In this document: positions 1 through 64,000 of the stretch, piece after piece
Numbering within the stretch: the first letter of the stretch is position 1
Layout: the number at the start of each line of letters is the position of its first letter
NCBI RefSeq assembly: GCF_017301615.1
Contig: NZ_CP059066.1
Coordinates: 1,020,001 to 1,084,000, forward strand
Direction of reading: 5' to 3'
Source: Koleobacter methoxysyntrophicus
Lineage (GTDB): Bacteria > Bacillota > Thermosediminibacteria > Koleobacterales > Koleobacteraceae
DNA length: 64,000 nt
The notes under the pieces: generated by a model
The model's input: only the letters and a program-made list of their open reading frames with translations
Databases searched by the model: none
Told to the model about the DNA's origin: nothing
Made by a program: the position numbers and the translations under genes

Positions 1-1193
1 TTCTTAATAAGGTCTATAACGGCATCCAGGTTTGCCAGGGCTATTCTTAATCCCTCCAGTATATGTGCCCTTTCTTCCGCCTTGTTTAGGTCAAATCGGG
101 TTCTCCTGGTTACGACCTCTTTCTGGTGTTCCAGGTAATAATATATCATCTCCCTGAGATTCAGGATTTTCGGCTCCCCATCAACCAGTGCGAGCATAAT
201 CACACCAAAGGTTATCTGCATCTGGGTATGTTTGTAAAGCTGATTTAATACTATATTTGGATTTGCATCCTTTTTAAGTTCAATAACAATCCTCATACCG
301 CTGCGGTCACTTTCATCCCGCAAATCGGAAATACCGTCAATTTTCTTGTCCTTCACCAGTTCAGCGATCTTTTCGATAAGCCTCGCCTTGTTTACCTGGT
401 ACGGGATTTCGGTTACTATTATTTGATGCTTATTACCGCCTGTGGGCTCTATATGTGCTTTAGCCCTGACCTTTATCTGCCCGCGCCCGGTGTTATAAGC
501 TGCCTTTATGCCTTCCCTGCCCATTATCAGCCCGCCCGTAGGGAAATCCGGGCCCTTTACCGCCATCATCAGTTCCTTTGGAGAAACATCGGGTTTATCT
601 ATCATCATTATTACACCGTCAATGACCTCACCCAAATTGTGGGGCGGAATATTCGTGGCCATGCCAACGGCTATTCCTGAAGAACCGTTTACCAGCAGAT
701 TTGGAAACCGCGATGGCAGGACAACGGGCTCTTTCAGGGTTTCATCAAAGTTTGGAATAAAATCCACCGTATCCTTGTTTATATCAGCCAGCATTTCCAT
801 GGCTAACGGTGACAACCTGGCTTCGGTATACCTCATAGCTGCAGCTGAATCCCCATCTATCGAACCAAAGTTTCCATGTCCGTCTATAAGGGGATATCTG
901 ATAGAGAAATCCTGAGCCATCCTGACCATGGCATCATATACTGCCATATCTCCATGGGGGTGGTATTTACCCAGGACATCCCCTACGATCCTGGCCGATT
1001 TTCTGTGGGGTTTATCCGGGGTTAAACCCAGGTCCCTCATGGCATAAAGTATTCTCCGGTGAACGGGTTTAAGCCCGTCCCTAACATCGGGGAGGGCCCG
1101 GCCCACGATAACGCTCATCGCATAATCTATATATGATTTTTTCATCTCATCTTCGATTTGAACAGGTATAATTTTTTCCCTGGCTTCTGTCAT
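1..1193 (-). CDS. gyrA: DNA gyrase subunit A (partial, C-terminus off the left edge)
   Basis: GyrA is the DNA-cleaving subunit of gyrase (A2B2), which adds negative supercoils using ATP. About 397 N-terminal residues are visible; the rest of the breakage-reunion core and the C-terminal DNA-wrapping domain lie outside. The catalytic tyrosine is residue 122 in [11 protein letters not shown]. The quinolone pocket reads [10 protein letters not shown], so residue 83 is Met where E. coli has Ser, while Asp87 is kept. The ATG at 1193 follows GGTGGAAG at good spacing, and translation begins [12 protein letters not shown]. It is in the same orientation as gyrB but separated from it by nagA and a small metallopeptidase-like gene. 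Identity is certain from the conserved start and active site. Confidence 0.98.
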
Positions 1194-1303
1194 CAAATTC
1201 TTCCACCCTTCTATATCTAATTGGTTTACCCGGTAAACGGATTACCAATTATTATTATATTCCTTTATAAACTATAAATCAATGCACACCCGCCAGCAGG
1301 CAT

Positions 1304-1331
1304 TAAAATACCTGCCATTGACCGGCAGGTA
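1304..1331 (-). terminator. Rho-independent terminator after the gyrB-nagA-peptidase run
   Basis: An 8-bp perfect stem (TACCTGCC at 1309-1316 with GGCAGGTA at 1324-1331) is followed, reading leftwards, by TATTTT. It lies directly after the stop codon of the small metallopeptidase-like gene, so it probably ends that transcript before gyrA. The T-run is short, so efficiency is uncertain. Confidence 0.6.
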
Positions 1332-1333
1332 AT

Positions 1334-1561
1334 CTATAAAGTCAGCATTAGCCCATTTTTCTGCAACCACCTTCTCCTTTCTTCGTAATCGGGCATCTCG
1401 TTTTTTACCAGCTTCCAGAACCTCTCGTTATGTTTCATTTCAATCAGATGACACAGCTCGTGCACAATTATATAATCAATGGTTATCCGCATACAACGGG
1501 CTCTGCTGCTTTTTACCAATTTATAGGGGACCTCTTTGTCGTTAATACGTAACACGGGCAT
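1334..1561 (-). CDS. YgjP/SprT-like zinc metallopeptidase, internally deleted (75 aa)
   Basis: The product joins the two ends of a YgjP-type (DUF45, WLM-like) metallopeptidase. The first ~28 residues match the usual N-terminus (RINDKEVPYKLVKSSRAR). The next ~47 match the usual C-terminus with zinc motif HELCHLIEMKH (HExxH plus a third His) and PDYEERRRWL. Family members are normally around 230 residues, so some 150 residues of the middle are missing in frame. The join falls at ITIDYIIVHE, where both sides would carry an Ile-Asp pair, which suggests deletion between short repeats. The ATG at 1561 has AGAAAGGA upstream and starts just past the nagA stop. It is probably a relic that still reads through; activity is doubtful. 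Confidence 0.75.
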   Translation of the reverse strand: MPVLRINDKEVPYKLVKSSRARCMRITIDYIIVHELCHLIEMKHNERFWKLVKNEMPDYEERRRWLQKNGLMLTL

Positions 1562-1563
1562 AT

Positions 1564-2760
1564 TTAACAATCCTTTCTAAGCTGCTGTTTAATGCCTTTA
1601 ACAAACACTGTTAATACTCGGAAATCTTCTGCAAATATTACCAAATCAGCATCCTTGCCGATTTCAATGCTGCCCTTTCGATGGGATACACCTACAGCCC
1701 GGGCAGGATTAAGGGTTGCCATGCGAACGGCATGGTGAACGGGAAATCCCAGCCTGTAGACCATGTTGTAAACAGCTTTGTTTAAAGTAAGGGTAGAACC
1801 CGCCAGGGTACCGTCATGAAGCCTGGCTTCACCATTCCGGACAAAGACCTTCTGGGGCCCCAATTTATACTCTCCGTCGGAAAGCCCGCATGCCATCATG
1901 GCGTCGGATATGAGGACAACCCGGTCAAACCCCTTTGCTGTAACTATAAGCTTCATAGTCGCAGGATGAAGGTGAATACCGTCACATATCATCTCACAAT
2001 AAACCCTTTCATCCGTAAGCACCGCTCCTACTACTCCCGGTTCCCGATGGGTGAAATTCCTCATACCGTTAAATATATGGGTGGCCAGGGTAATCCCCCG
2101 GTCTATTCCCTTTTTTGTCTCATTATAATTTGCATCGGTGTGTCCGGCTGAAACCTTAATCCCTCTGGACTTAAGGTAAGATACGGTTTCCAAGGCTCCC
2201 GGAATTTCCGGCGCAAGGGCTACTACTTTTACATTATTCCCGGATGCCCGTATAATCCCTTCTAATTCATCAATACGGGGATCCCTTATGTGTTCTTGCG
2301 GCTGGGAACCCTTTCTTGACTTTGAAAAATAGGGGCCTTCCAGATAAATTCCAAGGAGCTCGGCCCCGGCTTTTTTATGGGGAAATTCCACTCCATTGTT
2401 TTGTGTTTTTATATAATCCGCGGCATTTTTGACTGCCCCTTTTATTTCTTCTATAGAAGCGGTCAGGGTAGCAGCAAGGAACCCCGTAACACCGTTTTTT
2501 ACATGGAACCTTGAAATTGTATCGAGGGCTTGAAAGGTAGCATCCATTACATCTTTACCAAAACTTCCGTGATTGTGGATATCAATAAAACCCGGTGTCA
2601 GATAATTTCCCTTAGCATCGATTACCTCATCGAACCCCCCTGCGGGTAAACTACCGTTTTCTCTTATATCGGCAATTTTCCCGTTTTCTATAATAACTTC
2701 ACAGTTTTGAAGAATTTCATAGGGTGTAACAATGCGGGCATTCTTTATAGCTGTCTTCAT
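1564..2760 (-). CDS. nagA: N-acetylglucosamine-6-phosphate deacetylase
   Basis: Removes the acetyl group from GlcNAc-6-phosphate to give GlcN-6-phosphate in amino-sugar recycling and cell-wall precursor supply; cytoplasmic. The 398-residue length is normal. It is an amidohydrolase TIM barrel with PGFIDIHNHG near residue 55, EGPYFS near 140, the His of AGHTD near 205, ATHIFNGM near 225 and catalytic Asp in ISDAM near 280. The ATG at 2760 with GGGAGAGG upstream is preferred over a longer frame that would run back over the gyrB stop. It sits 19 bp after gyrB and is probably cotranscribed with it. No nagB is adjacent. Confidence 0.95.
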   Translation of the reverse strand: MKTAIKNARIVTPYEILQNCEVIIENGKIADIRENGSLPAGGFDEVIDAKGNYLTPGFIDIHNHGSFGKDVMDATFQALDTISRFHVKNGVTGFLAATLTASIEEIKGAVKNAADYIKTQNNGVEFPHKKAGAELLGIYLEGPYFSKSRKGSQPQEHIRDPRIDELEGIIRASGNNVKVVALAPEIPGALETVSYLKSRGIKVSAGHTDANYNETKKGIDRGITLATHIFNGMRNFTHREPGVVGAVLTDERVYCEMICDGIHLHPATMKLIVTAKGFDRVVLISDAMMACGLSDGEYKLGPQKVFVRNGEARLHDGTLAGSTLTLNKAVYNMVYRLGFPVHHAVRMATLNPARAVGVSHRKGSIEIGKDADLVIFAEDFRVLTVFVKGIKQQLRKDC

Positions 2761-2779
2761 GCAGAACCTCTCCCTTTTA

Positions 2780-4684
<1,905 letters not shown>

Positions 4685-4717
4685 CTATACTTATCCTCCA
4701 TTCAGAACCTGATTATA

Positions 4718-4763
4718 TATAAAACCGTAAAAAAACGAAGGGACCTTTCCTTTTTCTTTACGG
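4718..4763 (-). terminator. Terminator between remB and gyrB
   Basis: Reading leftwards, CCGTAAA (4763-4757) pairs with TTTACGG (4731-4725), with further A/T pairs and a short GC stretch inside, followed by TTTTAT. The stem overlaps the remB stop codon. It would end or attenuate the dnaA-dnaN-recF-remB transcript ahead of gyrB. Confidence 0.55.
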
Positions 4764-5003
4764 GTTCATAAATCCAGCCCTTCTCTGCAATGTTGTTGAT
4801 GATATAGGGGTAAGGTAAACCTGTTTGGTTGTTATTACAAAGGATTTCGGCCTATCCCCGGCTATGTTTGTTACAAACCCTTCGTCCTCTGCAATTTGAA
4901 GAAACTCCAGAGTGCTCTTAGATTCTTTAGCCATTTTCATATCTATTATAGCTATAACGTCTTTTGTGGGTACTATGGTATCGCCACCTAAATGAATAAA
5001 CAT
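4758..5003 (-). CDS. remB: RemB/YaaB-type extracellular matrix regulator (DUF370)
   Basis: An 81-residue DUF370 protein. In Bacillus, relatives of this family (RemA/RemB) help switch on biofilm matrix genes, and the yaaB copy lies between recF and gyrB exactly as here. The start MFIHLGGDTIVP and the block DVIAIIDM are typical. The ATG at 5003 follows AGGAGAG and is 3 bp past the stop of the DUF721 gene, so translation is probably coupled. The role in this organism is inferred from position and family only. Confidence 0.85.
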   Translation of the reverse strand: MFIHLGGDTIVPTKDVIAIIDMKMAKESKSTLEFLQIAEDEGFVTNIAGDRPKSFVITTKQVYLTPISSTTLQRRAGFMNP

Positions 5004-5006
5004 TTC

Positions 5007-5591
5007 TCACATCTCTCCTATTGAAGTATTTGTTTTATTATAAATACTAGATGCACATACTGCACAGACATCCCTCTTGGATTTGTAATATCTTCGGCAG
5101 TTCTTGCATCTTTTCCAGTTGTTCTGTTCCATCCATTTTTTATTTTTATAATCTATAGATATAATGCTCTTCAATAACCTTCTCAGTTCTTCGTCCTTCA
5201 GGTGTGACAGCATTCTATCTATCTTTGAATATTCTTCCGCGGTTAAGTATATATCATTTAAATTTCTCTCTTTTTCTTTAAAACTTACGGTTCTATTACT
5301 ATAATTAATGGTGCCCAGTTTAAACCTCAGGTCTTTAATCACCATGTTTCCTATTTTTGTGTTTATTCGTTCTATTATATCCGGTTTCAGAAACGATAGA
5401 TGATGGGACCACATGGAATTAGGCACATTAACGAACAGGACCCCGTTTTTAAGATATGATGGGCATGTATATTTACACAGTTTTTCACCTATGACCTCAT
5501 CCCATATAACAAATACGAGGCTTTCAATAACCCTTTTGTAAATCTTCCTCTGTTTAAGGGTATCCTTCAATATATTTTTTAACTCTTCCAT
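5007..5591 (-). CDS. DUF721 (DciA-like) protein with C-terminal zinc motif
   Basis: The 194-residue protein has a DUF721 domain over about residues 1-100 (VIWDEVIGEKLCKYTCPSY, LFVNVPNSMWSHHLSFLK). DUF721 includes DciA, the ancestral loader or operator of replicative helicase DnaB in bacteria lacking DnaC/DnaI. The C-terminus adds a four-cysteine knuckle (CKNCRRYY and CAVC, residues ~160-185) that may bind zinc. The ATG at 5591 with AAGGTG upstream is chosen over a GTG nine bases earlier; either start overlaps the recF end. It belongs to the dnaA-dnaN-recF operon. A helicase-loading role is plausible but not shown by the sequence. Confidence 0.8.
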   Translation of the reverse strand: MEELKNILKDTLKQRKIYKRVIESLVFVIWDEVIGEKLCKYTCPSYLKNGVLFVNVPNSMWSHHLSFLKPDIIERINTKIGNMVIKDLRFKLGTINYSNRTVSFKEKERNLNDIYLTAEEYSKIDRMLSHLKDEELRRLLKSIISIDYKNKKWMEQNNWKRCKNCRRYYKSKRDVCAVCASSIYNKTNTSIGEM

Positions 5592-6711
5592 AGGAATCAC
5601 ACCTTATAATACTTCCCTCTTCTATTCTGTAAATGCAGTATTCCTGTTTGATTCCGGATATATTCAAGCCTTCCAAAGATGTAAGTGTCACAAATGTCTG
5701 AACCCTTTTCACCACATCCATTAAAAACTTCCTCCTTGTACTATCCAGCTCTGAAAACACATCATCTAAAAGGAGGATTGGGTATTCTCCGACTTCCGAT
5801 TTCATTAGCTCTAGTTCAGCCAGTTTAAGGGCAAGGGCTGTTGTCCTCTGCTGGCCCTGAGAGCCGTACACCCTGATATCAGTATTGTTCACAAAAAGGC
5901 CCAAATCATCTCTGTGGGGGCCCAACAGGGTAATCCCCCTGTAAATTTCTTTTTCTCTAAGTTTACTCAGTTCCCTGCTGTAAACCTCTTTTATATCTTC
6001 CATAGAATAAGTTTCATTAACAGGAAACCGGCTGATGTATTTCAATTCAAGGGTTTCCTGGCCGTTGGTTATTTTCCTGTGCATAAGCCGGGATAAAATA
6101 CCCAGCTTTTTTATTATCTCCAGCCTCTTTTTGACGAGCCGGGCCCCTAAGTCGATCAGCTGCAAATCCCATACATTCAGGCTGTCGATGAGTTTTTTGT
6201 TTTTCGGTATTTCCCTGAGGAGATTGTTCCTTTGGTATACAACCCTGCTGTACATATTTATAAAATGACCATAACCGGTATTTATCTGGGATATCTCCCT
6301 GTCTAAAAAATCCCGCCTTTTTGCAGGGCTGCCTTTGACAAGCTCTAAATCCTCGGGCGAGAATATAACTACATTTATATGGCCCAGAAGTTCCTGAATC
6401 TTTTTATTAGGAATCTCATTAAGCAGTATCTCCTTTTTTTTTGAATTATCTAACCTTATTTCTACGCTAATCGGTCCGAAATTCCTTATAACCATTCCAT
6501 TAACAAGGGCCCTGTCACAGCCCCATTTTATCAGTTCGCTGTCCCTGTTGGTCCTGTAGGATTTCCCTAATCCCAACAGGTATATAGCTTCAACAAGATT
6601 TGTCTTTCCCTGGGCATTTTTACCTACAAAAATATTTAAGTCGGTATTAAAAACCTCATTGAGAAAGGTATAGTTTCTAAAATTCTGCAGGATCAATCTC
6701 TGTAAGCGCAA
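5554..6711 (-). CDS. recF: DNA replication and repair protein RecF
   Basis: RecF is an SMC-like ATPase that works with RecO and RecR to load RecA on gapped DNA. The 385 residues carry Walker A (GKNAQGKTNLVEA, ~residue 32), the signature region YGSQGQQRTTALALKLAE (~300) and Walker B (PILLLDDVFSELD). The TTG at 6711 is preferred because AGGAG lies 8 bases upstream; a GTG three codons earlier would overlap that ribosome site. It follows dnaN by about 50 bp and overlaps the next gene by 38 bp. Confidence 0.96.
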   Translation of the reverse strand: MRLQRLILQNFRNYTFLNEVFNTDLNIFVGKNAQGKTNLVEAIYLLGLGKSYRTNRDSELIKWGCDRALVNGMVIRNFGPISVEIRLDNSKKKEILLNEIPNKKIQELLGHINVVIFSPEDLELVKGSPAKRRDFLDREISQINTGYGHFINMYSRVVYQRNNLLREIPKNKKLIDSLNVWDLQLIDLGARLVKKRLEIIKKLGILSRLMHRKITNGQETLELKYISRFPVNETYSMEDIKEVYSRELSKLREKEIYRGITLLGPHRDDLGLFVNNTDIRVYGSQGQQRTTALALKLAELELMKSEVGEYPILLLDDVFSELDSTRRKFLMDVVKRVQTFVTLTSLEGLNISGIKQEYCIYRIEEGSIIRCDSYGRVKKYIEGYP

Positions 6712-6759
6712 TAAAAACACTCCTACCCTGCTTTTTTTAAAGCCTATTTTCCAATGTTT

Positions 6760-7872
6760 TTAATTGATCATTACCGGCAGCACCATGTTTAACTGATTTT
6801 CAAGCCCGAAGGGTTTTATAATGCACGGGCTTATGTTGTTTATGAACTTCATTATTACCTTTTCGGTATCTATGGACCGGAGGGCATCCATTATATAGCG
6901 TGAGTTGAAGGCAATTTCCTGGTCATCACCTTCTTTTTCTATTTCTATCTGCTCATACACATTTCCTGCTTCCGAATTAGATGTTATAACTAAATTATTT
7001 CCATCTATGTTCATTTTTATTAAGTTATTCCCTTTTTCTTCTCTGGCCAAAAGATATGCCCTGTCTATGCTGTTTATAAGAGAGTTTTTGTCTATAATCA
7101 CCGTTGTTTTAAAGTCCTCGGGAAGCACTTTTTCGTATTTCAAATATTCCCCATCTATTAATCTCGATATAACCCTTGTAGATCCCAGGTCAAAAAGGAT
7201 CTGGTTTTCCGTCAGGGATATAGAAAACTCATCACTATCCCTTGAAGAAAGGATTTTTGAAAATTCGTTCAGAGTCTTTCCGGGGATAATTACATCTATT
7301 TCATTTTGTTTATCATTTTTTCCTTTACCATCTACCAAAGCGATCCTGAATCCGTCGAGGGCTACCAAACGGATGCTGTCTCCCCTTATCTGGAGGAGCT
7401 GTCCCGTTAATACATTTTTAGTTTCATCTTCTGAAACAGCGAAATTCGTTTGACGTATCATATTTCTGAACAGGTTCTGAGACATATGAATAAAGTTTTC
7501 TTCTTTTATAACCGGCATGGAAGGATAGTCTTCTGCCGGTGAACTCGCTAAGTTGAACCGGGATTTACCGCATTCGAAAAGGATTTTGTTGTTTTCTTCT
7601 ACTGTAAAGATAATTTCTTCATCAGGAAGCTTTCGTACCAATTCACCGAATATATGGGACGGCAGAACTATACTACCATCATTGATTACTTTGCAGGGTA
7701 ATGTTGATTCTATTCCCAGTTTCAGGTCCGTTCCTGTAAGTTTCAGTGTGTTTCCTCCAACGGTTTCTACCAGAATACCCATTAAAATTGGTATTGTCGA
7801 TCTGCCGGGAACTGCCTTCTGGACGATCTGGATACAGTTTAGTAAATCTTCTCTTATGCAACTGACTTTCAT
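6760..7872 (-). CDS. dnaN: DNA polymerase III beta subunit (sliding clamp)
   Basis: Ring-shaped processivity clamp of the replicative polymerase, a dimer of three-domain subunits. The 370 residues are standard. The start MKVSCIREDLLNCIQIVQKA, the middle GKTLNEFSKIL and the C-terminal LPVMIN strand are typical. The ATG at 7872 with AAAGGGGTG upstream is preferred over an upstream in-frame start. The 268-bp space to dnaA holds the second half of the origin. Confidence 0.98.
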   Translation of the reverse strand: MKVSCIREDLLNCIQIVQKAVPGRSTIPILMGILVETVGGNTLKLTGTDLKLGIESTLPCKVINDGSIVLPSHIFGELVRKLPDEEIIFTVEENNKILFECGKSRFNLASSPAEDYPSMPVIKEENFIHMSQNLFRNMIRQTNFAVSEDETKNVLTGQLLQIRGDSIRLVALDGFRIALVDGKGKNDKQNEIDVIIPGKTLNEFSKILSSRDSDEFSISLTENQILFDLGSTRVISRLIDGEYLKYEKVLPEDFKTTVIIDKNSLINSIDRAYLLAREEKGNNLIKMNIDGNNLVITSNSEAGNVYEQIEIEKEGDDQEIAFNSRYIMDALRSIDTEKVIMKFINNISPCIIKPFGLENQLNMVLPVMIN

Positions 7873-7947
7873 AAAAAGCACCCCTTTGAAATTTTTTGAA
7901 AACAATAGGTGAGGCAGGATAAACTAATATTACTAGATATTTTAAAC

Positions 7948-8050
7948 TAGTAGTAATAGTAGTAAGGAATGTGGATTTGTTGATAACCACCTGAATATAT
8001 AGAAGAAAAAAGGAAAAAAGATGTTGATAACCTGTGGATAATGTGGATTA
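7948..8050. other. oriC: oriC part 2: DnaA boxes and DnaA-trio tract between dnaA and dnaN
   Basis: On the plus strand the order is a trinucleotide tract TAGTAGTAATAGTAGTAA (7948-7965), then GG, then DnaA-box-like TGTGGATTT (7970-7978) abutting TGTTGATAA (7978-7986). Further on come TGTTGATAA (8022-8030), a perfect box TGTGGATAA (8033-8041) and TGTGGATTA (8042-8050). The trinucleotide tract beside paired boxes has the layout of the Bacillus subtilis basal unwinding system, where DnaA-trios (3'-GAT) guide DnaA onto single strands. The stretch to 8140 is very AT-rich. This is a strong candidate for the initial melting site. Confidence 0.85.
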
Positions 8051-8140
8051 TTTTTACACATATTCCACAAATATTAAAAAAAAATTAAAATATAAACATA
8101 TTATTAACAGTTTATCAACCTTATATTAACAGTTTATTAA

Positions 8141-9496
8141 CTATTTCTTTTTGATTCTGTTTATAAGTTCATCTATTACCTCTTTCAATGATGAGTTATC
8201 TTTTATATCATTGGATATCTTATCACATGCGTGCATAACCGTGGTGTGATCCCTGCCTCCGAACTCTTCACCGATTTTTGGTAATGAAGAATCTGTAAGT
8301 TCCCTGGCTAAATACATGGCTATCTGGCGCGGATAAGCTATATTCCTGGTCCTTTTTTTTCCTTTTAATTCATCGGATTTAAGGTTAAAATACTCGCTTA
8401 CTACATCCTGAATAAGGGGTATTGTTATCTGTTTAGGTCTTGAATCGGGCAGAATGTCTTTTAAAACTTCTGTTGCTAGTTCTACGCATAATTCCCTGTT
8501 GGTAAGGGAAGCACATGCCATAATTCTGATAAGTGCCCCTTCCAATTCCCTTATATTAGTATCGATTTTTTTTGCTATATACAACATTACATCGTTAGGG
8601 ATTTCGAGATTTTCCATTTCCGCTTTTTTTCTCAGGATGGCAATTCTGGTTTCCAAATCCGGTGGTTGTATATCGGTTATAAGACCCCATTCGAATCTGG
8701 ACCTCAACCGTTCTTCAAGGGTAGGTATTTCTTTAGGTGGTCTGTCACTGGAAATAATAATCTGTTTATTGGATTCATGGAGAGAATTGAATGTATGGAA
8801 GAATTCCTCCTGGGTTCTATCCTTACCTGCGATAAACTGGATATCGTCGATCAGCAGGACATCTATATTCCTGTACCTATTCCTGAATTGAACGTTTTTA
8901 TAGTCCCTAATGGAGTTTATAAGTTCATTGGTAAATTTTTCAGATGTTACATATAATACCTTCATGTTCGGATTTTTGTTTAATATAAAATGACCGATAG
9001 CATGCATGAGATGGGTTTTGCCGAGACCCACACCGCCATATATGAACAGAGGGTTATAGGCCTGAGCAGGAGACTCTGCCACCGCCAAAGCTGCAGCGTG
9101 GGCAAACCTGTTGCTGTTGCCGATCACAAAAGTTTCAAAAGTATATCTAGGATTAAGATATGTAGTAACAGTTTCTGATTGTGAACTACCGGGACTGCTT
9201 GCGTTTTCCGAATTACTGTATTCCCGGGATACCTCGGTATCGTCAGAAGAAGATTTAAATTTTACATTGACTTCCTTTTTTAGGAGATCTGAAAAAATTT
9301 CCTTGGTTAGATTATAATACCTTGATTCGAGCATGTCCTTTATTAATTCATTAGGTGTTTCTATAATAACGAGATTACCCTGAACGGCAAGGAGTTTAGA
9401 TGGTTTAAACCATGTATTAAAAGGTGCACTATTGTCCATTTCCCTTTCTAAAACCATAAGCACGGAGTTCCACAGGTCGCTGAGAGAATGATCCAT
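8141..9496 (-). CDS. dnaA: Chromosomal replication initiator DnaA
   Basis: AAA+ initiator that binds DnaA boxes and opens oriC. The 451 residues show domain I ([13 protein letters not shown]), a short linker, then domain III with Walker [16 protein letters not shown] (~residue 155) and Walker [15 protein letters not shown]. Domain IV has the box-binding signature [15 protein letters not shown] near the C-terminus. The ATG at 9496 follows an AGGGGG site; the frame extends further upstream but that part has no DnaA similarity and runs into origin DNA. It is transcribed leftwards from the upstream box cluster and is probably autoregulated through those boxes. Confidence 0.99.
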
Positions 9497-9671
9497 TTCT
9501 AAAAACCCCCTAATTTTAAAAGAATTAGTATTAAAAATAATTACATAATTAAAAATAAATTTAAATAAAAGACTTAACAGGAAAAAACCTGGAAGATTTT
9601 TCGATTCGTTCCAGGTTTGTTTTAGGACTGTAATAACAAAAAAATCTGTGAAGAAGTAAAAAATCAACAGG

Positions 9672-9872
9672 TTATCCACAGGTATTGTGTTTTCGGGAAA
9701 CCCAGTATTAAAGGCTTTTTATTGGCTTTTTAGTAAAACGGGGCATATTTATCCACAAAACTATCCACAAGATGTAGGATAAGATTGATTTTCAGGAGAT
9801 ATTTTATACAAGAGGAAAATGGAATCGAATTTAAAAAAATTATCCACATAATTATCCACAGTGTGTGTATAA
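9672..9872. other. oriC: oriC part 1: DnaA-box cluster upstream of dnaA
   Basis: Perfect TTATCCACA boxes occur at 9672-9680, 9749-9757, 9840-9848 and 9852-9860. There is also CTATCCACA (9761-9769) and an inverted TTATACACA (9864-9872). From about 9885 to 10080 the DNA is extremely AT-rich with direct repeats of TAAATCGA near 9975-10000. No gene is visible between 9497 and 10210. With the dnaA-dnaN intergenic cluster this forms a bipartite origin like that of Bacillus. The box spacing and the change of gene direction here both support it. Confidence 0.92.
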
Positions 9873-10123
9873 TTATGTGAACTTGAAAATTTTTTATTTT
9901 TAAACAAGACCTTCGATTAAAAAAGACTTGATTTTAATAAATTTAACTTACAACAAATAGCGAAAATTTGCATTAAATCGACGATTTTAAATCGATTATA
10001 ATTTCCTATATTATAAAAAAGTGACCCGTATTAAAATAATAGCAGATTATAATCAATTTATCAACTGCCAAAACAAAACTTTGTCCATAATAAAAATAAG
10101 TGAGAAGGGAATATAACCTTTCC

Positions 10124-10153
10124 TTGACATTGTTGACTGTAATAGGCTATAAT
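10124..10153 (+). promoter_or_regulatory. Sigma-A-type promoter of rpmH-rnpA
   Basis: TTGACA at 10124-10129 and TATAAT at 10148-10153 with an 18-bp spacer, about 57 bp before the rpmH start. Both hexamers match consensus perfectly. Confidence 0.85.
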
Positions 10154-10210
10154 CTTAATAGCTGAAAAAGCGCCAAAAATAAGATGAGCTTATTACAGGG
10201 GGTGTAAAAT

Positions 10211-10345
10211 ATGAAGCAGACTTATCAGCCCAATAGAAGATACAGGAAAAAGACCCACGGGTTCAGAAAGAGAATGAGCACACTATCCGGGAGAAAAGTA
10301 CTGAAGAACAGACGGAGAAAAGGGAGAAAGCGATTGTCAGCATAA
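10211..10345 (+). CDS. rpmH: Large ribosomal subunit protein bL34
   Basis: A 44-residue, very basic ribosomal protein of the 50S subunit. Translation reads [18 protein letters not shown], then an [11 protein letters not shown] block and an Arg/Lys-rich end finishing in RLSA. The ATG at 10211 has GGGGGTG upstream. It is the first gene rightwards of the origin and precedes rnpA, the universal arrangement. It is too short to appear in a search with a 60-residue cut-off. Confidence 0.98.
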
Positions 10346-10369
10346 AGGCCGCACTATCGTGGCCTTTTT
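10344..10369 (+). terminator. Hairpin between rpmH and rnpA (terminator or attenuator)
   Basis: AAAGGCC (10344-10350) pairs with GGCCTTT (10361-10367) across a 10-base loop and is followed by T residues. It overlaps the rpmH stop and would reduce read-through so that bL34 is made in excess over RnpA. Confidence 0.7.
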
Positions 10370-10396
10370 AAGCATGACAAAAAGTAGGAAACAGGA

Positions 10397-10750
10397 TTGA
10401 AACGAAAGATGAAAAAGGTTTATAAGTTGACAAAAAATTCAGAATTTAAAAAGGTCTATTCATCCGGTAAATCCCTGGCAGACAAGTATTTGGTCGTATA
10501 TTTTTTAAAAAACGGAATGAGCCACAATAGAATAGGAATATCCGTCAGTAAGAAACTGGGGAAGAGCGTAAAAAGAAACAGGATTAAGAGATTGATAAGG
10601 GAAGCTTACAGGTCGAATCAGGAAAAACTGTCGGGAGGATACGATATTGTAATAATACCCCGAGCGGGAGCTGTAGGGTCTGATTTTTCCGTTATAGAGG
10701 GTTCATTAATAAAGTTGTTTAAAACAGCCGGTTTATGGAGAAGAAGGTAA
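10397..10750 (+). CDS. rnpA: Ribonuclease P protein component
   Basis: Protein cofactor of RNase P, which trims tRNA 5' ends; it helps the catalytic RNA bind precursor tRNA. The 117 residues contain the signature RNRIKRLIREAYR at about 65-78. The TTG at 10397 is favoured because AGGA lies 7 bases upstream; an internal ATG four codons later (MKKVYKLTKN) lacks a good site but is possible. It lies between rpmH and yidD, as in nearly all Firmicutes. Confidence 0.96.
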   Translation: MKRKMKKVYKLTKNSEFKKVYSSGKSLADKYLVVYFLKNGMSHNRIGISVSKKLGKSVKRNRIKRLIREAYRSNQEKLSGGYDIVIIPRAGAVGSDFSVIEGSLIKLFKTAGLWRRR

Positions 10751-10756
10751 TCTGAA

Positions 10757-10966
10757 ATGAAAAGGATTATAATAAAATCGATTATTATATATCAAAAATT
10801 TATTTCACCTTTGAAGGGGAGGTCCTGTCGTTTTTTTCCTACATGTTCTGAATATGCAGTTGAAGCTGTAGAAAAATACGGGGCTGTCAAAGGAGGGGTT
10901 ATGGCTGTAAGGAGAATTTTAAGATGCCATCCTTTTAATCCCGGTGGATATGACCCCGTTAAATGA
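10757..10966 (+). CDS. yidD: Membrane protein insertion efficiency factor YidD
   Basis: A 69-residue membrane-associated protein that assists YidC-dependent insertion. It has the family pattern: [23 protein letters not shown] with the paired cysteines, and [13 protein letters not shown] at the end. It starts 6 bp after rnpA and lies before yidC in the expected order. Confidence 0.96.
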
Positions 10967-11061
10967 TAAATAAGCCGTAATATTGAAAACATACTAACGA
11001 ATATTAATCGAGGAATATATTTCTAATAGCATGAAATAATAAGAAATAAGGAGGGAGAAGG

Positions 11062-11691
11062 TTGATAAACTACCTGGCAGGTTTAATGGAAAAGGTATTA
11101 AACATATTTTTTCAATATACTAAAAATTACGGTCTTTCTATAATAGGTCTAACGATTCTTATAAAATTGATATTAATGCCTTTAACATACAAACAATTGC
11201 AGTCCATGAAAAAAATGCAGGAAATTGCACCCTTGCAGAAAAAGCTCCAGGAAAAATATAAAAACAATAAAGAAAAACTTAATAAAGAGATAATGGAATT
11301 ATATAGAAAGAATAATGTAAACCCTGCTGCGGGGTGTTTGCCTCTTCTATTACAGATGCCTTTTTTATTCGCATTTTTTAGATTGCTGCAAAATTACGAC
11401 TTTGCAAAGGCCGGGTTTTTATGGATAAAAGACCTGGGAGCCCCTGACGGGACTTATATATTACCGGTACTGGCGGGGTTAACTACTTACCTGTCTTCAA
11501 AAATAACGACACCGTCGGATTCTTCGCAAGGTAATATGACTTTATTTATGTCTATTTTTATTGCATGGATTAGTACGAGGTTTGCAGCAGGTCTTGCATT
11601 ATATTGGGTGGTCAGCAATTTGATACAGTTGATTCAACAGCTCATTATGACCAGGTCTGTTGCAGTGGCAAAGGAGGAATCCAGTTCATAA
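11062..11691 (+). CDS. yidC: Membrane protein insertase YidC/OxaI/SpoIIIJ
   Basis: Inserts and folds proteins in the cytoplasmic membrane. The 209 residues form the five-helix core of the Gram-positive type, with no large extracellular domain: first helix ~20-40 (GLSIIGLTILIKLILMPLTY), a cytoplasmic coiled hairpin rich in Lys/Gln/Glu (~45-85), then helices around 90-110, 130-150 and 165-195. The usual lipobox at the start is absent or unclear. The TTG at 11062 has a strong AAGGAGGGAGAAGG ahead of it. The stop overlaps the khpB start by one base, implying coupling. Confidence 0.95.
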   Translation: MINYLAGLMEKVLNIFFQYTKNYGLSIIGLTILIKLILMPLTYKQLQSMKKMQEIAPLQKKLQEKYKNNKEKLNKEIMELYRKNNVNPAAGCLPLLLQMPFLFAFFRLLQNYDFAKAGFLWIKDLGAPDGTYILPVLAGLTTYLSSKITTPSDSSQGNMTLFMSIFIAWISTRFAAGLALYWVVSNLIQLIQQLIMTRSVAVAKEESSS

Positions 11692-12308
11692 TGAAGGTTA
11701 TTAAAAAAACCGGGAAAACCGTAAATGATGCTGTTGAACAGGCCTTAAAGGAACTGGGAGTTAGCAGGGATGAGGTGGAAGTAGAGGTTTTGGAAGACGG
11801 CACAAAGGGGATTTTCGGTATTTTATCGAAAAATGCTACGGTTCTGGTTAAACTAAAACCTAATCCTGTCGATTTTGCCTTCAGATTTATCAGCCGCATT
11901 ATTGCAGCTATGAAGATAAACGTAAATATAGATATTCAGCAGGAGGAAGATGATTTAATTTATATAAACCTGCAGGGGCCGAATCTGGGTATATTAATAG
12001 GTAAAAGGGGTCAAACTCTGGATGCCCTGCAGTATATAGTGGGTCTGGCCGTTAACAAGCATACCGACAAATTCATCAGGGTCATAATTGATGGTGAAGG
12101 ATACAGAAAACGGAGGGAAAAAACCCTTGTACAGCTGGCAGATAGAATGGCAAAAAAGGTAAAGGAAACGGGAAAGAAGATAATAATGGAACCCATGCCC
12201 CCCCATGAAAGAAGGATAATTCACACTGCACTGCAAAGGGACCCTAAAATATTCACGCACAGTGAAGGGGAAGAACCTTACAGAAGGATAATTATAGATT
12301 TAAAATAA
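11691..12308 (+). CDS. khpB: RNA-binding protein KhpB (Jag)
   Basis: A cytoplasmic RNA-binding protein that pairs with KhpA and affects cell elongation and division in Firmicutes. The 205 residues show a Jag N-terminal domain (~1-50), a KH domain with GILIGKRGQTLDALQYIV (~100-150) and an R3H domain with MPPHERRIIHTAL (~165-185). The ATG at 11691 overlaps the yidC stop; AGGAGG lies 13 bases upstream. The order rpmH-rnpA-yidD-yidC-jag is conserved. A terminator follows. Confidence 0.95.
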   Translation: MKVIKKTGKTVNDAVEQALKELGVSRDEVEVEVLEDGTKGIFGILSKNATVLVKLKPNPVDFAFRFISRIIAAMKINVNIDIQQEEDDLIYINLQGPNLGILIGKRGQTLDALQYIVGLAVNKHTDKFIRVIIDGEGYRKRREKTLVQLADRMAKKVKETGKKIIMEPMPPHERRIIHTALQRDPKIFTHSEGEEPYRRIIIDLK

Positions 12309-12325
12309 TTTAGAAAGGTTGGTCC

Positions 12326-12357
12326 GCGCATTTGAATGAAGATGCGCTGTTTTTTTA
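12326..12357 (+). terminator. Rho-independent terminator after khpB
   Basis: GCGCAT (12326-12331) pairs with ATGCGC (12342-12347), followed by TG and a run of seven T. It separates the yidC-khpB unit from mnmE. Confidence 0.85.
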
Positions 12358-12406
12358 TCCCATTTACAATTTTATCATATGTAAATAAAAGGTGGTGATC
12401 GTTTAC

Positions 12407-13792
12407 ATGGGTGAAGATGATACTATAGCTGCAATTTCTACCCCATTGGGTGAAGGAGGTATTGGCATCGTCAGGGTTAGCGGTAAAGATGCCCTGCAAA
12501 TTGCCGATAAAATATTTGTGGGCAGCAGAAAAAAGAGCCTGGAAGAATTACCATCCCATTCACTAAACTATGGAAGGATTATCGACCCTGACAGCGGGCA
12601 GGTAATAGATGAGGTCCTCCTATCCATTATGAGGGCTCCCCGGACATATACCCGTGAAGATATTGTAGAGATTAACTGTCACGGTGGTATAGTCCCTACA
12701 AAAAGGGTTTTAGAGCTGGTTTTGGAGAAAGGTGCCAGGCTTGCAGAGCCCGGTGAGTTTACAAAGAGGGCTTTTTTGAACGGCAGGATAGACCTGTCCC
12801 AGGCGGAAGCCGTTATGGACCTCATAAGAGCCCAGACAGATATGGGGCTGGCCGTTGCCGTAAACCAGCTGGAAGGCGGCCTTTCAAAAAGGGTTAATTC
12901 CATTAGAGATATTTTGCTTGAAGTTTTAGCGCACATAGAGGCTTCTATAGATTTTCCGGAGGAAGATATTGAAGAAATGAGTATAGAAGAGATTAAAACC
13001 CGTATCGTTAATGCGGTGAAGGAAATCGATAAACTCCTGGATACAGCAAATACCGGTAAGATAATTAAGGAAGGATTAAAAACGGTAATTATAGGAAAAC
13101 CTAATGTAGGGAAATCATCCCTTTTAAATGCCCTCCTCCAGGAAAAAAGGGCTATAGTTACCGATATACCGGGTACAACGAGGGATATAATAGAAGAGGT
13201 TATAAATATAAAGGGTATCCCTTTGAAGATAGTTGATACGGCAGGGATACGGGAGACGGAAGACATCGTGGAAAAGATAGGAGTGGAAAGGTCGAGGGAG
13301 TTTTTCGCCAAAGCCGACCTGGTTCTTCTTGTGCTGGATGCCGCCGACGAGCTTACAAAAGAAGATATTATGATCATGGAATTAATAGGTGAAAAAAAGG
13401 CCATAATTTTGATAAACAAGACGGATTTACCGCAGAAGCTGGATGAAGAAAGGGTAATGAATATGGTAGGGGATAAGCCGGTTTTAAAGATTTCCGTTAA
13501 GGAGAATCTGGGTATTGAAGATTTAAAGGATACCATAGCACAGATATTTTTTAAAGGGGAGTTGAAATCACGGGACAATACTATGATTACTAATATAAGA
13601 CACAGGGATGCCCTAAAAAAGGCAAAAGAAAACCTGGTTGATGCAATAAAAACCATAGATGCGGGAATGCCCCTTGACTGCATGTCGATAGACATCAAGG
13701 AGGCATGGAATAGAATAGGAGAAATCACCGGTGAAACGGTAAAGGAAGATATCCTAAACGAGATATTCAGAAGATTTTGTATTGGAAAATAG
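12407..13792 (+). CDS. mnmE: tRNA modification GTPase MnmE
   Basis: With MnmG it installs the carboxymethylaminomethyl (cmnm5) group on wobble uridine-34 of several tRNAs. The 461 residues have an N-terminal formyl-THF-binding domain (IAAISTPLGEGGIGIVRVSG), a helical domain and an inserted G domain: G1 GKPNVGKSS (~225), G3 DTAG (~271), G4 NKTD. It ends in the obligatory CIGK with the reactive Cys. The ATG at 12407 with GGTGGTGAT upstream is chosen over a GTG five codons earlier. mnmG follows after 12 bp. Confidence 0.98.
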   Translation: MGEDDTIAAISTPLGEGGIGIVRVSGKDALQIADKIFVGSRKKSLEELPSHSLNYGRIIDPDSGQVIDEVLLSIMRAPRTYTREDIVEINCHGGIVPTKRVLELVLEKGARLAEPGEFTKRAFLNGRIDLSQAEAVMDLIRAQTDMGLAVAVNQLEGGLSKRVNSIRDILLEVLAHIEASIDFPEEDIEEMSIEEIKTRIVNAVKEIDKLLDTANTGKIIKEGLKTVIIGKPNVGKSSLLNALLQEKRAIVTDIPGTTRDIIEEVINIKGIPLKIVDTAGIRETEDIVEKIGVERSREFFAKADLVLLVLDAADELTKEDIMIMELIGEKKAIILINKTDLPQKLDEERVMNMVGDKPVLKISVKENLGIEDLKDTIAQIFFKGELKSRDNTMITNIRHRDALKKAKENLVDAIKTIDAGMPLDCMSIDIKEAWNRIGEITGETVKEDILNEIFRRFCIGK

Positions 13793-13804
13793 AGGGGGAT
13801 GATT

Positions 13805-15697
13805 ATGAGGTACAGTGCGGGAAAATACGATGTTGCAGTTATAGGAGCAGGTCATGCGGGCTGTGAAGCAGCACTTGCCAGCGCGCGAATGGGGTTAAAA
13901 ACCGTGGTTTTCACTATAAATATGGATGCTATTGCCCTGATGCCGTGCAACCCTGCTGTAGGCGGCCCGGCTAAAGGACATCTGGTAAGGGAGATAGATG
14001 CCCTTGGCGGTGAGATGGGGGTAAATACCGATAAGACACTGATTCAGATGAGGCTGTTGAATACAGGGAAGGGCCCTGCTGTCCACGCATTACGGGCCCA
14101 GGCCGATAAAAAGAGATATCAGGAGGAAATGAAATTTACCCTTGAAAGACAAAACAACCTGGATGTCAAGCAGGCAGAAGTAGTTGAAATATTAGAAAAG
14201 AACGGGAAGGTCTCGGGGGTTGTGACAAGAACGGGGGCTGTTTTTGAATGCAGGGCCGTAGTGGTTACAACGGGAGTCTATTTAAAAGGGAGGATAATAA
14301 TAGGTGATGTTAACTACAGCGGAGGGCCCAACGGCATTTTTGCGGCAAACAATCTGTCAGATAGCCTCAAGAATTTAGGGCTGGAGCTGGGAAGGTTTAA
14401 AACCGGAACCCCTCCGAGGATCGACAGGAGGACCGTCGATTTTTCGAAAATGATTATACAGCCCGGCGATGAAGAGATTATTCCCTTTTCCTTTATGACC
14501 CCTTTTATCAAAAGGGAACAGATACCGTGCTGGCTGACGTATACTACTCCGGAGACAAGGAAGATAATCATGGACAATCTGGACAGGGCACCTTTATTTA
14601 GGGGTGATATAAAGGGGAGAGGGCCCAGGTACTGCCCCTCAATAGAGGATAAGATGGTGAGGTTTGCTGATAAACCCAGCCATCAAATCTTTATAGAACC
14701 TGAGGGTAGGAACACAAATGAAATGTATGTTCAGGGGATGAATACCAGTCTTCCTGAAGATGTGCAGTTGAGAATGCTGAGAACCATTCCCGGGCTGGAA
14801 AAGGTGGAGATAATGAGGCCGGGTTATGCTATTGAATACGATTACCTGATTCCAACCCAGCTGAAATTAAGCCTTGAAACTAAAACGGTCAATGGTCTGT
14901 TTACTGCGGGTCAGATAAACGGGACCTCGGGATATGAAGAGGCAGCTGCACAGGGGATTATAGCAGGGATAAATGCTGCTCTTTACGTAAAAGAAGAAGA
15001 ACCCCTTATCCTGGACAGGTCTGAAGCTTATATAGGAGTTCTGATTGATGACCTTATTACTAAAGGCATCGAGGAGCCGTATAGAATGCTTACGTCGAGG
15101 GCTGAATACAGGCTGATTTTGCGGCAGGACAATGCCGATTTGAGATTGACGGAGAAAGGGTACAAAATAGGGTTAATATCACCTGAGCGTTACAGCAGAT
15201 TCCTTAAAAAGAAAGAAATGATCGAGAAAGAGATAACCAGGCTTAAGGAAGCAAAACTTACCCCAACGAAAGAAATACAGGAGGAACTTATGAGACTGGG
15301 GTCAAGCCCTATAAAGGACCCGATAACCCTGGCAGACCTCTTGAAGAGACCAGAACTGAAATATGACCTGTTGAAGGTTCTAGATGCTGACCGGCAGGAC
15401 CTACCTGAAGATGTGGTAGAACAGGTAGAGATTCAGATAAAATACCAAGGGTATATAGAAAAGCAAAAAAAGCAGGTGGAACAGTTCAGGAAACTGGAGG
15501 GCAAAAGGATACCCGATGATATTGATTACGACAGGATCAAGGGGCTGAGGAAGGAATCCAGGGATAGGCTAAAGCAGGTAAGACCCGTATCTATAGGGCA
15601 GGCTTCTAGGATATCCGGCGTAAACCCTGCGGATATTTCGATTCTGCTTGTATATTTAGAGCAGCAGAAAAGGCTCAGGAGTGAAAGTGATGTTTAA
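13805..15697 (+). CDS. mnmG: tRNA uridine-5-carboxymethylaminomethyl modification enzyme MnmG
   Basis: FAD/NADH-dependent partner of MnmE. The 630 residues are full length: dinucleotide fold [19 protein letters not shown] at the N-terminus, the glycine-rich [21 protein letters not shown] block with a conserved Cys just before it, a second FAD motif [16 protein letters not shown] (~375) and the C-terminal helical MnmE/tRNA-binding part. The ATG at 13805 follows GAGGGGG with 6-bp spacing; an ATG two codons earlier is too close to that site. The rsmG gene overlaps its end. Confidence 0.98.
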
Positions 15698-16412
15698 AGG
15701 GGAAGATAAACTCCTGATGGAAGGCTGCAAAATCCTGGGCATAAATATAAATGAATTCCAAGTAGAGGTCTTTATAAGGTATATGGAAATACTTTTAGAA
15801 AAAAACAAGAGAATTAACATTACATCCATTACCGACAGGAATAATTTTATAATAAAACATTTCCTGGATTCTTTGACCTGTTTGGCAGCCTGTGATTTTC
15901 AGGGGCGGATAAGGGTTATGGATGTAGGGACCGGAGGCGGTTTCCCGGGGCTTCCAATAAAGATTTTAAGACCTCATATAGAACTAACCCTTTTAGATTC
16001 TGCAAAAAAGAGGATAGATTTTTTAAAAGACCTTTTAGTTGAATTAAGGATAGGTGGTGTTCGGTTAATCCACGGGCGGGCCGAGGAATACGGAAGAAAC
16101 AAAGATTATAGAGAGAGCTATGATGTGGTTGTCTCCCGGGCGGTTGCACCGCTAAAGGTCCTTGCTGAATACTGCCTTCCCTTCTTGAAAAAGGGAGGGA
16201 TATTTATTGCACAGAAGGCAAGGGATGCAGTTTCCGAGCTGGAGGAAGGGAAAAGGGCATTAGAAGTCCTTGGGGGGCTAAAAGAAAAAGAAATCAGATT
16301 AAATCTGCCTTTTACAGGGGATGAAAGGAATATTATAGTAATAAAAAAGACTAAACCGACTCCCGACCGATATCCCAGGAAGCCGGGAGTCCCGATGAAA
16401 AGACCGTTATAA
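15690..16412 (+). CDS. rsmG: 16S rRNA (guanine527-N7)-methyltransferase RsmG
   Basis: SAM-dependent enzyme that methylates N7 of G527 in 16S rRNA. The 240 residues contain the KHFLDSLTC motif, the SAM loop [16 protein letters not shown] (~70-85), [13 protein letters not shown] and the catalytic-domain [10 protein letters not shown]. The C-terminus ([14 protein letters not shown]) is the standard end. The ATG at 15690 has AGGAG 8 bases ahead and lies inside the mnmG end, so the two are translationally coupled. Confidence 0.97.
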
Positions 16413-16507
16413 ATAAACCGGATTTTTCCTAAAAAAAATGAATATAAAAAAAGGAAAATACTTATTTTTATCGAATTACTAATTAATGCCATAAGGGCGG
16501 TGATAGA

Positions 16508-17326
16508 ATGTTCGGAAAGGTTAAATCAGATGTACAAAATATTTCTATAGACATGATAAAACCCAATCCTTATCAGCCCAGAAAGACCTTTACTGATGAC
16601 AGCCTTATTGAACTTTCAAATTCCATAAAAAGCTACGGAATTTTACAGCCCATTATTGTGAGAAAGGTGGGCAAAACCGGCTATGAACTAATTGCCGGGG
16701 AAAGAAGGTGGAGGGCTGCACAATTGGCCGGTTTAAAGGAAATACCTGCAATTGTTAGGGAAAGCCACGACAGGGAATGCGCAGTAATGGCTTTAATTGA
16801 AAACCTGCAGAGGGAGGACCTGAATTTTTTGGAAGAAGCTGAAGGCTACTATCAGCTGATCACTGAACACAAATTAACCCAGGAAGAACTGGCCCAGAAG
16901 GTAGGTAAAAATCAATCGACTATTGCCAATAAATTAAGGCTTTTAAAACTGTCTCCCGAAATAAAGAAGATTATTTCCCGGGAAAAACTGAGTGAAAGAC
17001 ATGCCAGAAGCCTGCTTAAATTACCTGATGATGAGATGAGGAAAAGGGTTTTGGAAAGGGTTTGTGAAAGGGGATTAACCGTCAGAGAAACGGAGGAACT
17101 GATAGAAAGGATTATCAGCAAGGAATTAATGGATGATGCTCATAAAACTGGGAAGAAAAGCAGGAACTTTATCAGGGCCTTTAAAGATATAAGGATTTTT
17201 GTGAACCAGGTGAAAAAACTGGTAGCGGACATAAAAGATGCAGGATTAAATGCAAGGTATCAGGAACAGGATAAAGGGGATTTTATTGAAGTAGTCGTAC
17301 AGATACCGAAGAATCCGAACGCCTAG
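16508..17326 (+). CDS. noc: Nucleoid occlusion protein Noc (ParB-like CTPase)
   Basis: Noc binds specific palindromes across the chromosome, spreads as a CTP-gated clamp and holds DNA at the membrane to keep the division septum off the nucleoid. The 272 residues have the ParB N-terminal box (NPYQPRKTF), the CTP-binding [23 protein letters not shown], a helix-turn-helix (TQEELAQKVGKNQSTIANKLR) and a C-terminal dimer domain. The short N-terminus MFGKVKSDVQ resembles the Noc amphipathic membrane tail rather than ParB. The position directly after rsmG and before parA-parB matches Bacillus noc. Confidence 0.92.
   Translation: MFGKVKSDVQNISIDMIKPNPYQPRKTFTDDSLIELSNSIKSYGILQPIIVRKVGKTGYELIAGERRWRAAQLAGLKEIPAIVRESHDRECAVMALIENLQREDLNFLEEAEGYYQLITEHKLTQEELAQKVGKNQSTIANKLRLLKLSPEIKKIISREKLSERHARSLLKLPDDEMRKRVLERVCERGLTVRETEELIERIISKELMDDAHKTGKKSRNFIRAFKDIRIFVNQVKKLVADIKDAGLNARYQEQDKGDFIEVVVQIPKNPNA
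16973..16986. promoter_or_regulatory. Candidate Noc-binding sequence inside noc
   Basis: ATTTCCCGGGAAAA differs at only the last base from the B. subtilis Noc-binding palindrome ATTTCCCGGGAAAT. It lies in the noc coding sequence over the codons for ISREK. The protein sequence constrains only part of it, so conservation as a site is plausible but unproven. Confidence 0.6.
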
Positions 17327-17341
17327 AAATAGGCGTTTTTT
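17318..17341 (+). terminator. Rho-independent terminator at the noc stop codon
   Basis: AACGCCTA (17318-17325) and TAGGCGTT (17330-17337) form a perfect 8-bp stem with a GAAA loop and a T-run to 17341. The noc stop codon lies in the left arm. It isolates noc from parA. Confidence 0.9.
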
Positions 17342-17535
17342 GATTAAAAATATATTTATTTTAGTTTATTTTTACAGAAGATAGAAGGAACTATCGGATT
17401 TTTGGCGAAATAGAAAAAAGAAGTTGTAATATAATGGTGCGGCGGTGTAACGGCAAAATGTCATTATGGGATATGACCCTAATACAGTGTATAATCCGGT
17501 ATCTATAAATTTAAAATATAGGGGTGATTTTCGGT

Positions 17536-18306
17536 ATGTCAAAGGTAATAGCTATTGCCAACCAGAAAGGCGGAGTGGGGAAAACTACTACCGCTGTAAA
17601 TCTGGGGGCATGTCTTGCGCATTTGGGTCAAAAGGTTTTAATTATCGACATAGATCCTCAGGGAAATTCGACCAGCGGGATAGGTATTGACAAGAAAAAA
17701 GTGGTGAGTTCTGTATATGATGTTCTGATTGAGGACGATCCCATTGAAGGGGTCATAATACAGACGAATATTGAAAATCTTTTTATTGTACCATCCAATA
17801 TCAAGTTGGCGGGAGCGGAGATTGAGCTGGTAGCAGCTATCTCCAGGGAACAGAAGTTAAAAAATTCAATCGCGGGAATCAGAGATAAATACAATTTTAT
17901 ATTGATAGACTGCCCTCCTTCCTTGGGTCTGCTGACTATTAATGCATTAACTGCAGCTAATACCGTTCTTGTTCCCATACAGTGCGAGTATTATGCACTT
18001 GAAGGTCTGGGCCAGCTGATGAACACCATAAACCTTGTTCAAAAACACCTTAATCCGAATCTGGAGGTTGAAGGGGTTGTTTTAACTATGTTTGATGCCC
18101 GAACAAACCTCTCAATACAGGTGGTTGAAGAAGTGAAGGGGTATTTCAAGAACAAGGTGTACAGGACCATAATTCCAAGAAACGTCCGGCTGAGCGAGGC
18201 CCCGAGTCACGGTAAACCTATAATTACATATGACCCAAAATCAAGGGGCGCCGAGGTTTATACGGAATTAGCCAGAGAAGTAATGGGTTGTGATGACTAT
18301 GAGTAA
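17536..18306 (+). CDS. parA: Chromosome partitioning ATPase ParA (Soj)
   Basis: A deviant Walker-type ATPase that binds DNA non-specifically and, with ParB at parS, drives origin segregation; Soj also regulates DnaA in Bacillus. The 256 residues begin [18 protein letters not shown] with the signature lysine of the deviant Walker A, then [11 protein letters not shown] and [12 protein letters not shown]. The ATG at 17536 has GGGGTGATTTT upstream. The stop overlaps the parB start region. About 200 bp of AT-rich DNA upstream holds its own promoter area with a TATAAT near 17488. Confidence 0.97.
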
Positions 18307-19150
18307 GAAGAGATTGGGCAAAGGTCTTCAGGCCTTGATACCGTCTATTGAAGACGAAAAACAGGGCGTAACGGAAATTAAGATCAACCGCATTTTGCCA
18401 AACCCCCATCAACCGAGGAGAGATTTTGATGATGAAAAACTGGAAGAGCTGGCGGCATCCATAAGGGAACACGGGGTTATACAGCCTATTATTGTCAGGG
18501 AAAACGGGGATATGTACGAATTGGTGGCAGGTGAGAGGCGCTGGAGGGCTGCAAAAAAATTGGGTCATACCACGATTCCTGCGATAATTAAGGAATATAC
18601 CGATGGTGAAGTAATGGAAATTGCCCTTATTGAAAACCTCCAGAGAGAAGACCTAAATCCTATAGAAGAAGCCGCTGCATATAAGCAACTGATGGAGGAA
18701 TTCGGTCTTACACAGGATGAACTGTCGAAAAAAATAGGGAAAAGCCGTTCTTTGATAGCCAATTCTATCCGCTTGTTGAACCTCCCCGCAGAAATCCAGG
18801 AGTTCCTGGAAAAAGGGGCCATAACGACGGGCCATGCCAGATCCCTTTTGAGCCTGGACGATAAGGGTATGCAGATGGAACTGGCAAGAAGGATAATCGA
18901 AGAAGGGCTGACCGTAAGGGATATAGAAAAGATTGTAAAGAAAGCGGCTGTAGAAAAAGACAAGAAAACTAAAAAGGCCCCGGAAACAAAAGACCCTCTC
19001 CTACTGGACATTGAAGAACGGTTAAAAATGGTACTGGGAACCCAGGTAAGAATTAAAAACGGCAGGAACAAGGGTAAGATAGAAATAGAATACTATTCTG
19101 GAGAGGATCTGGAGAGGATTATTGAGATTTTTTTAAAAAATAACATATAA
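18299..19150 (+). CDS. parB: Chromosome partitioning protein ParB (Spo0J)
   Basis: CTP-dependent DNA clamp that loads at parS and recruits SMC. The 283 residues start [16 protein letters not shown], the N-terminal ParA-contact motif typical of Spo0J. Then come [21 protein letters not shown] (CTP box), [20 protein letters not shown], a helix-turn-helix and a C-terminal dimerisation domain after a lysine-rich linker. The ATG at 18299 overlaps the parA end; another ATG lies two codons earlier. A perfect parS lies 2 bp after its stop. Confidence 0.97.
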
Positions 19151-19152
19151 AA

Positions 19153-19168
19153 TGTTTCACGTGAAACA
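19153..19168. promoter_or_regulatory. parS: parS centromere site
   Basis: TGTTTCACGTGAAACA matches the 16-bp bacterial parS consensus at every position and is a perfect palindrome. It is the only complete copy in this window and lies immediately after parB. Confidence 0.97.
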
Positions 19169-19182
19169 AAGAGAAAATTATA

Positions 19183-19296
19183 TTGCAGCTGCCCCCCGGA
19201 TATATTAGAATTAATTCAGAAGGACCACTGCAGACTACCTTTAATGATCCTGACCCAGAGGAGATTCTGAAGGGGAAGGGGAAAACAAAAAAATAA
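19183..19296 (+). CDS. Possible 37-residue ORF or C-terminal gene relic
   Basis: A TTG-initiated frame encodes LQLPPGYIRINSEG followed by a Pro/Asp/Glu-rich stretch and a lysine tail. The composition looks protein-like, resembling the C-terminal tail of a longer protein, but the frame is closed by TGA just upstream at the parS and the ribosome site is weak (AAAGAG). I do not recognise it. It could be a leftover from a gene lost between parB and the ECF gene, or chance. Confidence 0.25.
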   Translation: MQLPPGYIRINSEGPLQTTFNDPDPEEILKGKGKTKK

Positions 19297-19304
19297 ATTA
19301 CTTT

Positions 19305-19410
19305 CAAAAACGTCGCCTGATGCGGAGGGAATTTTATCCTGAAGGGAGGGAGAGAAATAAGATTGGCGGTATTAACCTGCTTTTCGTTTCAGGAAACGGA
19401 TGGTGGGTTT
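19305..19410 (+). promoter_or_regulatory. Structured leader of the ECF S-component gene with terminator-like hairpin
   Basis: The leader has complementary CGCC (~19311) and GGCG (~19365) ends around inner hairpin-forming GGA/TCC runs. Downstream is a hairpin with CGTTTC/GAAACG arms (19385-19398), an outer AACC/GGTT pairing and then TTTTTT. That arrangement (folded domain, then terminator, then AGGAGG and the start codon) is what a riboswitch or attenuator looks like. I could not match it to a known riboswitch class. Confidence 0.4.
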
Positions 19411-19435
19411 TTTATTTATATTTTAGGAGGGATAT

Positions 19436-19930
19436 ATGATGAACGTAAAATTTGTAACCCGTACAGCAATATTGCTGGCTTTGACTCTGGCATTTCAAAT
19501 GCTGAAACTTCCCCAGCCCTTTACGGGTCCTGCCGTTAATACAATGCTTTTCGTATCGACGGCAGTAGTGGGAATAGGTGGGGGGATAACAATAGGGGCC
19601 CTTACCCCATGGATTGCCTTCATCAACGGGATTTTGAACCCGGTGCTGGCACCTGCCATCCCTTTTATAATGATAGGAAACGGGGTCCTTGTAACCCTTT
19701 TTGGATTATTAAAAAGAACGAATATCTATCTGGCTATAGTTGCTGCAGCATTGTTTAAATATATCGTCCTTTCAACGGCAGTAAGGTTTGTGATTAATGT
19801 TCCGCCTCCCGTTGCTAAGGCCCTTCAAATACCCCAGCTATATACAGCTCTTACTGGCGGGGTTATTGCTTTAATTGTCATTAAGGTTCTTGAAAAACCC
19901 CTGGGGATAAAAGAAACTAAGGAGAAATAA
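19436..19930 (+). CDS. ECF transporter S-component (substrate unknown)
   Basis: A 164-residue integral membrane protein with about five to six hydrophobic helices, the size and style of the substrate-binding S-component of energy-coupling-factor transporters (vitamin or precursor uptake). The N-terminal RTAILLALTLAFQMLKLPQ and a Gly-rich second helix GIGGGITIGALTPWIAF fit. No EcfA/EcfT genes are adjacent, so it would share a common ECF module encoded elsewhere. ATG at 19436 or 19439 after TTTAGGAGGG. The leader may be substrate-regulated. The substrate cannot be assigned from sequence. Confidence 0.8.
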   Translation: MMNVKFVTRTAILLALTLAFQMLKLPQPFTGPAVNTMLFVSTAVVGIGGGITIGALTPWIAFINGILNPVLAPAIPFIMIGNGVLVTLFGLLKRTNIYLAIVAAALFKYIVLSTAVRFVINVPPPVAKALQIPQLYTALTGGVIALIVIKVLEKPLGIKETKEK

Positions 19931-19943
19931 TTTTTTGTAAAAG

Positions 19944-19994
19944 AGAAGGATGGGTTTCATGGTATTCCATGAATACTTTATCCTTCTTTTTTTA
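19944..19994 (+). terminator. Rho-independent terminator after the ECF gene
   Basis: AGAAGGAT (19944-19951) pairs with ATCCTTCT (19980-19987), with an inner TTCATGG/CCATGAA stem and a long T-run after it. Confidence 0.92.
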
Positions 19995-20019
19995 TTTATA
20001 AATATGACCGTTCCCTTAG

Positions 20020-20178
20020 CTCAGGGAGAATTAAATGGCATCCCCCCGCTTGCCGTTCGCTCCTCTCTTAGCTCCGCTCACTCTGGAATTTGGCTCTCCG
20101 CCGCCACAGGCTTGTGAGCCAAATTAACAGTCGCTTATGTGTCTGCCATTTATTCAACCGAACTTACCATTTCCTGAG
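20020..20178. repeat. Long nested imperfect inverted repeat (about 159 bp), intergenic
   Basis: Three nested arms pair: CTCAGG (20020-20025) with CCTGAG (20173-20178), GAATTAAATGGCA (20028-20040) with TGCCATTTATTC (20144-20155, one bulged base), and ATTTGGCT (20088-20095) with AGCCAAAT (20117-20124). The interior is pyrimidine-rich and more GC-rich than its surroundings. No coding frame of note. It could be a small palindromic mobile repeat (MITE-like), a structured RNA, or a relic. The rest of the 19931-20322 gap holds only a terminator and a promoter. Confidence 0.6.
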
Positions 20179-20224
20179 TGAGTATATAGCCATTTTTTAA
20201 ATAAAAACAATTCAAAAAAAGGAA

Positions 20225-20253
20225 TTGTTTATACGGCGGAGAATAATTATAAT
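20225..20253 (+). promoter_or_regulatory. Probable sigma-A promoter of the DUF554 gene
   Basis: TTGTTT (20225-20230), 17-bp spacer, TATAAT (20248-20253), about 70 bp before the DUF554 start. Confidence 0.5.
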
Positions 20254-20322
20254 GTCCGGTATATTATTATTAATATATATTTTCGAGATATAATTATAGA
20301 TTTAAAAAAGGAGGATTCTAGA

Positions 20323-21012
20323 ATGCTCGGAACTATTGTCAACTCGGCAGCAATTATTGTAGGAACTTTTTTGGGCATACTGCTTAAAACGGGAATTCCT
20401 GATAAAATAAAGCATACTATTATGCAGGGCATAGGGCTTTCCGTTATGTTAATCGGTCTTTCTATGGCCATGAAAACCCAGAACGTAATTATTGTAATTT
20501 TAAGCCTGGTAATCGGAGGGATCATTGGAGAGGTTTTTGCGATAGAAGACAGGTTGAAGAATGCCGGAGAATGGTTAGAGGAAAGGGTTGGCCAAAACCA
20601 GGGGGATTTTACTAGAGGCTTTGTAACCACCAGCCTTATATTTTGTGTGGGGGCTATGGCAATAATGGGTGCACTGGAAAGCGGCCTTACAGGGAACCAT
20701 ACTACCCTATTTGCAAAATCTGCCCTGGATGGTATAACTTCTATTGTCTTTGCATCAAGCATGGGTATAGGGGTGGCTTTTTCCGCTCTGCCTGTTTTTA
20801 TATACCAAGGATTAATAACCTTGACTGCAGCATCCATGAAAGTATTTTTAACAGATGCTATTATAAGGGAGATGACGGCGACAGGAGGGGTTTTAATTTT
20901 GGGCATAGGCTTGAATATCCTTGAAATAACTAAAATCAAGGTTGGAAACATGCTGCCGGCCATAATAGGGGCTGTATTTTTAACTGTTCTTATGGCTAGA
21001 TTTCCTTTTTAA
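20323..21012 (+). CDS. DUF554 family membrane protein (YdfK-like)
   Basis: A 229-residue integral membrane protein with about seven hydrophobic segments. The opening MLGTIVNSAAIIVGTFLGIL, LSLVIGGIIGE and FCVGAMAIMGALESGLTG are typical of DUF554. The family has no settled function; a transport role is often guessed. The ATG at 20323 follows AAAGGAGG. The next gene begins 38 bp later and may be cotranscribed. Confidence 0.88.
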   Translation: MLGTIVNSAAIIVGTFLGILLKTGIPDKIKHTIMQGIGLSVMLIGLSMAMKTQNVIIVILSLVIGGIIGEVFAIEDRLKNAGEWLEERVGQNQGDFTRGFVTTSLIFCVGAMAIMGALESGLTGNHTTLFAKSALDGITSIVFASSMGIGVAFSALPVFIYQGLITLTAASMKVFLTDAIIREMTATGGVLILGIGLNILEITKIKVGNMLPAIIGAVFLTVLMARFPF

Positions 21013-21050
21013 TATTAATATATTTGTACATAATCGGGGAGGTGAGTTTA

Positions 21051-22160
21051 GTGCAGGAAGATATATATAACCTTTCTACACCCCATCTTATTATACGCAG
21101 AGATGTTCTGGAAAACAATATAAGAGACATGGCACTCTTTGCTCAAAGCGCAGGTGTGAGTTTAAGGCCCCATATTAAATCCCACAAGATACCCGAAATA
21201 GCCCGACTTCAAATTGAATTTGGTGCAAAAGGTATAACGGTATCTAAAATAGGTGAAGCCGAGGTTATGGCGGACTCGGGAATTGACGATATATTTATTG
21301 CATATCAGATAATAGGCAGGGATAAAATCCTGAGGCTTGTAGATCTAGCAAAAAGGGTTAATGTCCGGGTAGGGGTGGACAGCCTTTACGGGCTGGATAT
21401 ATTGAATGAGGCATTTGAGAATCAGGGTTCTGCCATTGATGTACTGATTGAAATAGATACCGGCCTAAAGAGGTGTGGACTGGAACCGGGTAAAGGGGTA
21501 ATAGATTTTGCAAAAGAGGTATTAAAAAGAAGGGCATTGAATTTTAAAGGCATATTTACCCATGCCGGCAATGCATATGGTGCACAGAACCGCGATCAGG
21601 TAAGACAAATAGGTGAAGAAGAAGGCCGGATAATGGCCAGGCTGGCCGGTGAATTAACCCGACACGGTATTAATGTTGAAGAGGTAAGTGTGGGCTCTAC
21701 ACCAACAGCTAAAATTTCGGGTAAAGAAAAAGGGGTTACCGAAATAAGGCCGGGGAACTATGTTTTTTATGACGCTATACAGATGGGGCTGAGGACAGCC
21801 GATGAGAACATGTGTTCGTTAAGGGTGCTTACTACAGTTATAAGTAAGCCTTCCCCCGACAGGGCAATTATAGATGCAGGCAGTAAAACCTTTGCGCTGG
21901 ATAAAGGGGCTCACGGTGTTTCAAATGTTAAGGGCTTTGGATATGTAGTAGGGAAAAAGGGAGTGGTAATTGAACGTCTTTCAGAAGAACATGGAATCCT
22001 CGATATATCTCAGAATCACGATATCCAGATAGGTGAAATATTGGAGATTATCCCCAATCATGCCTGTCCGGTTATAAATCTCTTTGATGAAGTTGCATAT
22101 GTTGAAGGGAGTCGGGTAAAAGGCTTCTGGAAAATTGCAGCTAGAGGTAAAAATAGGTAA
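21051..22160 (+). CDS. PLP-dependent D-threonine aldolase / D-serine dehydratase-like enzyme
   Basis: A 369-residue fold-type III PLP enzyme (alanine-racemase-like N-terminal barrel). The PLP lysine lies in RPHIKSHKIPEIARLQ (~45); a PLP-phosphate loop follows in GSTPTAK (~220). The C-terminal domain carries the metal-binding His and Cys of this family in IPNHACPV (~340). D-threonine aldolases split D-threonine to glycine and acetaldehyde; related enzymes deaminate D-serine. The exact substrate is not readable. GTG at 21051 with GGGGAGGTGA upstream; a longer frame starts 27 bases earlier but lacks a ribosome site. Confidence 0.85.
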   Translation: MQEDIYNLSTPHLIIRRDVLENNIRDMALFAQSAGVSLRPHIKSHKIPEIARLQIEFGAKGITVSKIGEAEVMADSGIDDIFIAYQIIGRDKILRLVDLAKRVNVRVGVDSLYGLDILNEAFENQGSAIDVLIEIDTGLKRCGLEPGKGVIDFAKEVLKRRALNFKGIFTHAGNAYGAQNRDQVRQIGEEEGRIMARLAGELTRHGINVEEVSVGSTPTAKISGKEKGVTEIRPGNYVFYDAIQMGLRTADENMCSLRVLTTVISKPSPDRAIIDAGSKTFALDKGAHGVSNVKGFGYVVGKKGVVIERLSEEHGILDISQNHDIQIGEILEIIPNHACPVINLFDEVAYVEGSRVKGFWKIAARGKNR

Positions 22161-22176
22161 GGAGGAATTTATATCT

Positions 22177-22698
22177 ATGAATTTGCAGAGTTTCGTTGAC
22201 AATTTTTCTGCTTTTATCAATCAATACATTGCCGAAGCCCTTTTGATATCTCTGTTGTTATTGGTAGTCAGCTTTTTAGTTCTCCTTATTTTGATTTTAA
22301 AAATGAGAAGAGTGACCCGGATTTACCGACAGTTAATAACAGGCAGTGAAGGGGTAAATCTCGAAGGGCTGCTGGTTGAAAACATGAAGATCGTATATAC
22401 GGCATTGAACAGGATTAAAGACATGGAGGAAACCTTCCGCGATTTTGAGGCCCGGCTTGATAATTGCCTGCAAAAGGTCGGGATAGTCCGTTATAATGCC
22501 TTTAAAGATGTAGGAGGGGAATTGAGCTTCGCTATTGCCCTCCTTGATTCTAACAACAACGGTCTTGTCTTAAATAGCGTATATGGGAGACAGGAAAACC
22601 GCACATATGCCAAACCCATAGTTAACGGCAGGTGCAGCTACCAGCTTTCTGTAGAAGAGAGGGAAGCTGTTGATATAGCATTAAAAAGCAGATACTAA
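22177..22698 (+). CDS. DUF4446 family protein
   Basis: The 173-residue protein has one N-terminal transmembrane helix (~residues 18-40, LLISLLLLVVSFLVLLILIL) followed by a cytoplasmic segment with a coiled-coil-like stretch (IKDMEETFRDFEARLDNCL) and the DUF4446 block VGIVRYNAFKDVGGELSFA. Its function is unknown; it is commonly found near parB in clostridia. The ATG at 22177 follows AAGGAGG at a slightly long 11 bp. Confidence 0.85.
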   Translation: MNLQSFVDNFSAFINQYIAEALLISLLLLVVSFLVLLILILKMRRVTRIYRQLITGSEGVNLEGLLVENMKIVYTALNRIKDMEETFRDFEARLDNCLQKVGIVRYNAFKDVGGELSFAIALLDSNNNGLVLNSVYGRQENRTYAKPIVNGRCSYQLSVEEREAVDIALKSRY

Positions 22699-22838
22699 AA
22701 AAATTTAGTAAAAAAAGGAGGATTTTAGCGGTTAAGGGCGAATAATATTAAAAAATACATAAAACATAAATAAAATACATAAATAAAACAAAATTACTGC
22801 GGGGTATGCCGGATAAATAAAAGGGGGTGATACTTTCG

Positions 22839-23786
22839 GTGACATCGAAAAAGCGGAAAAATCTCTTTACTGTCATGATTATCCCCCATTCGGAAAGGCC
22901 CACCCTAACCTTTAACATCTCCCTGTTTCTGGTTCAAACCCTTGGCTTCCTTGTAGTGGTCTCTATTGTATTAATGATGGTATTCAGCTATTCATACCAG
23001 CATATGCGGGTAGAACTGGCTGAGTACAGCATGAAAGCCGAAGAGTATAAGCTGTTAAGGGAGCAGGTCGATTTCTTTGCCAAGGAAACCGAAATGCTTC
23101 AGGAAAAGATGAAGGCATTGGAGAAACTCGATACCGATATAAGGGTTTTAATGAAGAACGATCCTGCCATTGAAAAATTGAACGATTCCACACAGGTGAA
23201 AATTGCCCAAGCTGTTTTAGAATCGAATTCCCCATATGCATCAAGAGGCGGCGGCTTTCAAATTACCCGCAATCCCACTACTATTAGGGAACAGATGAAT
23301 GCAGATCTGGAGATGATCAAAAACGAGATGGATGCAAGGGAAGACAGTTTAACCCAATTAAGGTCAGCAGTGCAGGAGCGGCATGACCGCCTGGCGGCTA
23401 CCCCATCAATCTGGCCTGTAAGGAACGCACGAATAACATCACCTTTCGGATACAGGCGCTCTCCCCTAAGCTTTAGAAGGGAATTCCACAGTGGTATAGA
23501 CCTTGCAACCAACTACGGGGCACCTGTATATGCGGCAAGCGACGGGGTAGTTACTTTTTCGGGCTGGAGGAGCGGGTACGGTTGGACGGTTATAATCAGC
23601 AATGATTACGGGTTCACAACCTTATATGCCCACAATTCACAGCTCCTTGTTAAACGAGGAACTAAAGTAAGTAAAGGGGATATTATTGCTAAAGTTGGAA
23701 GTTCCGGAAGATCTACCGGTCCGCATGTTCATTATGAAGTTTGGGTTAACGGATCCCTGGTCAATCCAAAAGAATACCTGCACTAG
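22839..23786 (+). CDS. M23 (LytM) family murein endopeptidase, membrane-anchored
   Basis: The 315-residue protein has a single N-terminal transmembrane helix (~27-50), a coiled-coil stalk (~55-100 and 150-185) and a C-terminal M23 domain with zinc ligands in FHSGIDLA (HxxxD) and the second motif HVHYEV. It should cut peptidoglycan cross-bridges, or act as a regulator in the cell envelope during growth or sporulation. All metal ligands are kept, so activity is likely. The GTG at 22839 has AAGGGGGTGAT ahead. A bactofilin gene follows after 11 bp; this M23-bactofilin pair is a recurrent cell-shape module. Confidence 0.92.
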   Translation: MTSKKRKNLFTVMIIPHSERPTLTFNISLFLVQTLGFLVVVSIVLMMVFSYSYQHMRVELAEYSMKAEEYKLLREQVDFFAKETEMLQEKMKALEKLDTDIRVLMKNDPAIEKLNDSTQVKIAQAVLESNSPYASRGGGFQITRNPTTIREQMNADLEMIKNEMDAREDSLTQLRSAVQERHDRLAATPSIWPVRNARITSPFGYRRSPLSFRREFHSGIDLATNYGAPVYAASDGVVTFSGWRSGYGWTVIISNDYGFTTLYAHNSQLLVKRGTKVSKGDIIAKVGSSGRSTGPHVHYEVWVNGSLVNPKEYLH

Positions 23787-23797
23787 AAAGGGGATAA

Positions 23798-24232
23798 ATG
23801 ATGTTTGGTAAAAAGGAACAAGAATCTACAAACATTAGGAATATCGATAAAGTAGATACCATAATAGGAAAAGGCACAGAAATCAAAGGGTCTGTTGAAG
23901 GAACGGGAGTGATAAGGGTAGACGGCAAAATTGAAGGAGATATTCATACCTCGGGAGATGTAATTGTAGGTGAAACCGGTAAGGTATATGCGGATATTAA
24001 GGCAAGGCACGTAACTGCTGCTGGAGAGGTTCACGGAAATATCCAGGCCCAGGGCAAACTGGAGATTATCGCAAAAGGTAAGGTCTATGGAGATATCCAG
24101 GTTTCAAGCCTTGTAATTAACGATGGAGCTATTTTCGAAGGGAAAAGCGAAATGATTAAGGAGGATTCTTCAGGACCGAAGGAATTTAATTTAAATTTCA
24201 CAGAGAACGAAGAAGAGGAGGCAAAAAATTAA
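23798..24232 (+). CDS. Bactofilin (polymer-forming cytoskeletal protein)
   Basis: A 144-residue protein whose centre (~20-110) is a right-handed beta-helix of repeated short turns such as GTGVIRVDGKIEGDI and GKVYGDIQVSSL, the bactofilin fold that self-assembles into filaments without nucleotide. The acidic tail ends in a Glu-rich run. It is linked to the preceding M23 peptidase, which bactofilins often position at the envelope. ATG at 23798 or 23801 after AAAGGGG. A strong terminator overlaps its stop. Confidence 0.95.
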   Translation: MMFGKKEQESTNIRNIDKVDTIIGKGTEIKGSVEGTGVIRVDGKIEGDIHTSGDVIVGETGKVYADIKARHVTAAGEVHGNIQAQGKLEIIAKGKVYGDIQVSSLVINDGAIFEGKSEMIKEDSSGPKEFNLNFTENEEEEAKN

Positions 24233-24260
24233 CCCAATCTGTAGATTGGGTTAATTTTTT
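24229..24260 (+). terminator. Rho-independent terminator after the bactofilin gene
   Basis: A perfect 11-bp stem, TTAACCCAATC (24229-24239) with GATTGGGTTAA (24244-24254), then six T. It starts at the bactofilin stop codon and lies only about 12 bp before the next gene. Confidence 0.95.
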
Positions 24261-24272
24261 GGATCAAAAACT

Positions 24273-25145
24273 ATGAGGTGCCTTTTTATAGTCAATCCGG
24301 TAGCAGGCGGTGGAAGAGCCAAAAGGGTCTGGGAAAGAATAAAAGGACAGCTTGAATACGACAGGGCTTTTTACACTGTTTTATTCACCGGTTATGAAGG
24401 GGAAGCAATAAAAATTGTAAAAAGGGAACGTGATAAATATAAGGCTGTAATTGCTGTAGGAGGAGATGGGACCGTCTGCGAAGTAGTCAATGGGTTAGCA
24501 GGTTCAGATACCCTCTTGGGGGTTATACCTGCGGGGTCGGGTAACGATTTATCAAAGGCACTGGGCATTCCGATAGACCCGGTTCAGGCCTTAAAAGCAG
24601 CGCTTTCGGGTGAGGTTCGGGAAGTAGACCTGGGCAGGATCGATGGCCGTTTTTTCATTAATGTAGCCAGCAGTGGTTTCGATGCGGAAGTGGTGGAAGA
24701 AGCGAGAAAAACCCCTGCCTTTCTAAAACCATTTTCCTATTTATTCGCCGTAATCAAGTGTTTATTCAGAACCCAAAAGAGGAGTATTAACCTTATTATC
24801 GATGGAATACAATATCAAAAAGAGGTCCTTCTGATAGCCGTAGCCAATGGAAAGTATTATGGCGGTGGGATGATGATAGCCCCTATGGCCCGTTTAGATG
24901 ACGGTTTTTTTGATATAATAGTTGTCAATCATGTCGGTTTCCTGGAAATTATAAGGTTTCTGCCGAAGATATTTTCCGGAGGGCATATGAAACACGCCAA
25001 AGTTGAGCACTTTAAGGGAAGGGAGATACAAATGCTTTCCGAAGAAAGGATCCCGGTTCAGAGTGATGGGGAAATCCTCGGCCACCTCCCATATAAAATA
25101 GAGATGGTGCCTAGGGCTGTAAAAATCCTTGTGCCTAGAGAATAA
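24273..25145 (+). CDS. Diacylglycerol/lipid kinase family protein (YegS/DgkB type)
   Basis: The 290-residue enzyme shows the DAGK catalytic domain: NPVAGGGRAKR, VGGDGTVCEVVNGL (~65-80) and IPAGSGNDLSKALG (~90-105). Such enzymes phosphorylate diacylglycerol to recycle it to phosphatidic acid, or act on related lipids or sphingoid bases. The C-terminal sandwich domain is complete (SDGE near 275). The ATG at 24273 has only a weak GGA site just after a strong terminator, so it may have its own promoter or depend on read-through. Confidence 0.88.
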   Translation: MRCLFIVNPVAGGGRAKRVWERIKGQLEYDRAFYTVLFTGYEGEAIKIVKRERDKYKAVIAVGGDGTVCEVVNGLAGSDTLLGVIPAGSGNDLSKALGIPIDPVQALKAALSGEVREVDLGRIDGRFFINVASSGFDAEVVEEARKTPAFLKPFSYLFAVIKCLFRTQKRSINLIIDGIQYQKEVLLIAVANGKYYGGGMMIAPMARLDDGFFDIIVVNHVGFLEIIRFLPKIFSGGHMKHAKVEHFKGREIQMLSEERIPVQSDGEILGHLPYKIEMVPRAVKILVPRE

Positions 25146-25379
25146 TTTGTTAGCTTTAGTGGTAAAAATAACCTTGAAGAGGATTCCTTATTCAGCCTGT
25201 TGAATGATTAAAGGCGAAACCAGATTCAGAATATATAAGCAACCGTGGACAAAAGGAAACCAGTCTATTGAAGGGCTAATCATACGGAAGCAAAGGCTTA
25301 TACCCTGGATTGGTTACGACACGAGGAAGAGGCTATCCGCATAAAGGGGTAGTCATACAAAATCAAAGGGAGGGTCTAA
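25146..25379 (+). other. Intergenic stretch with a possible 46-residue ORF
   Basis: This 234-bp gap holds an ATG frame (25204-25344) encoding a basic, Trp-containing peptide beginning MIKGETRFRIYKQPW, but no ribosome-binding site precedes it. I see no terminator or clear promoter. It may be chance or a short unrecognised gene. Confidence 0.25.
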
Positions 25380-26045
25380 ATGATGTATAAAGACAGGGAA
25401 GAAGCAGGGGATGAACTGGCCCGTGTTCTTCAGGATTATAAAAATGATGAGAGCACCCTGGTCCTTGCTATTCCCAGGGGCGGCGCCGTTATAGCATCAC
25501 GGATTTCAAAGGCTTTGGGAATACCGTGGGATTTTGTTGTCCCTAAAAAGATCGGTGCCCCCCACAATCCCGAGCTGGCTATAGGTGTGGTTATGCAGGA
25601 CGGTTCGGTGATTGTAAACGAAAATGCCCGCTTTTTTTTAGAGGTGAATGAATCATATCTACAACAGGAAAAACAAAGGCTTTATAAGGAGATTCAGAGG
25701 CGGATGCAGTTATACCGTAAGGACAGACCTTATCCTGAATTAAAAGACAAAAGGATAATATTGACGGATGATGGAATAGCTACAGGTTTTACGGTTAAAG
25801 GAGCCATAAAATTTATCCGAAATAAAAACCCCAGAGAAATTATCCTGGCCGTTCCCGTGGCTGCTCCCGAGTCCCTTGAAGAACTGGAACCCCTTGTAGA
25901 CAGGGTGGTCTGTCCCTTAAGGCCCAGAATGTTCTATGCTGTAGGGCAGTTTTATGAAGATTTTTCCCAAACTACCGATGAAGAAGTCATTAGATTGTTT
26001 GAAAAAGACAGTAAAGGGTATGATAATCTCCCATCAGACAAATAA
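25380..26045 (+). CDS. Phosphoribosyltransferase-fold protein (COG1926 type)
   Basis: A 221-residue PRTase-like protein. The N-terminal LAIPRGGAVIASRISKALG and VVPKKIGAPHNPELAIGV plus the PRPP loop IILTDDGIATGFTVKGAI (~125-142) fit the family often annotated as a predicted phosphoribosyltransferase. The usual two acidic residues of the PRPP loop are present (DD). The substrate is unknown. ATG at 25380 or 25383 after GGGAGGG. Confidence 0.85.
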   Translation: MMYKDREEAGDELARVLQDYKNDESTLVLAIPRGGAVIASRISKALGIPWDFVVPKKIGAPHNPELAIGVVMQDGSVIVNENARFFLEVNESYLQQEKQRLYKEIQRRMQLYRKDRPYPELKDKRIILTDDGIATGFTVKGAIKFIRNKNPREIILAVPVAAPESLEELEPLVDRVVCPLRPRMFYAVGQFYEDFSQTTDEEVIRLFEKDSKGYDNLPSDK

Positions 26046-26100
26046 TATTAAATAAGGAACCACTTAAAAACCCCTATTATCCGGTGATGCTGGAGGGTCG

Positions 26101-26721
26101 TTAAAACCTTCGTTTGGTCATTTCTGCTGGGAATATCTTATTGAAGCTGCAGTAGATACCCTTAGAAATTATATCGGCCATCTTCATAACCAGGCCCAGG
26201 CGGGTATTCTGAAGTACCAGGTATTCCATGAACCCACCCACATTTACTATTCCGGTAATATTGAAGTTCCCCACAAAGGGGAGGTCTTTTTTTACTCCTG
26301 CCCCCGGTTTCAAAGGCCCTTCACAAATACATATGTGGCCTACATGATCCAGTTTTCCCAGGGATGCATCTATGGCTATTATAAAAGGGGATTTATAGTT
26401 ATCCTTTATATTATTTAAATTTTCGACCAGATTTACCGCATGGACAGGGTTATCAAGATTCCCCAAAACATGGACCCCCGGGATATGTAAATGATTTAAT
26501 TTGGAGCCTATTATCGGGCCGAGAGAATCACCCGTTGAGCGGTCTGTTCCTATGCAAAGGATGATAATTTCCCTAAATTCCTCTTCTGAAAAAAATTCCT
26601 CAAAAAAATAAGAAAAACCTGTAATAAAATCCATTAACGCACTGGGCTTATTTATATCTATCTTCTTTTCCATCTTTTTCTTTATTAAAGGGTTAAACAA
26701 AGGCAGATTAATCTGAAACAA
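26101..26721 (-). CDS. yyaC: Spore protease-like protein YyaC (DUF1256)
   Basis: The 206-residue protein is related to the Gpr germination protease fold. Family hallmarks are CIGTDRSTGDSLGPIIGSKL (~65-84), IAIDASLGKLDHVGHI and FNITGIVNVGGFMEYLVLQ. In Bacillus, yyaC lies beside spo0J and is expressed during sporulation, which supports a spore-forming host. The TTG at 26721 has AGGAGG 8 bases upstream. It is one of the few leftward genes on this side of the origin. Confidence 0.93.
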   Translation of the reverse strand: MFQINLPLFNPLIKKKMEKKIDINKPSALMDFITGFSYFFEEFFSEEEFREIIILCIGTDRSTGDSLGPIIGSKLNHLHIPGVHVLGNLDNPVHAVNLVENLNNIKDNYKSPFIIAIDASLGKLDHVGHICICEGPLKPGAGVKKDLPFVGNFNITGIVNVGGFMEYLVLQNTRLGLVMKMADIISKGIYCSFNKIFPAEMTKRRF

Positions 26722-26814
26722 AGGAACGACCTCCTAATTTCTGTTCCTTAGAGAATTATATGTAAATTTCAGATTATCTATTCTAAAGAGGCAAAGGATT
26801 TTTTCGGAAAGGTT

Positions 26815-26843
26815 TTGCAATTACCGGAAGAATTAAATATAAT
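26815..26843 (+). promoter_or_regulatory. Sigma-A-type promoter before the DUF5711 gene
   Basis: TTGCAA (26815-26820), a 17-bp spacer and TATAAT (26838-26843), about 85 bp upstream of the start codon and divergent from yyaC. Confidence 0.6.
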
Positions 26844-26926
26844 TAGTATTAGGATAAAGCTGATTAATTCGCCGGATAAAACCGGATTAATTTACTGACG
26901 GCAAGGTGAAAATGGAGGGGAAACCG

Positions 26927-28039
26927 TTGAGCGGTGGTAGAAGAAACATTATAATTCTGGCAGGGCTTTTGCTGATAATGGTAGTAATCTTTTATTTGTT
27001 GATCGATGGTATTACTCCGCTGCAGTTTGACAAAGACCTGCCATCTTTTTCGGCGGAACCCCTTCAAATCGATAATGTCCTGTATTTTGACAGAAATTGC
27101 ATAATATGCGGCAGAGGGGAGAGGCTCGAAGGTTATAGGCCGGATAACTTTGAACCTTTATGGGGTATAAAGCCCGGTTTTCCTGTCAAAAAAATATGGA
27201 ATACCGATGGGGGGTTTATTCTGGATACGTCTAAGGGTATAGAAATGTTTGACCCCGCGGCTAAAAAGACTCTATGGAGATTTTCTGCAGGGGAAGGCCC
27301 CCAAAGGCTGTTAGATGTATGCGGCGGGTTTTCTCTTATGGAAGGCAGAATAAAAGGAGAAGAAGAATTCAATTTGTTTTTTATTGACGATAAGGGGGAA
27401 CTAAAATGGAACTTCCCGTTAAATTCCGAAACCCTTATTAACGGCTGTATTGCCTCCGATGGGGAATATATAGCTGTAAGCACATTAAAAGTGCAGAATT
27501 CTATCAATGGTAAAATCATTATGTTTAACAGCAAAGGAGAACTATTATGGGCAAAGGCCTACGACGATGAGTTGATTACTTTTTTGAATTTTAACAAAGA
27601 CGGTGAACTTACTGCACTAAAAGAGAATACCCTTGTTCGTTTTAGCCCTGAGGGGCAGCTGAAGAGAGAACAAACCCTCGGCGGCCAAATTCTGCGGGCC
27701 TCCGCATCAAGGGAAGGGTATCTAGTTCTCTGCCGGAGAGAATCTCCTGAGAGCAATATCCTAAAGGGAGGAAGAAACGTCCTTGAATTGTACAATCCTT
27801 CGGGGAGAAGGCAGTGGCAGGTGGAACTCGATCATGAATGCAGGGATATTAAAATTACCGATGACGGCCGTATAATCATTGCCCTTTTAGATAATAGTGT
27901 TTTAGCCCTGACAGTAAGGGGGGAATTTGTAGGTGAATACAGGACGGATTTTTCTATTAACGGCATTGTCACGCCACCTGAAGGTATTCCTTTTATAATA
28001 AATCATGCCGAAGGCAGTGCTTTGATAAATAATTATTAA
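26927..28039 (+). CDS. DUF5711 family membrane-anchored beta-propeller protein
   Basis: The 370-residue protein has an N-terminal transmembrane helix (~residues 8-27) and an outside domain built of repeated PQQ/WD-like blades (for example KKTLWRFSAGEG, GELKWNFPLNSE, GELLWAKAYDD, GRRQWQVELDH). The function is unknown; in clostridia DUF5711 genes typically precede cvpA as here. The TTG at 26927 has GGAGGGG six bases ahead and is my preferred start; GTG at 26906 and ATG at 26912 are alternatives with weaker sites. Confidence 0.75.
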   Translation: MSGGRRNIIILAGLLLIMVVIFYLLIDGITPLQFDKDLPSFSAEPLQIDNVLYFDRNCIICGRGERLEGYRPDNFEPLWGIKPGFPVKKIWNTDGGFILDTSKGIEMFDPAAKKTLWRFSAGEGPQRLLDVCGGFSLMEGRIKGEEEFNLFFIDDKGELKWNFPLNSETLINGCIASDGEYIAVSTLKVQNSINGKIIMFNSKGELLWAKAYDDELITFLNFNKDGELTALKENTLVRFSPEGQLKREQTLGGQILRASASREGYLVLCRRESPESNILKGGRNVLELYNPSGRRQWQVELDHECRDIKITDDGRIIIALLDNSVLALTVRGEFVGEYRTDFSINGIVTPPEGIPFIINHAEGSALINNY

Positions 28040-28055
28040 AAAGGGAGTGCCGCAA

Positions 28056-28721
28056 ATGAACTGGGTAGACTGGGCTATAATTATTGTTTTGGCCGTAAAC
28101 CTTTTTGACGGCTTAAGAAAGGGTTTTATTACGTCTTTTTTCGGGTTCGTCGGAATGATAAGCTCTATATTTATTTCCGTATTCTACCATAAATCCCTGG
28201 CCGATTACCTCAACAGCTATTTTCTTCTGGACGAAAAAATCAGGGTATTTTTAGAAGGCAGACTGACTGTACCCGTCGAAACCATCAATCTGGGGGGGGA
28301 AGTCAATTTGGGGGCTTTAAGGGAAGCGGGAGTCCCTCCGTTTTTAGGGAACCTGTTTAAGGGTAAGCTCTTAGATGGCGGAACCTTTAACCTTGCAGCA
28401 TTGATGTCCGATTTTTTTGTTAATGTTATAAGTTTCTTCATAATCTTCCTGGTGATTAGATTTATCTTTTCTATAATAATACTTATTTTAAATCAACTGA
28501 TAAAAACAGGAGGATTATCGGGCTTCAACAGGTTGCTGGGAATGGCCTTCGGTGGTTTAAAGGGGGCAATGATAATCATGGTTATTATAACTCTTGCCAT
28601 TCCTTTTTTATCCCTGAATCCCACCGGGTTTTTTAATAATGCCTTTAATAGTTCGGTGCTGGGGAAATACTTTTACCTTTATAACTTTATCCCGCCCCTT
28701 TTGGCCAATTTTTCCGTATGA
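28056..28721 (+). CDS. CvpA family membrane protein
   Basis: A 221-residue membrane protein with four main hydrophobic segments (~5-45, ~125-155, ~170-190 and a final one). The opening MNWVDWAIIIVLAVNLFDGLRKGFI is the CvpA signature. CvpA proteins are linked to colicin V production in E. coli and envelope homeostasis elsewhere. The ATG at 28056 has AAAGGGAG upstream; it follows the DUF5711 gene by 16 bp, and yedF starts 39 bp later. Confidence 0.88.
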   Translation: MNWVDWAIIIVLAVNLFDGLRKGFITSFFGFVGMISSIFISVFYHKSLADYLNSYFLLDEKIRVFLEGRLTVPVETINLGGEVNLGALREAGVPPFLGNLFKGKLLDGGTFNLAALMSDFFVNVISFFIIFLVIRFIFSIIILILNQLIKTGGLSGFNRLLGMAFGGLKGAMIIMVIITLAIPFLSLNPTGFFNNAFNSSVLGKYFYLYNFIPPLLANFSV

Positions 28722-28760
28722 ACGTAAATATCTCATATTCAAAGACAGGAGGGAAAACCG

Positions 28761-29348
28761 ATGGAAAAACAGGTAGATGCAAGGGGGCTTGCGTGCCCTC
28801 AGCCGGTCGTCATAACTAAAAAGGCCCTTGAAGAAATTGAAAAAGGGAAGGTGGTAGTTATTGTCGATTCAGAAGTTGCCAGAGATAACCTGGTGAAACT
28901 TGCAAAAAGTTTGGATTGTTCTGTGAATGTCGAGGAGTCAAACGGGGATTACCACATAAATATTTTAAAAGGCGAGGCCGTGGGCCTGAGCAAAATGGTC
29001 CAGGAAACCAACGGAGATTTTATTATATTAGTTACATCCCAATATATGGGGAAGGGCAGTGATGAACTGGGCGGGATTTTGATGAAAGGCTTTTTCTATG
29101 CCCTTTCGGAATCCTACAATCTGCCGCAGGCTGTGATATTTATGAACAGCGGTGTTAAACTTACGGTTGAGGGGACGGAGGTCCTTGAAAGCTTGTCCGT
29201 GCTGGAATCAAAAGGTGTTGAGATATTATCGTGCGGCACCTGTCTTGATTATTTCAATTTAAAGGATAAGCTGGTAAAGGGCGGAGTAACAAATATGTAC
29301 ACTATTGTGGAAAGGTTAAATGAAGCGAAAAAGGTTATTACCATTTAA
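28761..29348 (+). CDS. yedF: Sulfurtransferase-like selenium metabolism protein YedF
   Basis: The 195-residue fusion has a TusA-like N-terminus (DARGLACPQPV with the CPxP cysteine, ~1-70) and a DsrE-like C-terminus (~95-195) with a CGTC motif in ILSCGTCLDYFNLKD. The family co-occurs with selenium donor genes (selD) and is thought to handle selenium, but no biochemical role is established. The ATG at 28761 follows AGGAGGG. No selD is seen in this window. Confidence 0.9.
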   Translation: MEKQVDARGLACPQPVVITKKALEEIEKGKVVVIVDSEVARDNLVKLAKSLDCSVNVEESNGDYHINILKGEAVGLSKMVQETNGDFIILVTSQYMGKGSDELGGILMKGFFYALSESYNLPQAVIFMNSGVKLTVEGTEVLESLSVLESKGVEILSCGTCLDYFNLKDKLVKGGVTNMYTIVERLNEAKKVITI

Positions 29349-29363
29349 AAAGGGGATATTGGC

Positions 29364-30269
29364 ATGGAAATTTTCACGATGAGCATGGACAGTATTACCG
29401 GCGCTCTTAAGGATGGGGATTTTAGTGTGCTGGGTTTAGGGGTTTTGGGGCTTCTTTTAAAAATAATTGCTGTTATAGTTATTGCTAAGATTGTCCTGAG
29501 ATTCAGCGGTATATTAATTGAGAGGCTTTTGAAGCTTAAGAAGACCGATACCATTCATATCGACGAAAAAAAGGTAAATACCTTGAGGCCACTGCTGAAG
29601 AGCATTTTAAGGTATATTGTTTATTTTATTGCCGGGGTAACGGTTTTAAGGATGATCGGCATCCCTACCGAATCGATCCTGGCTACGGCCGGTATCGGTG
29701 GGCTGGCCGTGGGTTTTGGGGCACAGAACCTGGTAAAGGACGTTATTTCGGGTTTTTTCATCCTATTTGAGGAGCAGTTTTCCGTTGGTGACTATATATC
29801 AACAGGAGGGCTAAAAGGGATTGTGGAAGAAATGGGATTGCGGGTAACAAAACTTAGGGACTTCAGCGGTGAGCTTCATATTATACCTAATGGCGAAATA
29901 TCAACGGTTACAAACCATACCAGGGGGAGTATGAGGGCTTTAGTAGATGTGTCTGTAGCCTATGAAGAAGATATAGACAATGCAATACAGGTTTTGAAAA
30001 AAATCTGCGAAGAAATGGCTGGAGAATATGATGATATAATCGAAGGGCCTACGGTGCTGGGAGTCGTTGACCTGGGTGCATCAGAAGTAGTCATCCGGAT
30101 TATCGCAAAAACTGTTCCACTTCAACAGTGGAGCATTGAGCGGGAATTAAGGAGGAGGATTAAAAACACCTTTGATAAAGCAGGCATCGAGATACCCTAT
30201 CCTAGGAGGGTCATTATTGCCAGACAAGAAAACAAAAACTGCGGAGGTGTTGCAGGTGAAGAAGATTGA
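29364..30269 (+). CDS. Small-conductance mechanosensitive channel (MscS family)
   Basis: The 301-residue membrane channel releases solutes on hypo-osmotic shock. It has a first helix (~22-50), a second (~80-98) and the pore helix with the Gly/Ala pattern GGLAVGFGAQNLVKDVISG (~110-128). A beta domain and the cytosolic cage follow (IPNGEISTVTNHTRG, PYPRR at the end). The ATG at 29364 has AAAGGGG upstream. The end overlaps the DUF951 gene. Confidence 0.94.
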   Translation: MEIFTMSMDSITGALKDGDFSVLGLGVLGLLLKIIAVIVIAKIVLRFSGILIERLLKLKKTDTIHIDEKKVNTLRPLLKSILRYIVYFIAGVTVLRMIGIPTESILATAGIGGLAVGFGAQNLVKDVISGFFILFEEQFSVGDYISTGGLKGIVEEMGLRVTKLRDFSGELHIIPNGEISTVTNHTRGSMRALVDVSVAYEEDIDNAIQVLKKICEEMAGEYDDIIEGPTVLGVVDLGASEVVIRIIAKTVPLQQWSIERELRRRIKNTFDKAGIEIPYPRRVIIARQENKNCGGVAGEED

Positions 30270-30471
30270 ACTGGGGATAGGGGATGTGGTTCAGCTAAAA
30301 AAACAGCACCCATGTGGAAGCTATCAGTGGGAGATTTACAGGACAGGGATGGATTTCGGCATTAAGTGCCTGGGGTGTGGGAGAAAGGTGATGATTTCCA
30401 GAAGAAAAATAGAAAAAAGCGTTAAGGCCGTTATAAAGAAAGGAAGCGAGTCCGGCTCGTCACAGGCTTAA
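30256..30471 (+). CDS. DUF951 family protein
   Basis: The 71-residue protein has the pattern GDVVQLKKQHPCGSYQWEI and GIKCLGCGRKVMISR, with three conserved cysteines probably binding zinc. The function is unknown; it is normally found upstream of ychF or rpsF near Firmicute origins. The GTG at 30256 follows GGAGGTG and overlaps the mscS stop. It is the last core gene before the accessory island. Confidence 0.88.
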   Translation: MKKIELGIGDVVQLKKQHPCGSYQWEIYRTGMDFGIKCLGCGRKVMISRRKIEKSVKAVIKKGSESGSSQA

Positions 30472-30516
30472 GGGCAAAATAACGGTTGTTCGGGGAATAA
30501 TCAATAAAATCCTAAA

Positions 30517-31833
<1,317 letters not shown>

Positions 31834-32268
31834 TGAACCCTTCAAATCCAGTCAGTACTATCCTACCATTATGTTCTGGAAGAATAGAGTTTACTGGCAT
31901 AAAAGTCGTATTACAATCATGGCAATATAATACTTGCCTTGGATATGTCATTAAACCAGAACGACTAAGTATAGATATATCCTTATGACCATTTTTTGTT
32001 ACATGACAGTGCTTGTGTTCATGACAATGACTCTTAATTAGTTGCTCTTCTTGGGCCCTGATTTCTTGGATCGCAAGGTTTTTTTTAGTGCATTAGCAGC
32101 ATCCACTGCATTTTGCTCAATCTGATCTAGCCATGCCTGTTTATCCTCTTCGGTCATATCAGCAACAGGTTTTGTCTTTACAGAGTTAACTTCCGTTACT
32201 ATTAACCGATTAGCAACTTTATCATCCTTATCAATTTCCTCTAAAACAATACGGTATTTCCCCATCAT
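31834..32268 (-). pseudogene. N-terminal fragment of a transposase, cut by IS30, with an A8 frameshift site
   Basis: A 76-residue frame (32268-32038) begins MMGKYRIVLEEIDKDDK. At an eight-base A run (32086-32079; codons CTA AAA AAA ACC) the -1 frame continues open for over 60 codons. That part carries a Cys/His zinc-ribbon (SHCHEHKHCH, YCHDCNTTF) typical of transposase N-termini, then meets the IS30 end near 31834. The layout (short leader frame, A8, zinc-ribbon) mirrors the intact element at 49335. The ATG at 32268 has AAGGAG upstream. The remainder of the element is missing on the far side of IS30. Confidence 0.6.
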
Positions 32269-32283
32269 AAACGCTCCTTGTTA

Positions 32284-32352
32284 TTGGATTATGAGCCAGA
32301 GCTACATGATTATCATGATTTACTGATAATCAGAATACAGCTCACAATCCAA
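32284..32352. repeat. Nested palindrome upstream of the cut transposase gene
   Basis: An outer 13-base arm TTGGATTATGAGC (32284-32296) pairs with GCTCACAATCCAA (32340-32352) with one mismatch; an inner GATTATCA (32308-32315) pairs with TGATAATC (32324-32331). It lies 15 bp before the start of the minus-strand transposase fragment and could be a transposon end, an operator or a hairpin damping transposase expression. From 32353 to about 32580 I see only AT-rich DNA. Confidence 0.6.
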
Positions 32353-32580
32353 TCATACATTATAAAGAGCAATTTGCTCAGTCGTTTTTGCAATTTATTC
32401 CAAATAATCTATGGATGCTCACCAATTTGCTTTTTCATGCTAAGAAAAAATTTAAACAATAAAGAAGGAATTTGAAATCGAATGTAGAATATACATACAT
32501 AATTGAAGTATTGATGTAGAAACTTGTCCTGCTAAATATCAAAAAAAGTTGAATTATTCATGTTTTTGTTTTCTGAAAAC

Positions 32581-32594
32581 TGTAAGCGTTTACA
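32581..32594. promoter_or_regulatory. LacI/CcpA-type operator before lacI
   Basis: TGTAAGCGTTTACA fits the TGNAANCGNNNNCA pattern of LacI-family and cre sites. It is 23 bp upstream of the lacI-type start, fitting autoregulation or catabolite control. Confidence 0.65.
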
Positions 32595-32616
32595 TGTTAT
32601 TATGGAAGTGGATGCC

Positions 32617-33633
32617 ATGTCAAAAACCATTTATGATGTTGCCAAAAAAGCAGGAGTTTCAATAGCGACTGTTTCGAGGGTCCTTAACAAAAAAGATAAT
32701 GTGAGTGATGAAACAAAGAAGAGAGTATTAAATGCCATTAAAGAACTTGATTATGTACCTAACATGGTTGCATCAGCCTTAATGACGAAAAAAATGTTCA
32801 CTTTAAGTTTGCTCATTCCTGATATATCAAACCCATATTTTTCAGAAATAGCAAGGGGAGTTGAAGATGCAGCAAATAATTACAACTATAATGTGATTGT
32901 TTGTAATACTGACTATGATTTAAAAAAGGAGGCCATATATTTAAACCTTTTAAGACAAAAAAGTGTTGATGGCTTTATTGTTTCATCGGCCACCTATAAT
33001 GATGAAAATATATGTAATTTTGATCATAAAAAGTATCCACTAGTTTTGTTGGGGAGAGAAATTGAGGGTGCTGAAGAAAATAAAAAAATTGATATAATTG
33101 TTTCAAACAATGTTTGTGGGGGATATTTAGCCACAGAACATCTAATAGAATTAGGTCACAGAAAGATAGATTTAATTTTGGGACCAAAGGAAATTAAAGT
33201 CAACCAGGAACGAGAAAAGGGATACAGAAAAGCTTTACAAGATTATGAAATTACGGTAGATGAAAACAGAATTCATAGTGGGGAATTCAAAATAAAATCT
33301 GGCTATTCAAAGGCCCTTGAAATATTACAAAAAAAAGATCGGCCAACTGCTATATTTGCAGGAAGCGATGTTATAGCTATAGGTGTGTTGAAGGCAGCAA
33401 GAGTCCTTGGTTTTAAAGTGCCCGGCGATCTTTCAGTTGTAGGCTATGATAACACAATCCTTGCAGAAATAGCTGATCCTCCTTTAACGACAATCAATCA
33501 GCAAATGTATAGAATGGGATATTTGGCTGCCGAAATGTTAATTAAAAGGCTAAGAGGGGCCAAAAGACCTATTCAAAGAATAGTGTTTGACACAGAACTT
33601 GTTGTAAGAAAGTCTAGTAGTAGACCGAGATAG
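32617..33633 (+). CDS. LacI family transcriptional regulator of the inositol island
   Basis: The 338-residue protein has the LacI helix-turn-helix at its N-terminus (TIYDVAKKAGVSIATVSRVLN) and hinge NMVASALMTKK. A periplasmic-binding-like effector domain follows (LLIPDISNPYFSEIARGVED, VGYDNTILAEIADPPLTTI). The ATG at 32617 is chosen so that the DNA-binding helix starts near residue 4; GGAAGTGG lies upstream. It precedes the transporter and catabolic genes, and matching palindromes flank it on both sides, so it probably represses them until an inositol-derived inducer binds. The effector is inferred, not seen. Confidence 0.9.
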   Translation: MSKTIYDVAKKAGVSIATVSRVLNKKDNVSDETKKRVLNAIKELDYVPNMVASALMTKKMFTLSLLIPDISNPYFSEIARGVEDAANNYNYNVIVCNTDYDLKKEAIYLNLLRQKSVDGFIVSSATYNDENICNFDHKKYPLVLLGREIEGAEENKKIDIIVSNNVCGGYLATEHLIELGHRKIDLILGPKEIKVNQEREKGYRKALQDYEITVDENRIHSGEFKIKSGYSKALEILQKKDRPTAIFAGSDVIAIGVLKAARVLGFKVPGDLSVVGYDNTILAEIADPPLTTINQQMYRMGYLAAEMLIKRLRGAKRPIQRIVFDTELVVRKSSSRPR

Positions 33634-33649
33634 TTATTTATGGCAATTA

Positions 33650-33663
33650 TGTAAGCGGTTACA
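33650..33663. promoter_or_regulatory. LacI/CcpA-type operator before the transporter operon
   Basis: TGTAAGCGGTTACA: arms TGTAA/TTACA are perfectly palindromic. It lies between lacI and the binding-protein gene and differs by one base from the site ahead of lacI, so both are probably bound by the same regulator. Confidence 0.7.
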
Positions 33664-33712
33664 CATATTAGAGCACAAAGTGTTAGGAGTAATAAATAGG
33701 AAGGGGGGATAC

Positions 33713-33745
33713 ATGGCAAAAAATTTAAAGGATTTTGTCATTTAA
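33713..33745 (+). CDS. Possible 10-residue leader peptide
   Basis: An ATG directly after the strong ribosome site GGAAGGGGGGATAC opens the frame MAKNLKDFVI and stops 30 bp before the binding-protein gene. The strong site suggests it is translated; it may couple or tune translation of the operon, or be a relic. Confidence 0.3.
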   Translation: MAKNLKDFVI

Positions 33746-33775
33746 CCCAAAAAATATTTAAAAGGGGGCAAAACA

Positions 33776-34762
33776 ATGTCTAGAAAACTTTTAAGAAGTG
33801 CAAGTCTGTTAATAGTAGTTAGCTTGGTTTTTGCATTACTTGCAGGCTGTTCCACGTCAAATGAACAAACTGTTGATCAAGAAGCTGACGAAGTCCTTAA
33901 AATCGGAGTTGTTGTTAAGGCATTAAACAGTGACTACTGGAAAATTGTTGAAGCAGGGGCTTTGCAGGCAGGAAAAGACTTGGGTGTGGAAGTTACAGTT
34001 TTAGGCCCTTCTGCTGAAACAAAAGTAGCCGAGCAGGTTGCAATGATTGAAGATCAAATAACAAAAGGTGTTGATGCCCTAGCTATAGCACCATCTCAGC
34101 CTTCTTCAGCAATTCCGACCTTTGAACGGGCGAAAGAAGCAGGTATACCAGTTGTGCTTATTGATACTGATGCAGATTGGGATAGTAAAGTATCTTTCGT
34201 CGGTACTGGAAACTATGCCGGCGGTAAACAAGGTGGTCAGTATATTCTCGATAAGCTAGGGGAAGGAGCGAAAGTGGTAATTCTGCGAGGTGCAATGGGA
34301 GACCCAACACATGATGAGAGGGCTAATGGTGCTATTGAGGTCATGAAAGCTGGAGGAATTGAAATTTTGGATATTCAGCCAGCCAACAGTGACCGTGGTA
34401 TGGGAATGAGTGTTATGGAAAATCTCCTTCAAGCACATCCGCAAATAGATGGAGTTTTTGCTACAAATGATGAAATGGCTCTTGGTGCTATTAGAGCGAT
34501 TCAAGGGGCTAAGAGGGATGATGTAAAAGTGGTTGTAGGTTTTGATGGTTCACCAGATGCTTTAAAATCTATTGCCGCGGGAGAATTAACAGCTTCAGTT
34601 GCACAGAGCCCGTACAATATTGGTTATATGGGAGTTGAAGCAGCAGTTAAAGCAGCAAAAGGAGAAAAAGTCGATAAACGAATCGATACCGGTACTGAAA
34701 TTATTGACAAGGCTAATGTTGAAGAAGCTCAGGCAAAGTTGGATGAAATCTTGGGTAATTAA
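33776..34762 (+). CDS. Sugar ABC transporter substrate-binding lipoprotein (ribose/inositol type)
   Basis: The 328-residue protein has a lipoprotein signal (LVFALLAGC with lipobox Cys at about residue 25) and a type I periplasmic-binding fold of the RbsB/IbpA class (IGVVVKALNSDYWKIVEAGA, VVGFDGSPDALKSIAAGEL). It would capture the sugar outside the membrane and hand it to the permease. By context the ligand is probably myo-inositol, but the sequence alone only places it in the CUT2 class. The ATG at 33776 has AAAAGGGGG upstream. ATPase and permease follow. Confidence 0.9.
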   Translation: MSRKLLRSASLLIVVSLVFALLAGCSTSNEQTVDQEADEVLKIGVVVKALNSDYWKIVEAGALQAGKDLGVEVTVLGPSAETKVAEQVAMIEDQITKGVDALAIAPSQPSSAIPTFERAKEAGIPVVLIDTDADWDSKVSFVGTGNYAGGKQGGQYILDKLGEGAKVVILRGAMGDPTHDERANGAIEVMKAGGIEILDIQPANSDRGMGMSVMENLLQAHPQIDGVFATNDEMALGAIRAIQGAKRDDVKVVVGFDGSPDALKSIAAGELTASVAQSPYNIGYMGVEAAVKAAKGEKVDKRIDTGTEIIDKANVEEAQAKLDEILGN

Positions 34763-34840
34763 TATACGCTTCCGGGGGTGGGTAAAGTGATACCTATCCC
34801 TGGAACATTTAGTAAATTTTAACTTGGAAGGGGTGAACAT

Positions 34841-36385
34841 GTGACGGAAACAATTTTAAAATCAAAGTCAATAACAAAGAAATTCCCCGGAGTAATTGCT
34901 CTTGACAATGTAGATTTGGATATAAAAAAAGGAGAGGTTCATGCCCTCGTAGGAGAAAATGGTGCCGGCAAATCAACATTAATTAAAATACTAACTGGTG
35001 CCTATATAAAAGATGAAGGCACAATCTACTGGAAAGATAACGAAATTGAAATAAAAAATCCAAAACATGCTATAGAGCTTGGAATTGCAGCAATATACCA
35101 GGAATTAAATCTTATACCTGAACTCTCCGTTGCAGAAAATATTTTTCTCGGAAGGGAAATCAAGGAAAAAGGCACCAAAATGTTTTTAGATATTAAGACA
35201 ATGCGAGAAAAAGCGCGGCAGATTTTAAAGGATTTAGGTCAAAATATAGATCCCACAATGAAAACCGGATTTTTAGGAATTGGAAAGCAGCAGATGGTTG
35301 AGATTGCCAAAGCACTTTCAATGAATGCAGAAATCATAATAATGGACGAACCCACTTCAAGCCTTAGTGGTGGTGAAGTAAGAGAATTAATGAAAACAAT
35401 TCATAGATTAAGGGAAAAAGGTATATCTGTAATTTTTATATCTCATCGATTAGAGGAAGTTATGGAAATTGCTGATAGAGCTACCGTTTTAAGAGATGGT
35501 CAAAAAATAATAACGGTAAACATTAGTGAAACCACTAAGGAAGATCTAATAAAATACATGGTTGGTAGAAGTTTAGAAGAACAGTTTCCTAAAATTCCTT
35601 GCAAAACAGGAGAGGAAGGATTAAGGGTTGAAAACCTTAACAGGGGTAATATACTAAAAGATATAAATTTTACGGCATACAAAGGTGAGGTATTAGGGGT
35701 AGCCGGTCTTGTAGGTTCAGGTAGAACTGAAATGGCAAGAGCTATTTTTGGTGCTGACCCTATCGATAGTGGGGAAATTTATATAGAGGGTCATAGAGTA
35801 AAAATAAAGTCTCCTCAAGATGCCATCAAGCATGGTATGGCTTTTTTAACAGAAGACAGGAAGGGTCAGGGGCTATTTCTGGATGACGACATAAATTTCA
35901 ATATGACAATTGCTTCATTAAAAAAGTTTATTAAAAGGTTGCTTTTAAATATAAAAGAACAAAAAAATGAAACTAAAAAGCTTATTAAAGACTTACAGAT
36001 TAAACCACCAGACATCAACAAAAAAGCTAGGAACCTTAGTGGTGGAAACCAACAAAAGCTTGTAATAGGTAAATGGTTATCGTCAGATGCTGATGTTTTT
36101 ATTTTTGATGAACCCACTAGGGGAATCGATGTAGGGGCAAAAGTTGAAGTATATAATCTTATTAATAGCTTAACTAAAAAGGGTAAAACGATAATAATGA
36201 TATCCTCTGAACTTCCAGAAATATTAGGAATGAGTGATAGAATTATTGTGATGCATGAAGGAAGGATTGCGGGAGAATTTGAAAGGCACGAAGCAACTCA
36301 AGAAAAAATAATGAAAGCGGCAACTGGGGAGGTGCAAAACTGTGAGTGCGAAAGTGAGAGAGAAAACCGTGGACGAAATTTATAA
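34841..36385 (+). CDS. Sugar ABC transporter ATP-binding protein (RbsA-like, double ATPase)
   Basis: The 514 residues hold two ATPase halves as in CUT2 transporters. The first half has Walker A GENGAGKSTLIKIL (~40), Walker B IIIMDEPTSSL (~165) and a variant signature around LGIGKQQMVEIAKALS. The second half has a degenerate Walker A GLVGSGRTEMARAIFG (~290), signature NLSGGNQQKLVIGKWL (~400) and Walker B VFIFDEPTRGIDVGAK. The GTG at 34841 follows GGAAGGGG. The end overlaps the permease start by 44 bp. It powers import of the island sugar. Confidence 0.93.
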   Translation: MTETILKSKSITKKFPGVIALDNVDLDIKKGEVHALVGENGAGKSTLIKILTGAYIKDEGTIYWKDNEIEIKNPKHAIELGIAAIYQELNLIPELSVAENIFLGREIKEKGTKMFLDIKTMREKARQILKDLGQNIDPTMKTGFLGIGKQQMVEIAKALSMNAEIIIMDEPTSSLSGGEVRELMKTIHRLREKGISVIFISHRLEEVMEIADRATVLRDGQKIITVNISETTKEDLIKYMVGRSLEEQFPKIPCKTGEEGLRVENLNRGNILKDINFTAYKGEVLGVAGLVGSGRTEMARAIFGADPIDSGEIYIEGHRVKIKSPQDAIKHGMAFLTEDRKGQGLFLDDDINFNMTIASLKKFIKRLLLNIKEQKNETKKLIKDLQIKPPDINKKARNLSGGNQQKLVIGKWLSSDADVFIFDEPTRGIDVGAKVEVYNLINSLTKKGKTIIMISSELPEILGMSDRIIVMHEGRIAGEFERHEATQEKIMKAATGEVQNCECESERENRGRNL

Positions 36386-37343
36386 AACAAGAAAATGGCG
36401 TGAATTAATCTACAGCCTTGGGGCGCTATTAGGATTAATTCTTTTATGTGTTGTTTTGAGTGTTTTATCTCCACATTTCTTGACAGTGAGAAACTTAATG
36501 AATATAGCCCGTCAATCTGCAGTAAACAGCTTGATCTCTGTTGGGATGCTGCTGGCAATTTTAACAGCAGGGATTGACCTATCTGTTGGTTCCATATTGG
36601 CTCTGGCAACAACTTCTATGGGTATATTAGTTGTAAATTTTGGTTTAAATCCTTTTTTAGGTATGTTAGTTTGTTTAGGAATAGGAGCTCTACTGGGAGC
36701 AATAAATGGTTTAATGTTGACCAAATTGCATCTTCCACATCCCTTCATTGCCACACTGGGAATGATGAATATTGCCAGAGGTCTTGCATTAATTATAACT
36801 GATGCAACTCCTGTTTCAGGCTTTCCGAAGTCTATTCAATTTTTTGGAGCAGCTTTTATCGGACCTGTTCCCGTAAGTTTTATTCTTGTGTTAGTTGTTT
36901 TCAGTTTGTTTCACATTTTCCTTAATAGAACAGCAATTGGTAGGTATATTTATGCTGTTGGAGGGAATATTGAAGCTGCGAGACTGTCAGGTATTAATGT
37001 GGATAGAATTCTCACGATAGTATATACATTGAGCGGTCTGATGGCGGCCCTTGGAGGCCTGGTTTTGGTCGGAAGAGTTAATGCTGCATATCCACTTGCT
37101 GGTTTGGGATATGAGCTTGATGCAATTGCAGCTGCTATTATCGGAGGAGCCAGCTTTTTCGGTGGAGTTGGAACAGTATGGGGGACGTTGATAGGAGCTA
37201 TGATTATGGCAGTTTTAAGAAATGGTTTAAACTTGTTAGGCGTTTCAGCGGATTTGCAAACCGTTGCCATTGGTGTTGTTATAGTAGCAGCTGTATATAT
37301 TGATGTTCTAAGAAGAAGAGCGGCAAAACAGGATGAAAGGTAA
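36342..37343 (+). CDS. Sugar ABC transporter permease (RbsC-like)
   Basis: A 333-residue membrane protein with about nine hydrophobic helices after a basic cytoplasmic N-terminus. It has the CUT2 permease blocks ILTAGIDLSVGSILALA (~70) and GGASFFGGVGTVWGTLIGA (~265). GTG at 36342 with GGGGAGGTG upstream, overlapping the ATPase gene. With its two neighbours it forms a complete importer. Confidence 0.92.
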   Translation: MSAKVREKTVDEIYKTRKWRELIYSLGALLGLILLCVVLSVLSPHFLTVRNLMNIARQSAVNSLISVGMLLAILTAGIDLSVGSILALATTSMGILVVNFGLNPFLGMLVCLGIGALLGAINGLMLTKLHLPHPFIATLGMMNIARGLALIITDATPVSGFPKSIQFFGAAFIGPVPVSFILVLVVFSLFHIFLNRTAIGRYIYAVGGNIEAARLSGINVDRILTIVYTLSGLMAALGGLVLVGRVNAAYPLAGLGYELDAIAAAIIGGASFFGGVGTVWGTLIGAMIMAVLRNGLNLLGVSADLQTVAIGVVIVAAVYIDVLRRRAAKQDER

Positions 37344-37410
37344 AAATTGTACAGACAAGTTTTAAGCATGTGATAAATCCGATATCCTTTTTTAAGAAAG
37401 GAGGAAAGTA

Positions 37411-38445
37411 ATGCAAAAGTTAAAAATCGGAATTATTGGAGCAGGAAGGATTGGAAGACTTCATGCTGAAAATATCGTTGCAAATTTTGGGTATGTTAAG
37501 GTCAAATCAATTGCAGACATATTTGCCGATAAAATTAAGGATTGGGCTTATGAACTGGGTATAAAAAACGTCTATACTGATTATAAAGAAGTTATAAAAG
37601 ACCCTGAAATCGATGCAGTTTTGATTTGTTCTTCAACCGATACCCATGCAAAATTCATTATCGAATCGGCAAAAGCAGGAAAACACATTTTCTGTGAAAA
37701 ACCTATTGACCTTAACCCGGAAAAAGTTAAAGAAGCCCTTGAAGTGGTAAAACAGGAAGGAGTAAAGCTGCAGGTTGGATTCAACAGAAGATTTGATGCA
37801 AACTTTAAGAGTTTACGCGATGCAGTTATGGAAGGTAAAATTGGAGATCCGCACATAATTAAAATTACTTCAAGAGATCCTTCACCTCCCCCGATTGATT
37901 ATATCAAAGTATCAGGTGGAATATTTTTGGATATGACCATTCATGATTTTGACATATTAAGGTTTTTATCAGGTAGCGAAGTAGAGGAAGTGTACACACA
38001 GGCAGCGGTGCTTGTGGATCCGGCAATCGGTGAAGCCGGAGATGTAGACACAGCCATCATAACATTAAAAATGAAGAATGGAGCTTTAGCAGTAATTGAT
38101 AACAGTAGAAAAGCAGTGTACGGCTACGACCAAAGAGCTGAAGTGTTTGGTTCAAAAGGTTGTGTTTGCATAGAAAATGAAGTTCCAAGTAGCATGGTGT
38201 TGAGTACTGTTGATGGAGTCTACAGCGAAAAACCTAAATATTTCTTCCTGGAGAGGTATAAAGAGGCTTATATCGAAGAAATAAGACAATTCTTTGAATG
38301 TATCCTAAAGGATACAGAACCACCTGTTACAGGTGATGATGGCTTGAAACCCGTATTGATAGGCCATGCTGCCTGGAAATCCTTCAAAGAAGGCAGACCA
38401 GTGAAAGTAGAATATGATATAATGGGGGGAGCGGAAGCAATGTAA
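37411..38445 (+). CDS. iolG: Inositol 2-dehydrogenase (IolG-like, Gfo/Idh/MocA family)
   Basis: NAD-dependent oxidoreductase expected to turn myo-inositol into scyllo-inosose (2-keto-myo-inositol). The 344 residues show the N-terminal Rossmann loop GIIGAGRIGRLHAENI, the family Lys in FCEKPIDL (~95) and the catalytic Asp-His pair in GGIFLDMTIHDFDILRFL (~170-188). Family membership is certain. The inositol assignment rests on similarity to IolG proteins and on the next three genes being the rest of the same route. The ATG at 37411 has AAAGGAGG upstream. Confidence 0.88.
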   Translation: MQKLKIGIIGAGRIGRLHAENIVANFGYVKVKSIADIFADKIKDWAYELGIKNVYTDYKEVIKDPEIDAVLICSSTDTHAKFIIESAKAGKHIFCEKPIDLNPEKVKEALEVVKQEGVKLQVGFNRRFDANFKSLRDAVMEGKIGDPHIIKITSRDPSPPPIDYIKVSGGIFLDMTIHDFDILRFLSGSEVEEVYTQAAVLVDPAIGEAGDVDTAIITLKMKNGALAVIDNSRKAVYGYDQRAEVFGSKGCVCIENEVPSSMVLSTVDGVYSEKPKYFFLERYKEAYIEEIRQFFECILKDTEPPVTGDDGLKPVLIGHAAWKSFKEGRPVKVEYDIMGGAEAM

Positions 38446-38538
38446 ATATTGCCATAGTTCTGATAATAAAACCAGAAAGCTAGACAATTTTAATAAGTTT
38501 TAGAAAAATCAAAAATAAACTTTGAGGAGGTTTAAAAA

Positions 38539-39732
38539 ATGGCAAAAATGAAAGCGGTTACACTTTTTGCGGATTGGGATCCAAAACCTGATTTTAAGTT
38601 AGGTCCAAAAGATATTGAAGGGAAACAGACCTATCTTGGTAGTAAAGTATGGAGAAATCCACGAATAGAAATAGTCGAACATGATATTCCAGAGCCCGGT
38701 CCTGAAGAGGTTTTAATTGAAGTAAAGGCCTGCGGAATTTGTGGCAGTGATGTTCATATGGCAGAACCAGATAAAGATGGATATATTTTGTATCCTGGTC
38801 TAACAGGTTTTCCAACCATTTTAGGACATGAGCTTTCTGGAGTTGTTGTAAAAGCCGGTGAGAGAGCATTTGATAAAACGACTAACAAACCTTTCAAAGG
38901 TGGAGAATTGGTATGTGCTGAAGAAATGGTATGGTGTGGAAGCTGTAAACCTTGTGCTGATGGATATCCAAACCACTGTGAAAGGTTGGATGAAATAGGG
39001 TTTAATATAAATGGTGCCTTCGCGAAATATATAGTTCTCCCAGCAAAATTGCTATGGAGCCTGGAACCTCTAAGAAAAAGATATAAGGATGAAGAGATTT
39101 TTCTTGCAGGCAGCCTGGTTGAACCAACAAGTGTGGCTTACAATGCGGTAATTGAACGTGGTGGTGGAATAAGACCTGGAGATAATGTGGTAATATGTGG
39201 AGGAGGGCCTATAGGTCTTGCAGCATGTGCAATATTAAAGAGGCAAGGAGCGGCTAATGTAATACTGTCTGAGCCACAACCTGAAAGAGCTGAATTGGGA
39301 TTAAAAATGGGTGCTGATCATGTTATTAATCCCTTAGAGAAAGATTTCGCTGAGGAAGTGCTAAGATTAACGGATGGAATGGGAGCAAACCTTTACTTGG
39401 AGGCAACTGGGCTTCCGGATAAAGTATATCCCGGAATCGAACAAGCGATTTGGGAAGGCCGAACTTTGAACAGCACTGTAGTAATTGTTGCAAGGGCAGA
39501 TGCAAAAATCCCAGTAACAGGGGAAGTGCTACAGGTAAGAAGAGCTAGAATTATAGGAGCTCAGGGTCATTCTGGTCATGGAACCTTCCCAAGAGTTATC
39601 CAGGCTATGGCCAGTGGTATGGATATGCTGCCTCTTATTACAAAGAAGATCAGCCTTGAAGAAGTGCCAGAAAACATAATTGAATTAAGGACCAATAGAA
39701 AAGACTGTAAAATAACATGTGTTATGGATTAA
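38539..39732 (+). CDS. iolM: Scyllo-inosose 3-dehydrogenase (IolM-like, zinc alcohol dehydrogenase family)
   Basis: The 397-residue medium-chain dehydrogenase carries catalytic-zinc Cys in CGICGSDVHMAEPD (~70), GHELSGVVVKAGE (~95), a four-Cys structural zinc loop CGSCKPCADGYPNHC (~133-148) and the NAD fold VVICGGGPIGLAACAIL (~215). In Thermotoga maritima the IolM protein of this type and length oxidises scyllo-inosose to a diketo-inositol. The tight clustering with IolG-, IolN- and IolO-like genes supports that role; sorbitol or threonine dehydrogenase activity is the alternative. The ATG at 38539 has GAGGAGG upstream. A LacI/cre-like palindrome lies in its first codons. Confidence 0.82.
   Translation: MAKMKAVTLFADWDPKPDFKLGPKDIEGKQTYLGSKVWRNPRIEIVEHDIPEPGPEEVLIEVKACGICGSDVHMAEPDKDGYILYPGLTGFPTILGHELSGVVVKAGERAFDKTTNKPFKGGELVCAEEMVWCGSCKPCADGYPNHCERLDEIGFNINGAFAKYIVLPAKLLWSLEPLRKRYKDEEIFLAGSLVEPTSVAYNAVIERGGGIRPGDNVVICGGGPIGLAACAILKRQGAANVILSEPQPERAELGLKMGADHVINPLEKDFAEEVLRLTDGMGANLYLEATGLPDKVYPGIEQAIWEGRTLNSTVVIVARADAKIPVTGEVLQVRRARIIGAQGHSGHGTFPRVIQAMASGMDMLPLITKKISLEEVPENIIELRTNRKDCKITCVMD
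38549..38562. promoter_or_regulatory. LacI/CcpA-type operator within the start of iolM
   Basis: TGAAAGCGGTTACA fits TGNAANCGNNNNCA and shares the AAGCGGTTACA core with the site before the transporter operon. It lies over codons 4-8 of iolM, where it could act as a transcription roadblock. Confidence 0.45.
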
Positions 39733-39821
39733 TTTATTCACAGAATTGATTTTGTTTTTAACCGGGTAATAAATCTAAAAAATGATATCTTAATATCTAA
39801 AAATAGAGAGGTGGCTGAGTT

Positions 39822-40943
39822 ATGGCAAAAGAAAAAGACAAAAAATGGTTACTTACTGATAACCCCGCTATAATCTTTGAAGATAATGAAGTTGGGAGAC
39901 TCAAAAAACAGATTTGGGATGCATCAGAAGAAGAAATAGATAAGATTTTGGAAGAGTATGAAATTCCTTCAGAATCTGAACTGGGTAAACCCGGATGTTA
40001 CATTCAAAACACTCCACGGATTAAAGTTATCGAGAAAAGAAGAAAAAATGATATCGTGTTTGTCCCCATAGGATGTACAGAAAACCATGGAATCCATGCA
40101 AACAGCGGTCTTGATACATTTATGGTAACTCAGATTTTGGAAGGCGTACGCAGATACACTGCTAAACAGGGAAGAGAAGTTAGCCTTGCATTTCCACCTT
40201 TGAATTATGGAGGTCATCCATACCACCACATTGGTATGCCAGGCACTGTAATAATGCCAAAAGAGGCAGTAGAAGAAACAATTATATACACAATGTTGGG
40301 TTTATGGAATGATGGATTCCGTAAAATTATCCTTGTGAACAATCATGGCCATCTTTGGATGTTAGAATCAGCGATTCATGAATTCATGAAACGTTATCAA
40401 CTGCCTGGTATATTCCGTGTAATAGATTGGCACAGGGCTGTTAGAGAATTTTTCTATCCTGTCGATCGTGAAGACAGCCTTGAAACTCACTTCATTCATG
40501 CGGATGAAAGCGAAACTTCGGTAGGTCTCCTTATGTTCCCGGGTATGATTGATATGAGTGTTGTTCAAGATGCTGAAGGGGAAAGTTTCTTACCTGATGG
40601 CCATTTTGACAAATCCGTTGACCCCTACAGAAGACCCAGTCGCTGGTCTGAAGGAGAAGGTCACATGGCAATAGAGCGGGCTGCTACTCCTGAAGGTGTT
40701 GTGGGGAAACCCAGTCTGGCTTCGGCGAAAAAAGCAAAAAGGCCCATAGCAGCTATTCTCAAATATTTAACACTGGTACATGATCAAATACTGGAGGCTT
40801 TCCCACCAGGAAAAGTGCCACCAGTAGAAAAAGTAACATTGCGCACTGAAAAAGAAATGGAGCCTTTCCTAAAAGAGCCGGGAAGCAAAGGCTGGAAATC
40901 TGTCTACGAACTACCACAAATCGGAGTATTTCACAAACTATAA
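39822..40943 (+). CDS. iolN: 3-dehydro-scyllo-inosose hydrolase (IolN-like, creatininase family)
   Basis: The 373-residue protein has the creatininase fold and metal motifs: FVPIGCTENHGIHANSGLD (Glu, His, Asp, ~85-103), VNNHGHLWMLE (~172) and HADESETSVGLLMFPG (Glu, ~225). In the Thermotoga maritima route IolN opens the diketo-inositol ring to 5-keto-L-gluconate. The length and position between the dehydrogenase and epimerase genes match that gene set. Other creatininase relatives cleave cyclic amides, so the inositol role rests on context. The ATG at 39822 has AGAGAGGTGG upstream. Confidence 0.82.
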   Translation: MAKEKDKKWLLTDNPAIIFEDNEVGRLKKQIWDASEEEIDKILEEYEIPSESELGKPGCYIQNTPRIKVIEKRRKNDIVFVPIGCTENHGIHANSGLDTFMVTQILEGVRRYTAKQGREVSLAFPPLNYGGHPYHHIGMPGTVIMPKEAVEETIIYTMLGLWNDGFRKIILVNNHGHLWMLESAIHEFMKRYQLPGIFRVIDWHRAVREFFYPVDREDSLETHFIHADESETSVGLLMFPGMIDMSVVQDAEGESFLPDGHFDKSVDPYRRPSRWSEGEGHMAIERAATPEGVVGKPSLASAKKAKRPIAAILKYLTLVHDQILEAFPPGKVPPVEKVTLRTEKEMEPFLKEPGSKGWKSVYELPQIGVFHKL

Positions 40944-41044
40944 TCACACATCCTTTTTGGCAAGAGACAGGGAGAAGAGAAAACTCTTCTCCCTTCTGTT
41001 AAAGCAGTTTGTTAATTTTAATTTGTATACAGGGAGGAAATTTG

Positions 41045-41854
41045 ATGAAAAAGTGTATAGTAGTGTCAATATCTGATGCGAAATTTTCAGCCCTTGCCTT
41101 CAAAGAAGATGTGGAAAACAGCATAAGAAAAGTAGCTGAGCTTGGATTTGATGCTGTAGAACTCCATGTAAGGGATCCAAAAGAGGCAGATGTTGATTCG
41201 ATTAAGCAATTGGTATATGCCTACAATTTATCAGTTCCTGCAATAGGAACTGGTCAGGTGTATGGTGAAGATGGTTTGAGTTTTACAGATCCTGATAAGG
41301 ATATAAGAGAAAAAGCCATCCAAAGAATAAAAACCCATGCGGATTTCGCGGCGCATTTCAATGCCCAGGTTATAATCGGGCTTGTCCGCGGGAAACTTCA
41401 AGAAGGGATGGCCTTTGCAGAAGCGGAAAAATATTTTGTAGAGTGTATGAGGAAATGTGGAGATTACGCAGCTAAAAAAAATGTGATTCTTACTGTAGAA
41501 CCCATAAACAGGTATGAAACTAACCTTTATAACACTATAGAAGAAATGCTGGAAGTTATCGGCAAGATTGACAGAGAAAATATAGGGATCCTTGCAGACA
41601 CATTTCATATGAACATAGAGGAACCTGATATTTTTGAAAGCCTAAAAAAGACTGGAGACCGTATAACTCATGTTCATTTTGCTGATAGCAACAGATGGGC
41701 TCCGGGATGTGGTCATATAGACTTTGATAAAGTTGTTTCAACTTTAAAAGAAATCGGATATAATGGTGCGGTTTCTGCTGAAATTTTGCCCAAACCATCT
41801 CCAGAGGAGTCCGCAAGGTTGACAATTGAGCACATGAAAAAAATCGGGTTATGA
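41045..41854 (+). CDS. iolO: 5-keto-L-gluconate epimerase (IolO-like, xylose isomerase-type TIM barrel)
   Basis: The 269-residue TIM barrel has metal ligands in LTVEPINRYETNLYN (Glu, ~150), ILADTFHMNIEE (Asp, His, ~185), HVHFADSNRWAPGCGHIDF (His, ~212) and SAEILPKPSP (Glu, ~245). In T. maritima IolO (about 270 residues) converts 5-keto-L-gluconate to D-tagaturonate, exactly the substrate of the next gene product. Related folds act as hydroxypyruvate isomerase or tagatose epimerase. The ATG at 41045 follows GGGAGGAAATTTG; an upstream frame extension lacks a site. Confidence 0.83.
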   Translation: MKKCIVVSISDAKFSALAFKEDVENSIRKVAELGFDAVELHVRDPKEADVDSIKQLVYAYNLSVPAIGTGQVYGEDGLSFTDPDKDIREKAIQRIKTHADFAAHFNAQVIIGLVRGKLQEGMAFAEAEKYFVECMRKCGDYAAKKNVILTVEPINRYETNLYNTIEEMLEVIGKIDRENIGILADTFHMNIEEPDIFESLKKTGDRITHVHFADSNRWAPGCGHIDFDKVVSTLKEIGYNGAVSAEILPKPSPEESARLTIEHMKKIGL

Positions 41855-41895
41855 TATACAAAGGCTACATTAAAAAATTATTAGGAGTGGTGTAA

Positions 41896-43422
41896 ATGCT
41901 TTTAAAAAGGGAACTTATACAGCAGGGGAAAATAGATGAAAAACTTATTTCCTTTAAAGGTGAAGGGCTCCCGGAAAAAGTAATTCAATTTGGAGAAGGC
42001 AATTTTTTGAGAGCCTTTGTAGAGTGGATGTTTCATGAGATGAACAAAAAAGGATTATTCAATGGTAAAGCAGTAGCTGTTCAACCCATTCCTTTCGGGA
42101 GGGCAAAAGAAATAAATGAACAAGATGGTCTATACACTCTTATTTTGAGAGGTATTCAACAAGGGCAGGTAATCGAGAAAAAAGAGATCATTACTTCATT
42201 AAGCCGCTGTATTAATCCATATGAAAACTATGATGAGTTACTAAAATGTGCTGAAAACCCTGAAATAAAATATATGATTTCCAATACAACAGAAGCTGGT
42301 ATAGCCTATGATAAAGAGGACAGTTTAGAGAACAAACCACCAAAATCCTTTCCAGGGAAAGTAACAGCATACCTGTATCATAGATTTAAACACTTTAACG
42401 GTGCACCGGATAAAGGAATGGTTATCATACCATGTGAGCTGATTGATAGAAACGGTGATAAACTAAAAGAAATAGTGTTAAAGCTTATTCAGGATTGGAA
42501 TTTATCGGAAGAGTTTAAAGAATGGGTTGAGCAAAACTGCAAGTTTTTAAACACCCTTGTAGATCGAATAGTCACAGGTTATTCTGAAAAAGACGTGGAA
42601 AAAATCCGGGAGGAATACGGTTATCAAGACAAAAACCTTGATACCGGTGAAATATTCCACCTGTGGGTTATAGAAGGAGATGAAAAGCTCAAAGAAGAGC
42701 TACCCTTCCACAAAGCTGGATTAAATATAATCTGGACGGATGATATGACTCCATACAGAACAAGAAAAGTTAGGATCCTAAATGGAGCCCACACTATGAC
42801 TGTGCCAACAGGATTTTTATATGGAATCGATACAGTAAAAGAAGCTGTTGAACATCCTGTAATCGGAAAATACATGGAAAAAGGTATATATGAGGAGATT
42901 ATACCCAGCCTAGACCTGGACAAAAAGGATATGCTTAAATTTGCCAATGATGTAGTTGAAAGGTTCAAAAATCCCTTTATAAAACATTATTTGATAGACA
43001 TTTCCCTTAATTCAACATCCAAATTCAAGACAAGGGTGCTGCCTTCAATAATCGAGTATGTAAAAAGAAAAGGCCAGCTTCCTAAAATCCTTACATTCTC
43101 CCTGGCGGCCCTTATAGCCTTTTACAGAGGAACAGTCATCAAAGATGGCAAATTAATAGCAAAAAGAAATGGTGAAGAATATGAAATCAGGGACAACATA
43201 GAAGCCCTTAAATTTTTCAAAAACCTGTGGAACAGAGAAATTAAAAATGAAGATGACTTTAAAGCAATTGTTGACAAAGTTTTGTGCCATGAAAAGTTCT
43301 GGGGTCAAGATTTAAGAGAAGTAGAAGGCCTTAAAGCTACAGTTGCAACATACCTTAAACAAATTATTGAAAGGGGTATGGAAGAAAGTGTAGCAAAACT
43401 TGTTAAGGAAAAGGAGGTGTAA
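41896..43422 (+). CDS. uxaB: Tagaturonate reductase
   Basis: NADH-dependent reduction of D-tagaturonate to D-altronate. The 508 residues belong to the mannitol dehydrogenase long-chain family: N-terminal VIQFGEGNFLRAFVEWMFHE, central LVDRIVTGYSE, catalytic region KVRILNGAHTMTVPTGFLYG (Lys and His, ~300). Length and motifs match UxaB rather than mannonate reductase UxuB, and it follows the epimerase that would make its substrate. The ATG at 41896 has AGGAGTGG upstream. The eda gene begins 3 bp after it. Confidence 0.92.
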   Translation: MLLKRELIQQGKIDEKLISFKGEGLPEKVIQFGEGNFLRAFVEWMFHEMNKKGLFNGKAVAVQPIPFGRAKEINEQDGLYTLILRGIQQGQVIEKKEIITSLSRCINPYENYDELLKCAENPEIKYMISNTTEAGIAYDKEDSLENKPPKSFPGKVTAYLYHRFKHFNGAPDKGMVIIPCELIDRNGDKLKEIVLKLIQDWNLSEEFKEWVEQNCKFLNTLVDRIVTGYSEKDVEKIREEYGYQDKNLDTGEIFHLWVIEGDEKLKEELPFHKAGLNIIWTDDMTPYRTRKVRILNGAHTMTVPTGFLYGIDTVKEAVEHPVIGKYMEKGIYEEIIPSLDLDKKDMLKFANDVVERFKNPFIKHYLIDISLNSTSKFKTRVLPSIIEYVKRKGQLPKILTFSLAALIAFYRGTVIKDGKLIAKRNGEEYEIRDNIEALKFFKNLWNREIKNEDDFKAIVDKVLCHEKFWGQDLREVEGLKATVATYLKQIIERGMEESVAKLVKEKEV

Positions 43423-43425
43423 AAA

Positions 43426-44079
43426 ATGATACCCAAATATGAAACTTTAAAAAGAATTCTTGACTGTGGGATCATAGCTGTAGTAAGGGCCAAATCACCA
43501 GAGCAGGCTCTCAAAATTGCCGAGGCCTGTAAAGAAGGCGGAATAACATCCATCGAGATAACCATGACAGTGCCCGGAGCAATAGACGTCATAAAACAAG
43601 TAGCCTCCACATACCCAAAAGACCAGATTCTTGTAGGAGCAGGAACAGTATTGGATGCCGAAACAGCAAGAGCAGCCATGCTGGCCGGTGCAGAATACAT
43701 CGTAAGCCCCCACCTTAATCAGGAAGTAGTAAAGATATGCAACAGGTATCAGAAAATCTGCATGCCCGGAGCAATGTCAATAAAAGAAATAGTAGAAGCC
43801 ATGGAAGCCGGAGCCGATGTAGTGAAGCTGTTTCCCGGCAGTCTGTTCGGCCCCAAAGCAATAAAAGCCATAAAAGGCCCCCTGCCCCAGGCGGAGCTGG
43901 TGCCCACCGGAGGAGTTAGCCTTGACAACGTAGAAGAGTGGATAAAAGCGGGAGCAGCCGCCGTAGGAGTAGGAGGCGACCTCACAAAAGAAGCCATACA
44001 AAAAAACGATTACAGCATTATAACCCAGAAAGCCAGACAATTCGTAGAAAAAATCAAAAAAGCAAGACAAAAACTATAA
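43426..44079 (+). CDS. eda: KDPG / 4-hydroxy-2-oxoglutarate aldolase
   Basis: Class I aldolase that splits 2-keto-3-deoxy-6-phosphogluconate into pyruvate and glyceraldehyde 3-phosphate, the last step of the island pathway. The 217 residues show the active-site Glu in ITSIEITMTVPG (~45), the substrate loop VGAGTVLDAETARAAMLAG and the Schiff-base Lys in GADVVKLFPGSLFGP (~130). The ATG at 43426+3 lies after AAGGAGGTG; starts three bases apart are indistinguishable by eye. The coding strand turns noticeably A/C-rich here compared with uxaB. Confidence 0.95.
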   Translation: MIPKYETLKRILDCGIIAVVRAKSPEQALKIAEACKEGGITSIEITMTVPGAIDVIKQVASTYPKDQILVGAGTVLDAETARAAMLAGAEYIVSPHLNQEVVKICNRYQKICMPGAMSIKEIVEAMEAGADVVKLFPGSLFGPKAIKAIKGPLPQAELVPTGGVSLDNVEEWIKAGAAAVGVGGDLTKEAIQKNDYSIITQKARQFVEKIKKARQKL

Positions 44080-44107
44080 AAAACCAAAAAAAAGGAGGTA
44101 AAAAAGC

Positions 44108-45133
44108 ATGACGAAAAAAGTAGTCACATTAGGAGAGATAATGCTGAGGCTGTCAACTCCCGGCTATCAACGATTCATCCAGGCCCAAAGCTTTGATGTA
44201 ACCTATGGAGGAGGAGAAGCCAATGTAGCAGTATCATTGGCAAACTATGGTCTTGATGCATACTTTGTCACAAAACTTCCCGACAACCCCATAGGCCTGG
44301 CGGCATTAAACCACTTGAGGAGATATGGAGTAAAAACAGACTACATCGTAAGAGGAGGAGACCGATTAGGCATATACTTCTTAGAGACCGGAGCATCCCA
44401 GCGTCCCTCCAAAGTAGTGTATGACAGAGCGGGTTCAGCCATATCCAGCGCAAAACCCGAAGAATTTGACTGGGATAAAATCTTTGACGGTGCAGCATGG
44501 TTCCACTTCACAGGTATAACCCCTGCATTAAGTGATGAAGCCACAGAAGTAACAAAAGCCGCGGCAAAAGCAGCCAAAAAACACGGAGTAAAAGTAAGCT
44601 GTGACCTAAACTACCGTAAGAAACTCTGGTCACCAGAAAAAGCAAACAAGGTAATGACAGAGCTTATGGAATACGTTGATATAGCAATAGGCAATGAAGA
44701 AGACGCAGAAAAAGCATTTGGTATCAAAGCAGCAGAATCAGACATAACTACCGGCCAGCTCAGTGAAGAAGGGTATAAACAGGTAGCAAAACAACTGGTA
44801 GAAAAATTCGGCTTCGAAAAGGTAGCCATAACCTTAAGAGAGAGCTATTCTGCATCAGACAATGGCTGGTCAGCGCTGTTGTATGACGGCAGCGAGTATT
44901 ACCGTTCAAGGAAATACAACGTCAGGATAGTAGACAGAGTAGGAGGAGGAGACTCTTTTGCAGGTGGATTAATATACTCCCTTCTCAATGGATATGACTA
45001 TCAGCGTGCGGTGGAGTTCGCCGTAGCAGCATCCTGTCTAAAACACACCATTCCCGGGGACTTCAACATGGTAACTGTGGATGAAGTCAATACCCTTGTA
45101 GAAGGTGATGCTTCCGGTAGAGTCCAGAGGTAA
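44108..45133 (+). CDS. kdgK: 2-keto-3-deoxygluconate kinase (PfkB family)
   Basis: Phosphorylates KDG to KDPG. The 341 residues have the PfkB pattern: N-terminal VTLGEIMLRLSTPGYQRF, GGGEANVAVSLANYGLDAYF (~35-54) and the C-terminal ATP/anion motif RVGGGDSFAGGLIYSLL (~275-291) with catalytic Asp. It has the same A/C-rich composition as eda. It is preceded by AAAGGAGG. A decayed copy of a paralogous C-terminus lies 1.6 kb downstream. Confidence 0.93.
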   Translation: MTKKVVTLGEIMLRLSTPGYQRFIQAQSFDVTYGGGEANVAVSLANYGLDAYFVTKLPDNPIGLAALNHLRRYGVKTDYIVRGGDRLGIYFLETGASQRPSKVVYDRAGSAISSAKPEEFDWDKIFDGAAWFHFTGITPALSDEATEVTKAAAKAAKKHGVKVSCDLNYRKKLWSPEKANKVMTELMEYVDIAIGNEEDAEKAFGIKAAESDITTGQLSEEGYKQVAKQLVEKFGFEKVAITLRESYSASDNGWSALLYDGSEYYRSRKYNVRIVDRVGGGDSFAGGLIYSLLNGYDYQRAVEFAVAASCLKHTIPGDFNMVTVDEVNTLVEGDASGRVQR

Positions 45134-45139
45134 TTTTAA

Positions 45140-45180
45140 GAGTTGCTGGCTAAATAGCCAGCACTCTCTTTATGGTTTTT
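45140..45180 (+). terminator. Hairpin after kdgK (weak terminator)
   Basis: GAGTTGCTGGCT (45140-45151) pairs with AGCCAGCACTC (45156-45166) with one unpaired position and an AAAT loop; TCTTTATGGTTTTTTA follows. It probably lowers but does not abolish read-through to uxaA. Confidence 0.6.
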
Positions 45181-45203
45181 TACGAGTAAGGAGGTAGTTT
45201 TAC

Positions 45204-46694
45204 ATGAAAAAAATCCTGAAAATCAATGAAAAAGACAACGTAGTAATAACTCTTGAAGATATAAAAGCCGGTGATGTTATAGAAACAGACAGAAAAAGTA
45301 TCTATGTCAAAGAAAACATCGCTGTTGGCCATAAGTTAGCCATAAAAAAAATGAACAAAGGTGATAAGGTAATAAAATATGGTTTCCCCATAGGACATGC
45401 AACCAAAGAAATTAATGAAGGGGAATGGGTTCATACCCACAACATCAAAACAAATCTATCGGAAATTCTTGATTATACCTACAACCCTATCGACATAAGC
45501 TTTAAAAAAGAGAAATCGGAACTTGCTTTTAAAGGGTTCAAACGAGATGATGGTCAGATAGGGATAAGAAATGAAATTTGGATAATTCCTACTGTTGGAT
45601 GTGTCAACAAAAGTGCGAAATTGATAGCTGAAGCAATTAAAGGTATGTTTGATAGTGATATCGATGGAGTATACCATTTTGAACACCCTTATGGCTGCTC
45701 ACAGCTTGGAGAAGACCATGAGAATACACAAAAAATATTAAAAAATATGGTTAAACATCCAAATGCGGGAGCAGTTCTGGTATTGGGCCTTGGTTGTGAG
45801 AACAATAATGTGGAAGAGTTTAAAAAACTACTGGGAGATTATGACAGTGATAGGGTAAAATTTTTAATAAGTCAGGAAGTAGAAGATGAAGTTGAAGAAG
45901 GAATAAGAATTGTTACAGAAGAACTATCAAGATATGCGAAAAGATTTAGACGAGAGGAAGTTTCTGTATCAGAACTAAAAGTTGGCTTAAAATGTGGAGG
46001 ATCTGATGCTTTTTCCGGTATAACTGCTAATCCCCTTGTAGGAGCATTTTCTGATAGGCTGGTGAAGTGGGGTGGCACAACAGTACTTACTGAAGTTCCT
46101 GAGATGTTTGGAGCTGAAACCATTCTTATGAATAGAGCAGTCAATGAACAGATTTTTCGCAAAATAGTGAAGCTTATAAATGATTTTAAAAACTACTTTT
46201 TGGAATACGACCAACCCATTTACGAGAATCCATCACCCGGTAACAAAAAAGGAGGCATTACTACTCTTGAAGAAAAGTCTTTAGGGTGTACACAAAAAGG
46301 CGGAACTACACCAGTAGTTGATGTTTTAGAGTATGGGGATTTGCTAAAAGCAAAAGGGCTAAACCTCCTGCAGGGGCCCGGGAATGATCTGGTTGCTTCA
46401 ACGGTTTTAGCTGCAGCTGGGTGCCAGATGGTATTATTTACTACAGGAAGAGGCACTCCTTTTGGTACATTTGTGCCAACCGTTAAAATTTCTTCAAACA
46501 CAAGATTATTCAACAACAAACAAAATTGGATGGATTTTAACGCCGGTGTGCTTACTGAGGGAATTTCTATGGAACAGCTGGTTGAAGAATTTATAAGCTA
46601 TTTATTAAAAGTTGCTAGCGGGGAAATAAAGACAAAAAATGAAATCAGAGGCTACAGAGAGATTGCTATTTTTAAACATGGAGTTACATTATGA
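45204..46694 (+). CDS. uxaA: Altronate dehydratase
   Basis: Iron-dependent dehydration of D-altronate to 2-keto-3-deoxygluconate. The 496 residues have the N-terminal SAF domain (NVVITLEDIKAGDVIET, ~10-90) and the UxaA catalytic domain with VGCVNKSAKLIAEAI, HPYGCSQLGEDHENTQ (~165), LKCGGSDAFSGITANP (~265) and a C-terminal GRGTPFGTFVPTVKISSN. All core cysteines of the family appear kept. It completes the link between UxaB and KdgK. The ATG at 45204 follows AAGGAGG. Confidence 0.95.
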   Translation: MKKILKINEKDNVVITLEDIKAGDVIETDRKSIYVKENIAVGHKLAIKKMNKGDKVIKYGFPIGHATKEINEGEWVHTHNIKTNLSEILDYTYNPIDISFKKEKSELAFKGFKRDDGQIGIRNEIWIIPTVGCVNKSAKLIAEAIKGMFDSDIDGVYHFEHPYGCSQLGEDHENTQKILKNMVKHPNAGAVLVLGLGCENNNVEEFKKLLGDYDSDRVKFLISQEVEDEVEEGIRIVTEELSRYAKRFRREEVSVSELKVGLKCGGSDAFSGITANPLVGAFSDRLVKWGGTTVLTEVPEMFGAETILMNRAVNEQIFRKIVKLINDFKNYFLEYDQPIYENPSPGNKKGGITTLEEKSLGCTQKGGTTPVVDVLEYGDLLKAKGLNLLQGPGNDLVASTVLAAAGCQMVLFTTGRGTPFGTFVPTVKISSNTRLFNNKQNWMDFNAGVLTEGISMEQLVEEFISYLLKVASGEIKTKNEIRGYREIAIFKHGVTL

Positions 46695-46763
46695 TTTCAT
46701 AATTTAAAAAGATAAAGCAAACGGCTGGAGCATATATGCTATAAGAATTCCTGCTCCATTTCC

Positions 46764-46802
46764 CTTGTAAAAGATGATGCTTCAGGAAAGGTTCAGAGGT
46801 AG
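46764..46802 (+). pseudogene. C-terminal relic of a second KDG kinase gene
   Basis: Thirteen codons read LVKDDASGKVQR and a stop, closely matching the end of the intact kdgK (LVEGDASGRVQR). The frame upstream is destroyed. It marks a lost paralogue, followed by its own terminator. The rest of the 46695-47012 gap holds no gene. Confidence 0.75.
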
Positions 46803-46863
46803 AAACGGGGCAATACCGCCTGGATATAAAACCTTTTAAATGGGCCAAAGCCTGCATTTAAAG

Positions 46864-46893
46864 ACCGGCATAGAAACAACCTGCCGGTTTTTT
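46864..46893 (+). terminator. Rho-independent terminator after the kdgK relic
   Basis: ACCGGCA (46864-46870) pairs with TGCCGGT (46882-46888), followed by a six-base T run. Probably it also ends the uxaA transcript. Confidence 0.88.
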
Positions 46894-47012
46894 CCATCTT
46901 AAGGAGTCCAATTGTATGGGGTTTGAAAGGTTAATAAAGTTTTTATTCAAGCGCCTGCTGTATTTTTTGAATTGTTTATTGTGATAACATGTAGTAGGAG
47001 GTGATTTTGTTT

Positions 47013-47474
47013 ATGATATTAGAAAAATTTAGTCTTAAAGGGAAGAAAGCGCTGATTACAGGAGCAGCCAGAGGCCTGGGCCAGGTTATGGCTGTTGGGC
47101 TTGCAGAGGCGGGAGCAGATGTTGCAGGAGTAAGCCACTCAAGCGATGATACAGAGACAAAAGCCAAGATAGAAAACATGGGTAGAAAGTATTTTTCAAT
47201 CAAAGCTGATTTAAAAAAGATGAGCGAAATAAAGCGAGTAATAAAAGAAGCAGTTAAGAACCTGGGACACATAGATATACTGGTAAACAACTCAGGAATC
47301 ATACAAAGAGCTCCGGCTGAAGAATTTACCGAAAAAGACTGGGATGATGTAATGGATGCAACTGCAAAAGCCATTTTTTCCCTCAGCCAGGCAGCAGCAA
47401 GGCACATGATTAAAAGAGGAAAAGGGAAGATCATAAATATCGCCTCCCTTTTATCTTTTAGTTATGTCAGATAA
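47013..47474 (+). pseudogene. Truncated short-chain dehydrogenase (KduD-like)
   Basis: The first ~148 residues of an SDR similar to 2-deoxy-D-gluconate 3-dehydrogenase: FSLKGKKALITGAARGLGQ (NAD loop), VNNSGIIQRAPAEEF (NNxG motif) and KIINIASLLSF up to the catalytic Ser. The frame then ends in SYVR and a stop where foreign sequence begins at about 47460. The catalytic YxxxK and the last ~100 residues are missing, so the product cannot work. AGGAGGTGATTTTG precedes the ATG at 47013. No remaining 3' part was found beyond the transposons. Confidence 0.85.
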
Positions 47475-47538
47475 GACCCTAATTTCAAGGGTTATAAAAT
47501 CTTAAAATCCTTGGTATAAAAAGATTTGAGAAAAAAGA

Positions 47539-47613
47539 AGGATTCCCTCCCCTTGGTGTCGTAGGTAGTAGTTGAAAAAACATAAACCCAAAACCCACAA
47601 AGGAGGGAATCCT
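47539..47613 (+). promoter_or_regulatory. Inverted repeat masking the ribosome site of a transposase
   Basis: AGGATTCCCTCC (47539-47550) is the exact complement of GGAGGGAATCCT (47602-47613), which contains the Shine-Dalgarno of the transposase starting at 47619. A transcript entering from outside would fold and hide the site, while a transcript started inside would not, as is known for several IS elements. Confidence 0.6.
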
Positions 47614-47618
47614 AGGTT

Positions 47619-48870
47619 ATGTTTCGACAACCACTACGCAATTTCCTTCTAGGTTTTTTATTGAACTTCTGCTTGAAAATTTTTCTTGTTGCCTCAAAAC
47701 ATTTTAAAGTTGATATTGAACCTTATACTGATAAGCCTTCAGGCTATAAAACTCTATCTCCTCTCAAAGACCCTTTACCTGTTGTTGAGGAAAAAAGAGT
47801 TAAAAAAGATTTTAAATCAATCCTTTCTGAAGCTCGTGCTAAAGGGAATTCTATTTCTCCTGTTAGACGCATTAAGCCTCTTAATGTGGATGTCGATGAA
47901 TGCCCTGTATGTGGTGCTCCTGCAGCTTATTTATGCAGTTTCGGTAAAGATCCTGAAGGTTATCAGAAACTCCAGTGCAAGGTCTGTAAACACCAGTGGG
48001 CACCTGAAAAGCCTGTTCCTAAAAAGAAATACCCTACTTATCGCTGCCCTTTCTGTGGTTATGCTCTATGGAAAAATTTCTTGATTTTCAAGTGCCGTAA
48101 TGATAACTGCCCTAAATGGGTTAAACAGCACCGTAGATATCGCTTCAGAGCCTTTGATTTCGACCCTGAGAAGCTTAAATGTGCTTCCCTGACTAATGCA
48201 CCGGTTAACCTTGCTAAAAGCCATTTCGGGCCTTTTCTGATTGCTCAGGCTGTTAATTTGTATATCAGCCTCGGGTTGTCTTTAAGACAGGCTGCTTTTG
48301 CTATAAAGCAGTTCTGGGAGGTTCGGGTCTCCTATGAAACTATTCAATCCTGGGTGGTTTCTTTGGCTGCTTATCTTGCTCCTTTGGTTAAGTTATTTCC
48401 TCTTCCTCTGTCAGGTATTGTTGTGATTGATGTAGTGATGCTAAAGCTGCTTTTGCTATTCTTAAGGAAGTCGTTGACCGGTATGGTAAGCGTGAGTTTA
48501 TTCTCGTCACTGATAAGGCTCCTATCTATGATATTGCGGTTCAGGCTGCTTACTCTTTTTTCGGTGTTGTATACGTCATCGCCCTGTAATTGGGTTTACT
48601 CCTGATGGTGACTGGCATACTTATAGACCGTATAAAAACCGCCTGGAACGCTTATTTGGCTCTTATAAGGCTCATTATAAACGGCATAAGTCTTTTGGCT
48701 CTTTTGATGGTGCTGTGGCTCATGCCCTGCTTTTTCAGCTCTTCTACAATCATTTGAAACCTCATGCCGCTTTTGATAATAGGCCGCCTCTACCCCTTAA
48801 GGATAACAGGGGTAAACTGATTGATAACTGGGCAAATCTGATTCGGTGGTTCGTTGATTACGCTGCTTAA
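47619..48870 (+). pseudogene. DDE-type transposase with N-terminal zinc ribbons, broken by a deletion and a frameshift
   Basis: The first ~270 residues are intact: two zinc-ribbon segments (CPVCGAPAAYLC, CKVCKHQW, CPFCGYALW) and a helix region ending PLSGIVVID with the first catalytic Asp. Then the frame jumps and part of the core is missing. The +1-shifted frame from ~48435 reads DAKAAFAILKEVVDRYGK and LVTDKAPIYDIAV (second Asp). A second shift near 48578 leads to RPYKNRLERLFGSYKAHY (Glu region) and ends at 48870. The style recalls IS6/IS240-like transposases, but I am not sure of the family. It cannot make an active protein. Confidence 0.8.
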
Positions 48871-48912
48871 GTGGGATTGGGTCTGGCTATTTTCTTGATT
48901 GCCTGACGGGTT

Positions 48913-48960
48913 CTGTCAAGGGCCAGCGCTAGCTGGGGCGATAGCCTTTACCCTTGACAG
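48913..48960 (+). terminator. Strong hairpin after the DDE transposase remnant
   Basis: A perfect 10-bp stem, CTGTCAAGGG (48913-48922) with CCCTTGACAG (48951-48960), encloses a small CCAGC/GCTGG stem-loop. There is no long T-run, so it may be a transposon terminal structure rather than a terminator. Confidence 0.4.
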
Positions 48961-48999
48961 GTTCCGGAAGGTAATCTATACTGGTTTTGAACCAATCCT

Positions 49000-49150
49000 T
49001 TACCCCAGGGTATTGTATGCTTTTTGGGCTTCTTCAAAGAGTGTTTGCTGCTCTATTATTCTGTCTTGTTTTTGATATGTTCGCTTGGTTTGTCAGCTAC
49101 TGCCTCTTGATTCCGGTTTTTGGGGGATCCTCATACTTTGTCTGACGCAA
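49000..49150 (-). pseudogene. Relic of a ~50-residue gene of a mobile element
   Basis: After GGGGAGG on the minus strand, a TTG opens MRQTKYEDPPKTGIKRQ, then a TAG; a shifted frame continues IIEQQTLFEEAQKAYNTLG to TAA at 49000. The broken pieces look like one former small protein, which I do not recognise. Its first 70 bases recur, inverted, before dnaB at 55979. Confidence 0.4.
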
Positions 49151-49152
49151 CC
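49083..49152 (-). repeat. 70-bp dispersed repeat, copy A
   Basis: The complement of this segment matches 55979-56048 at 62 of 70 positions without gaps; seven of the eight differences are transitions. It includes the ribosome site and start of the small relic gene. Confidence 0.85.
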
Positions 49153-49207
49153 TCCCCGCTGTATTTGATTATACACCAATCTTGCCTTGTTGCATTTAAT
49201 TTTACAG
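49153..49207 (-). mobile_element. Orphan IS30-like terminal sequence
   Basis: The sequence from TTTGATTATACACCAAT to TTGTTGCATTTAATTTTACA matches the right end of the intact IS30 (31755-31836) except for an internal gap of about 40 bases. No IS30 transposase accompanies it. It is a scar of another IS30-type element or of a recombination between copies. Confidence 0.7.
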
Positions 49208-49226
49208 TGAACCGTCTAACCGTCTA

Positions 49227-50893
49227 GGGTGCGATTAAATATTTTGTAACATAATTTACCAAAAGTACTGAACAAACAACAATAAAAAAGGTATGATGTT
49301 ATCAGAACTATACCTTTGAGGGGGTTTTGGTAACATGAGTAAAAAAGAAAAGTCCATTAAGGAAATCGAAAAACAAATACTGGATGAACTAGGAGAAGAA
49401 ATACGAGAACTTAGGAAACAAGGGAAACTATATCTGTTTGAGAAGGCCATGGGCCACGCAATGGAGAAATTTAAAAAAGCTGTAAAACGAAGGTCAGAGG
49501 AAGAAATAGAAGAGTATAACAATGAAGGTACTTTAAAAAAAACTGTCCAAAATGCGGACGAGAAACAAGAGTAGCTAATTACGATGAGAAAATTGGAATA
49601 CTAACAAAGTATGGGAAAATTAACATACATCGTAATTATTACTTCTGCCGTTATTGTCATAAAGGATTTGCTCCCATAGACGATGAAATTGGGTTATTGG
49701 GAGAGCATAAAGTAACGATGGAAATGGCGGACTTAATAACTTATGCAGGGCAGGTAGCGATGTCCTTTGAGAAGGCATCGGAAATGATAGAGAAGTTCAC
49801 AGGGATAGAGGTAAGTGGAAGCCTGATAAGGTCGGTAACCGAGGAAACCGGAGAAAAGGTATTCAAACAGGACATGGCAAGGGCAGAGGAGTCGTATAAG
49901 AAGCCTGAGATAGCAACCCCACAGGTATTAGACAGGTATAAAAAAGAAGGTGTCCTGTATATTTTTACAGATGGTTCTACTGTTAACACGACATTAAAAG
50001 ATAAAAACGGGTCGAGCTGGCGGGAAATGAAACTGGGGCTTGTATTTTGGGATGGAGATAGTATCAGCAGGAAAGATGGGAAAAAGATTATCACAAAGAA
50101 AGAATATGTATCTTTCTTTGGAGGAGTCGAGGAATTTAAAAAGTTATTGTTTGACGCAGCGGCCAGAGCCGGTTACGGAAAAATCCGTCAGGTAGTGTTT
50201 ATCGGGGACGGGTCGCATTGGATTTGGAACATGTGCAATGAATTGTTTCCGGATGCGGTACAGATACTTGATTATTACCATTTAAGTGAGAATGTGCATG
50301 CATTTGCGAGATATCTTTATCCTGACAATGAAGTAAAGATGAAAGGCTGGGTGAACGATATACTGGATAAGATAGACGAAGGTCTTATAGATGAAGTTTT
50401 GGCAAGTCTTCCCGATTTAAAAGATGTAAAGCTTCCTGTGCAGGTACCAAACCTTAAAGTATATATTGAGAATAATCGTGGGCGGATCGATTATCGGCGT
50501 TATAGGCTAAGAGGATATTGTATAGGGAGTGGAGCGATAGAAAGCGGGCACAAACTGGTGATACATCAACGGATGAAGCAATCCGGTATGCGGTGGAGCA
50601 TATCCGGAGGTCAGTATGTAGCGGCTTTGAGGGCAAAATATGCAAGTAATCAGTGGGATAAGGTAAGAGCGGCTATTGGGTTGTAAAACACGTATTAAAT
50701 ATAATGCATAATACACTTTATAAAAAAACAACTGTGTTTGTAGGTCTTAATAGAAGATAAAAACTGGAAAATACATAAGATGAACCTTGTTAAAAACAGT
50801 AGTTAACAAGGCTTAAGTTACTATTGCTATTATTATTTATGTCAATAAATGTTAATTTATGTAGTTATTGTTACAAAAACAAAAACTGCACCC
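49227..50893 (+). mobile_element. ISLre2/ISKra4-type insertion sequence, about 1.67 kb
   Basis: Terminal inverted repeats of 24 bases: GGGTGCGATTAAATATTTTG and so on at 49227-49250 against 50870-50893, agreeing at both ends (GGGTGC outside, TTTTGTAAC inside) with differences in the middle. Flanking 9-mers AACCGTCTA and AATTGTCTA agree at seven positions, a possible decayed target duplication. The element lies just 17 bp upstream of the rpsF -35 box. Confidence 0.8.
49335..50686 (+). CDS. UPF0236/ISLre2-type transposase, read through a -1 frameshift at an A8 run
   Basis: Frame one (49335-49574) encodes 79 residues with a helical Glu/Lys-rich start (KEIEKQILDELGEEI). At TTAAAAAAAACTG (A8 at 49535-49542) a -1 shift continues into CPKCGRETRVANYDEK and YYFCRYCHKGFAPID (zinc ribbon). 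It then joins the long frame holding LLGEHKVTMEMADLI, VLYIFTDGSTVNTT (first Asp), VVFIGDGSHWIWNM (second Asp) and GSGAIESGHKLVIHQR (Glu). The total is about 450 residues. All catalytic residues are present; whether the shift is programmed or a mutation is open. Confidence 0.8.
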
Positions 50894-50909
50894 AATTGTC
50901 TACTTTTTG

Positions 50910-50938
50910 TTGAATTTACCCCTGTATAATGCTATAAT
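50910..50938 (+). promoter_or_regulatory. Promoter of rpsF-ssb-rpsR
   Basis: TTGAAT (50910-50915), a 17-bp spacer and TATAAT (50933-50938). It starts 17 bp after the IS end, so the insertion left it intact. Confidence 0.75.
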
Positions 50939-50944
50939 ATAAAC

Positions 50945-50995
50945 TTGAAATCCCTGCTCTATGACACCATAGGGCCGCTAGTCCAAGGGGAGGAG
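50945..50995 (+). promoter_or_regulatory. Possible S6:S18-binding leader of the rpsF mRNA
   Basis: The leader contains CTATGACACCATAG (5-bp stem) followed by GGGCCGCTAG and then the ribosome site GGGGAGGAGGTG. Leaders of rpsF operons in many bacteria carry a conserved hairpin with a CCG element that binds S6:S18 and represses translation. The position fits; I could not verify the fold. Confidence 0.4.
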
Positions 50996-51003
50996 GTGAA
51001 AAG

Positions 51004-51291
51004 ATGAGGAATTACGAAACCCTGTTCATAATTGATCCAAATCTTGATGAAGAAGCGATAAAGAACCTGATTGAAAAGTTCAAAGGATTAATAGAAACAA
51101 ATGGCGGAGAGATAACCAATCTGGACGAATGGGGAAAGAGAAGGCTTGCTTATAAGGTTGAAAACCTTACAGAGGGGTACTATGTGCTTATTAACTTCAA
51201 AGGTGAGCCGGCCGTAGCTCAGGACCTGGAAAGGGTCTTCAAGATTACCGACGGGATAGTAAAATACCTCATTATCAGGAATGAAGAATAA
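51004..51291 (+). CDS. rpsF: Small ribosomal subunit protein bS6
   Basis: The 95 residues start [19 protein letters not shown] and include [28 protein letters not shown], the standard bS6 body; binds 16S rRNA with bS18. The ATG at 51004 follows GGGGAGGAGGTG. First gene of the rpsF-ssb-rpsR unit. Confidence 0.98.
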
Positions 51292-51312
51292 AAATTATTT
51301 GAGGTGAATAAA

Positions 51313-51717
51313 ATGAATAAGGTTATATTGATCGGCAGGTTGACAAGGGATCCCGAATTAAGGTATCTGACCAGTGGAGCAGCTGTTGCTACCTTTACCA
51401 TTGCCGTAGACAGACCATTTACAAATCAGCAGGGAGAAAGGGAGACCGACTTTATAAAGATAGTTACATGGAGGAAGCTTGCCGAAAACTGTGCAAACAA
51501 TCTCAATAAAGGAAGGCTTGTGGGGGTTTCCGGCAGACTTCAGATAAGGTCATATGAAGGCGAGGACGGGCAGAGGCGGTGGGTTACCGAAGTAGTGGCA
51601 GATGAGGTTCAATTCTTAGACTGGCCCAAGGACAGGAGTGGAGGCTTTGATTCCAACGAATATGAAGATTTCGGTTCTGACCCGGGAGGGGAACCTTCAG
51701 ATGACCTGCCGTTTTAA
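51313..51717 (+). CDS. ssb: Single-stranded DNA-binding protein
   Basis: The 134-residue SSB has an OB fold ([55 protein letters not shown]) and an acidic tail ending DDLPF that recruits partner proteins. The ATG at 51313 has GAGGTG upstream; a GTG three codons earlier overlaps that site. It lies between rpsF and rpsR as in Bacillus. Confidence 0.97.
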
Positions 51718-51740
51718 ACTGAATGAGGAGGGTTGGATGA

Positions 51741-51971
51741 ATGAAATCGAATAGAGGTCGCAGAAACAAAAAGAAGATATGCAATTTCTGTATAGATAAC
51801 ATCGATAGAATAGATTATAAAGATATCAGCAGGTTGCGCAGGTACATCACCGAAAGGGGAAAAATCCTTCCAAGAAGGGTTACCGGCAATTGTGCACGCC
51901 ATCAAAGACAGTTAACTACGGCTATTAAAAGGGCAAGGAATATAGCACTTTTACCCTTTACAGCGGAGTAA
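51741..51971 (+). CDS. rpsR: Small ribosomal subunit protein bS18
   Basis: The 76 residues contain [34 protein letters not shown] and [20 protein letters not shown], the bS18 signature. A CxxC and a further Cys suggest the zinc-binding form. A terminator follows. Confidence 0.98.
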
Positions 51972-51974
51972 TTT

Positions 51975-52006
51975 AAGAGAGGGTCTGGTTGCCCTCTCTT
52001 TATTTT
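51975..52006 (+). terminator. Rho-independent terminator after rpsR
   Basis: AAGAGAGGG (51975-51983) pairs with CCCTCTCTT (51992-52000), followed by TATTTTT. Confidence 0.92.
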
Positions 52007-52106
52007 TCACGAGAATGTAATTTTTATTATATGGAGGATATCGATTTTATTTGAAGAATATATACTTAACACCAGATGCTTAATATTATGAATGAGGGGG
52101 ATCTAT

Positions 52107-52433
52107 ATGGTACCCTTTGATGAAGAACTCGACATCACAAGGAACATAAAAATGATTGAATGGTTGAAAACCGAGCTTTTGGGAGGGGTTTCTTCCCTAT
52201 TCAAAGTTATGCTTGGAGGAAGCAGAGAAGGTATTCTTGATATCCTCTGCAATATTATAATGGTTTCCTATCTCCTGGGTAAAAGGCTGGGTTTGAACTT
52301 TGCACGAATAGATTTGCAGATGGAGAACAAAATAAGGTTGAATATTGACAGAGGGCATGAAGCCGAAAAGTGGTACGGGGACCTTACAGAACTGGCCCAA
52401 TACCTGGAAAGAAATAGAGGGAAAAGCCACTAG
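52107..52433 (+). CDS. MazG-like family protein
   Basis: A 108-residue helical protein matching the MazG-like group that precedes yybS/gdpP in clostridia (TRNIKMIEWLKTELLGGVSSL, ILDILCNIIMVSYLLGKRLG). True MazG enzymes hydrolyse NTPs using a set of Glu/Asp residues; that set is not clearly complete here, so activity is unknown. The ATG at 52107 follows GAGGGGG; an upstream ATG in the same frame overlaps that site. Confidence 0.75.
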   Translation: MVPFDEELDITRNIKMIEWLKTELLGGVSSLFKVMLGGSREGILDILCNIIMVSYLLGKRLGLNFARIDLQMENKIRLNIDRGHEAEKWYGDLTELAQYLERNRGKSH

Positions 52434-52474
52434 AATCGCCTATCAATTGAATACTGAATAAGGGAGGGGACGTT

Positions 52475-53434
52475 TTGACCCAGAATTTCACTAAAACCAG
52501 ATCTATCGTTGAGGGAGCACTCCTTTCGGCAATAACGGTGCTTTTAAGCATTGCCAGCATATATTTGCCTGTGCTGGGAATACTGGCAACCTTTATATGG
52601 CCGGTGCCCATAATCCTCTTGGGTATAAGGCACGGCATAAAAACCAGCATTATGGCAACTATAGTTTCAGGGCTCATAGTAGCTATGATATCGGAGCCCC
52701 TTCAGGCTGTAACCATAATCATCGGGTTCGGACTGACGGGTATAGCCCTCGGCTACGCCATCAGGAGGGATTTTTCTCCCGGCGCCACAATGGCTATAGG
52801 GACGGTAGCCTCCACCGTTTCCAAGGTGATAATTATAGGAATTTCAATGATTGTACTGAATATCAATCCCATTAAGCTCCAGATGGATGTTCTAATAGAA
52901 GCCGTTGATAAGGCTGCAGAATTTTACTCCTCCATTGGTATAGATACGGAACGCATTAAACCGATTATAAATGCCTTTCATGATATGGCAAAGGTCTTTC
53001 ATTTAATAATCCCGGGTATGCTGCTTACGGCATCCATAGCAGACACATTTTTGAATTTCACCGTTGCACGCCTGGTGCTCAAAAAGCTAGGACACAGGGT
53101 AAGAAATTTTCCGCCCTTTATATACTGGCAATTCCCGCCATATACCGTTGCCCTGTTTCTAACAGGTATAATTATGGCGATGCTGTATAATTATTATCCG
53201 GTTGAGGCTTTTAAGACCATAGGGATGAATTTTGCTATCTTTTTTCCGTATGTGTTTATTCTTCAGGGCCTTTCCCTTCTCGGGTTCTATTTAAACAAAA
53301 TAAAGGTTTCAAAGATTCTCAGGGGCCTAATAGTATTTATGGTAATTATGACCCCTTTCTTTACCCAGGTCCTTATGTGGGCGGGGATGCTGGAGATATT
53401 GTTTAATTTCAGAAAGCTAAAAAGGGAACCCTAA
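52475..53434 (+). CDS. DUF2232 membrane protein (YybS family)
   Basis: A 319-residue membrane protein with about eight hydrophobic segments (for example LLSAITVLLSIASIYLPVLGILATF and a C-terminal VFMVIMTPFFTQVL). The family lies upstream of gdpP in Firmicutes and resembles ECF S-component-like folds; function not established. TTG at 52475 after GGGAGGGG. Confidence 0.85.
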   Translation: MTQNFTKTRSIVEGALLSAITVLLSIASIYLPVLGILATFIWPVPIILLGIRHGIKTSIMATIVSGLIVAMISEPLQAVTIIIGFGLTGIALGYAIRRDFSPGATMAIGTVASTVSKVIIIGISMIVLNINPIKLQMDVLIEAVDKAAEFYSSIGIDTERIKPIINAFHDMAKVFHLIIPGMLLTASIADTFLNFTVARLVLKKLGHRVRNFPPFIYWQFPPYTVALFLTGIIMAMLYNYYPVEAFKTIGMNFAIFFPYVFILQGLSLLGFYLNKIKVSKILRGLIVFMVIMTPFFTQVLMWAGMLEILFNFRKLKREP

Positions 53435-53458
53435 TTTCCGATAAGAGGAGAGTAAATT

Positions 53459-55492
53459 ATGAGCAATAAATTTGCAAAAGGGTTTATAAGCTACAATGCA
53501 AGGATATATTTGCTGATAATTTTCATCCTTATAGTCCTTCTCTCTTATTACAACTGGCGCATGTCCATTATGGGTGCAATAATACTTTTGAGCCTGATAT
53601 ACTACAACTGGGAGACCAACAGAAGAAGAAGGATCGAATGGGAAAATTATGTTGAAAGGCTTATAAAAACCGCCGATACCGCTTCTTTAAATGCCGTCAT
53701 AAACCTGCCTATAGGAATGGTTATTCTGGATATGAGCGGTATAATCCGGTGGTATAATCCTTATTTCAGTAAAATTTTTTCCAACGATGAATCTGAGGCC
53801 GATTCCCTGAAGGCCAAAGGGGATGATATTCTTGACCAGGATATAAAGCAGTTTTTACCCAACCTAAACATTGATATGATTTTAAAAGAACAGGGCCAGG
53901 AGAGCGCCGAAGTGGGGGTAGGCAAAAGGGTATATAAGGTTATAGGAAGGGTCCTGAAGAACAGGGGCCGGCTGCAGGATTCCAGATACTTAATAGCCCT
54001 TTACTGGCAGGATATAACTTCACTAAAAGAACTGCAGAGGGAATATGCCCTAGAAAGGGACGTGATTGCATATATTCAGGTGGATAATTATGAAGAGGTC
54101 ATGCAGAGCACAGAGGACGCCAGCAAACCCCTTGTGGCGGCTGAAATAGAAAGGAATCTCAGGGAATGGGCACAGCAGCTGAAGGGTTTGTTAACCAAAT
54201 TTGCCGAGGATAAGTACATATTGATGTTTAAAAAACGTTATTTTGAAGCATTAACGAAGGAAAAATTCGGCATCCTGGATAGATTCCGTGAAATCAGGGT
54301 GGGAAATGGGATCCCAATAACCCTGAGCATAGGCGTCGGTCTTGAGGGTCAGACTATATCTGAAACAGCGGTATTTGCTCACAGAGCCCTGGATTTGGCC
54401 CTTGGCCGCGGCGGTGACCAGGCGGCAGTAAAGATGAGAGACAGGGTTTCATTCTATGGAGGAAAAAGCAAAGCCGTAGAGAAGAGGACTAAGGTCAAGG
54501 CCAGGGTGATTGCCCATGCTCTGAGGGAATTGATAGAAGGTGCCGACAATATACTTGTAATGGCCCACGATGTACCGGATATGGATGCCCTCGGGGCGGC
54601 GGTAGGTATGATTAAAGCCGGAAAGGTTGTTGGAAAAGAAGCATATTTCCTGTATCAGGATACCAACCCATCGCTTCATGAATTTGTCGATCTGCTAAGA
54701 CAGGACAGGGAATACGAAGAAGCCATGATATCCGAAGAAAGGGCGCTCAAGATTATAAACCCGGGTACCCTTCTTATAATAGTTGATACTCACAAGCCCA
54801 GTTTTGTAGCCAGCAGGGAAGTTCTAAGTAAAGTGGATAAGATAGTTGTAATTGACCACCACAGGAGGAGTGAGGAGTTCATCGAAAACCCGCTGCTGGT
54901 CTATCTTGAACCCTATGCATCCTCTACATGCGAACTGGTTACAGAGGCCCTACAGTACCTGGATGATGATATAAAGATGAAGGAAATAGAGGCTACAGCC
55001 CTCCTTGCCGGGATAATAATGGATACTCAGAATTTCTCCTTTAAAACTGGAGTGAGAACCTTTGAGGCAGCTTCATTTTTAAGAAGGGCGGGGGCTGACC
55101 CTACTATTATACACCAGCTCTTTCAGGAGGACATAGAGTCAATCATAAACAGGGCCGAGGCAATAAGAAATGCAAAAATACTATATAACAGCATTGCAGT
55201 ATCCATTTTCCCAAAGAAAATGAAGAACTGCTATCTAATAGCAGCTCAGGGTGCTAATGCCCTTTTAAATGTAAAGAATGTGACGGCATCTTTTGTTATC
55301 TGTGAAGCAGACAGGGGTGTTGTGATAAGCGGGCGTTCCCTGGGGAAAATCAACGTTCAGGTCATACTAGAAAAACTGGGGGGAGGAGGCCACCTGACTG
55401 TGGCAGGTGCCCAGCTTAACGGTATAGGACCTGAAGAGGCCTTTGAAGAGCTGAAAAAGGCTATCGAAGAATATATGGAGGAAGGTGAATAG
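53459..55492 (+). CDS. gdpP: Cyclic-di-AMP phosphodiesterase GdpP
   Basis: Hydrolyses c-di-AMP to pApA, controlling potassium and turgor balance. The 677 residues have two N-terminal transmembrane helices (~14-50), a PAS-like domain (~75-160), a degenerate GGDEF domain (~170-300) and DHH/DHHA1 domains. The DHH motifs are [17 protein letters not shown] (~365), [11 protein letters not shown] (~440), [12 protein letters not shown] (~468) and [13 protein letters not shown] (~640). All metal-binding residues look present. ATG at 53459 after AGAGGAGAG; rplI follows 3 bp later. Confidence 0.96.
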
Positions 55493-55495
55493 CTT

Positions 55496-55948
55496 ATGGA
55501 TGTTATCCTTCAAAAGGATGTAAAGAATTTAGGTTCAAAAGGTGATGTGGTAAAGGTTGCGGAAGGATATGGAAGAAATTACCTTATACCGAAGGGCCTG
55601 GCCATTGAAGCCACTGATAAGAATATGGCAGAACTGAAGATGAAAAAGAAACAGCAGAAGAAAAGGGAAGAACGGGAGCTTCAGGAGGCGCAAAATATAG
55701 CCAGAAAAATAGATGACAAAAGGCTGGTCCTGAAGGTTAAGGCCGGTGAAAAGGGCAGGTTATTCGGTTCTATTACAACTAAAGATATAGCTGAAAAGAT
55801 ACAGAGCGATTACGGGGTTGAACTTGACAAAAGAAAGATCGAATTAGCTCAGCCTATAAGGACCCTGGGTAATTACCGGGTAGAGATTAAGATTCATCCG
55901 GGGGTTATCGCTACCCTCAATGTGGTGGTAGAAAAACAGGATGAATAA
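55496..55948 (+). CDS. rplI: Large ribosomal subunit protein bL9
   Basis: The 150 residues start MDVILQKDVKNLGSKGDVVKV and GYGRNYLIPKGLA (N-terminal rRNA-binding domain), then a long helix rich in Lys/Glu and the C-terminal domain (KIHPGVIATLNVVVE). Coupled to gdpP, followed by dnaB, a conserved order. Confidence 0.98.
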   Translation: MDVILQKDVKNLGSKGDVVKVAEGYGRNYLIPKGLAIEATDKNMAELKMKKKQQKKREERELQEAQNIARKIDDKRLVLKVKAGEKGRLFGSITTKDIAEKIQSDYGVELDKRKIELAQPIRTLGNYRVEIKIHPGVIATLNVVVEKQDE

Positions 55949-55978
55949 AAAGGTCTGGGGAATTTACAGCAGATGGTA

Positions 55979-56048
55979 GGTTGCGTCAGATAAAGTATTA
56001 GGATTCCCCAAAAACTGGAATCAAAAGACAGCAGCTAACAAACCAAGC
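55979..56048 (+). repeat. 70-bp dispersed repeat, copy B (rplI-dnaB gap)
   Basis: Matches the complement of 49083-49152 at 62 of 70 positions. It fills most of the rplI-dnaB gap and ends 16 bp before the dnaB start. A frame like that of copy A (RQIKY, stop, SPKTGIKRQQLTNQA) is visible but closed by TAG. Confidence 0.85.
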
Positions 56049-56064
56049 AGAGGGGGGAATGGGT

Positions 56065-57402
56065 ATGGACACATTGCAGAGGGTCCCTCCCCAGAACATA
56101 GAGGCTGAACAGTCGGTTTTGGGTTCCATGCTTTTAGAAAAAGAAGCCATTCTGTCGGCGAGTGAAATCCTTAAAGGGGAGGATTTTTATAAAGAATCTC
56201 ACAAAAAAATCTTTGAAGTAATTATAGATTTATATGATAAAAATGAACCTGTGGATCTGATCACGGTATCGGAGGAATTGAGAAAAAGGAATGCCCTCGA
56301 AGAAATCGGGGGTATTACATATATAACGGCTCTGGCAAACAGCGTCCCGACTGCTGCAAATGTAGCTTATCATGCGAAGATAGTTAAAGATAAATCCATT
56401 ATGAGAAAACTGATACACGTATCTACCAAGCTGGTATCAATGGGCTATGAGGAAGGAAGGGATGTAGAAGAGGTCCTGGATGAAGCCGAAAGGATGATAT
56501 TTGAGATCGCCCAGAGACGGTCTATGGAAGGGTTTGCTTCTATCAGGGATGTTGTTATAGAGACCTTCGATATGATAGAACAGCTTTATAAGAATAAGGG
56601 GAGGATGACCGGGGTCCCTACGGGTTTTTTAGATCTGGATGAAATGACTTCGGGTTTTCAACCATCTGACCTCATCATAATTGCAGCCAGGCCTTCCATG
56701 GGCAAAACCAGCTTTGCCCTGAACATCGCCCAGTATGCGGCAATACGTGAAAAGGTCCCTGTGGCGATTTTCAGCCTTGAGATGTCCAAGGAACAGCTGG
56801 TACAGAGAATGCTGTGTGCCGAGGCCCATATCGACAGCCACAAATTGAGGACGGGGAATCTGGATGAAGACGACTGGCCCAAGCTTGCCAGGGCAATGGG
56901 GCCTTTGAGCGAAGCCCCCATCTTCATAGATGATACACCGGGGATAAATATAATGGAGATGAGGGCAAAGGCGAGGAGGTTAAAGGCAGAAAAAGGCCTC
57001 GGTCTCATTCTTATAGATTATCTGCAGCTTATGCAGGGGAGGGGAAACAGCGAGAACCGTCAGCAGGAAATATCCGAAATCTCCAGATCCCTTAAGGCCC
57101 TTGCAAGGGAACTTCGTGTCCCTGTGGTAGCCTTATCCCAGCTGAGCCGGGCTCCGGAGATGCGCCAGGACCACAGGCCTATTTTAAGCGATCTAAGGGA
57201 GTCGGGAAGCCAGGAACAGGACTCGGATCTGGTAGCCTTCCTTTATAGGGATGAGTATTATCATCCTGATACGGACAAAAAGAACATAGCCGAAGTGATT
57301 ATAGCCAAACAGCGAAACGGCCCTACCGGGGTTATAGAACTGGTATGGCTCGATAAATACACCAAATTTGCCAATAAAGCCAAATATTATAATGAATCTT
57401 AG
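56065..57402 (+). CDS. dnaB: Replicative DNA helicase DnaB/DnaC
   Basis: Hexameric 5'-3' helicase at the fork. The 445 residues start with the N-terminal collar domain (RVPPQNIEAEQSVLGSMLLE), then the RecA-like motor with Walker A AARPSMGKTSFALNIA (~208), Walker B GLILIDYLQLM (~315), SQLSRAPEMR and DLRESGSQEQDSDLV (~375). The ATG at 56065 gives 7-bp spacing to GAGGGGGG; an ATG two codons earlier is too close. The DUF721 gene near dnaN may encode its loader. Confidence 0.97.
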   Translation: MDTLQRVPPQNIEAEQSVLGSMLLEKEAILSASEILKGEDFYKESHKKIFEVIIDLYDKNEPVDLITVSEELRKRNALEEIGGITYITALANSVPTAANVAYHAKIVKDKSIMRKLIHVSTKLVSMGYEEGRDVEEVLDEAERMIFEIAQRRSMEGFASIRDVVIETFDMIEQLYKNKGRMTGVPTGFLDLDEMTSGFQPSDLIIIAARPSMGKTSFALNIAQYAAIREKVPVAIFSLEMSKEQLVQRMLCAEAHIDSHKLRTGNLDEDDWPKLARAMGPLSEAPIFIDDTPGINIMEMRAKARRLKAEKGLGLILIDYLQLMQGRGNSENRQQEISEISRSLKALARELRVPVVALSQLSRAPEMRQDHRPILSDLRESGSQEQDSDLVAFLYRDEYYHPDTDKKNIAEVIIAKQRNGPTGVIELVWLDKYTKFANKAKYYNES

Positions 57403-57408
57403 AGGAAT

Positions 57409-57449
57409 GGGAACCGGGGGACCGTTGATAGGTTCCCTGATGTTTTTTT
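57409..57449 (+). terminator. Rho-independent terminator after dnaB
   Basis: GGGAACC (57409-57415) pairs with GGTTCCC (57431-57437), with TGATG and then seven T. Confidence 0.88.
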
Positions 57450-57599
57450 ATCCCACATCAATCCCAATATTGGGTCTGGTGGAACCGCTGTTTTTATTTT
57501 CTACATGTTGTTCATCCCGGTTCAGGATGTTTTCCTGTGTATCATATCCCAAATCTTCCGGTTCAAAGCCAAATTATTGCTATCCTGATCTTTTTTCAA
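57448..57599 (-). pseudogene. Possible small (~50 aa) gene with a frameshift
   Basis: On the minus strand a TTG at 57599 follows GGGAGG at 7-bp spacing and opens MKKDQDSNNL. In the next frame the sequence continues FEPEDLGYDTQENIL and ends with RPNIGIDVG and a stop at 57448. Joined, they would make an acidic small protein I cannot name. It may be a real gene with an indel, or two chance pieces. The rest of the 57403-57747 gap shows only the dnaB terminator. Confidence 0.35.
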
Positions 57600-57747
57600 T
57601 TCTGAGCCTCCCTTCTCATTCTCCTAGTTTTAGTATTCCTGTTGGGTTTTTGGTTTATACGAATTATTGAAAGGAAACAATAAAATAGTGTGGAATATTA
57701 CATATGGGAATCATATTATTATTTTTGATTGAATGGAGCGATTTTCT

Positions 57748-59403
57748 ATGATTATTGGTTTTGATATGGGGGGAACCCATGCAGATGTCGTATTGCTGAA
57801 AAATGGTGAAGTGTATAAAAAGACGAAATACCCCCGACAGGAAGATTTCCTCACATCGATCCTGAAACCACTGGATGAAATACTGAAAGATGAAGACCTG
57901 TCTCAGATAGAGAGAGTTATAATCAGCACTACCCTGTCAACCAATGCAATAGTAGAAAACAGGATGGGAACCGTCGGCATGATAGTTCAACCCGGCCCGG
58001 GGCTCAATCTTGAATTTCTAGAAGGCTTTTTCCCTGTGCATTATGTAGACGGCTATATAGACCACAGGGGGCGGGAAAGGGAGCCGTTGAATATAAGCCA
58101 GGTGAGGACTGCAGGGGAAAAACTGAAGGGCTGCGGTGCTGAATATCTGGGGGTTGTCGGGAAGTTCTCAACCAGAAATCCCATACATGAAATAAAGATT
58201 AACGAGGCCGTCGGGCAAATTTTTAAATATTCTACGATGGGCCACATCCTTTCAGGGAACCTCAATTTCCCCAGAAGGATTTTTACCGCATATCTGAACT
58301 CGGGGGTCTGGAAGACCTACAGGGGTTTTTTGGACGGCATAAAAAACTCTTTGGCCAAAAGGAAGATTATGGCCCCCATTTATATCATGAAAGCCGATGG
58401 GGGAACCTTCGAAGGAGAAGCGGCTGCAGATAGACCGGTGGAAACCATACTTTCGGGACCGGCTGCCAGCATTATGGGGGCTTTAGCACTAAACCCAATA
58501 AAGGAAGATGGGATAATCCTGGACATAGGCGGGACTACCACTGATATATCCTTTCTTGCTGAAGGGATACCGCTCTTTGAACCACGGGGGATAGAGGTTG
58601 CCGGTTTTAAAACCCTTATCAGGGGGCTGTATTCACGGTCTATAGGCGTTGGCGGTGACAGCCTGGTAGAATTTAAGGAAGGGCAACTGAAGATAGGCCC
58701 GAAGAGGGCGGGGCCTGCTATGGCCTTCGGAGGCTCCCTTCCTACTCCAACCGATGCTATGGTGGTCCTGGGCCTGTTGAGAGAAGGGTCTGAATCAAGG
58801 GCCCGAAGAGGAATAGAAACCCTAGCCCGGAAGCAGGGACTAAGCATCAGGGAAACGGCCGCCATGATATATGAAAAGATGGGAGAGATTATTGCAGGAA
58901 ATATAAGGAAGTTCCTTTTAGAGGTGAATTCAAGGCCTGTATATACTATATACGAACTTCTTCACGGTAAAAAGGTAAGCCCTAAAAAGGCAGTCCTTGT
59001 CGGAGGGCCGGCTTTGGGCCTTTCGTCCGTAATTTCCCGCAAACTGGGGATTCCCTGTACTGTGCCTAAAGGATTTGAAACAGCAAATGCCTTAGGGGCT
59101 GCCCTAGCCAGGGTTACTGCAGAGCTGACATTGGTTGCTGATACCCAGGAAGGGGTTTTAATTATAGGAGAAGAAGAAATAAGGGAAAGGATATCTTCGG
59201 GATTCACACTGGATGAAGCAAAGAAGCTGCTTTTTTCCCGCCTGAAACAGAGGTACAAGAAACTGGGGGGAGATTCAAATATCCCCGTGGAAATCATAGA
59301 ACAGGAGCAGTTCAATGTAGTAAGGGGGTTTTACACTGCGGGTAAGATAATCCGCCTGAAGGCTCAGGTAAGGCCGGGAGTAAGGAGGGATCGTGATGAT
59401 TAG
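57748..59403 (+). CDS. Hydantoinase/oxoprolinase family protein (HyuA-like)
   Basis: The 551-residue ASKHA-fold ATPase has phosphate-1 IIGFDMGGTHADVVLL at the start, ISTTLSTNAIVENR (~55), ETILSGPAASIMGA (~235) and phosphate-2 GIILDIGGTTTDISFL (~255). It ends with GGPALGLSS and an adenosine-like motif. Relatives use ATP to open hydantoin or 5-oxoproline rings or work with acetone/acetophenone carboxylases. No partner B subunit is present; a deacetylase-like gene overlaps its end instead. The ATG at 57748 with GGAGCG upstream is preferred to an ATG five codons earlier. Confidence 0.85.
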   Translation: MIIGFDMGGTHADVVLLKNGEVYKKTKYPRQEDFLTSILKPLDEILKDEDLSQIERVIISTTLSTNAIVENRMGTVGMIVQPGPGLNLEFLEGFFPVHYVDGYIDHRGREREPLNISQVRTAGEKLKGCGAEYLGVVGKFSTRNPIHEIKINEAVGQIFKYSTMGHILSGNLNFPRRIFTAYLNSGVWKTYRGFLDGIKNSLAKRKIMAPIYIMKADGGTFEGEAAADRPVETILSGPAASIMGALALNPIKEDGIILDIGGTTTDISFLAEGIPLFEPRGIEVAGFKTLIRGLYSRSIGVGGDSLVEFKEGQLKIGPKRAGPAMAFGGSLPTPTDAMVVLGLLREGSESRARRGIETLARKQGLSIRETAAMIYEKMGEIIAGNIRKFLLEVNSRPVYTIYELLHGKKVSPKKAVLVGGPALGLSSVISRKLGIPCTVPKGFETANALGAALARVTAELTLVADTQEGVLIIGEEEIRERISSGFTLDEAKKLLFSRLKQRYKKLGGDSNIPVEIIEQEQFNVVRGFYTAGKIIRLKAQVRPGVRRDRDD

Positions 59404-60715
59404 AGCCAAAAACCGGATGGGGCTGGTGTTTTTCCCGGCCTTTGACTGGGCGATCAGCCCCACCCATCCTGAAAGGGAAGAAAGGCTGCTGTATACCCGG
59501 GATCAGGTAGAAGAAGAAGGTATTTTTGATATAGACGGCATCAAGGAATATAACCCGGTAGTGGCTACTTATAGGGACATCCAGAGGGTTCATTTGTGTG
59601 TACCCGATGAGGCGTCAAGGGTAACTCAATCCCATTTGATTTCAGCGGGTGGAGCCATAGCAGCAGGAGAAGCCGTGATGAAAGGGGAAGTGGATAAGGC
59701 CTTTGCCCTGGTGAGGCCCCCGGGACATCATGCCATGAGAGTGGTCCATGGAGCCAGGGGATTCTGCAATATCAATATTGAAGCCGTGATGATAAGCTGC
59801 CTGAGAATGAAATACGGGGTAAAAAAGGTCGCTATAGTAGATACGGATTGCCATCACGGTGATGGAACCCAGGATATATACTGGCATGACCCCGATACCC
59901 TCTTTATTTCCCTGCACCAGGATGGGCGCACACTGTATCCGGGGTCGGGATTTCCGGAGGAGATGGGAGGCCCCAATGCGGTAGGATTTACCTTAAATGT
60001 GCCTCTGCCTCCCGGGACATCTGATGAGGGTTTTTTGTATGTTATAGATAATCTGGTAGTCCCCGTTTTAGAGGAATTTAAGCCCGAACTTGTTATTAAT
60101 TCAGCCGGCCAGGACAATCACTATAGCGATCCCATAACCAATATGAACTTTTCGGCTATGGGCTATGCCATGCTGAGCGAGAAATTAAATCCCCATATAG
60201 CTGTCCTTGAAGGCGGATATTCAATCGAGGATGCCCTGCCCTATGTCAATACCGGAATTATCCTGGCTATGGCGGGTCTCGACTACAGCAGGATTAAAGA
60301 ACCCGATTACGAACCAGGCAGATTCCGGGAAACCCAGGAGAGTATGGAATATATAAAAAGGCTTTGCAACAGTGTTTACGAAAGATGGAAAAACAGGAAG
60401 GACTACAGAGCAAAACTCATCAGAGGGGCAAAATATGTGAAGGAAAGCAGGAGGATTTACTATGACACCGACGGCATAATGGAGATAAGGGAAGAAATAA
60501 CGAGGGTCTGTGATTGTTCGGGTTTTTCTGTAATAACGTCCTCAGCAGATACCGGCTATACCGTAAAGGGCGTCATTATTCCCTGGAATGCCTGCCCTTC
60601 ATGTCATAAGGAAGGCCTTAAAGCCTTTGAAAAACTGGAAAGGGAGAGGGGTTCGACATCATTAATATATCTTCAGGATGTTATAAATGACAATTTTGTG
60701 AGAAAGAAATTTTAG
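59396..60715 (+). CDS. Histone deacetylase/acetylpolyamine amidohydrolase family protein with extra C-terminal domain
   Basis: The 439 residues: residues ~1-320 are an HDAC-type zinc amidohydrolase with RPPGHHAMR (catalytic His pair, ~115), VDTDCHHGDGTQDIYW (zinc Asp and His, ~150) and INSAGQDNH (~240, where the second zinc Asp is expected). The last ~110 residues are an extension with CDCSG and CPSCHKEGL that may bind metal. Bacterial members deacetylate polyamines or other small amides. It overlaps the HyuA-like gene by 8 bp, so the two are translationally coupled. Substrate unknown. Confidence 0.85.
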   Translation: MIRAKNRMGLVFFPAFDWAISPTHPEREERLLYTRDQVEEEGIFDIDGIKEYNPVVATYRDIQRVHLCVPDEASRVTQSHLISAGGAIAAGEAVMKGEVDKAFALVRPPGHHAMRVVHGARGFCNINIEAVMISCLRMKYGVKKVAIVDTDCHHGDGTQDIYWHDPDTLFISLHQDGRTLYPGSGFPEEMGGPNAVGFTLNVPLPPGTSDEGFLYVIDNLVVPVLEEFKPELVINSAGQDNHYSDPITNMNFSAMGYAMLSEKLNPHIAVLEGGYSIEDALPYVNTGIILAMAGLDYSRIKEPDYEPGRFRETQESMEYIKRLCNSVYERWKNRKDYRAKLIRGAKYVKESRRIYYDTDGIMEIREEITRVCDCSGFSVITSSADTGYTVKGVIIPWNACPSCHKEGLKAFEKLERERGSTSLIYLQDVINDNFVRKKF

Positions 60716-60724
60716 TTTCAAAAA

Positions 60725-60776
60725 AACAAAATCCGAACATTAATTTAAAATCACCTGTTGACATTCGGATTTTGTT
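60725..60776. repeat. Inverted repeat between the HDAC-like and FAD oxidoreductase genes
   Basis: AACAAAATCCGAA (60725-60737) is the exact complement of TTCGGATTTTGTT (60764-60776), 26 bases apart. It may be a terminator lacking a clean T-run, or an operator since the right arm abuts the -35 box of the next promoter. Confidence 0.6.
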
Positions 60777-60777
60777 G

Positions 60778-60806
60778 TTGACATTACTACTTCCTTCTGT
60801 TATTAT
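60778..60806 (+). promoter_or_regulatory. Sigma-A promoter of the FAD oxidoreductase-purA unit
   Basis: TTGACA (60778-60783), 17-bp spacer, TATTAT (60801-60806), 57 bp before the start codon. Confidence 0.75.
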
Positions 60807-60862
60807 TAAACGGCAAAGTATATGCTTCCGGCGAAAAATAAAACGAAACGGGTGATAAGCCT

Positions 60863-62245
60863 ATGAAAAAATACGATGTGATTATTATCGGTTCGGGGCC
60901 CGCCGGTATATTTGCAGCCCTGGAACTGGTGGAAAAAAAACAAGGGTTGAAAATCCTGATAATAGAAAAAGGTCAGGATATTGATGAAAGGAAGTGCCCT
61001 TCCAGCACCCAAAAGGTATCATGCCTGAACTGCCCCACGTGTTCTATAGTCAGCGGCTGGGGAGGTGCCGGCGCTTTCAGTGATGGCAAATTAACCCTGA
61101 CAGCTGATTTCGGGGGCTGGCTGGATGAATACATGGCCAAGAAAGAAGTTCAATCCCTGATAGATTATATTGACCAAATTTATCTCAGGTTTGGTGCACC
61201 GGAAAAAGTCCACGGAACGGACCGAGAAAAGATAAAGGAAATTCAGCAGAAGGCAGCTACTGCAGATTTAAGGCTGATTCCAGCAAGGGTTAAACATCTC
61301 GGAACCGACCGGTGTTTTCATGTGTTGAAAAATATGAAGGAATTCCTTGAGAAACGGGTGGAAATACTAACATGCACCTCTGTCACAAGATTAATTGTAG
61401 AAAAAGGGAAAATATCGGGGGTTGTAACGGAAAACGGTGATGAAATCTACGGCGAATATGTGGTATGCGGTCCCGGCAGGGAAGGGTCTGAATGGTTTGC
61501 CGGTGAGGCAGAAAGGCTAAATCTTGAGATGACCAGCAATCCCGTGGATGTAGGGGTTAGAGTTGAAGTCCCTGCCGTTGTCATGGAGCACCTGACAGAT
61601 GTAGTATATGAGTCAAAACTAGTGTTTTATTCAAAACATTTCGATGACAGGGTTAGAACCTTTTGCATGAATCCCTATGGAGAGGTTGTAATAGAGAATA
61701 ACAGCGGCCTTCAAACGGTTAACGGACACAGTTACTCCGATAAGAAGACGGAAAACACAAATTTCGCTGTCCTTGTCAGCAAGACCTTTACGGAACCGTT
61801 CAGAGAACCCATTTCATACGGGAAATATATTGCAGCCCTGGCTAATATGCTTGGGGGCGGGGTTTTGGTTCAGAGACTCGGGGACCTCCTATCGGGAAGA
61901 CGGTCGACAGAGGAAAGGATCAGCAGGGGCCTCATTCAGCCGACCCTTAAAGAAGCTACACCCGGAGATATAAGCCTGGTGTTCCCTTACAGGCACCTGA
62001 TGGATATCCTTGAAATGCTTCAGGCTCTGGATAAGATAGCACCGGGGGTGTATTCCAGACATACGCTGTTGTACGGGGTTGAAGCCAAATTTTACTCTTC
62101 AAGGTTGAAATTGACCTCCCGGTTGGAGACCCAGATAAAGAACCTATTTGCTGTAGGTGATGGTGCGGGTATAACCAGGGGTCTGGCCCAAGCATCTGTG
62201 TCCGGGGTCGTGGCTGCTCGGGAGATAATAAACAGAATAGGATAA
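60863..62245 (+). CDS. NAD(P)/FAD-dependent oxidoreductase (COG2509 type)
   Basis: A 460-residue flavoprotein with the N-terminal FAD loop DVIIIGSGPAGIFAALEL, a cysteine-rich insertion (CPSSTQKVSCLNCPTCSI, ~47-65) that could bind zinc or an iron-sulfur centre, GWGGAGAFSDGKLT, and a C-terminal FAD motif LFAVGDGAGITRGLAQASVSG (~430). The family is annotated as uncharacterised FAD dehydrogenase. The ATG at 60863 has only a weak GGTGATAAG site. purA follows 13 bp later. Confidence 0.88.
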   Translation: MKKYDVIIIGSGPAGIFAALELVEKKQGLKILIIEKGQDIDERKCPSSTQKVSCLNCPTCSIVSGWGGAGAFSDGKLTLTADFGGWLDEYMAKKEVQSLIDYIDQIYLRFGAPEKVHGTDREKIKEIQQKAATADLRLIPARVKHLGTDRCFHVLKNMKEFLEKRVEILTCTSVTRLIVEKGKISGVVTENGDEIYGEYVVCGPGREGSEWFAGEAERLNLEMTSNPVDVGVRVEVPAVVMEHLTDVVYESKLVFYSKHFDDRVRTFCMNPYGEVVIENNSGLQTVNGHSYSDKKTENTNFAVLVSKTFTEPFREPISYGKYIAALANMLGGGVLVQRLGDLLSGRRSTEERISRGLIQPTLKEATPGDISLVFPYRHLMDILEMLQALDKIAPGVYSRHTLLYGVEAKFYSSRLKLTSRLETQIKNLFAVGDGAGITRGLAQASVSGVVAAREIINRIG

Positions 62246-63541
<1,296 letters not shown>

Positions 63542-63677
63542 TGGAATTGCACTTATCAGGCTGTTTAAACAGTTTGTTCCATCAGAAGACCGGCCTAAAA
63601 CAATTATTCAAAAAGGGCTGCTATTACACATCTGCTTGGACTGGATTCGTTATAAATTTATAGAAGAAGGGTGAAAA

Positions 63678-64000
63678 ATGAGAGATTATTCAGTGGTGTG
63701 GGAGAAGTATTTAGAAAATCTTAAACCGGGTAAGGCAGCGGTGTTGCTGGCCATGTCACCGCGGGAACAAGAAGGGGAATTGCTCGACATGTTTACTCAA
63801 ATGGGGTTTAAGTGCGGTGTTACAGAAGCCGGGGGGATGAGACATGAGATTGAAAAAAAAGTGAATAATGCCCTTTTAGGAATGGGCTTTAATTTAAATG
63901 TACTGAGAAGGGATTCTTCTGATGTCCACGCTGCGGTTCATGCTGCTATAGAAGCGTGTAACGGGCTTTTGCTCCATTCCCCCATGGTATCAAGCTATTC
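63678..64000 (+). CDS. HutP family protein (partial, runs off the right edge)
   Basis: The first 107 residues are visible: VWEKYLENLKPGKAAVLLAMS, VTEAGGMRHEIEKKV and SSDVHAAVHAAIEA, matching the HutP fold that in Bacillus binds hut mRNA with histidine and metal to prevent termination. In clostridia this relative sits beside purA without hut genes, so its target is unknown. The ATG at 63678 follows GAAGGGTG. The gap before it (63542-63677) shows no clear signal. Confidence 0.82.
   Translation, partial: MRDYSVVWEKYLENLKPGKAAVLLAMSPREQEGELLDMFTQMGFKCGVTEAGGMRHEIEKKVNNALLGMGFNLNVLRRDSSDVHAAVHAAIEACNGLLLHSPMVSSY

What the first reader, a model, noticed from the sequence alone, without database searches (positions are those of the whole stretch)
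57748..60715. Coupled HyuA-like ATPase and HDAC-like deacetylase of unknown substrate
The genes overlap by 8 bp, so the proteins are likely made together. A ring-opening ATPase of the hydantoinase/oxoprolinase class paired with a zinc amidohydrolase and a Cys-bearing C-terminal extension suggests a two-step degradation of a cyclic amide or acylated amine that has not been described.
Basis: inference. Interest (0 to 1): 0.5.

Follow-up and report, generated by a model that had tools for sequence, protein, structure and literature searches.

The report
ATPase paired with HDAC-fold zinc hydrolase
Many anaerobic bacteria carry two neighbouring genes, an ATP-using enzyme subunit related to lactam- and hydantoin-opening enzymes and a zinc enzyme related to histone deacetylases, that are kept or lost together, so they probably form one ATP-driven amide-cleaving machine whose target is still unknown.

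Summary
HyuA (57748-59403) and an HDAC-family gene (59396-60715) overlap by 8 bp. They are this genome's only HyuA and only HDAC by Pfam, and it has no HyuB, the usual hydrolytic partner. The two orthologues co-occur strictly in both samples searched: 47 of 101 relatives have both, 54 neither; in the phylum of a Desulfobacteraceae genome 33 of 148 have both, 115 neither; none has one alone. In 4 of those 33 the genes are far apart, yet both are kept. 36 of the 47 pair-bearing relatives have no HyuB match. ATP-site residues of HyuA and the His-His/Asp-His-Asp/Tyr site of the HDAC are conserved. The HDAC-partnered HyuAs form one clade in a small tree, have family-specific residues (K144, K220, D309), and the window's lacks Hydant_A_C. 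Best reading: HyuA activates a carbonyl with ATP and the HDAC replaces HyuB as zinc hydrolase. The substrate is unknown; neighbours change from clade to clade. Six paper searches aimed at the pair listed no description. New variant of a known kind.

The parts
57748..59403 (+). HyuA-like ATPase, 551 aa from ATG 57748 (556 aa from ATG 57733; residue numbers in this report count from 57733)
   Evidence: Pfam PF05378 + PF01968, no PF19278 match; AF2 model pLDDT 91.9; best PDB folds N-methylhydantoinase, acetone and acetophenone carboxylase, caprolactamase
57757..57792 (+). phosphate motif 1, GFDMGGTHADVV (D11, T15, D18)
   Evidence: D11 and T15 in 86 of 87 rows (1 gap), D18 in 82 of 87; CapA-D11A nearly inactive (PMC8453981, passages)
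58162..58164 (+). K144, family-specific lysine
   Evidence: K in 87 of 87; not K in 6 S-Me-THD-partnered and 1 long HyuA, nor in the four PDB chains aligned
58390..58398 (+). K220-A221-D222; K220 family-specific
   Evidence: K220 in 86 of 87, D222 in 87 of 87; Q at 220 but D at 222 in the 7 paralogues
58516..58554 (+). phosphate motif 2, ILDIGGTTTDISF (D264, T268)
   Evidence: D264 and T268 in 87 of 87; taken as equivalent to CapA D295/T299 from the profile alignment and PMC8453981
58657..58659 (+). D309 in GGDS; G or S at this place in paralogues
   Evidence: invariant in A4, 87 rows; G or S in 7 paralogues
59382..59388 (+). Shine-Dalgarno-like AAGGAGG before the HDAC gene
   Evidence: read
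59396..59403 (+). 8-bp overlap of HDAC ATG with the end of HyuA
59396..60715 (+). HDAC-family zinc amidohydrolase, 439 aa from ATG (440 from GTG 59393; residue numbers count from 59393)
   Evidence: PF00850; AF2 pLDDT 92.5; Foldseek top hits Kdac1 (8szu) and, among the next, HDAH (1zz0)
59429..59521 (+). N-terminal signature, residues 13-43 (FFPAFDWAISPTHPEREERLLYTRDQVEEEG)
   Evidence: 17 of 31 positions invariant in 96 rows; pLDDT block means 71, 52 and 70 for residues 11-40
59726..59731 (+). catalytic H112-H113
   Evidence: 96 of 96
59846..59854 (+). zinc ligands D152 and H154
   Evidence: 96 of 96; role by homology to the HDAC motifs given in PMC11532494
60113..60115 (+). third zinc ligand D241, in AGQDNH
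   Evidence: Q240, D241 and H243 in 96 of 96
60218..60220 (+). catalytic Y276 (EGGY)
   Evidence: 96 of 96
60428..60712 (+). C-terminal domain with four cysteines (possibly zinc-ribbon-like)
   Evidence: Cys at 373, 375, 401, 404 in 96 of 96; predicted strands and a helix with high pLDDT; no Pfam match for the window's own domain, only sub-threshold zinc-ribbon and other hits for two homologues
57415..57439 (+). terminator-like stem-loop between dnaB and HyuA
   Evidence: the scan found 7 such sites in 57300-60950 against 4.7 (sd 2.4) in shuffles, so not significant in number
60722..60779 (.). inverted repeat after the HDAC gene, possible terminator
   Evidence: not among the terminator-like sites

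Best explanation
The two proteins form one ATP-dependent amidohydrolase. HyuA binds ATP and activates a carbonyl of the substrate (a phosphorylated imidate/lactim or a carboxyphosphate-derived form, as proposed for CapA). The HDAC-family subunit supplies the zinc-activated water that cleaves the activated C-N bond, taking the place of HyuB/CapB. The C-terminal four-Cys domain and the invariant N-terminal loop of the HDAC are candidate contact or substrate-docking elements. Shown: gene pairing, co-occurrence, conserved ATP and zinc-site residues, absence of HyuB from this genome, absence of a Hydant_A_C match. Inferred: physical complex, order of steps, chemistry. Unknown: substrate.
For: Strict co-occurrence of the orthologues, 47 both and 54 neither of 101; 33 both and 115 neither of 148, including 4 genomes with the genes unlinked. 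Own genome: one HyuA, one HDAC, no HyuB; HyuB matched in 11 of the 47 pair-bearing relatives. Of 100 non-duplicate loci with both genes read, 50 overlap and 32 lie 0-50 bp apart. Correlated trees, r 0.88, 40 of 82 splits shared, 85 rows. HDAC-partnered HyuAs are one clade, 99/99, in a tree of 25 of them with 7 others. CapA ATP-site residues conserved and HDAC catalytic set invariant in 96. In caprolactamase the ATPase subunit is assigned the activation and a zinc subunit the hydrolysis (PMC8453981, passages). Six other short HyuAs sit beside an S-Me-THD (DUF917)-like protein (two Pfam-checked).
Against: No complex was modelled and no fused HyuA-HDAC gene showed among 110 loci. Classical HDACs work without ATP (general knowledge), so this one could act alone. 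The gap is 51-300 bp in 17 of 100 loci and the genes are unlinked in some genomes, so a fixed-ratio complex is not proven. The tree correlation has no species-tree control, so shared descent alone could give much of it. No transporter or catabolic gene recurred beside the pair in the neighbourhoods clustered. 11 of 47 pair-bearing relatives do have a HyuB somewhere.
Confidence: 0.42

Rival explanations
1. The HDAC is an ordinary lysine or small-molecule deacylase and HyuA is its dedicated ATP-driven regulator, loader or reactivase, as some ASKHA-fold ATPases are; the chemistry is plain deacylation.
For: HDAC active site fully canonical; nearest folds are HDAC-like deacetylases such as Kdac1 and HDAH; HDAC is more conserved than HyuA (mean column identity 59% against 47%); ASKHA activators appear among the much weaker HyuA fold hits.
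Against: HyuA is closest to substrate-activating subunits of hydrolases and carboxylases, not to activators, and keeps their catalytic Asp pair; an ATP-dependent HDAC regulator of this kind is not known to me.
Confidence: 0.25
2. Two separate successive steps of one pathway: HyuA opens a ring, then the HDAC removes an acyl group.
For: Both proteins belong to amide-hydrolysing classes and are kept together even when unlinked.
Against: In caprolactamase the HyuA-type subunit needs the metal-binding partner subunit for product formation (PMC8453981, passages); that partner type is absent here and unmatched in 36 of 47 pair-bearing relatives.
Confidence: 0.15
3. A polyamine or lysine-derived compound, or a translation component carrying one (such as EF-P), is the substrate.
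For: An epmA-type gene lies downstream of the HDAC in 23 of 80 loci, directly in 21 (one scanned, over the EpmA cut-off); in three related genomes the unlinked HDAC precedes a carboxynorspermidine synthase-like gene, and in one nspC as well; rlmN-type gene in 5 loci and a mutS-mutL-miaA-hfq-type cluster around the pair in about 9 (names other than rlmN, epmA and nspC recalled from sequence).
Against: No EpmA over cut-off in any of 101 relatives; nspC unmatched in the own genome and in 46 of 47 pair-bearing relatives. Each link is confined to one clade or few loci and may be neighbourhood by descent.
Confidence: 0.13

Closest known systems
ATP-dependent caprolactamase CapAB / N-methylhydantoinase / 5-oxoprolinase (HyuA-HyuB family)
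   Same: HyuA fold, both phosphate motifs and the strictly conserved Lys of CapA; if the model holds, an ATPase plus a zinc hydrolase make one enzyme
   Different: neighbour is HDAC-fold, not HyuB; HyuA is 551-556 aa with no Hydant_A_C match; K144, K220 and D309 are family-specific; no HyuB in the genome
HyuA paired with S-methyl-thiohydantoin desulfurase-like protein (DUF917)
   Same: short HyuA beside a non-HyuB partner; no Hydant_A_C match in the two scanned
   Different: separate clade, partner in other Pfam families; permease and racemase next door in the locus scanned
Bacterial HDAC-like amidohydrolases (HdaH, Kdac1, AcuC, acetylpolyamine amidohydrolases)
   Same: catalytic domain and His-His/Asp-His-Asp/Tyr set
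   Different: AGQDNH around the third zinc ligand, signature FFPAFDW...HPEREERLLYT, four-Cys C-terminal domain, HyuA companion; Graf et al. 2024 (PMC11532494: outline, section 6 and passages seen) has no occurrence of 'hydantoin' in its main text
Acetone and acetophenone carboxylases
   Same: HyuA-type subunits
   Different: no recurring carboxylase-type neighbour was seen beside the pair

Membership tests
HyuA ATPase family (PF05378/PF01968) | Hydant_A_N and Hydantoinase_A domains over curated cut-off | tested here: met
   93.0 and 186.5 bits against 25.2 and 22.9
HyuA ATPase family (PF05378/PF01968) | ATP-site Asp/Thr/Lys of CapA conserved | tested here: met
   D11, T15, D18, K32, D264, T268 in 82 to 87 of 87 rows
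5-oxoprolinase / hydantoinase / caprolactamase proper | HyuB partner | tested here: not met
   no PF02538 match in the own genome
5-oxoprolinase / hydantoinase / caprolactamase proper | C-terminal domain Hydant_A_C | tested here: not met
   no match, while one long HyuA-HyuB fusion matches it
5-oxoprolinase / hydantoinase / caprolactamase proper | ATP-dependent opening of a cyclic amide | not testable with these tools
   needs assays
Classical zinc HDAC family (PF00850) | domain match over cut-off | tested here: met
   223.4 bits against 27.9
Classical zinc HDAC family (PF00850) | His-His, Asp-His-Asp and GGY residues | tested here: met
   96 of 96 rows
Acetylpolyamine amidohydrolase / HDAC10-like | gatekeeper Glu after DP (position recalled, from no call) | tested here: not met
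   position 248 is I in 62 and L in 34 of 96 rows
Classical zinc HDAC family (PF00850) | deacylase activity on acyl-lysine | not testable with these tools
   needs assays

The most novel reading that the evidence does not exclude
An enzyme widespread in anaerobes in which an HDAC-fold subunit has been recruited to a HyuA ATPase: the first ATP-driven HDAC-type hydrolase, acting on a stable amide or lactam (perhaps a modification or damage product on a translation component or a lysine/polyamine derivative) that plain HDACs cannot cleave.
Probability: 0.3. Interest if true: 0.75.

Novelty: new variant of a known kind. Interest (0 to 1): 0.55.

Why it matters
HDACs are among the best-studied hydrolases and none is known to me to need ATP. 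A two-gene system kept or lost as a unit in the 249 genomes examined (80 with both orthologues, 0 with one alone) makes a clear prediction that can be tested with two purified proteins. It would also suggest that HyuA ATPases are a module that can be joined to unrelated partners (HyuB, S-Me-THD, HDAC).

Tried and rejected
Wood-Ljungdahl link: ACS (PF03598) in 39 of 101 relatives but unmatched in the own genome; rejected as a requirement. EF-P/EpmA link: 0 of 101 relatives over the EpmA cut-off; kept only as a clade-specific lead. Carboxynorspermidine link: nspC in 8 of 101, one of them (G028) pair-bearing; not general. Fused HyuA-HDAC gene: none seen among 110 loci. C-terminal Cys domain: no PDB sequence relative of note for one homologue's domain and no Pfam family over cut-off for three; no NCBIfam match for 31 whole HDACs. 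Literature: nine answered searches; six aimed at the pair or at bacterial HDACs and three at polyamines, caprolactamase and DUF917. One search (hydantoinase, oxoprolinase, histone deacetylase, operon) found no paper with all four; the others listed only 8-20 rows of up to 496 papers, so absence is of the listed rows. Three papers were opened: PMC11532494 (outline, section 6, passages), PMC8453981 (passages) and PMC10040529 (passages; it lists a histone deacetylase and a hydantoinase B in a table as separate gene clusters, not this pair).

Limits: genomes of one sample are related, so Fisher p-values (6e-30 and 1e-33) overstate independence. Orthologue was separated from paralogue by E-value, chosen after seeing the lists: HyuA at or below 2.8e-69 (next 2.4e-57) and HDAC at or below 6.5e-138 (next 2.7e-61), cut-offs 1e-100 and 1e-60 were set beforehand and weaker matches were not shown. 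'Neither' means neither orthologue: some of those genomes have other HyuAs or HDACs; 74 of 80 adjacent, 4 contigs end just upstream (L094, L132, L145, L171; L145 still shows a HyuA-like C-terminal fragment that clusters with that of L113), 2 unlinked (L139, L149); the genomes of L139, L149, L132 and L094 each have a HyuA match on another contig, partial (334 aa) for L094. In L117 the HyuA match meets a stop at residue 5 of the aligned stretch; it was dropped from A4 and is the one locus with a gap over 300 bp. In one search, 9 of 145 loci had no anchor called and were not counted. A3 used 95 of 106 and A4 86 of 95 listed homologues plus the window. The mirror-tree run had no species-tree control.
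Full report
What is there. The window (1020001-1084000 of a 3.1-Mb single-contig genome) carries at 57748-60715 two overlapping + strand genes. The first is a 551-aa HyuA-type ATPase (PF05378, PF01968). The second is a 439-aa HDAC-family protein (PF00850) with a C-terminal extension bearing four cysteines. A terminator-like stem follows dnaB (57415-57439) and an inverted repeat follows the HDAC gene (60722-60779); a promoter-like site with 11 of 12 matches (60778-60806) precedes the next gene. So the pair could be an independent two-gene transcription unit, although such sites are not more numerous here than in shuffles beyond one or so standard deviations.

Is the pairing real? Yes. In 101 relatives the HDAC orthologue and the HyuA orthologue are found in exactly the same 47 genomes, on one contig, in the same order and on the same strand, with aligned parts -8 to 127 bp apart. 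In 148 genomes of the phylum of G102 (the genome of a Desulfobacteraceae MAG), the same 33 genomes have both; 29 have them adjacent, and in 4 (G102, G180, G213, G242) they lie far apart or on different contigs. Together: 80 with both, 169 with neither, none with one. Of these 80, 74 have HyuA directly upstream, 4 contigs end too close, 2 are unlinked, and the two unlinked genomes still have a HyuA. Of 100 non-duplicate loci with both genes read, 50 overlap, 32 are 0-50 bp apart, 17 are 51-300 bp apart and 1 (L117) is an artefact of a stop. Retention when unlinked is the strongest sign of functional dependence. These samples are not phylogenetically independent; still, within one family (f4) a 99%-complete genome (G005) lacks both while others have both.

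Which partner does this HyuA have? In the characterised relatives seen here the HyuA-type subunit works with a second catalytic subunit or domain (PMC8453981, passages). The own genome has one HyuA, one HDAC and no HyuB. Of the 47 pair-bearing relatives, 11 match HyuB somewhere and 36 do not. The window's HyuA has no match to the Hydant_A_C domain that one long HyuA-HyuB fusion has. Six short HyuA paralogues in relatives sit beside an S-Me-THD (DUF917)-like protein, judged by sequence start in the six loci and by Pfam in two (L173, L177), with a permease and an Asp/Glu/hydantoin racemase confirmed in L177. The HDAC-partnered HyuAs form one clade against them (99/99; 25 of the 87 rows of A4 used, with 6 S-Me-THD-partnered and 1 long HyuA). 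So short HyuAs may be a module with alternative partners; this generalisation rests on few loci.

Active sites. CapA residues of the ATP site (Asp11, Thr15, Asp18, Lys32, Asp295, Thr299; PMC8453981, passages) have equivalents here present in 82 to 87 of 87 rows; equivalence of the second motif was read from the profile alignment. K144, K220 and D309 are invariant or nearly so here and differ in the 7 paralogues compared; D222 is shared with them. In 96 HDAC rows the catalytic H112, H113, D152, H154, D241, Y276 and the four cysteines are invariant, as are Q240 and H243 next to the third zinc ligand. Residues 13-43 hold 17 invariant positions of 31, yet the model is least sure there (block means 71, 52, 70 for residues 11-40), which would fit a loop ordered by a partner or substrate; this is inference. 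Models are otherwise confident and match Kdac1/HDAH and N-methylhydantoinase, carboxylases and caprolactamase.

How it most likely works. By analogy with caprolactamase, where the ATPase subunit is assigned the activation and a zinc subunit the hydrolysis, HyuA would activate a carbonyl and the HDAC subunit would hydrolyse the activated amide. This is my best explanation (0.42).

What the neighbours say. Gene names in this paragraph are recalled from sequence unless a family search is cited. The pair moves between housekeeping settings: rplI-dnaB-[pair]-FAD protein-purA here; after a murB-like gene in 4 class relatives; within a miaB-mutS-[pair]-mutL-miaA-hfq-type cluster in about 9 loci; before epmA in 23 of 80 loci, directly in 21 (EpmA model over cut-off for the one scanned); with rlmN in 5 (one scanned). 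Unlinked HDAC genes in three related genomes precede a carboxynorspermidine synthase-like gene (two scanned, both matching NF043000 below its curated cut-off; the third by similarity), with nspC over cut-off in one. The unlinked HyuA genes of the same genomes precede a trmL-like gene, directly in two of three. The epmA and nspC links are not general.

Novelty. Of nine answered searches of the paper library, six were aimed at the pair or at bacterial HDACs; no listed row describes the pair, and the 2024 survey of bacterial deacylases has no occurrence of 'hydantoin' in its main text. Most subscription papers are not in the library. Both protein families are known; the strict combination and its implied ATP-dependent HDAC-type hydrolysis appear undescribed in what I could search. 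I file it as a new variant of a known kind.

Noticed in passing
window 58001-60000: GC of this stretch is 49.5%, against 34.0-45.3% in the other 2-kb steps of the window.
   Followed up: no
L188, L190, L192 (G242, G213, G180): Where HDAC is unlinked from HyuA it lies directly upstream of a carboxynorspermidine synthase-like gene; in L188 nspC follows.
   Followed up: partly
23 of 80 genome-contig loci, for example L103:9342-10286: An epmA-type gene (EF-P lysine ligase; L103's over the EpmA cut-off) lies downstream of the HDAC, directly in 21 of 23.
   Followed up: partly
L173-L178: Short HyuA paralogues beside an S-Me-THD (DUF917)-like protein; Pfam-checked in L173 and L177, with permease and racemase checked in L177.
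   Followed up: partly
window 59429-59521: HDAC N-terminal segment with 17 of 31 invariant positions that AlphaFold2 models with low confidence.
   Followed up: no
G021:C147 and L117: HyuA appears split into two frames (G021) or carries a stop near the start of the aligned stretch (L117); could be assembly errors.
   Followed up: no
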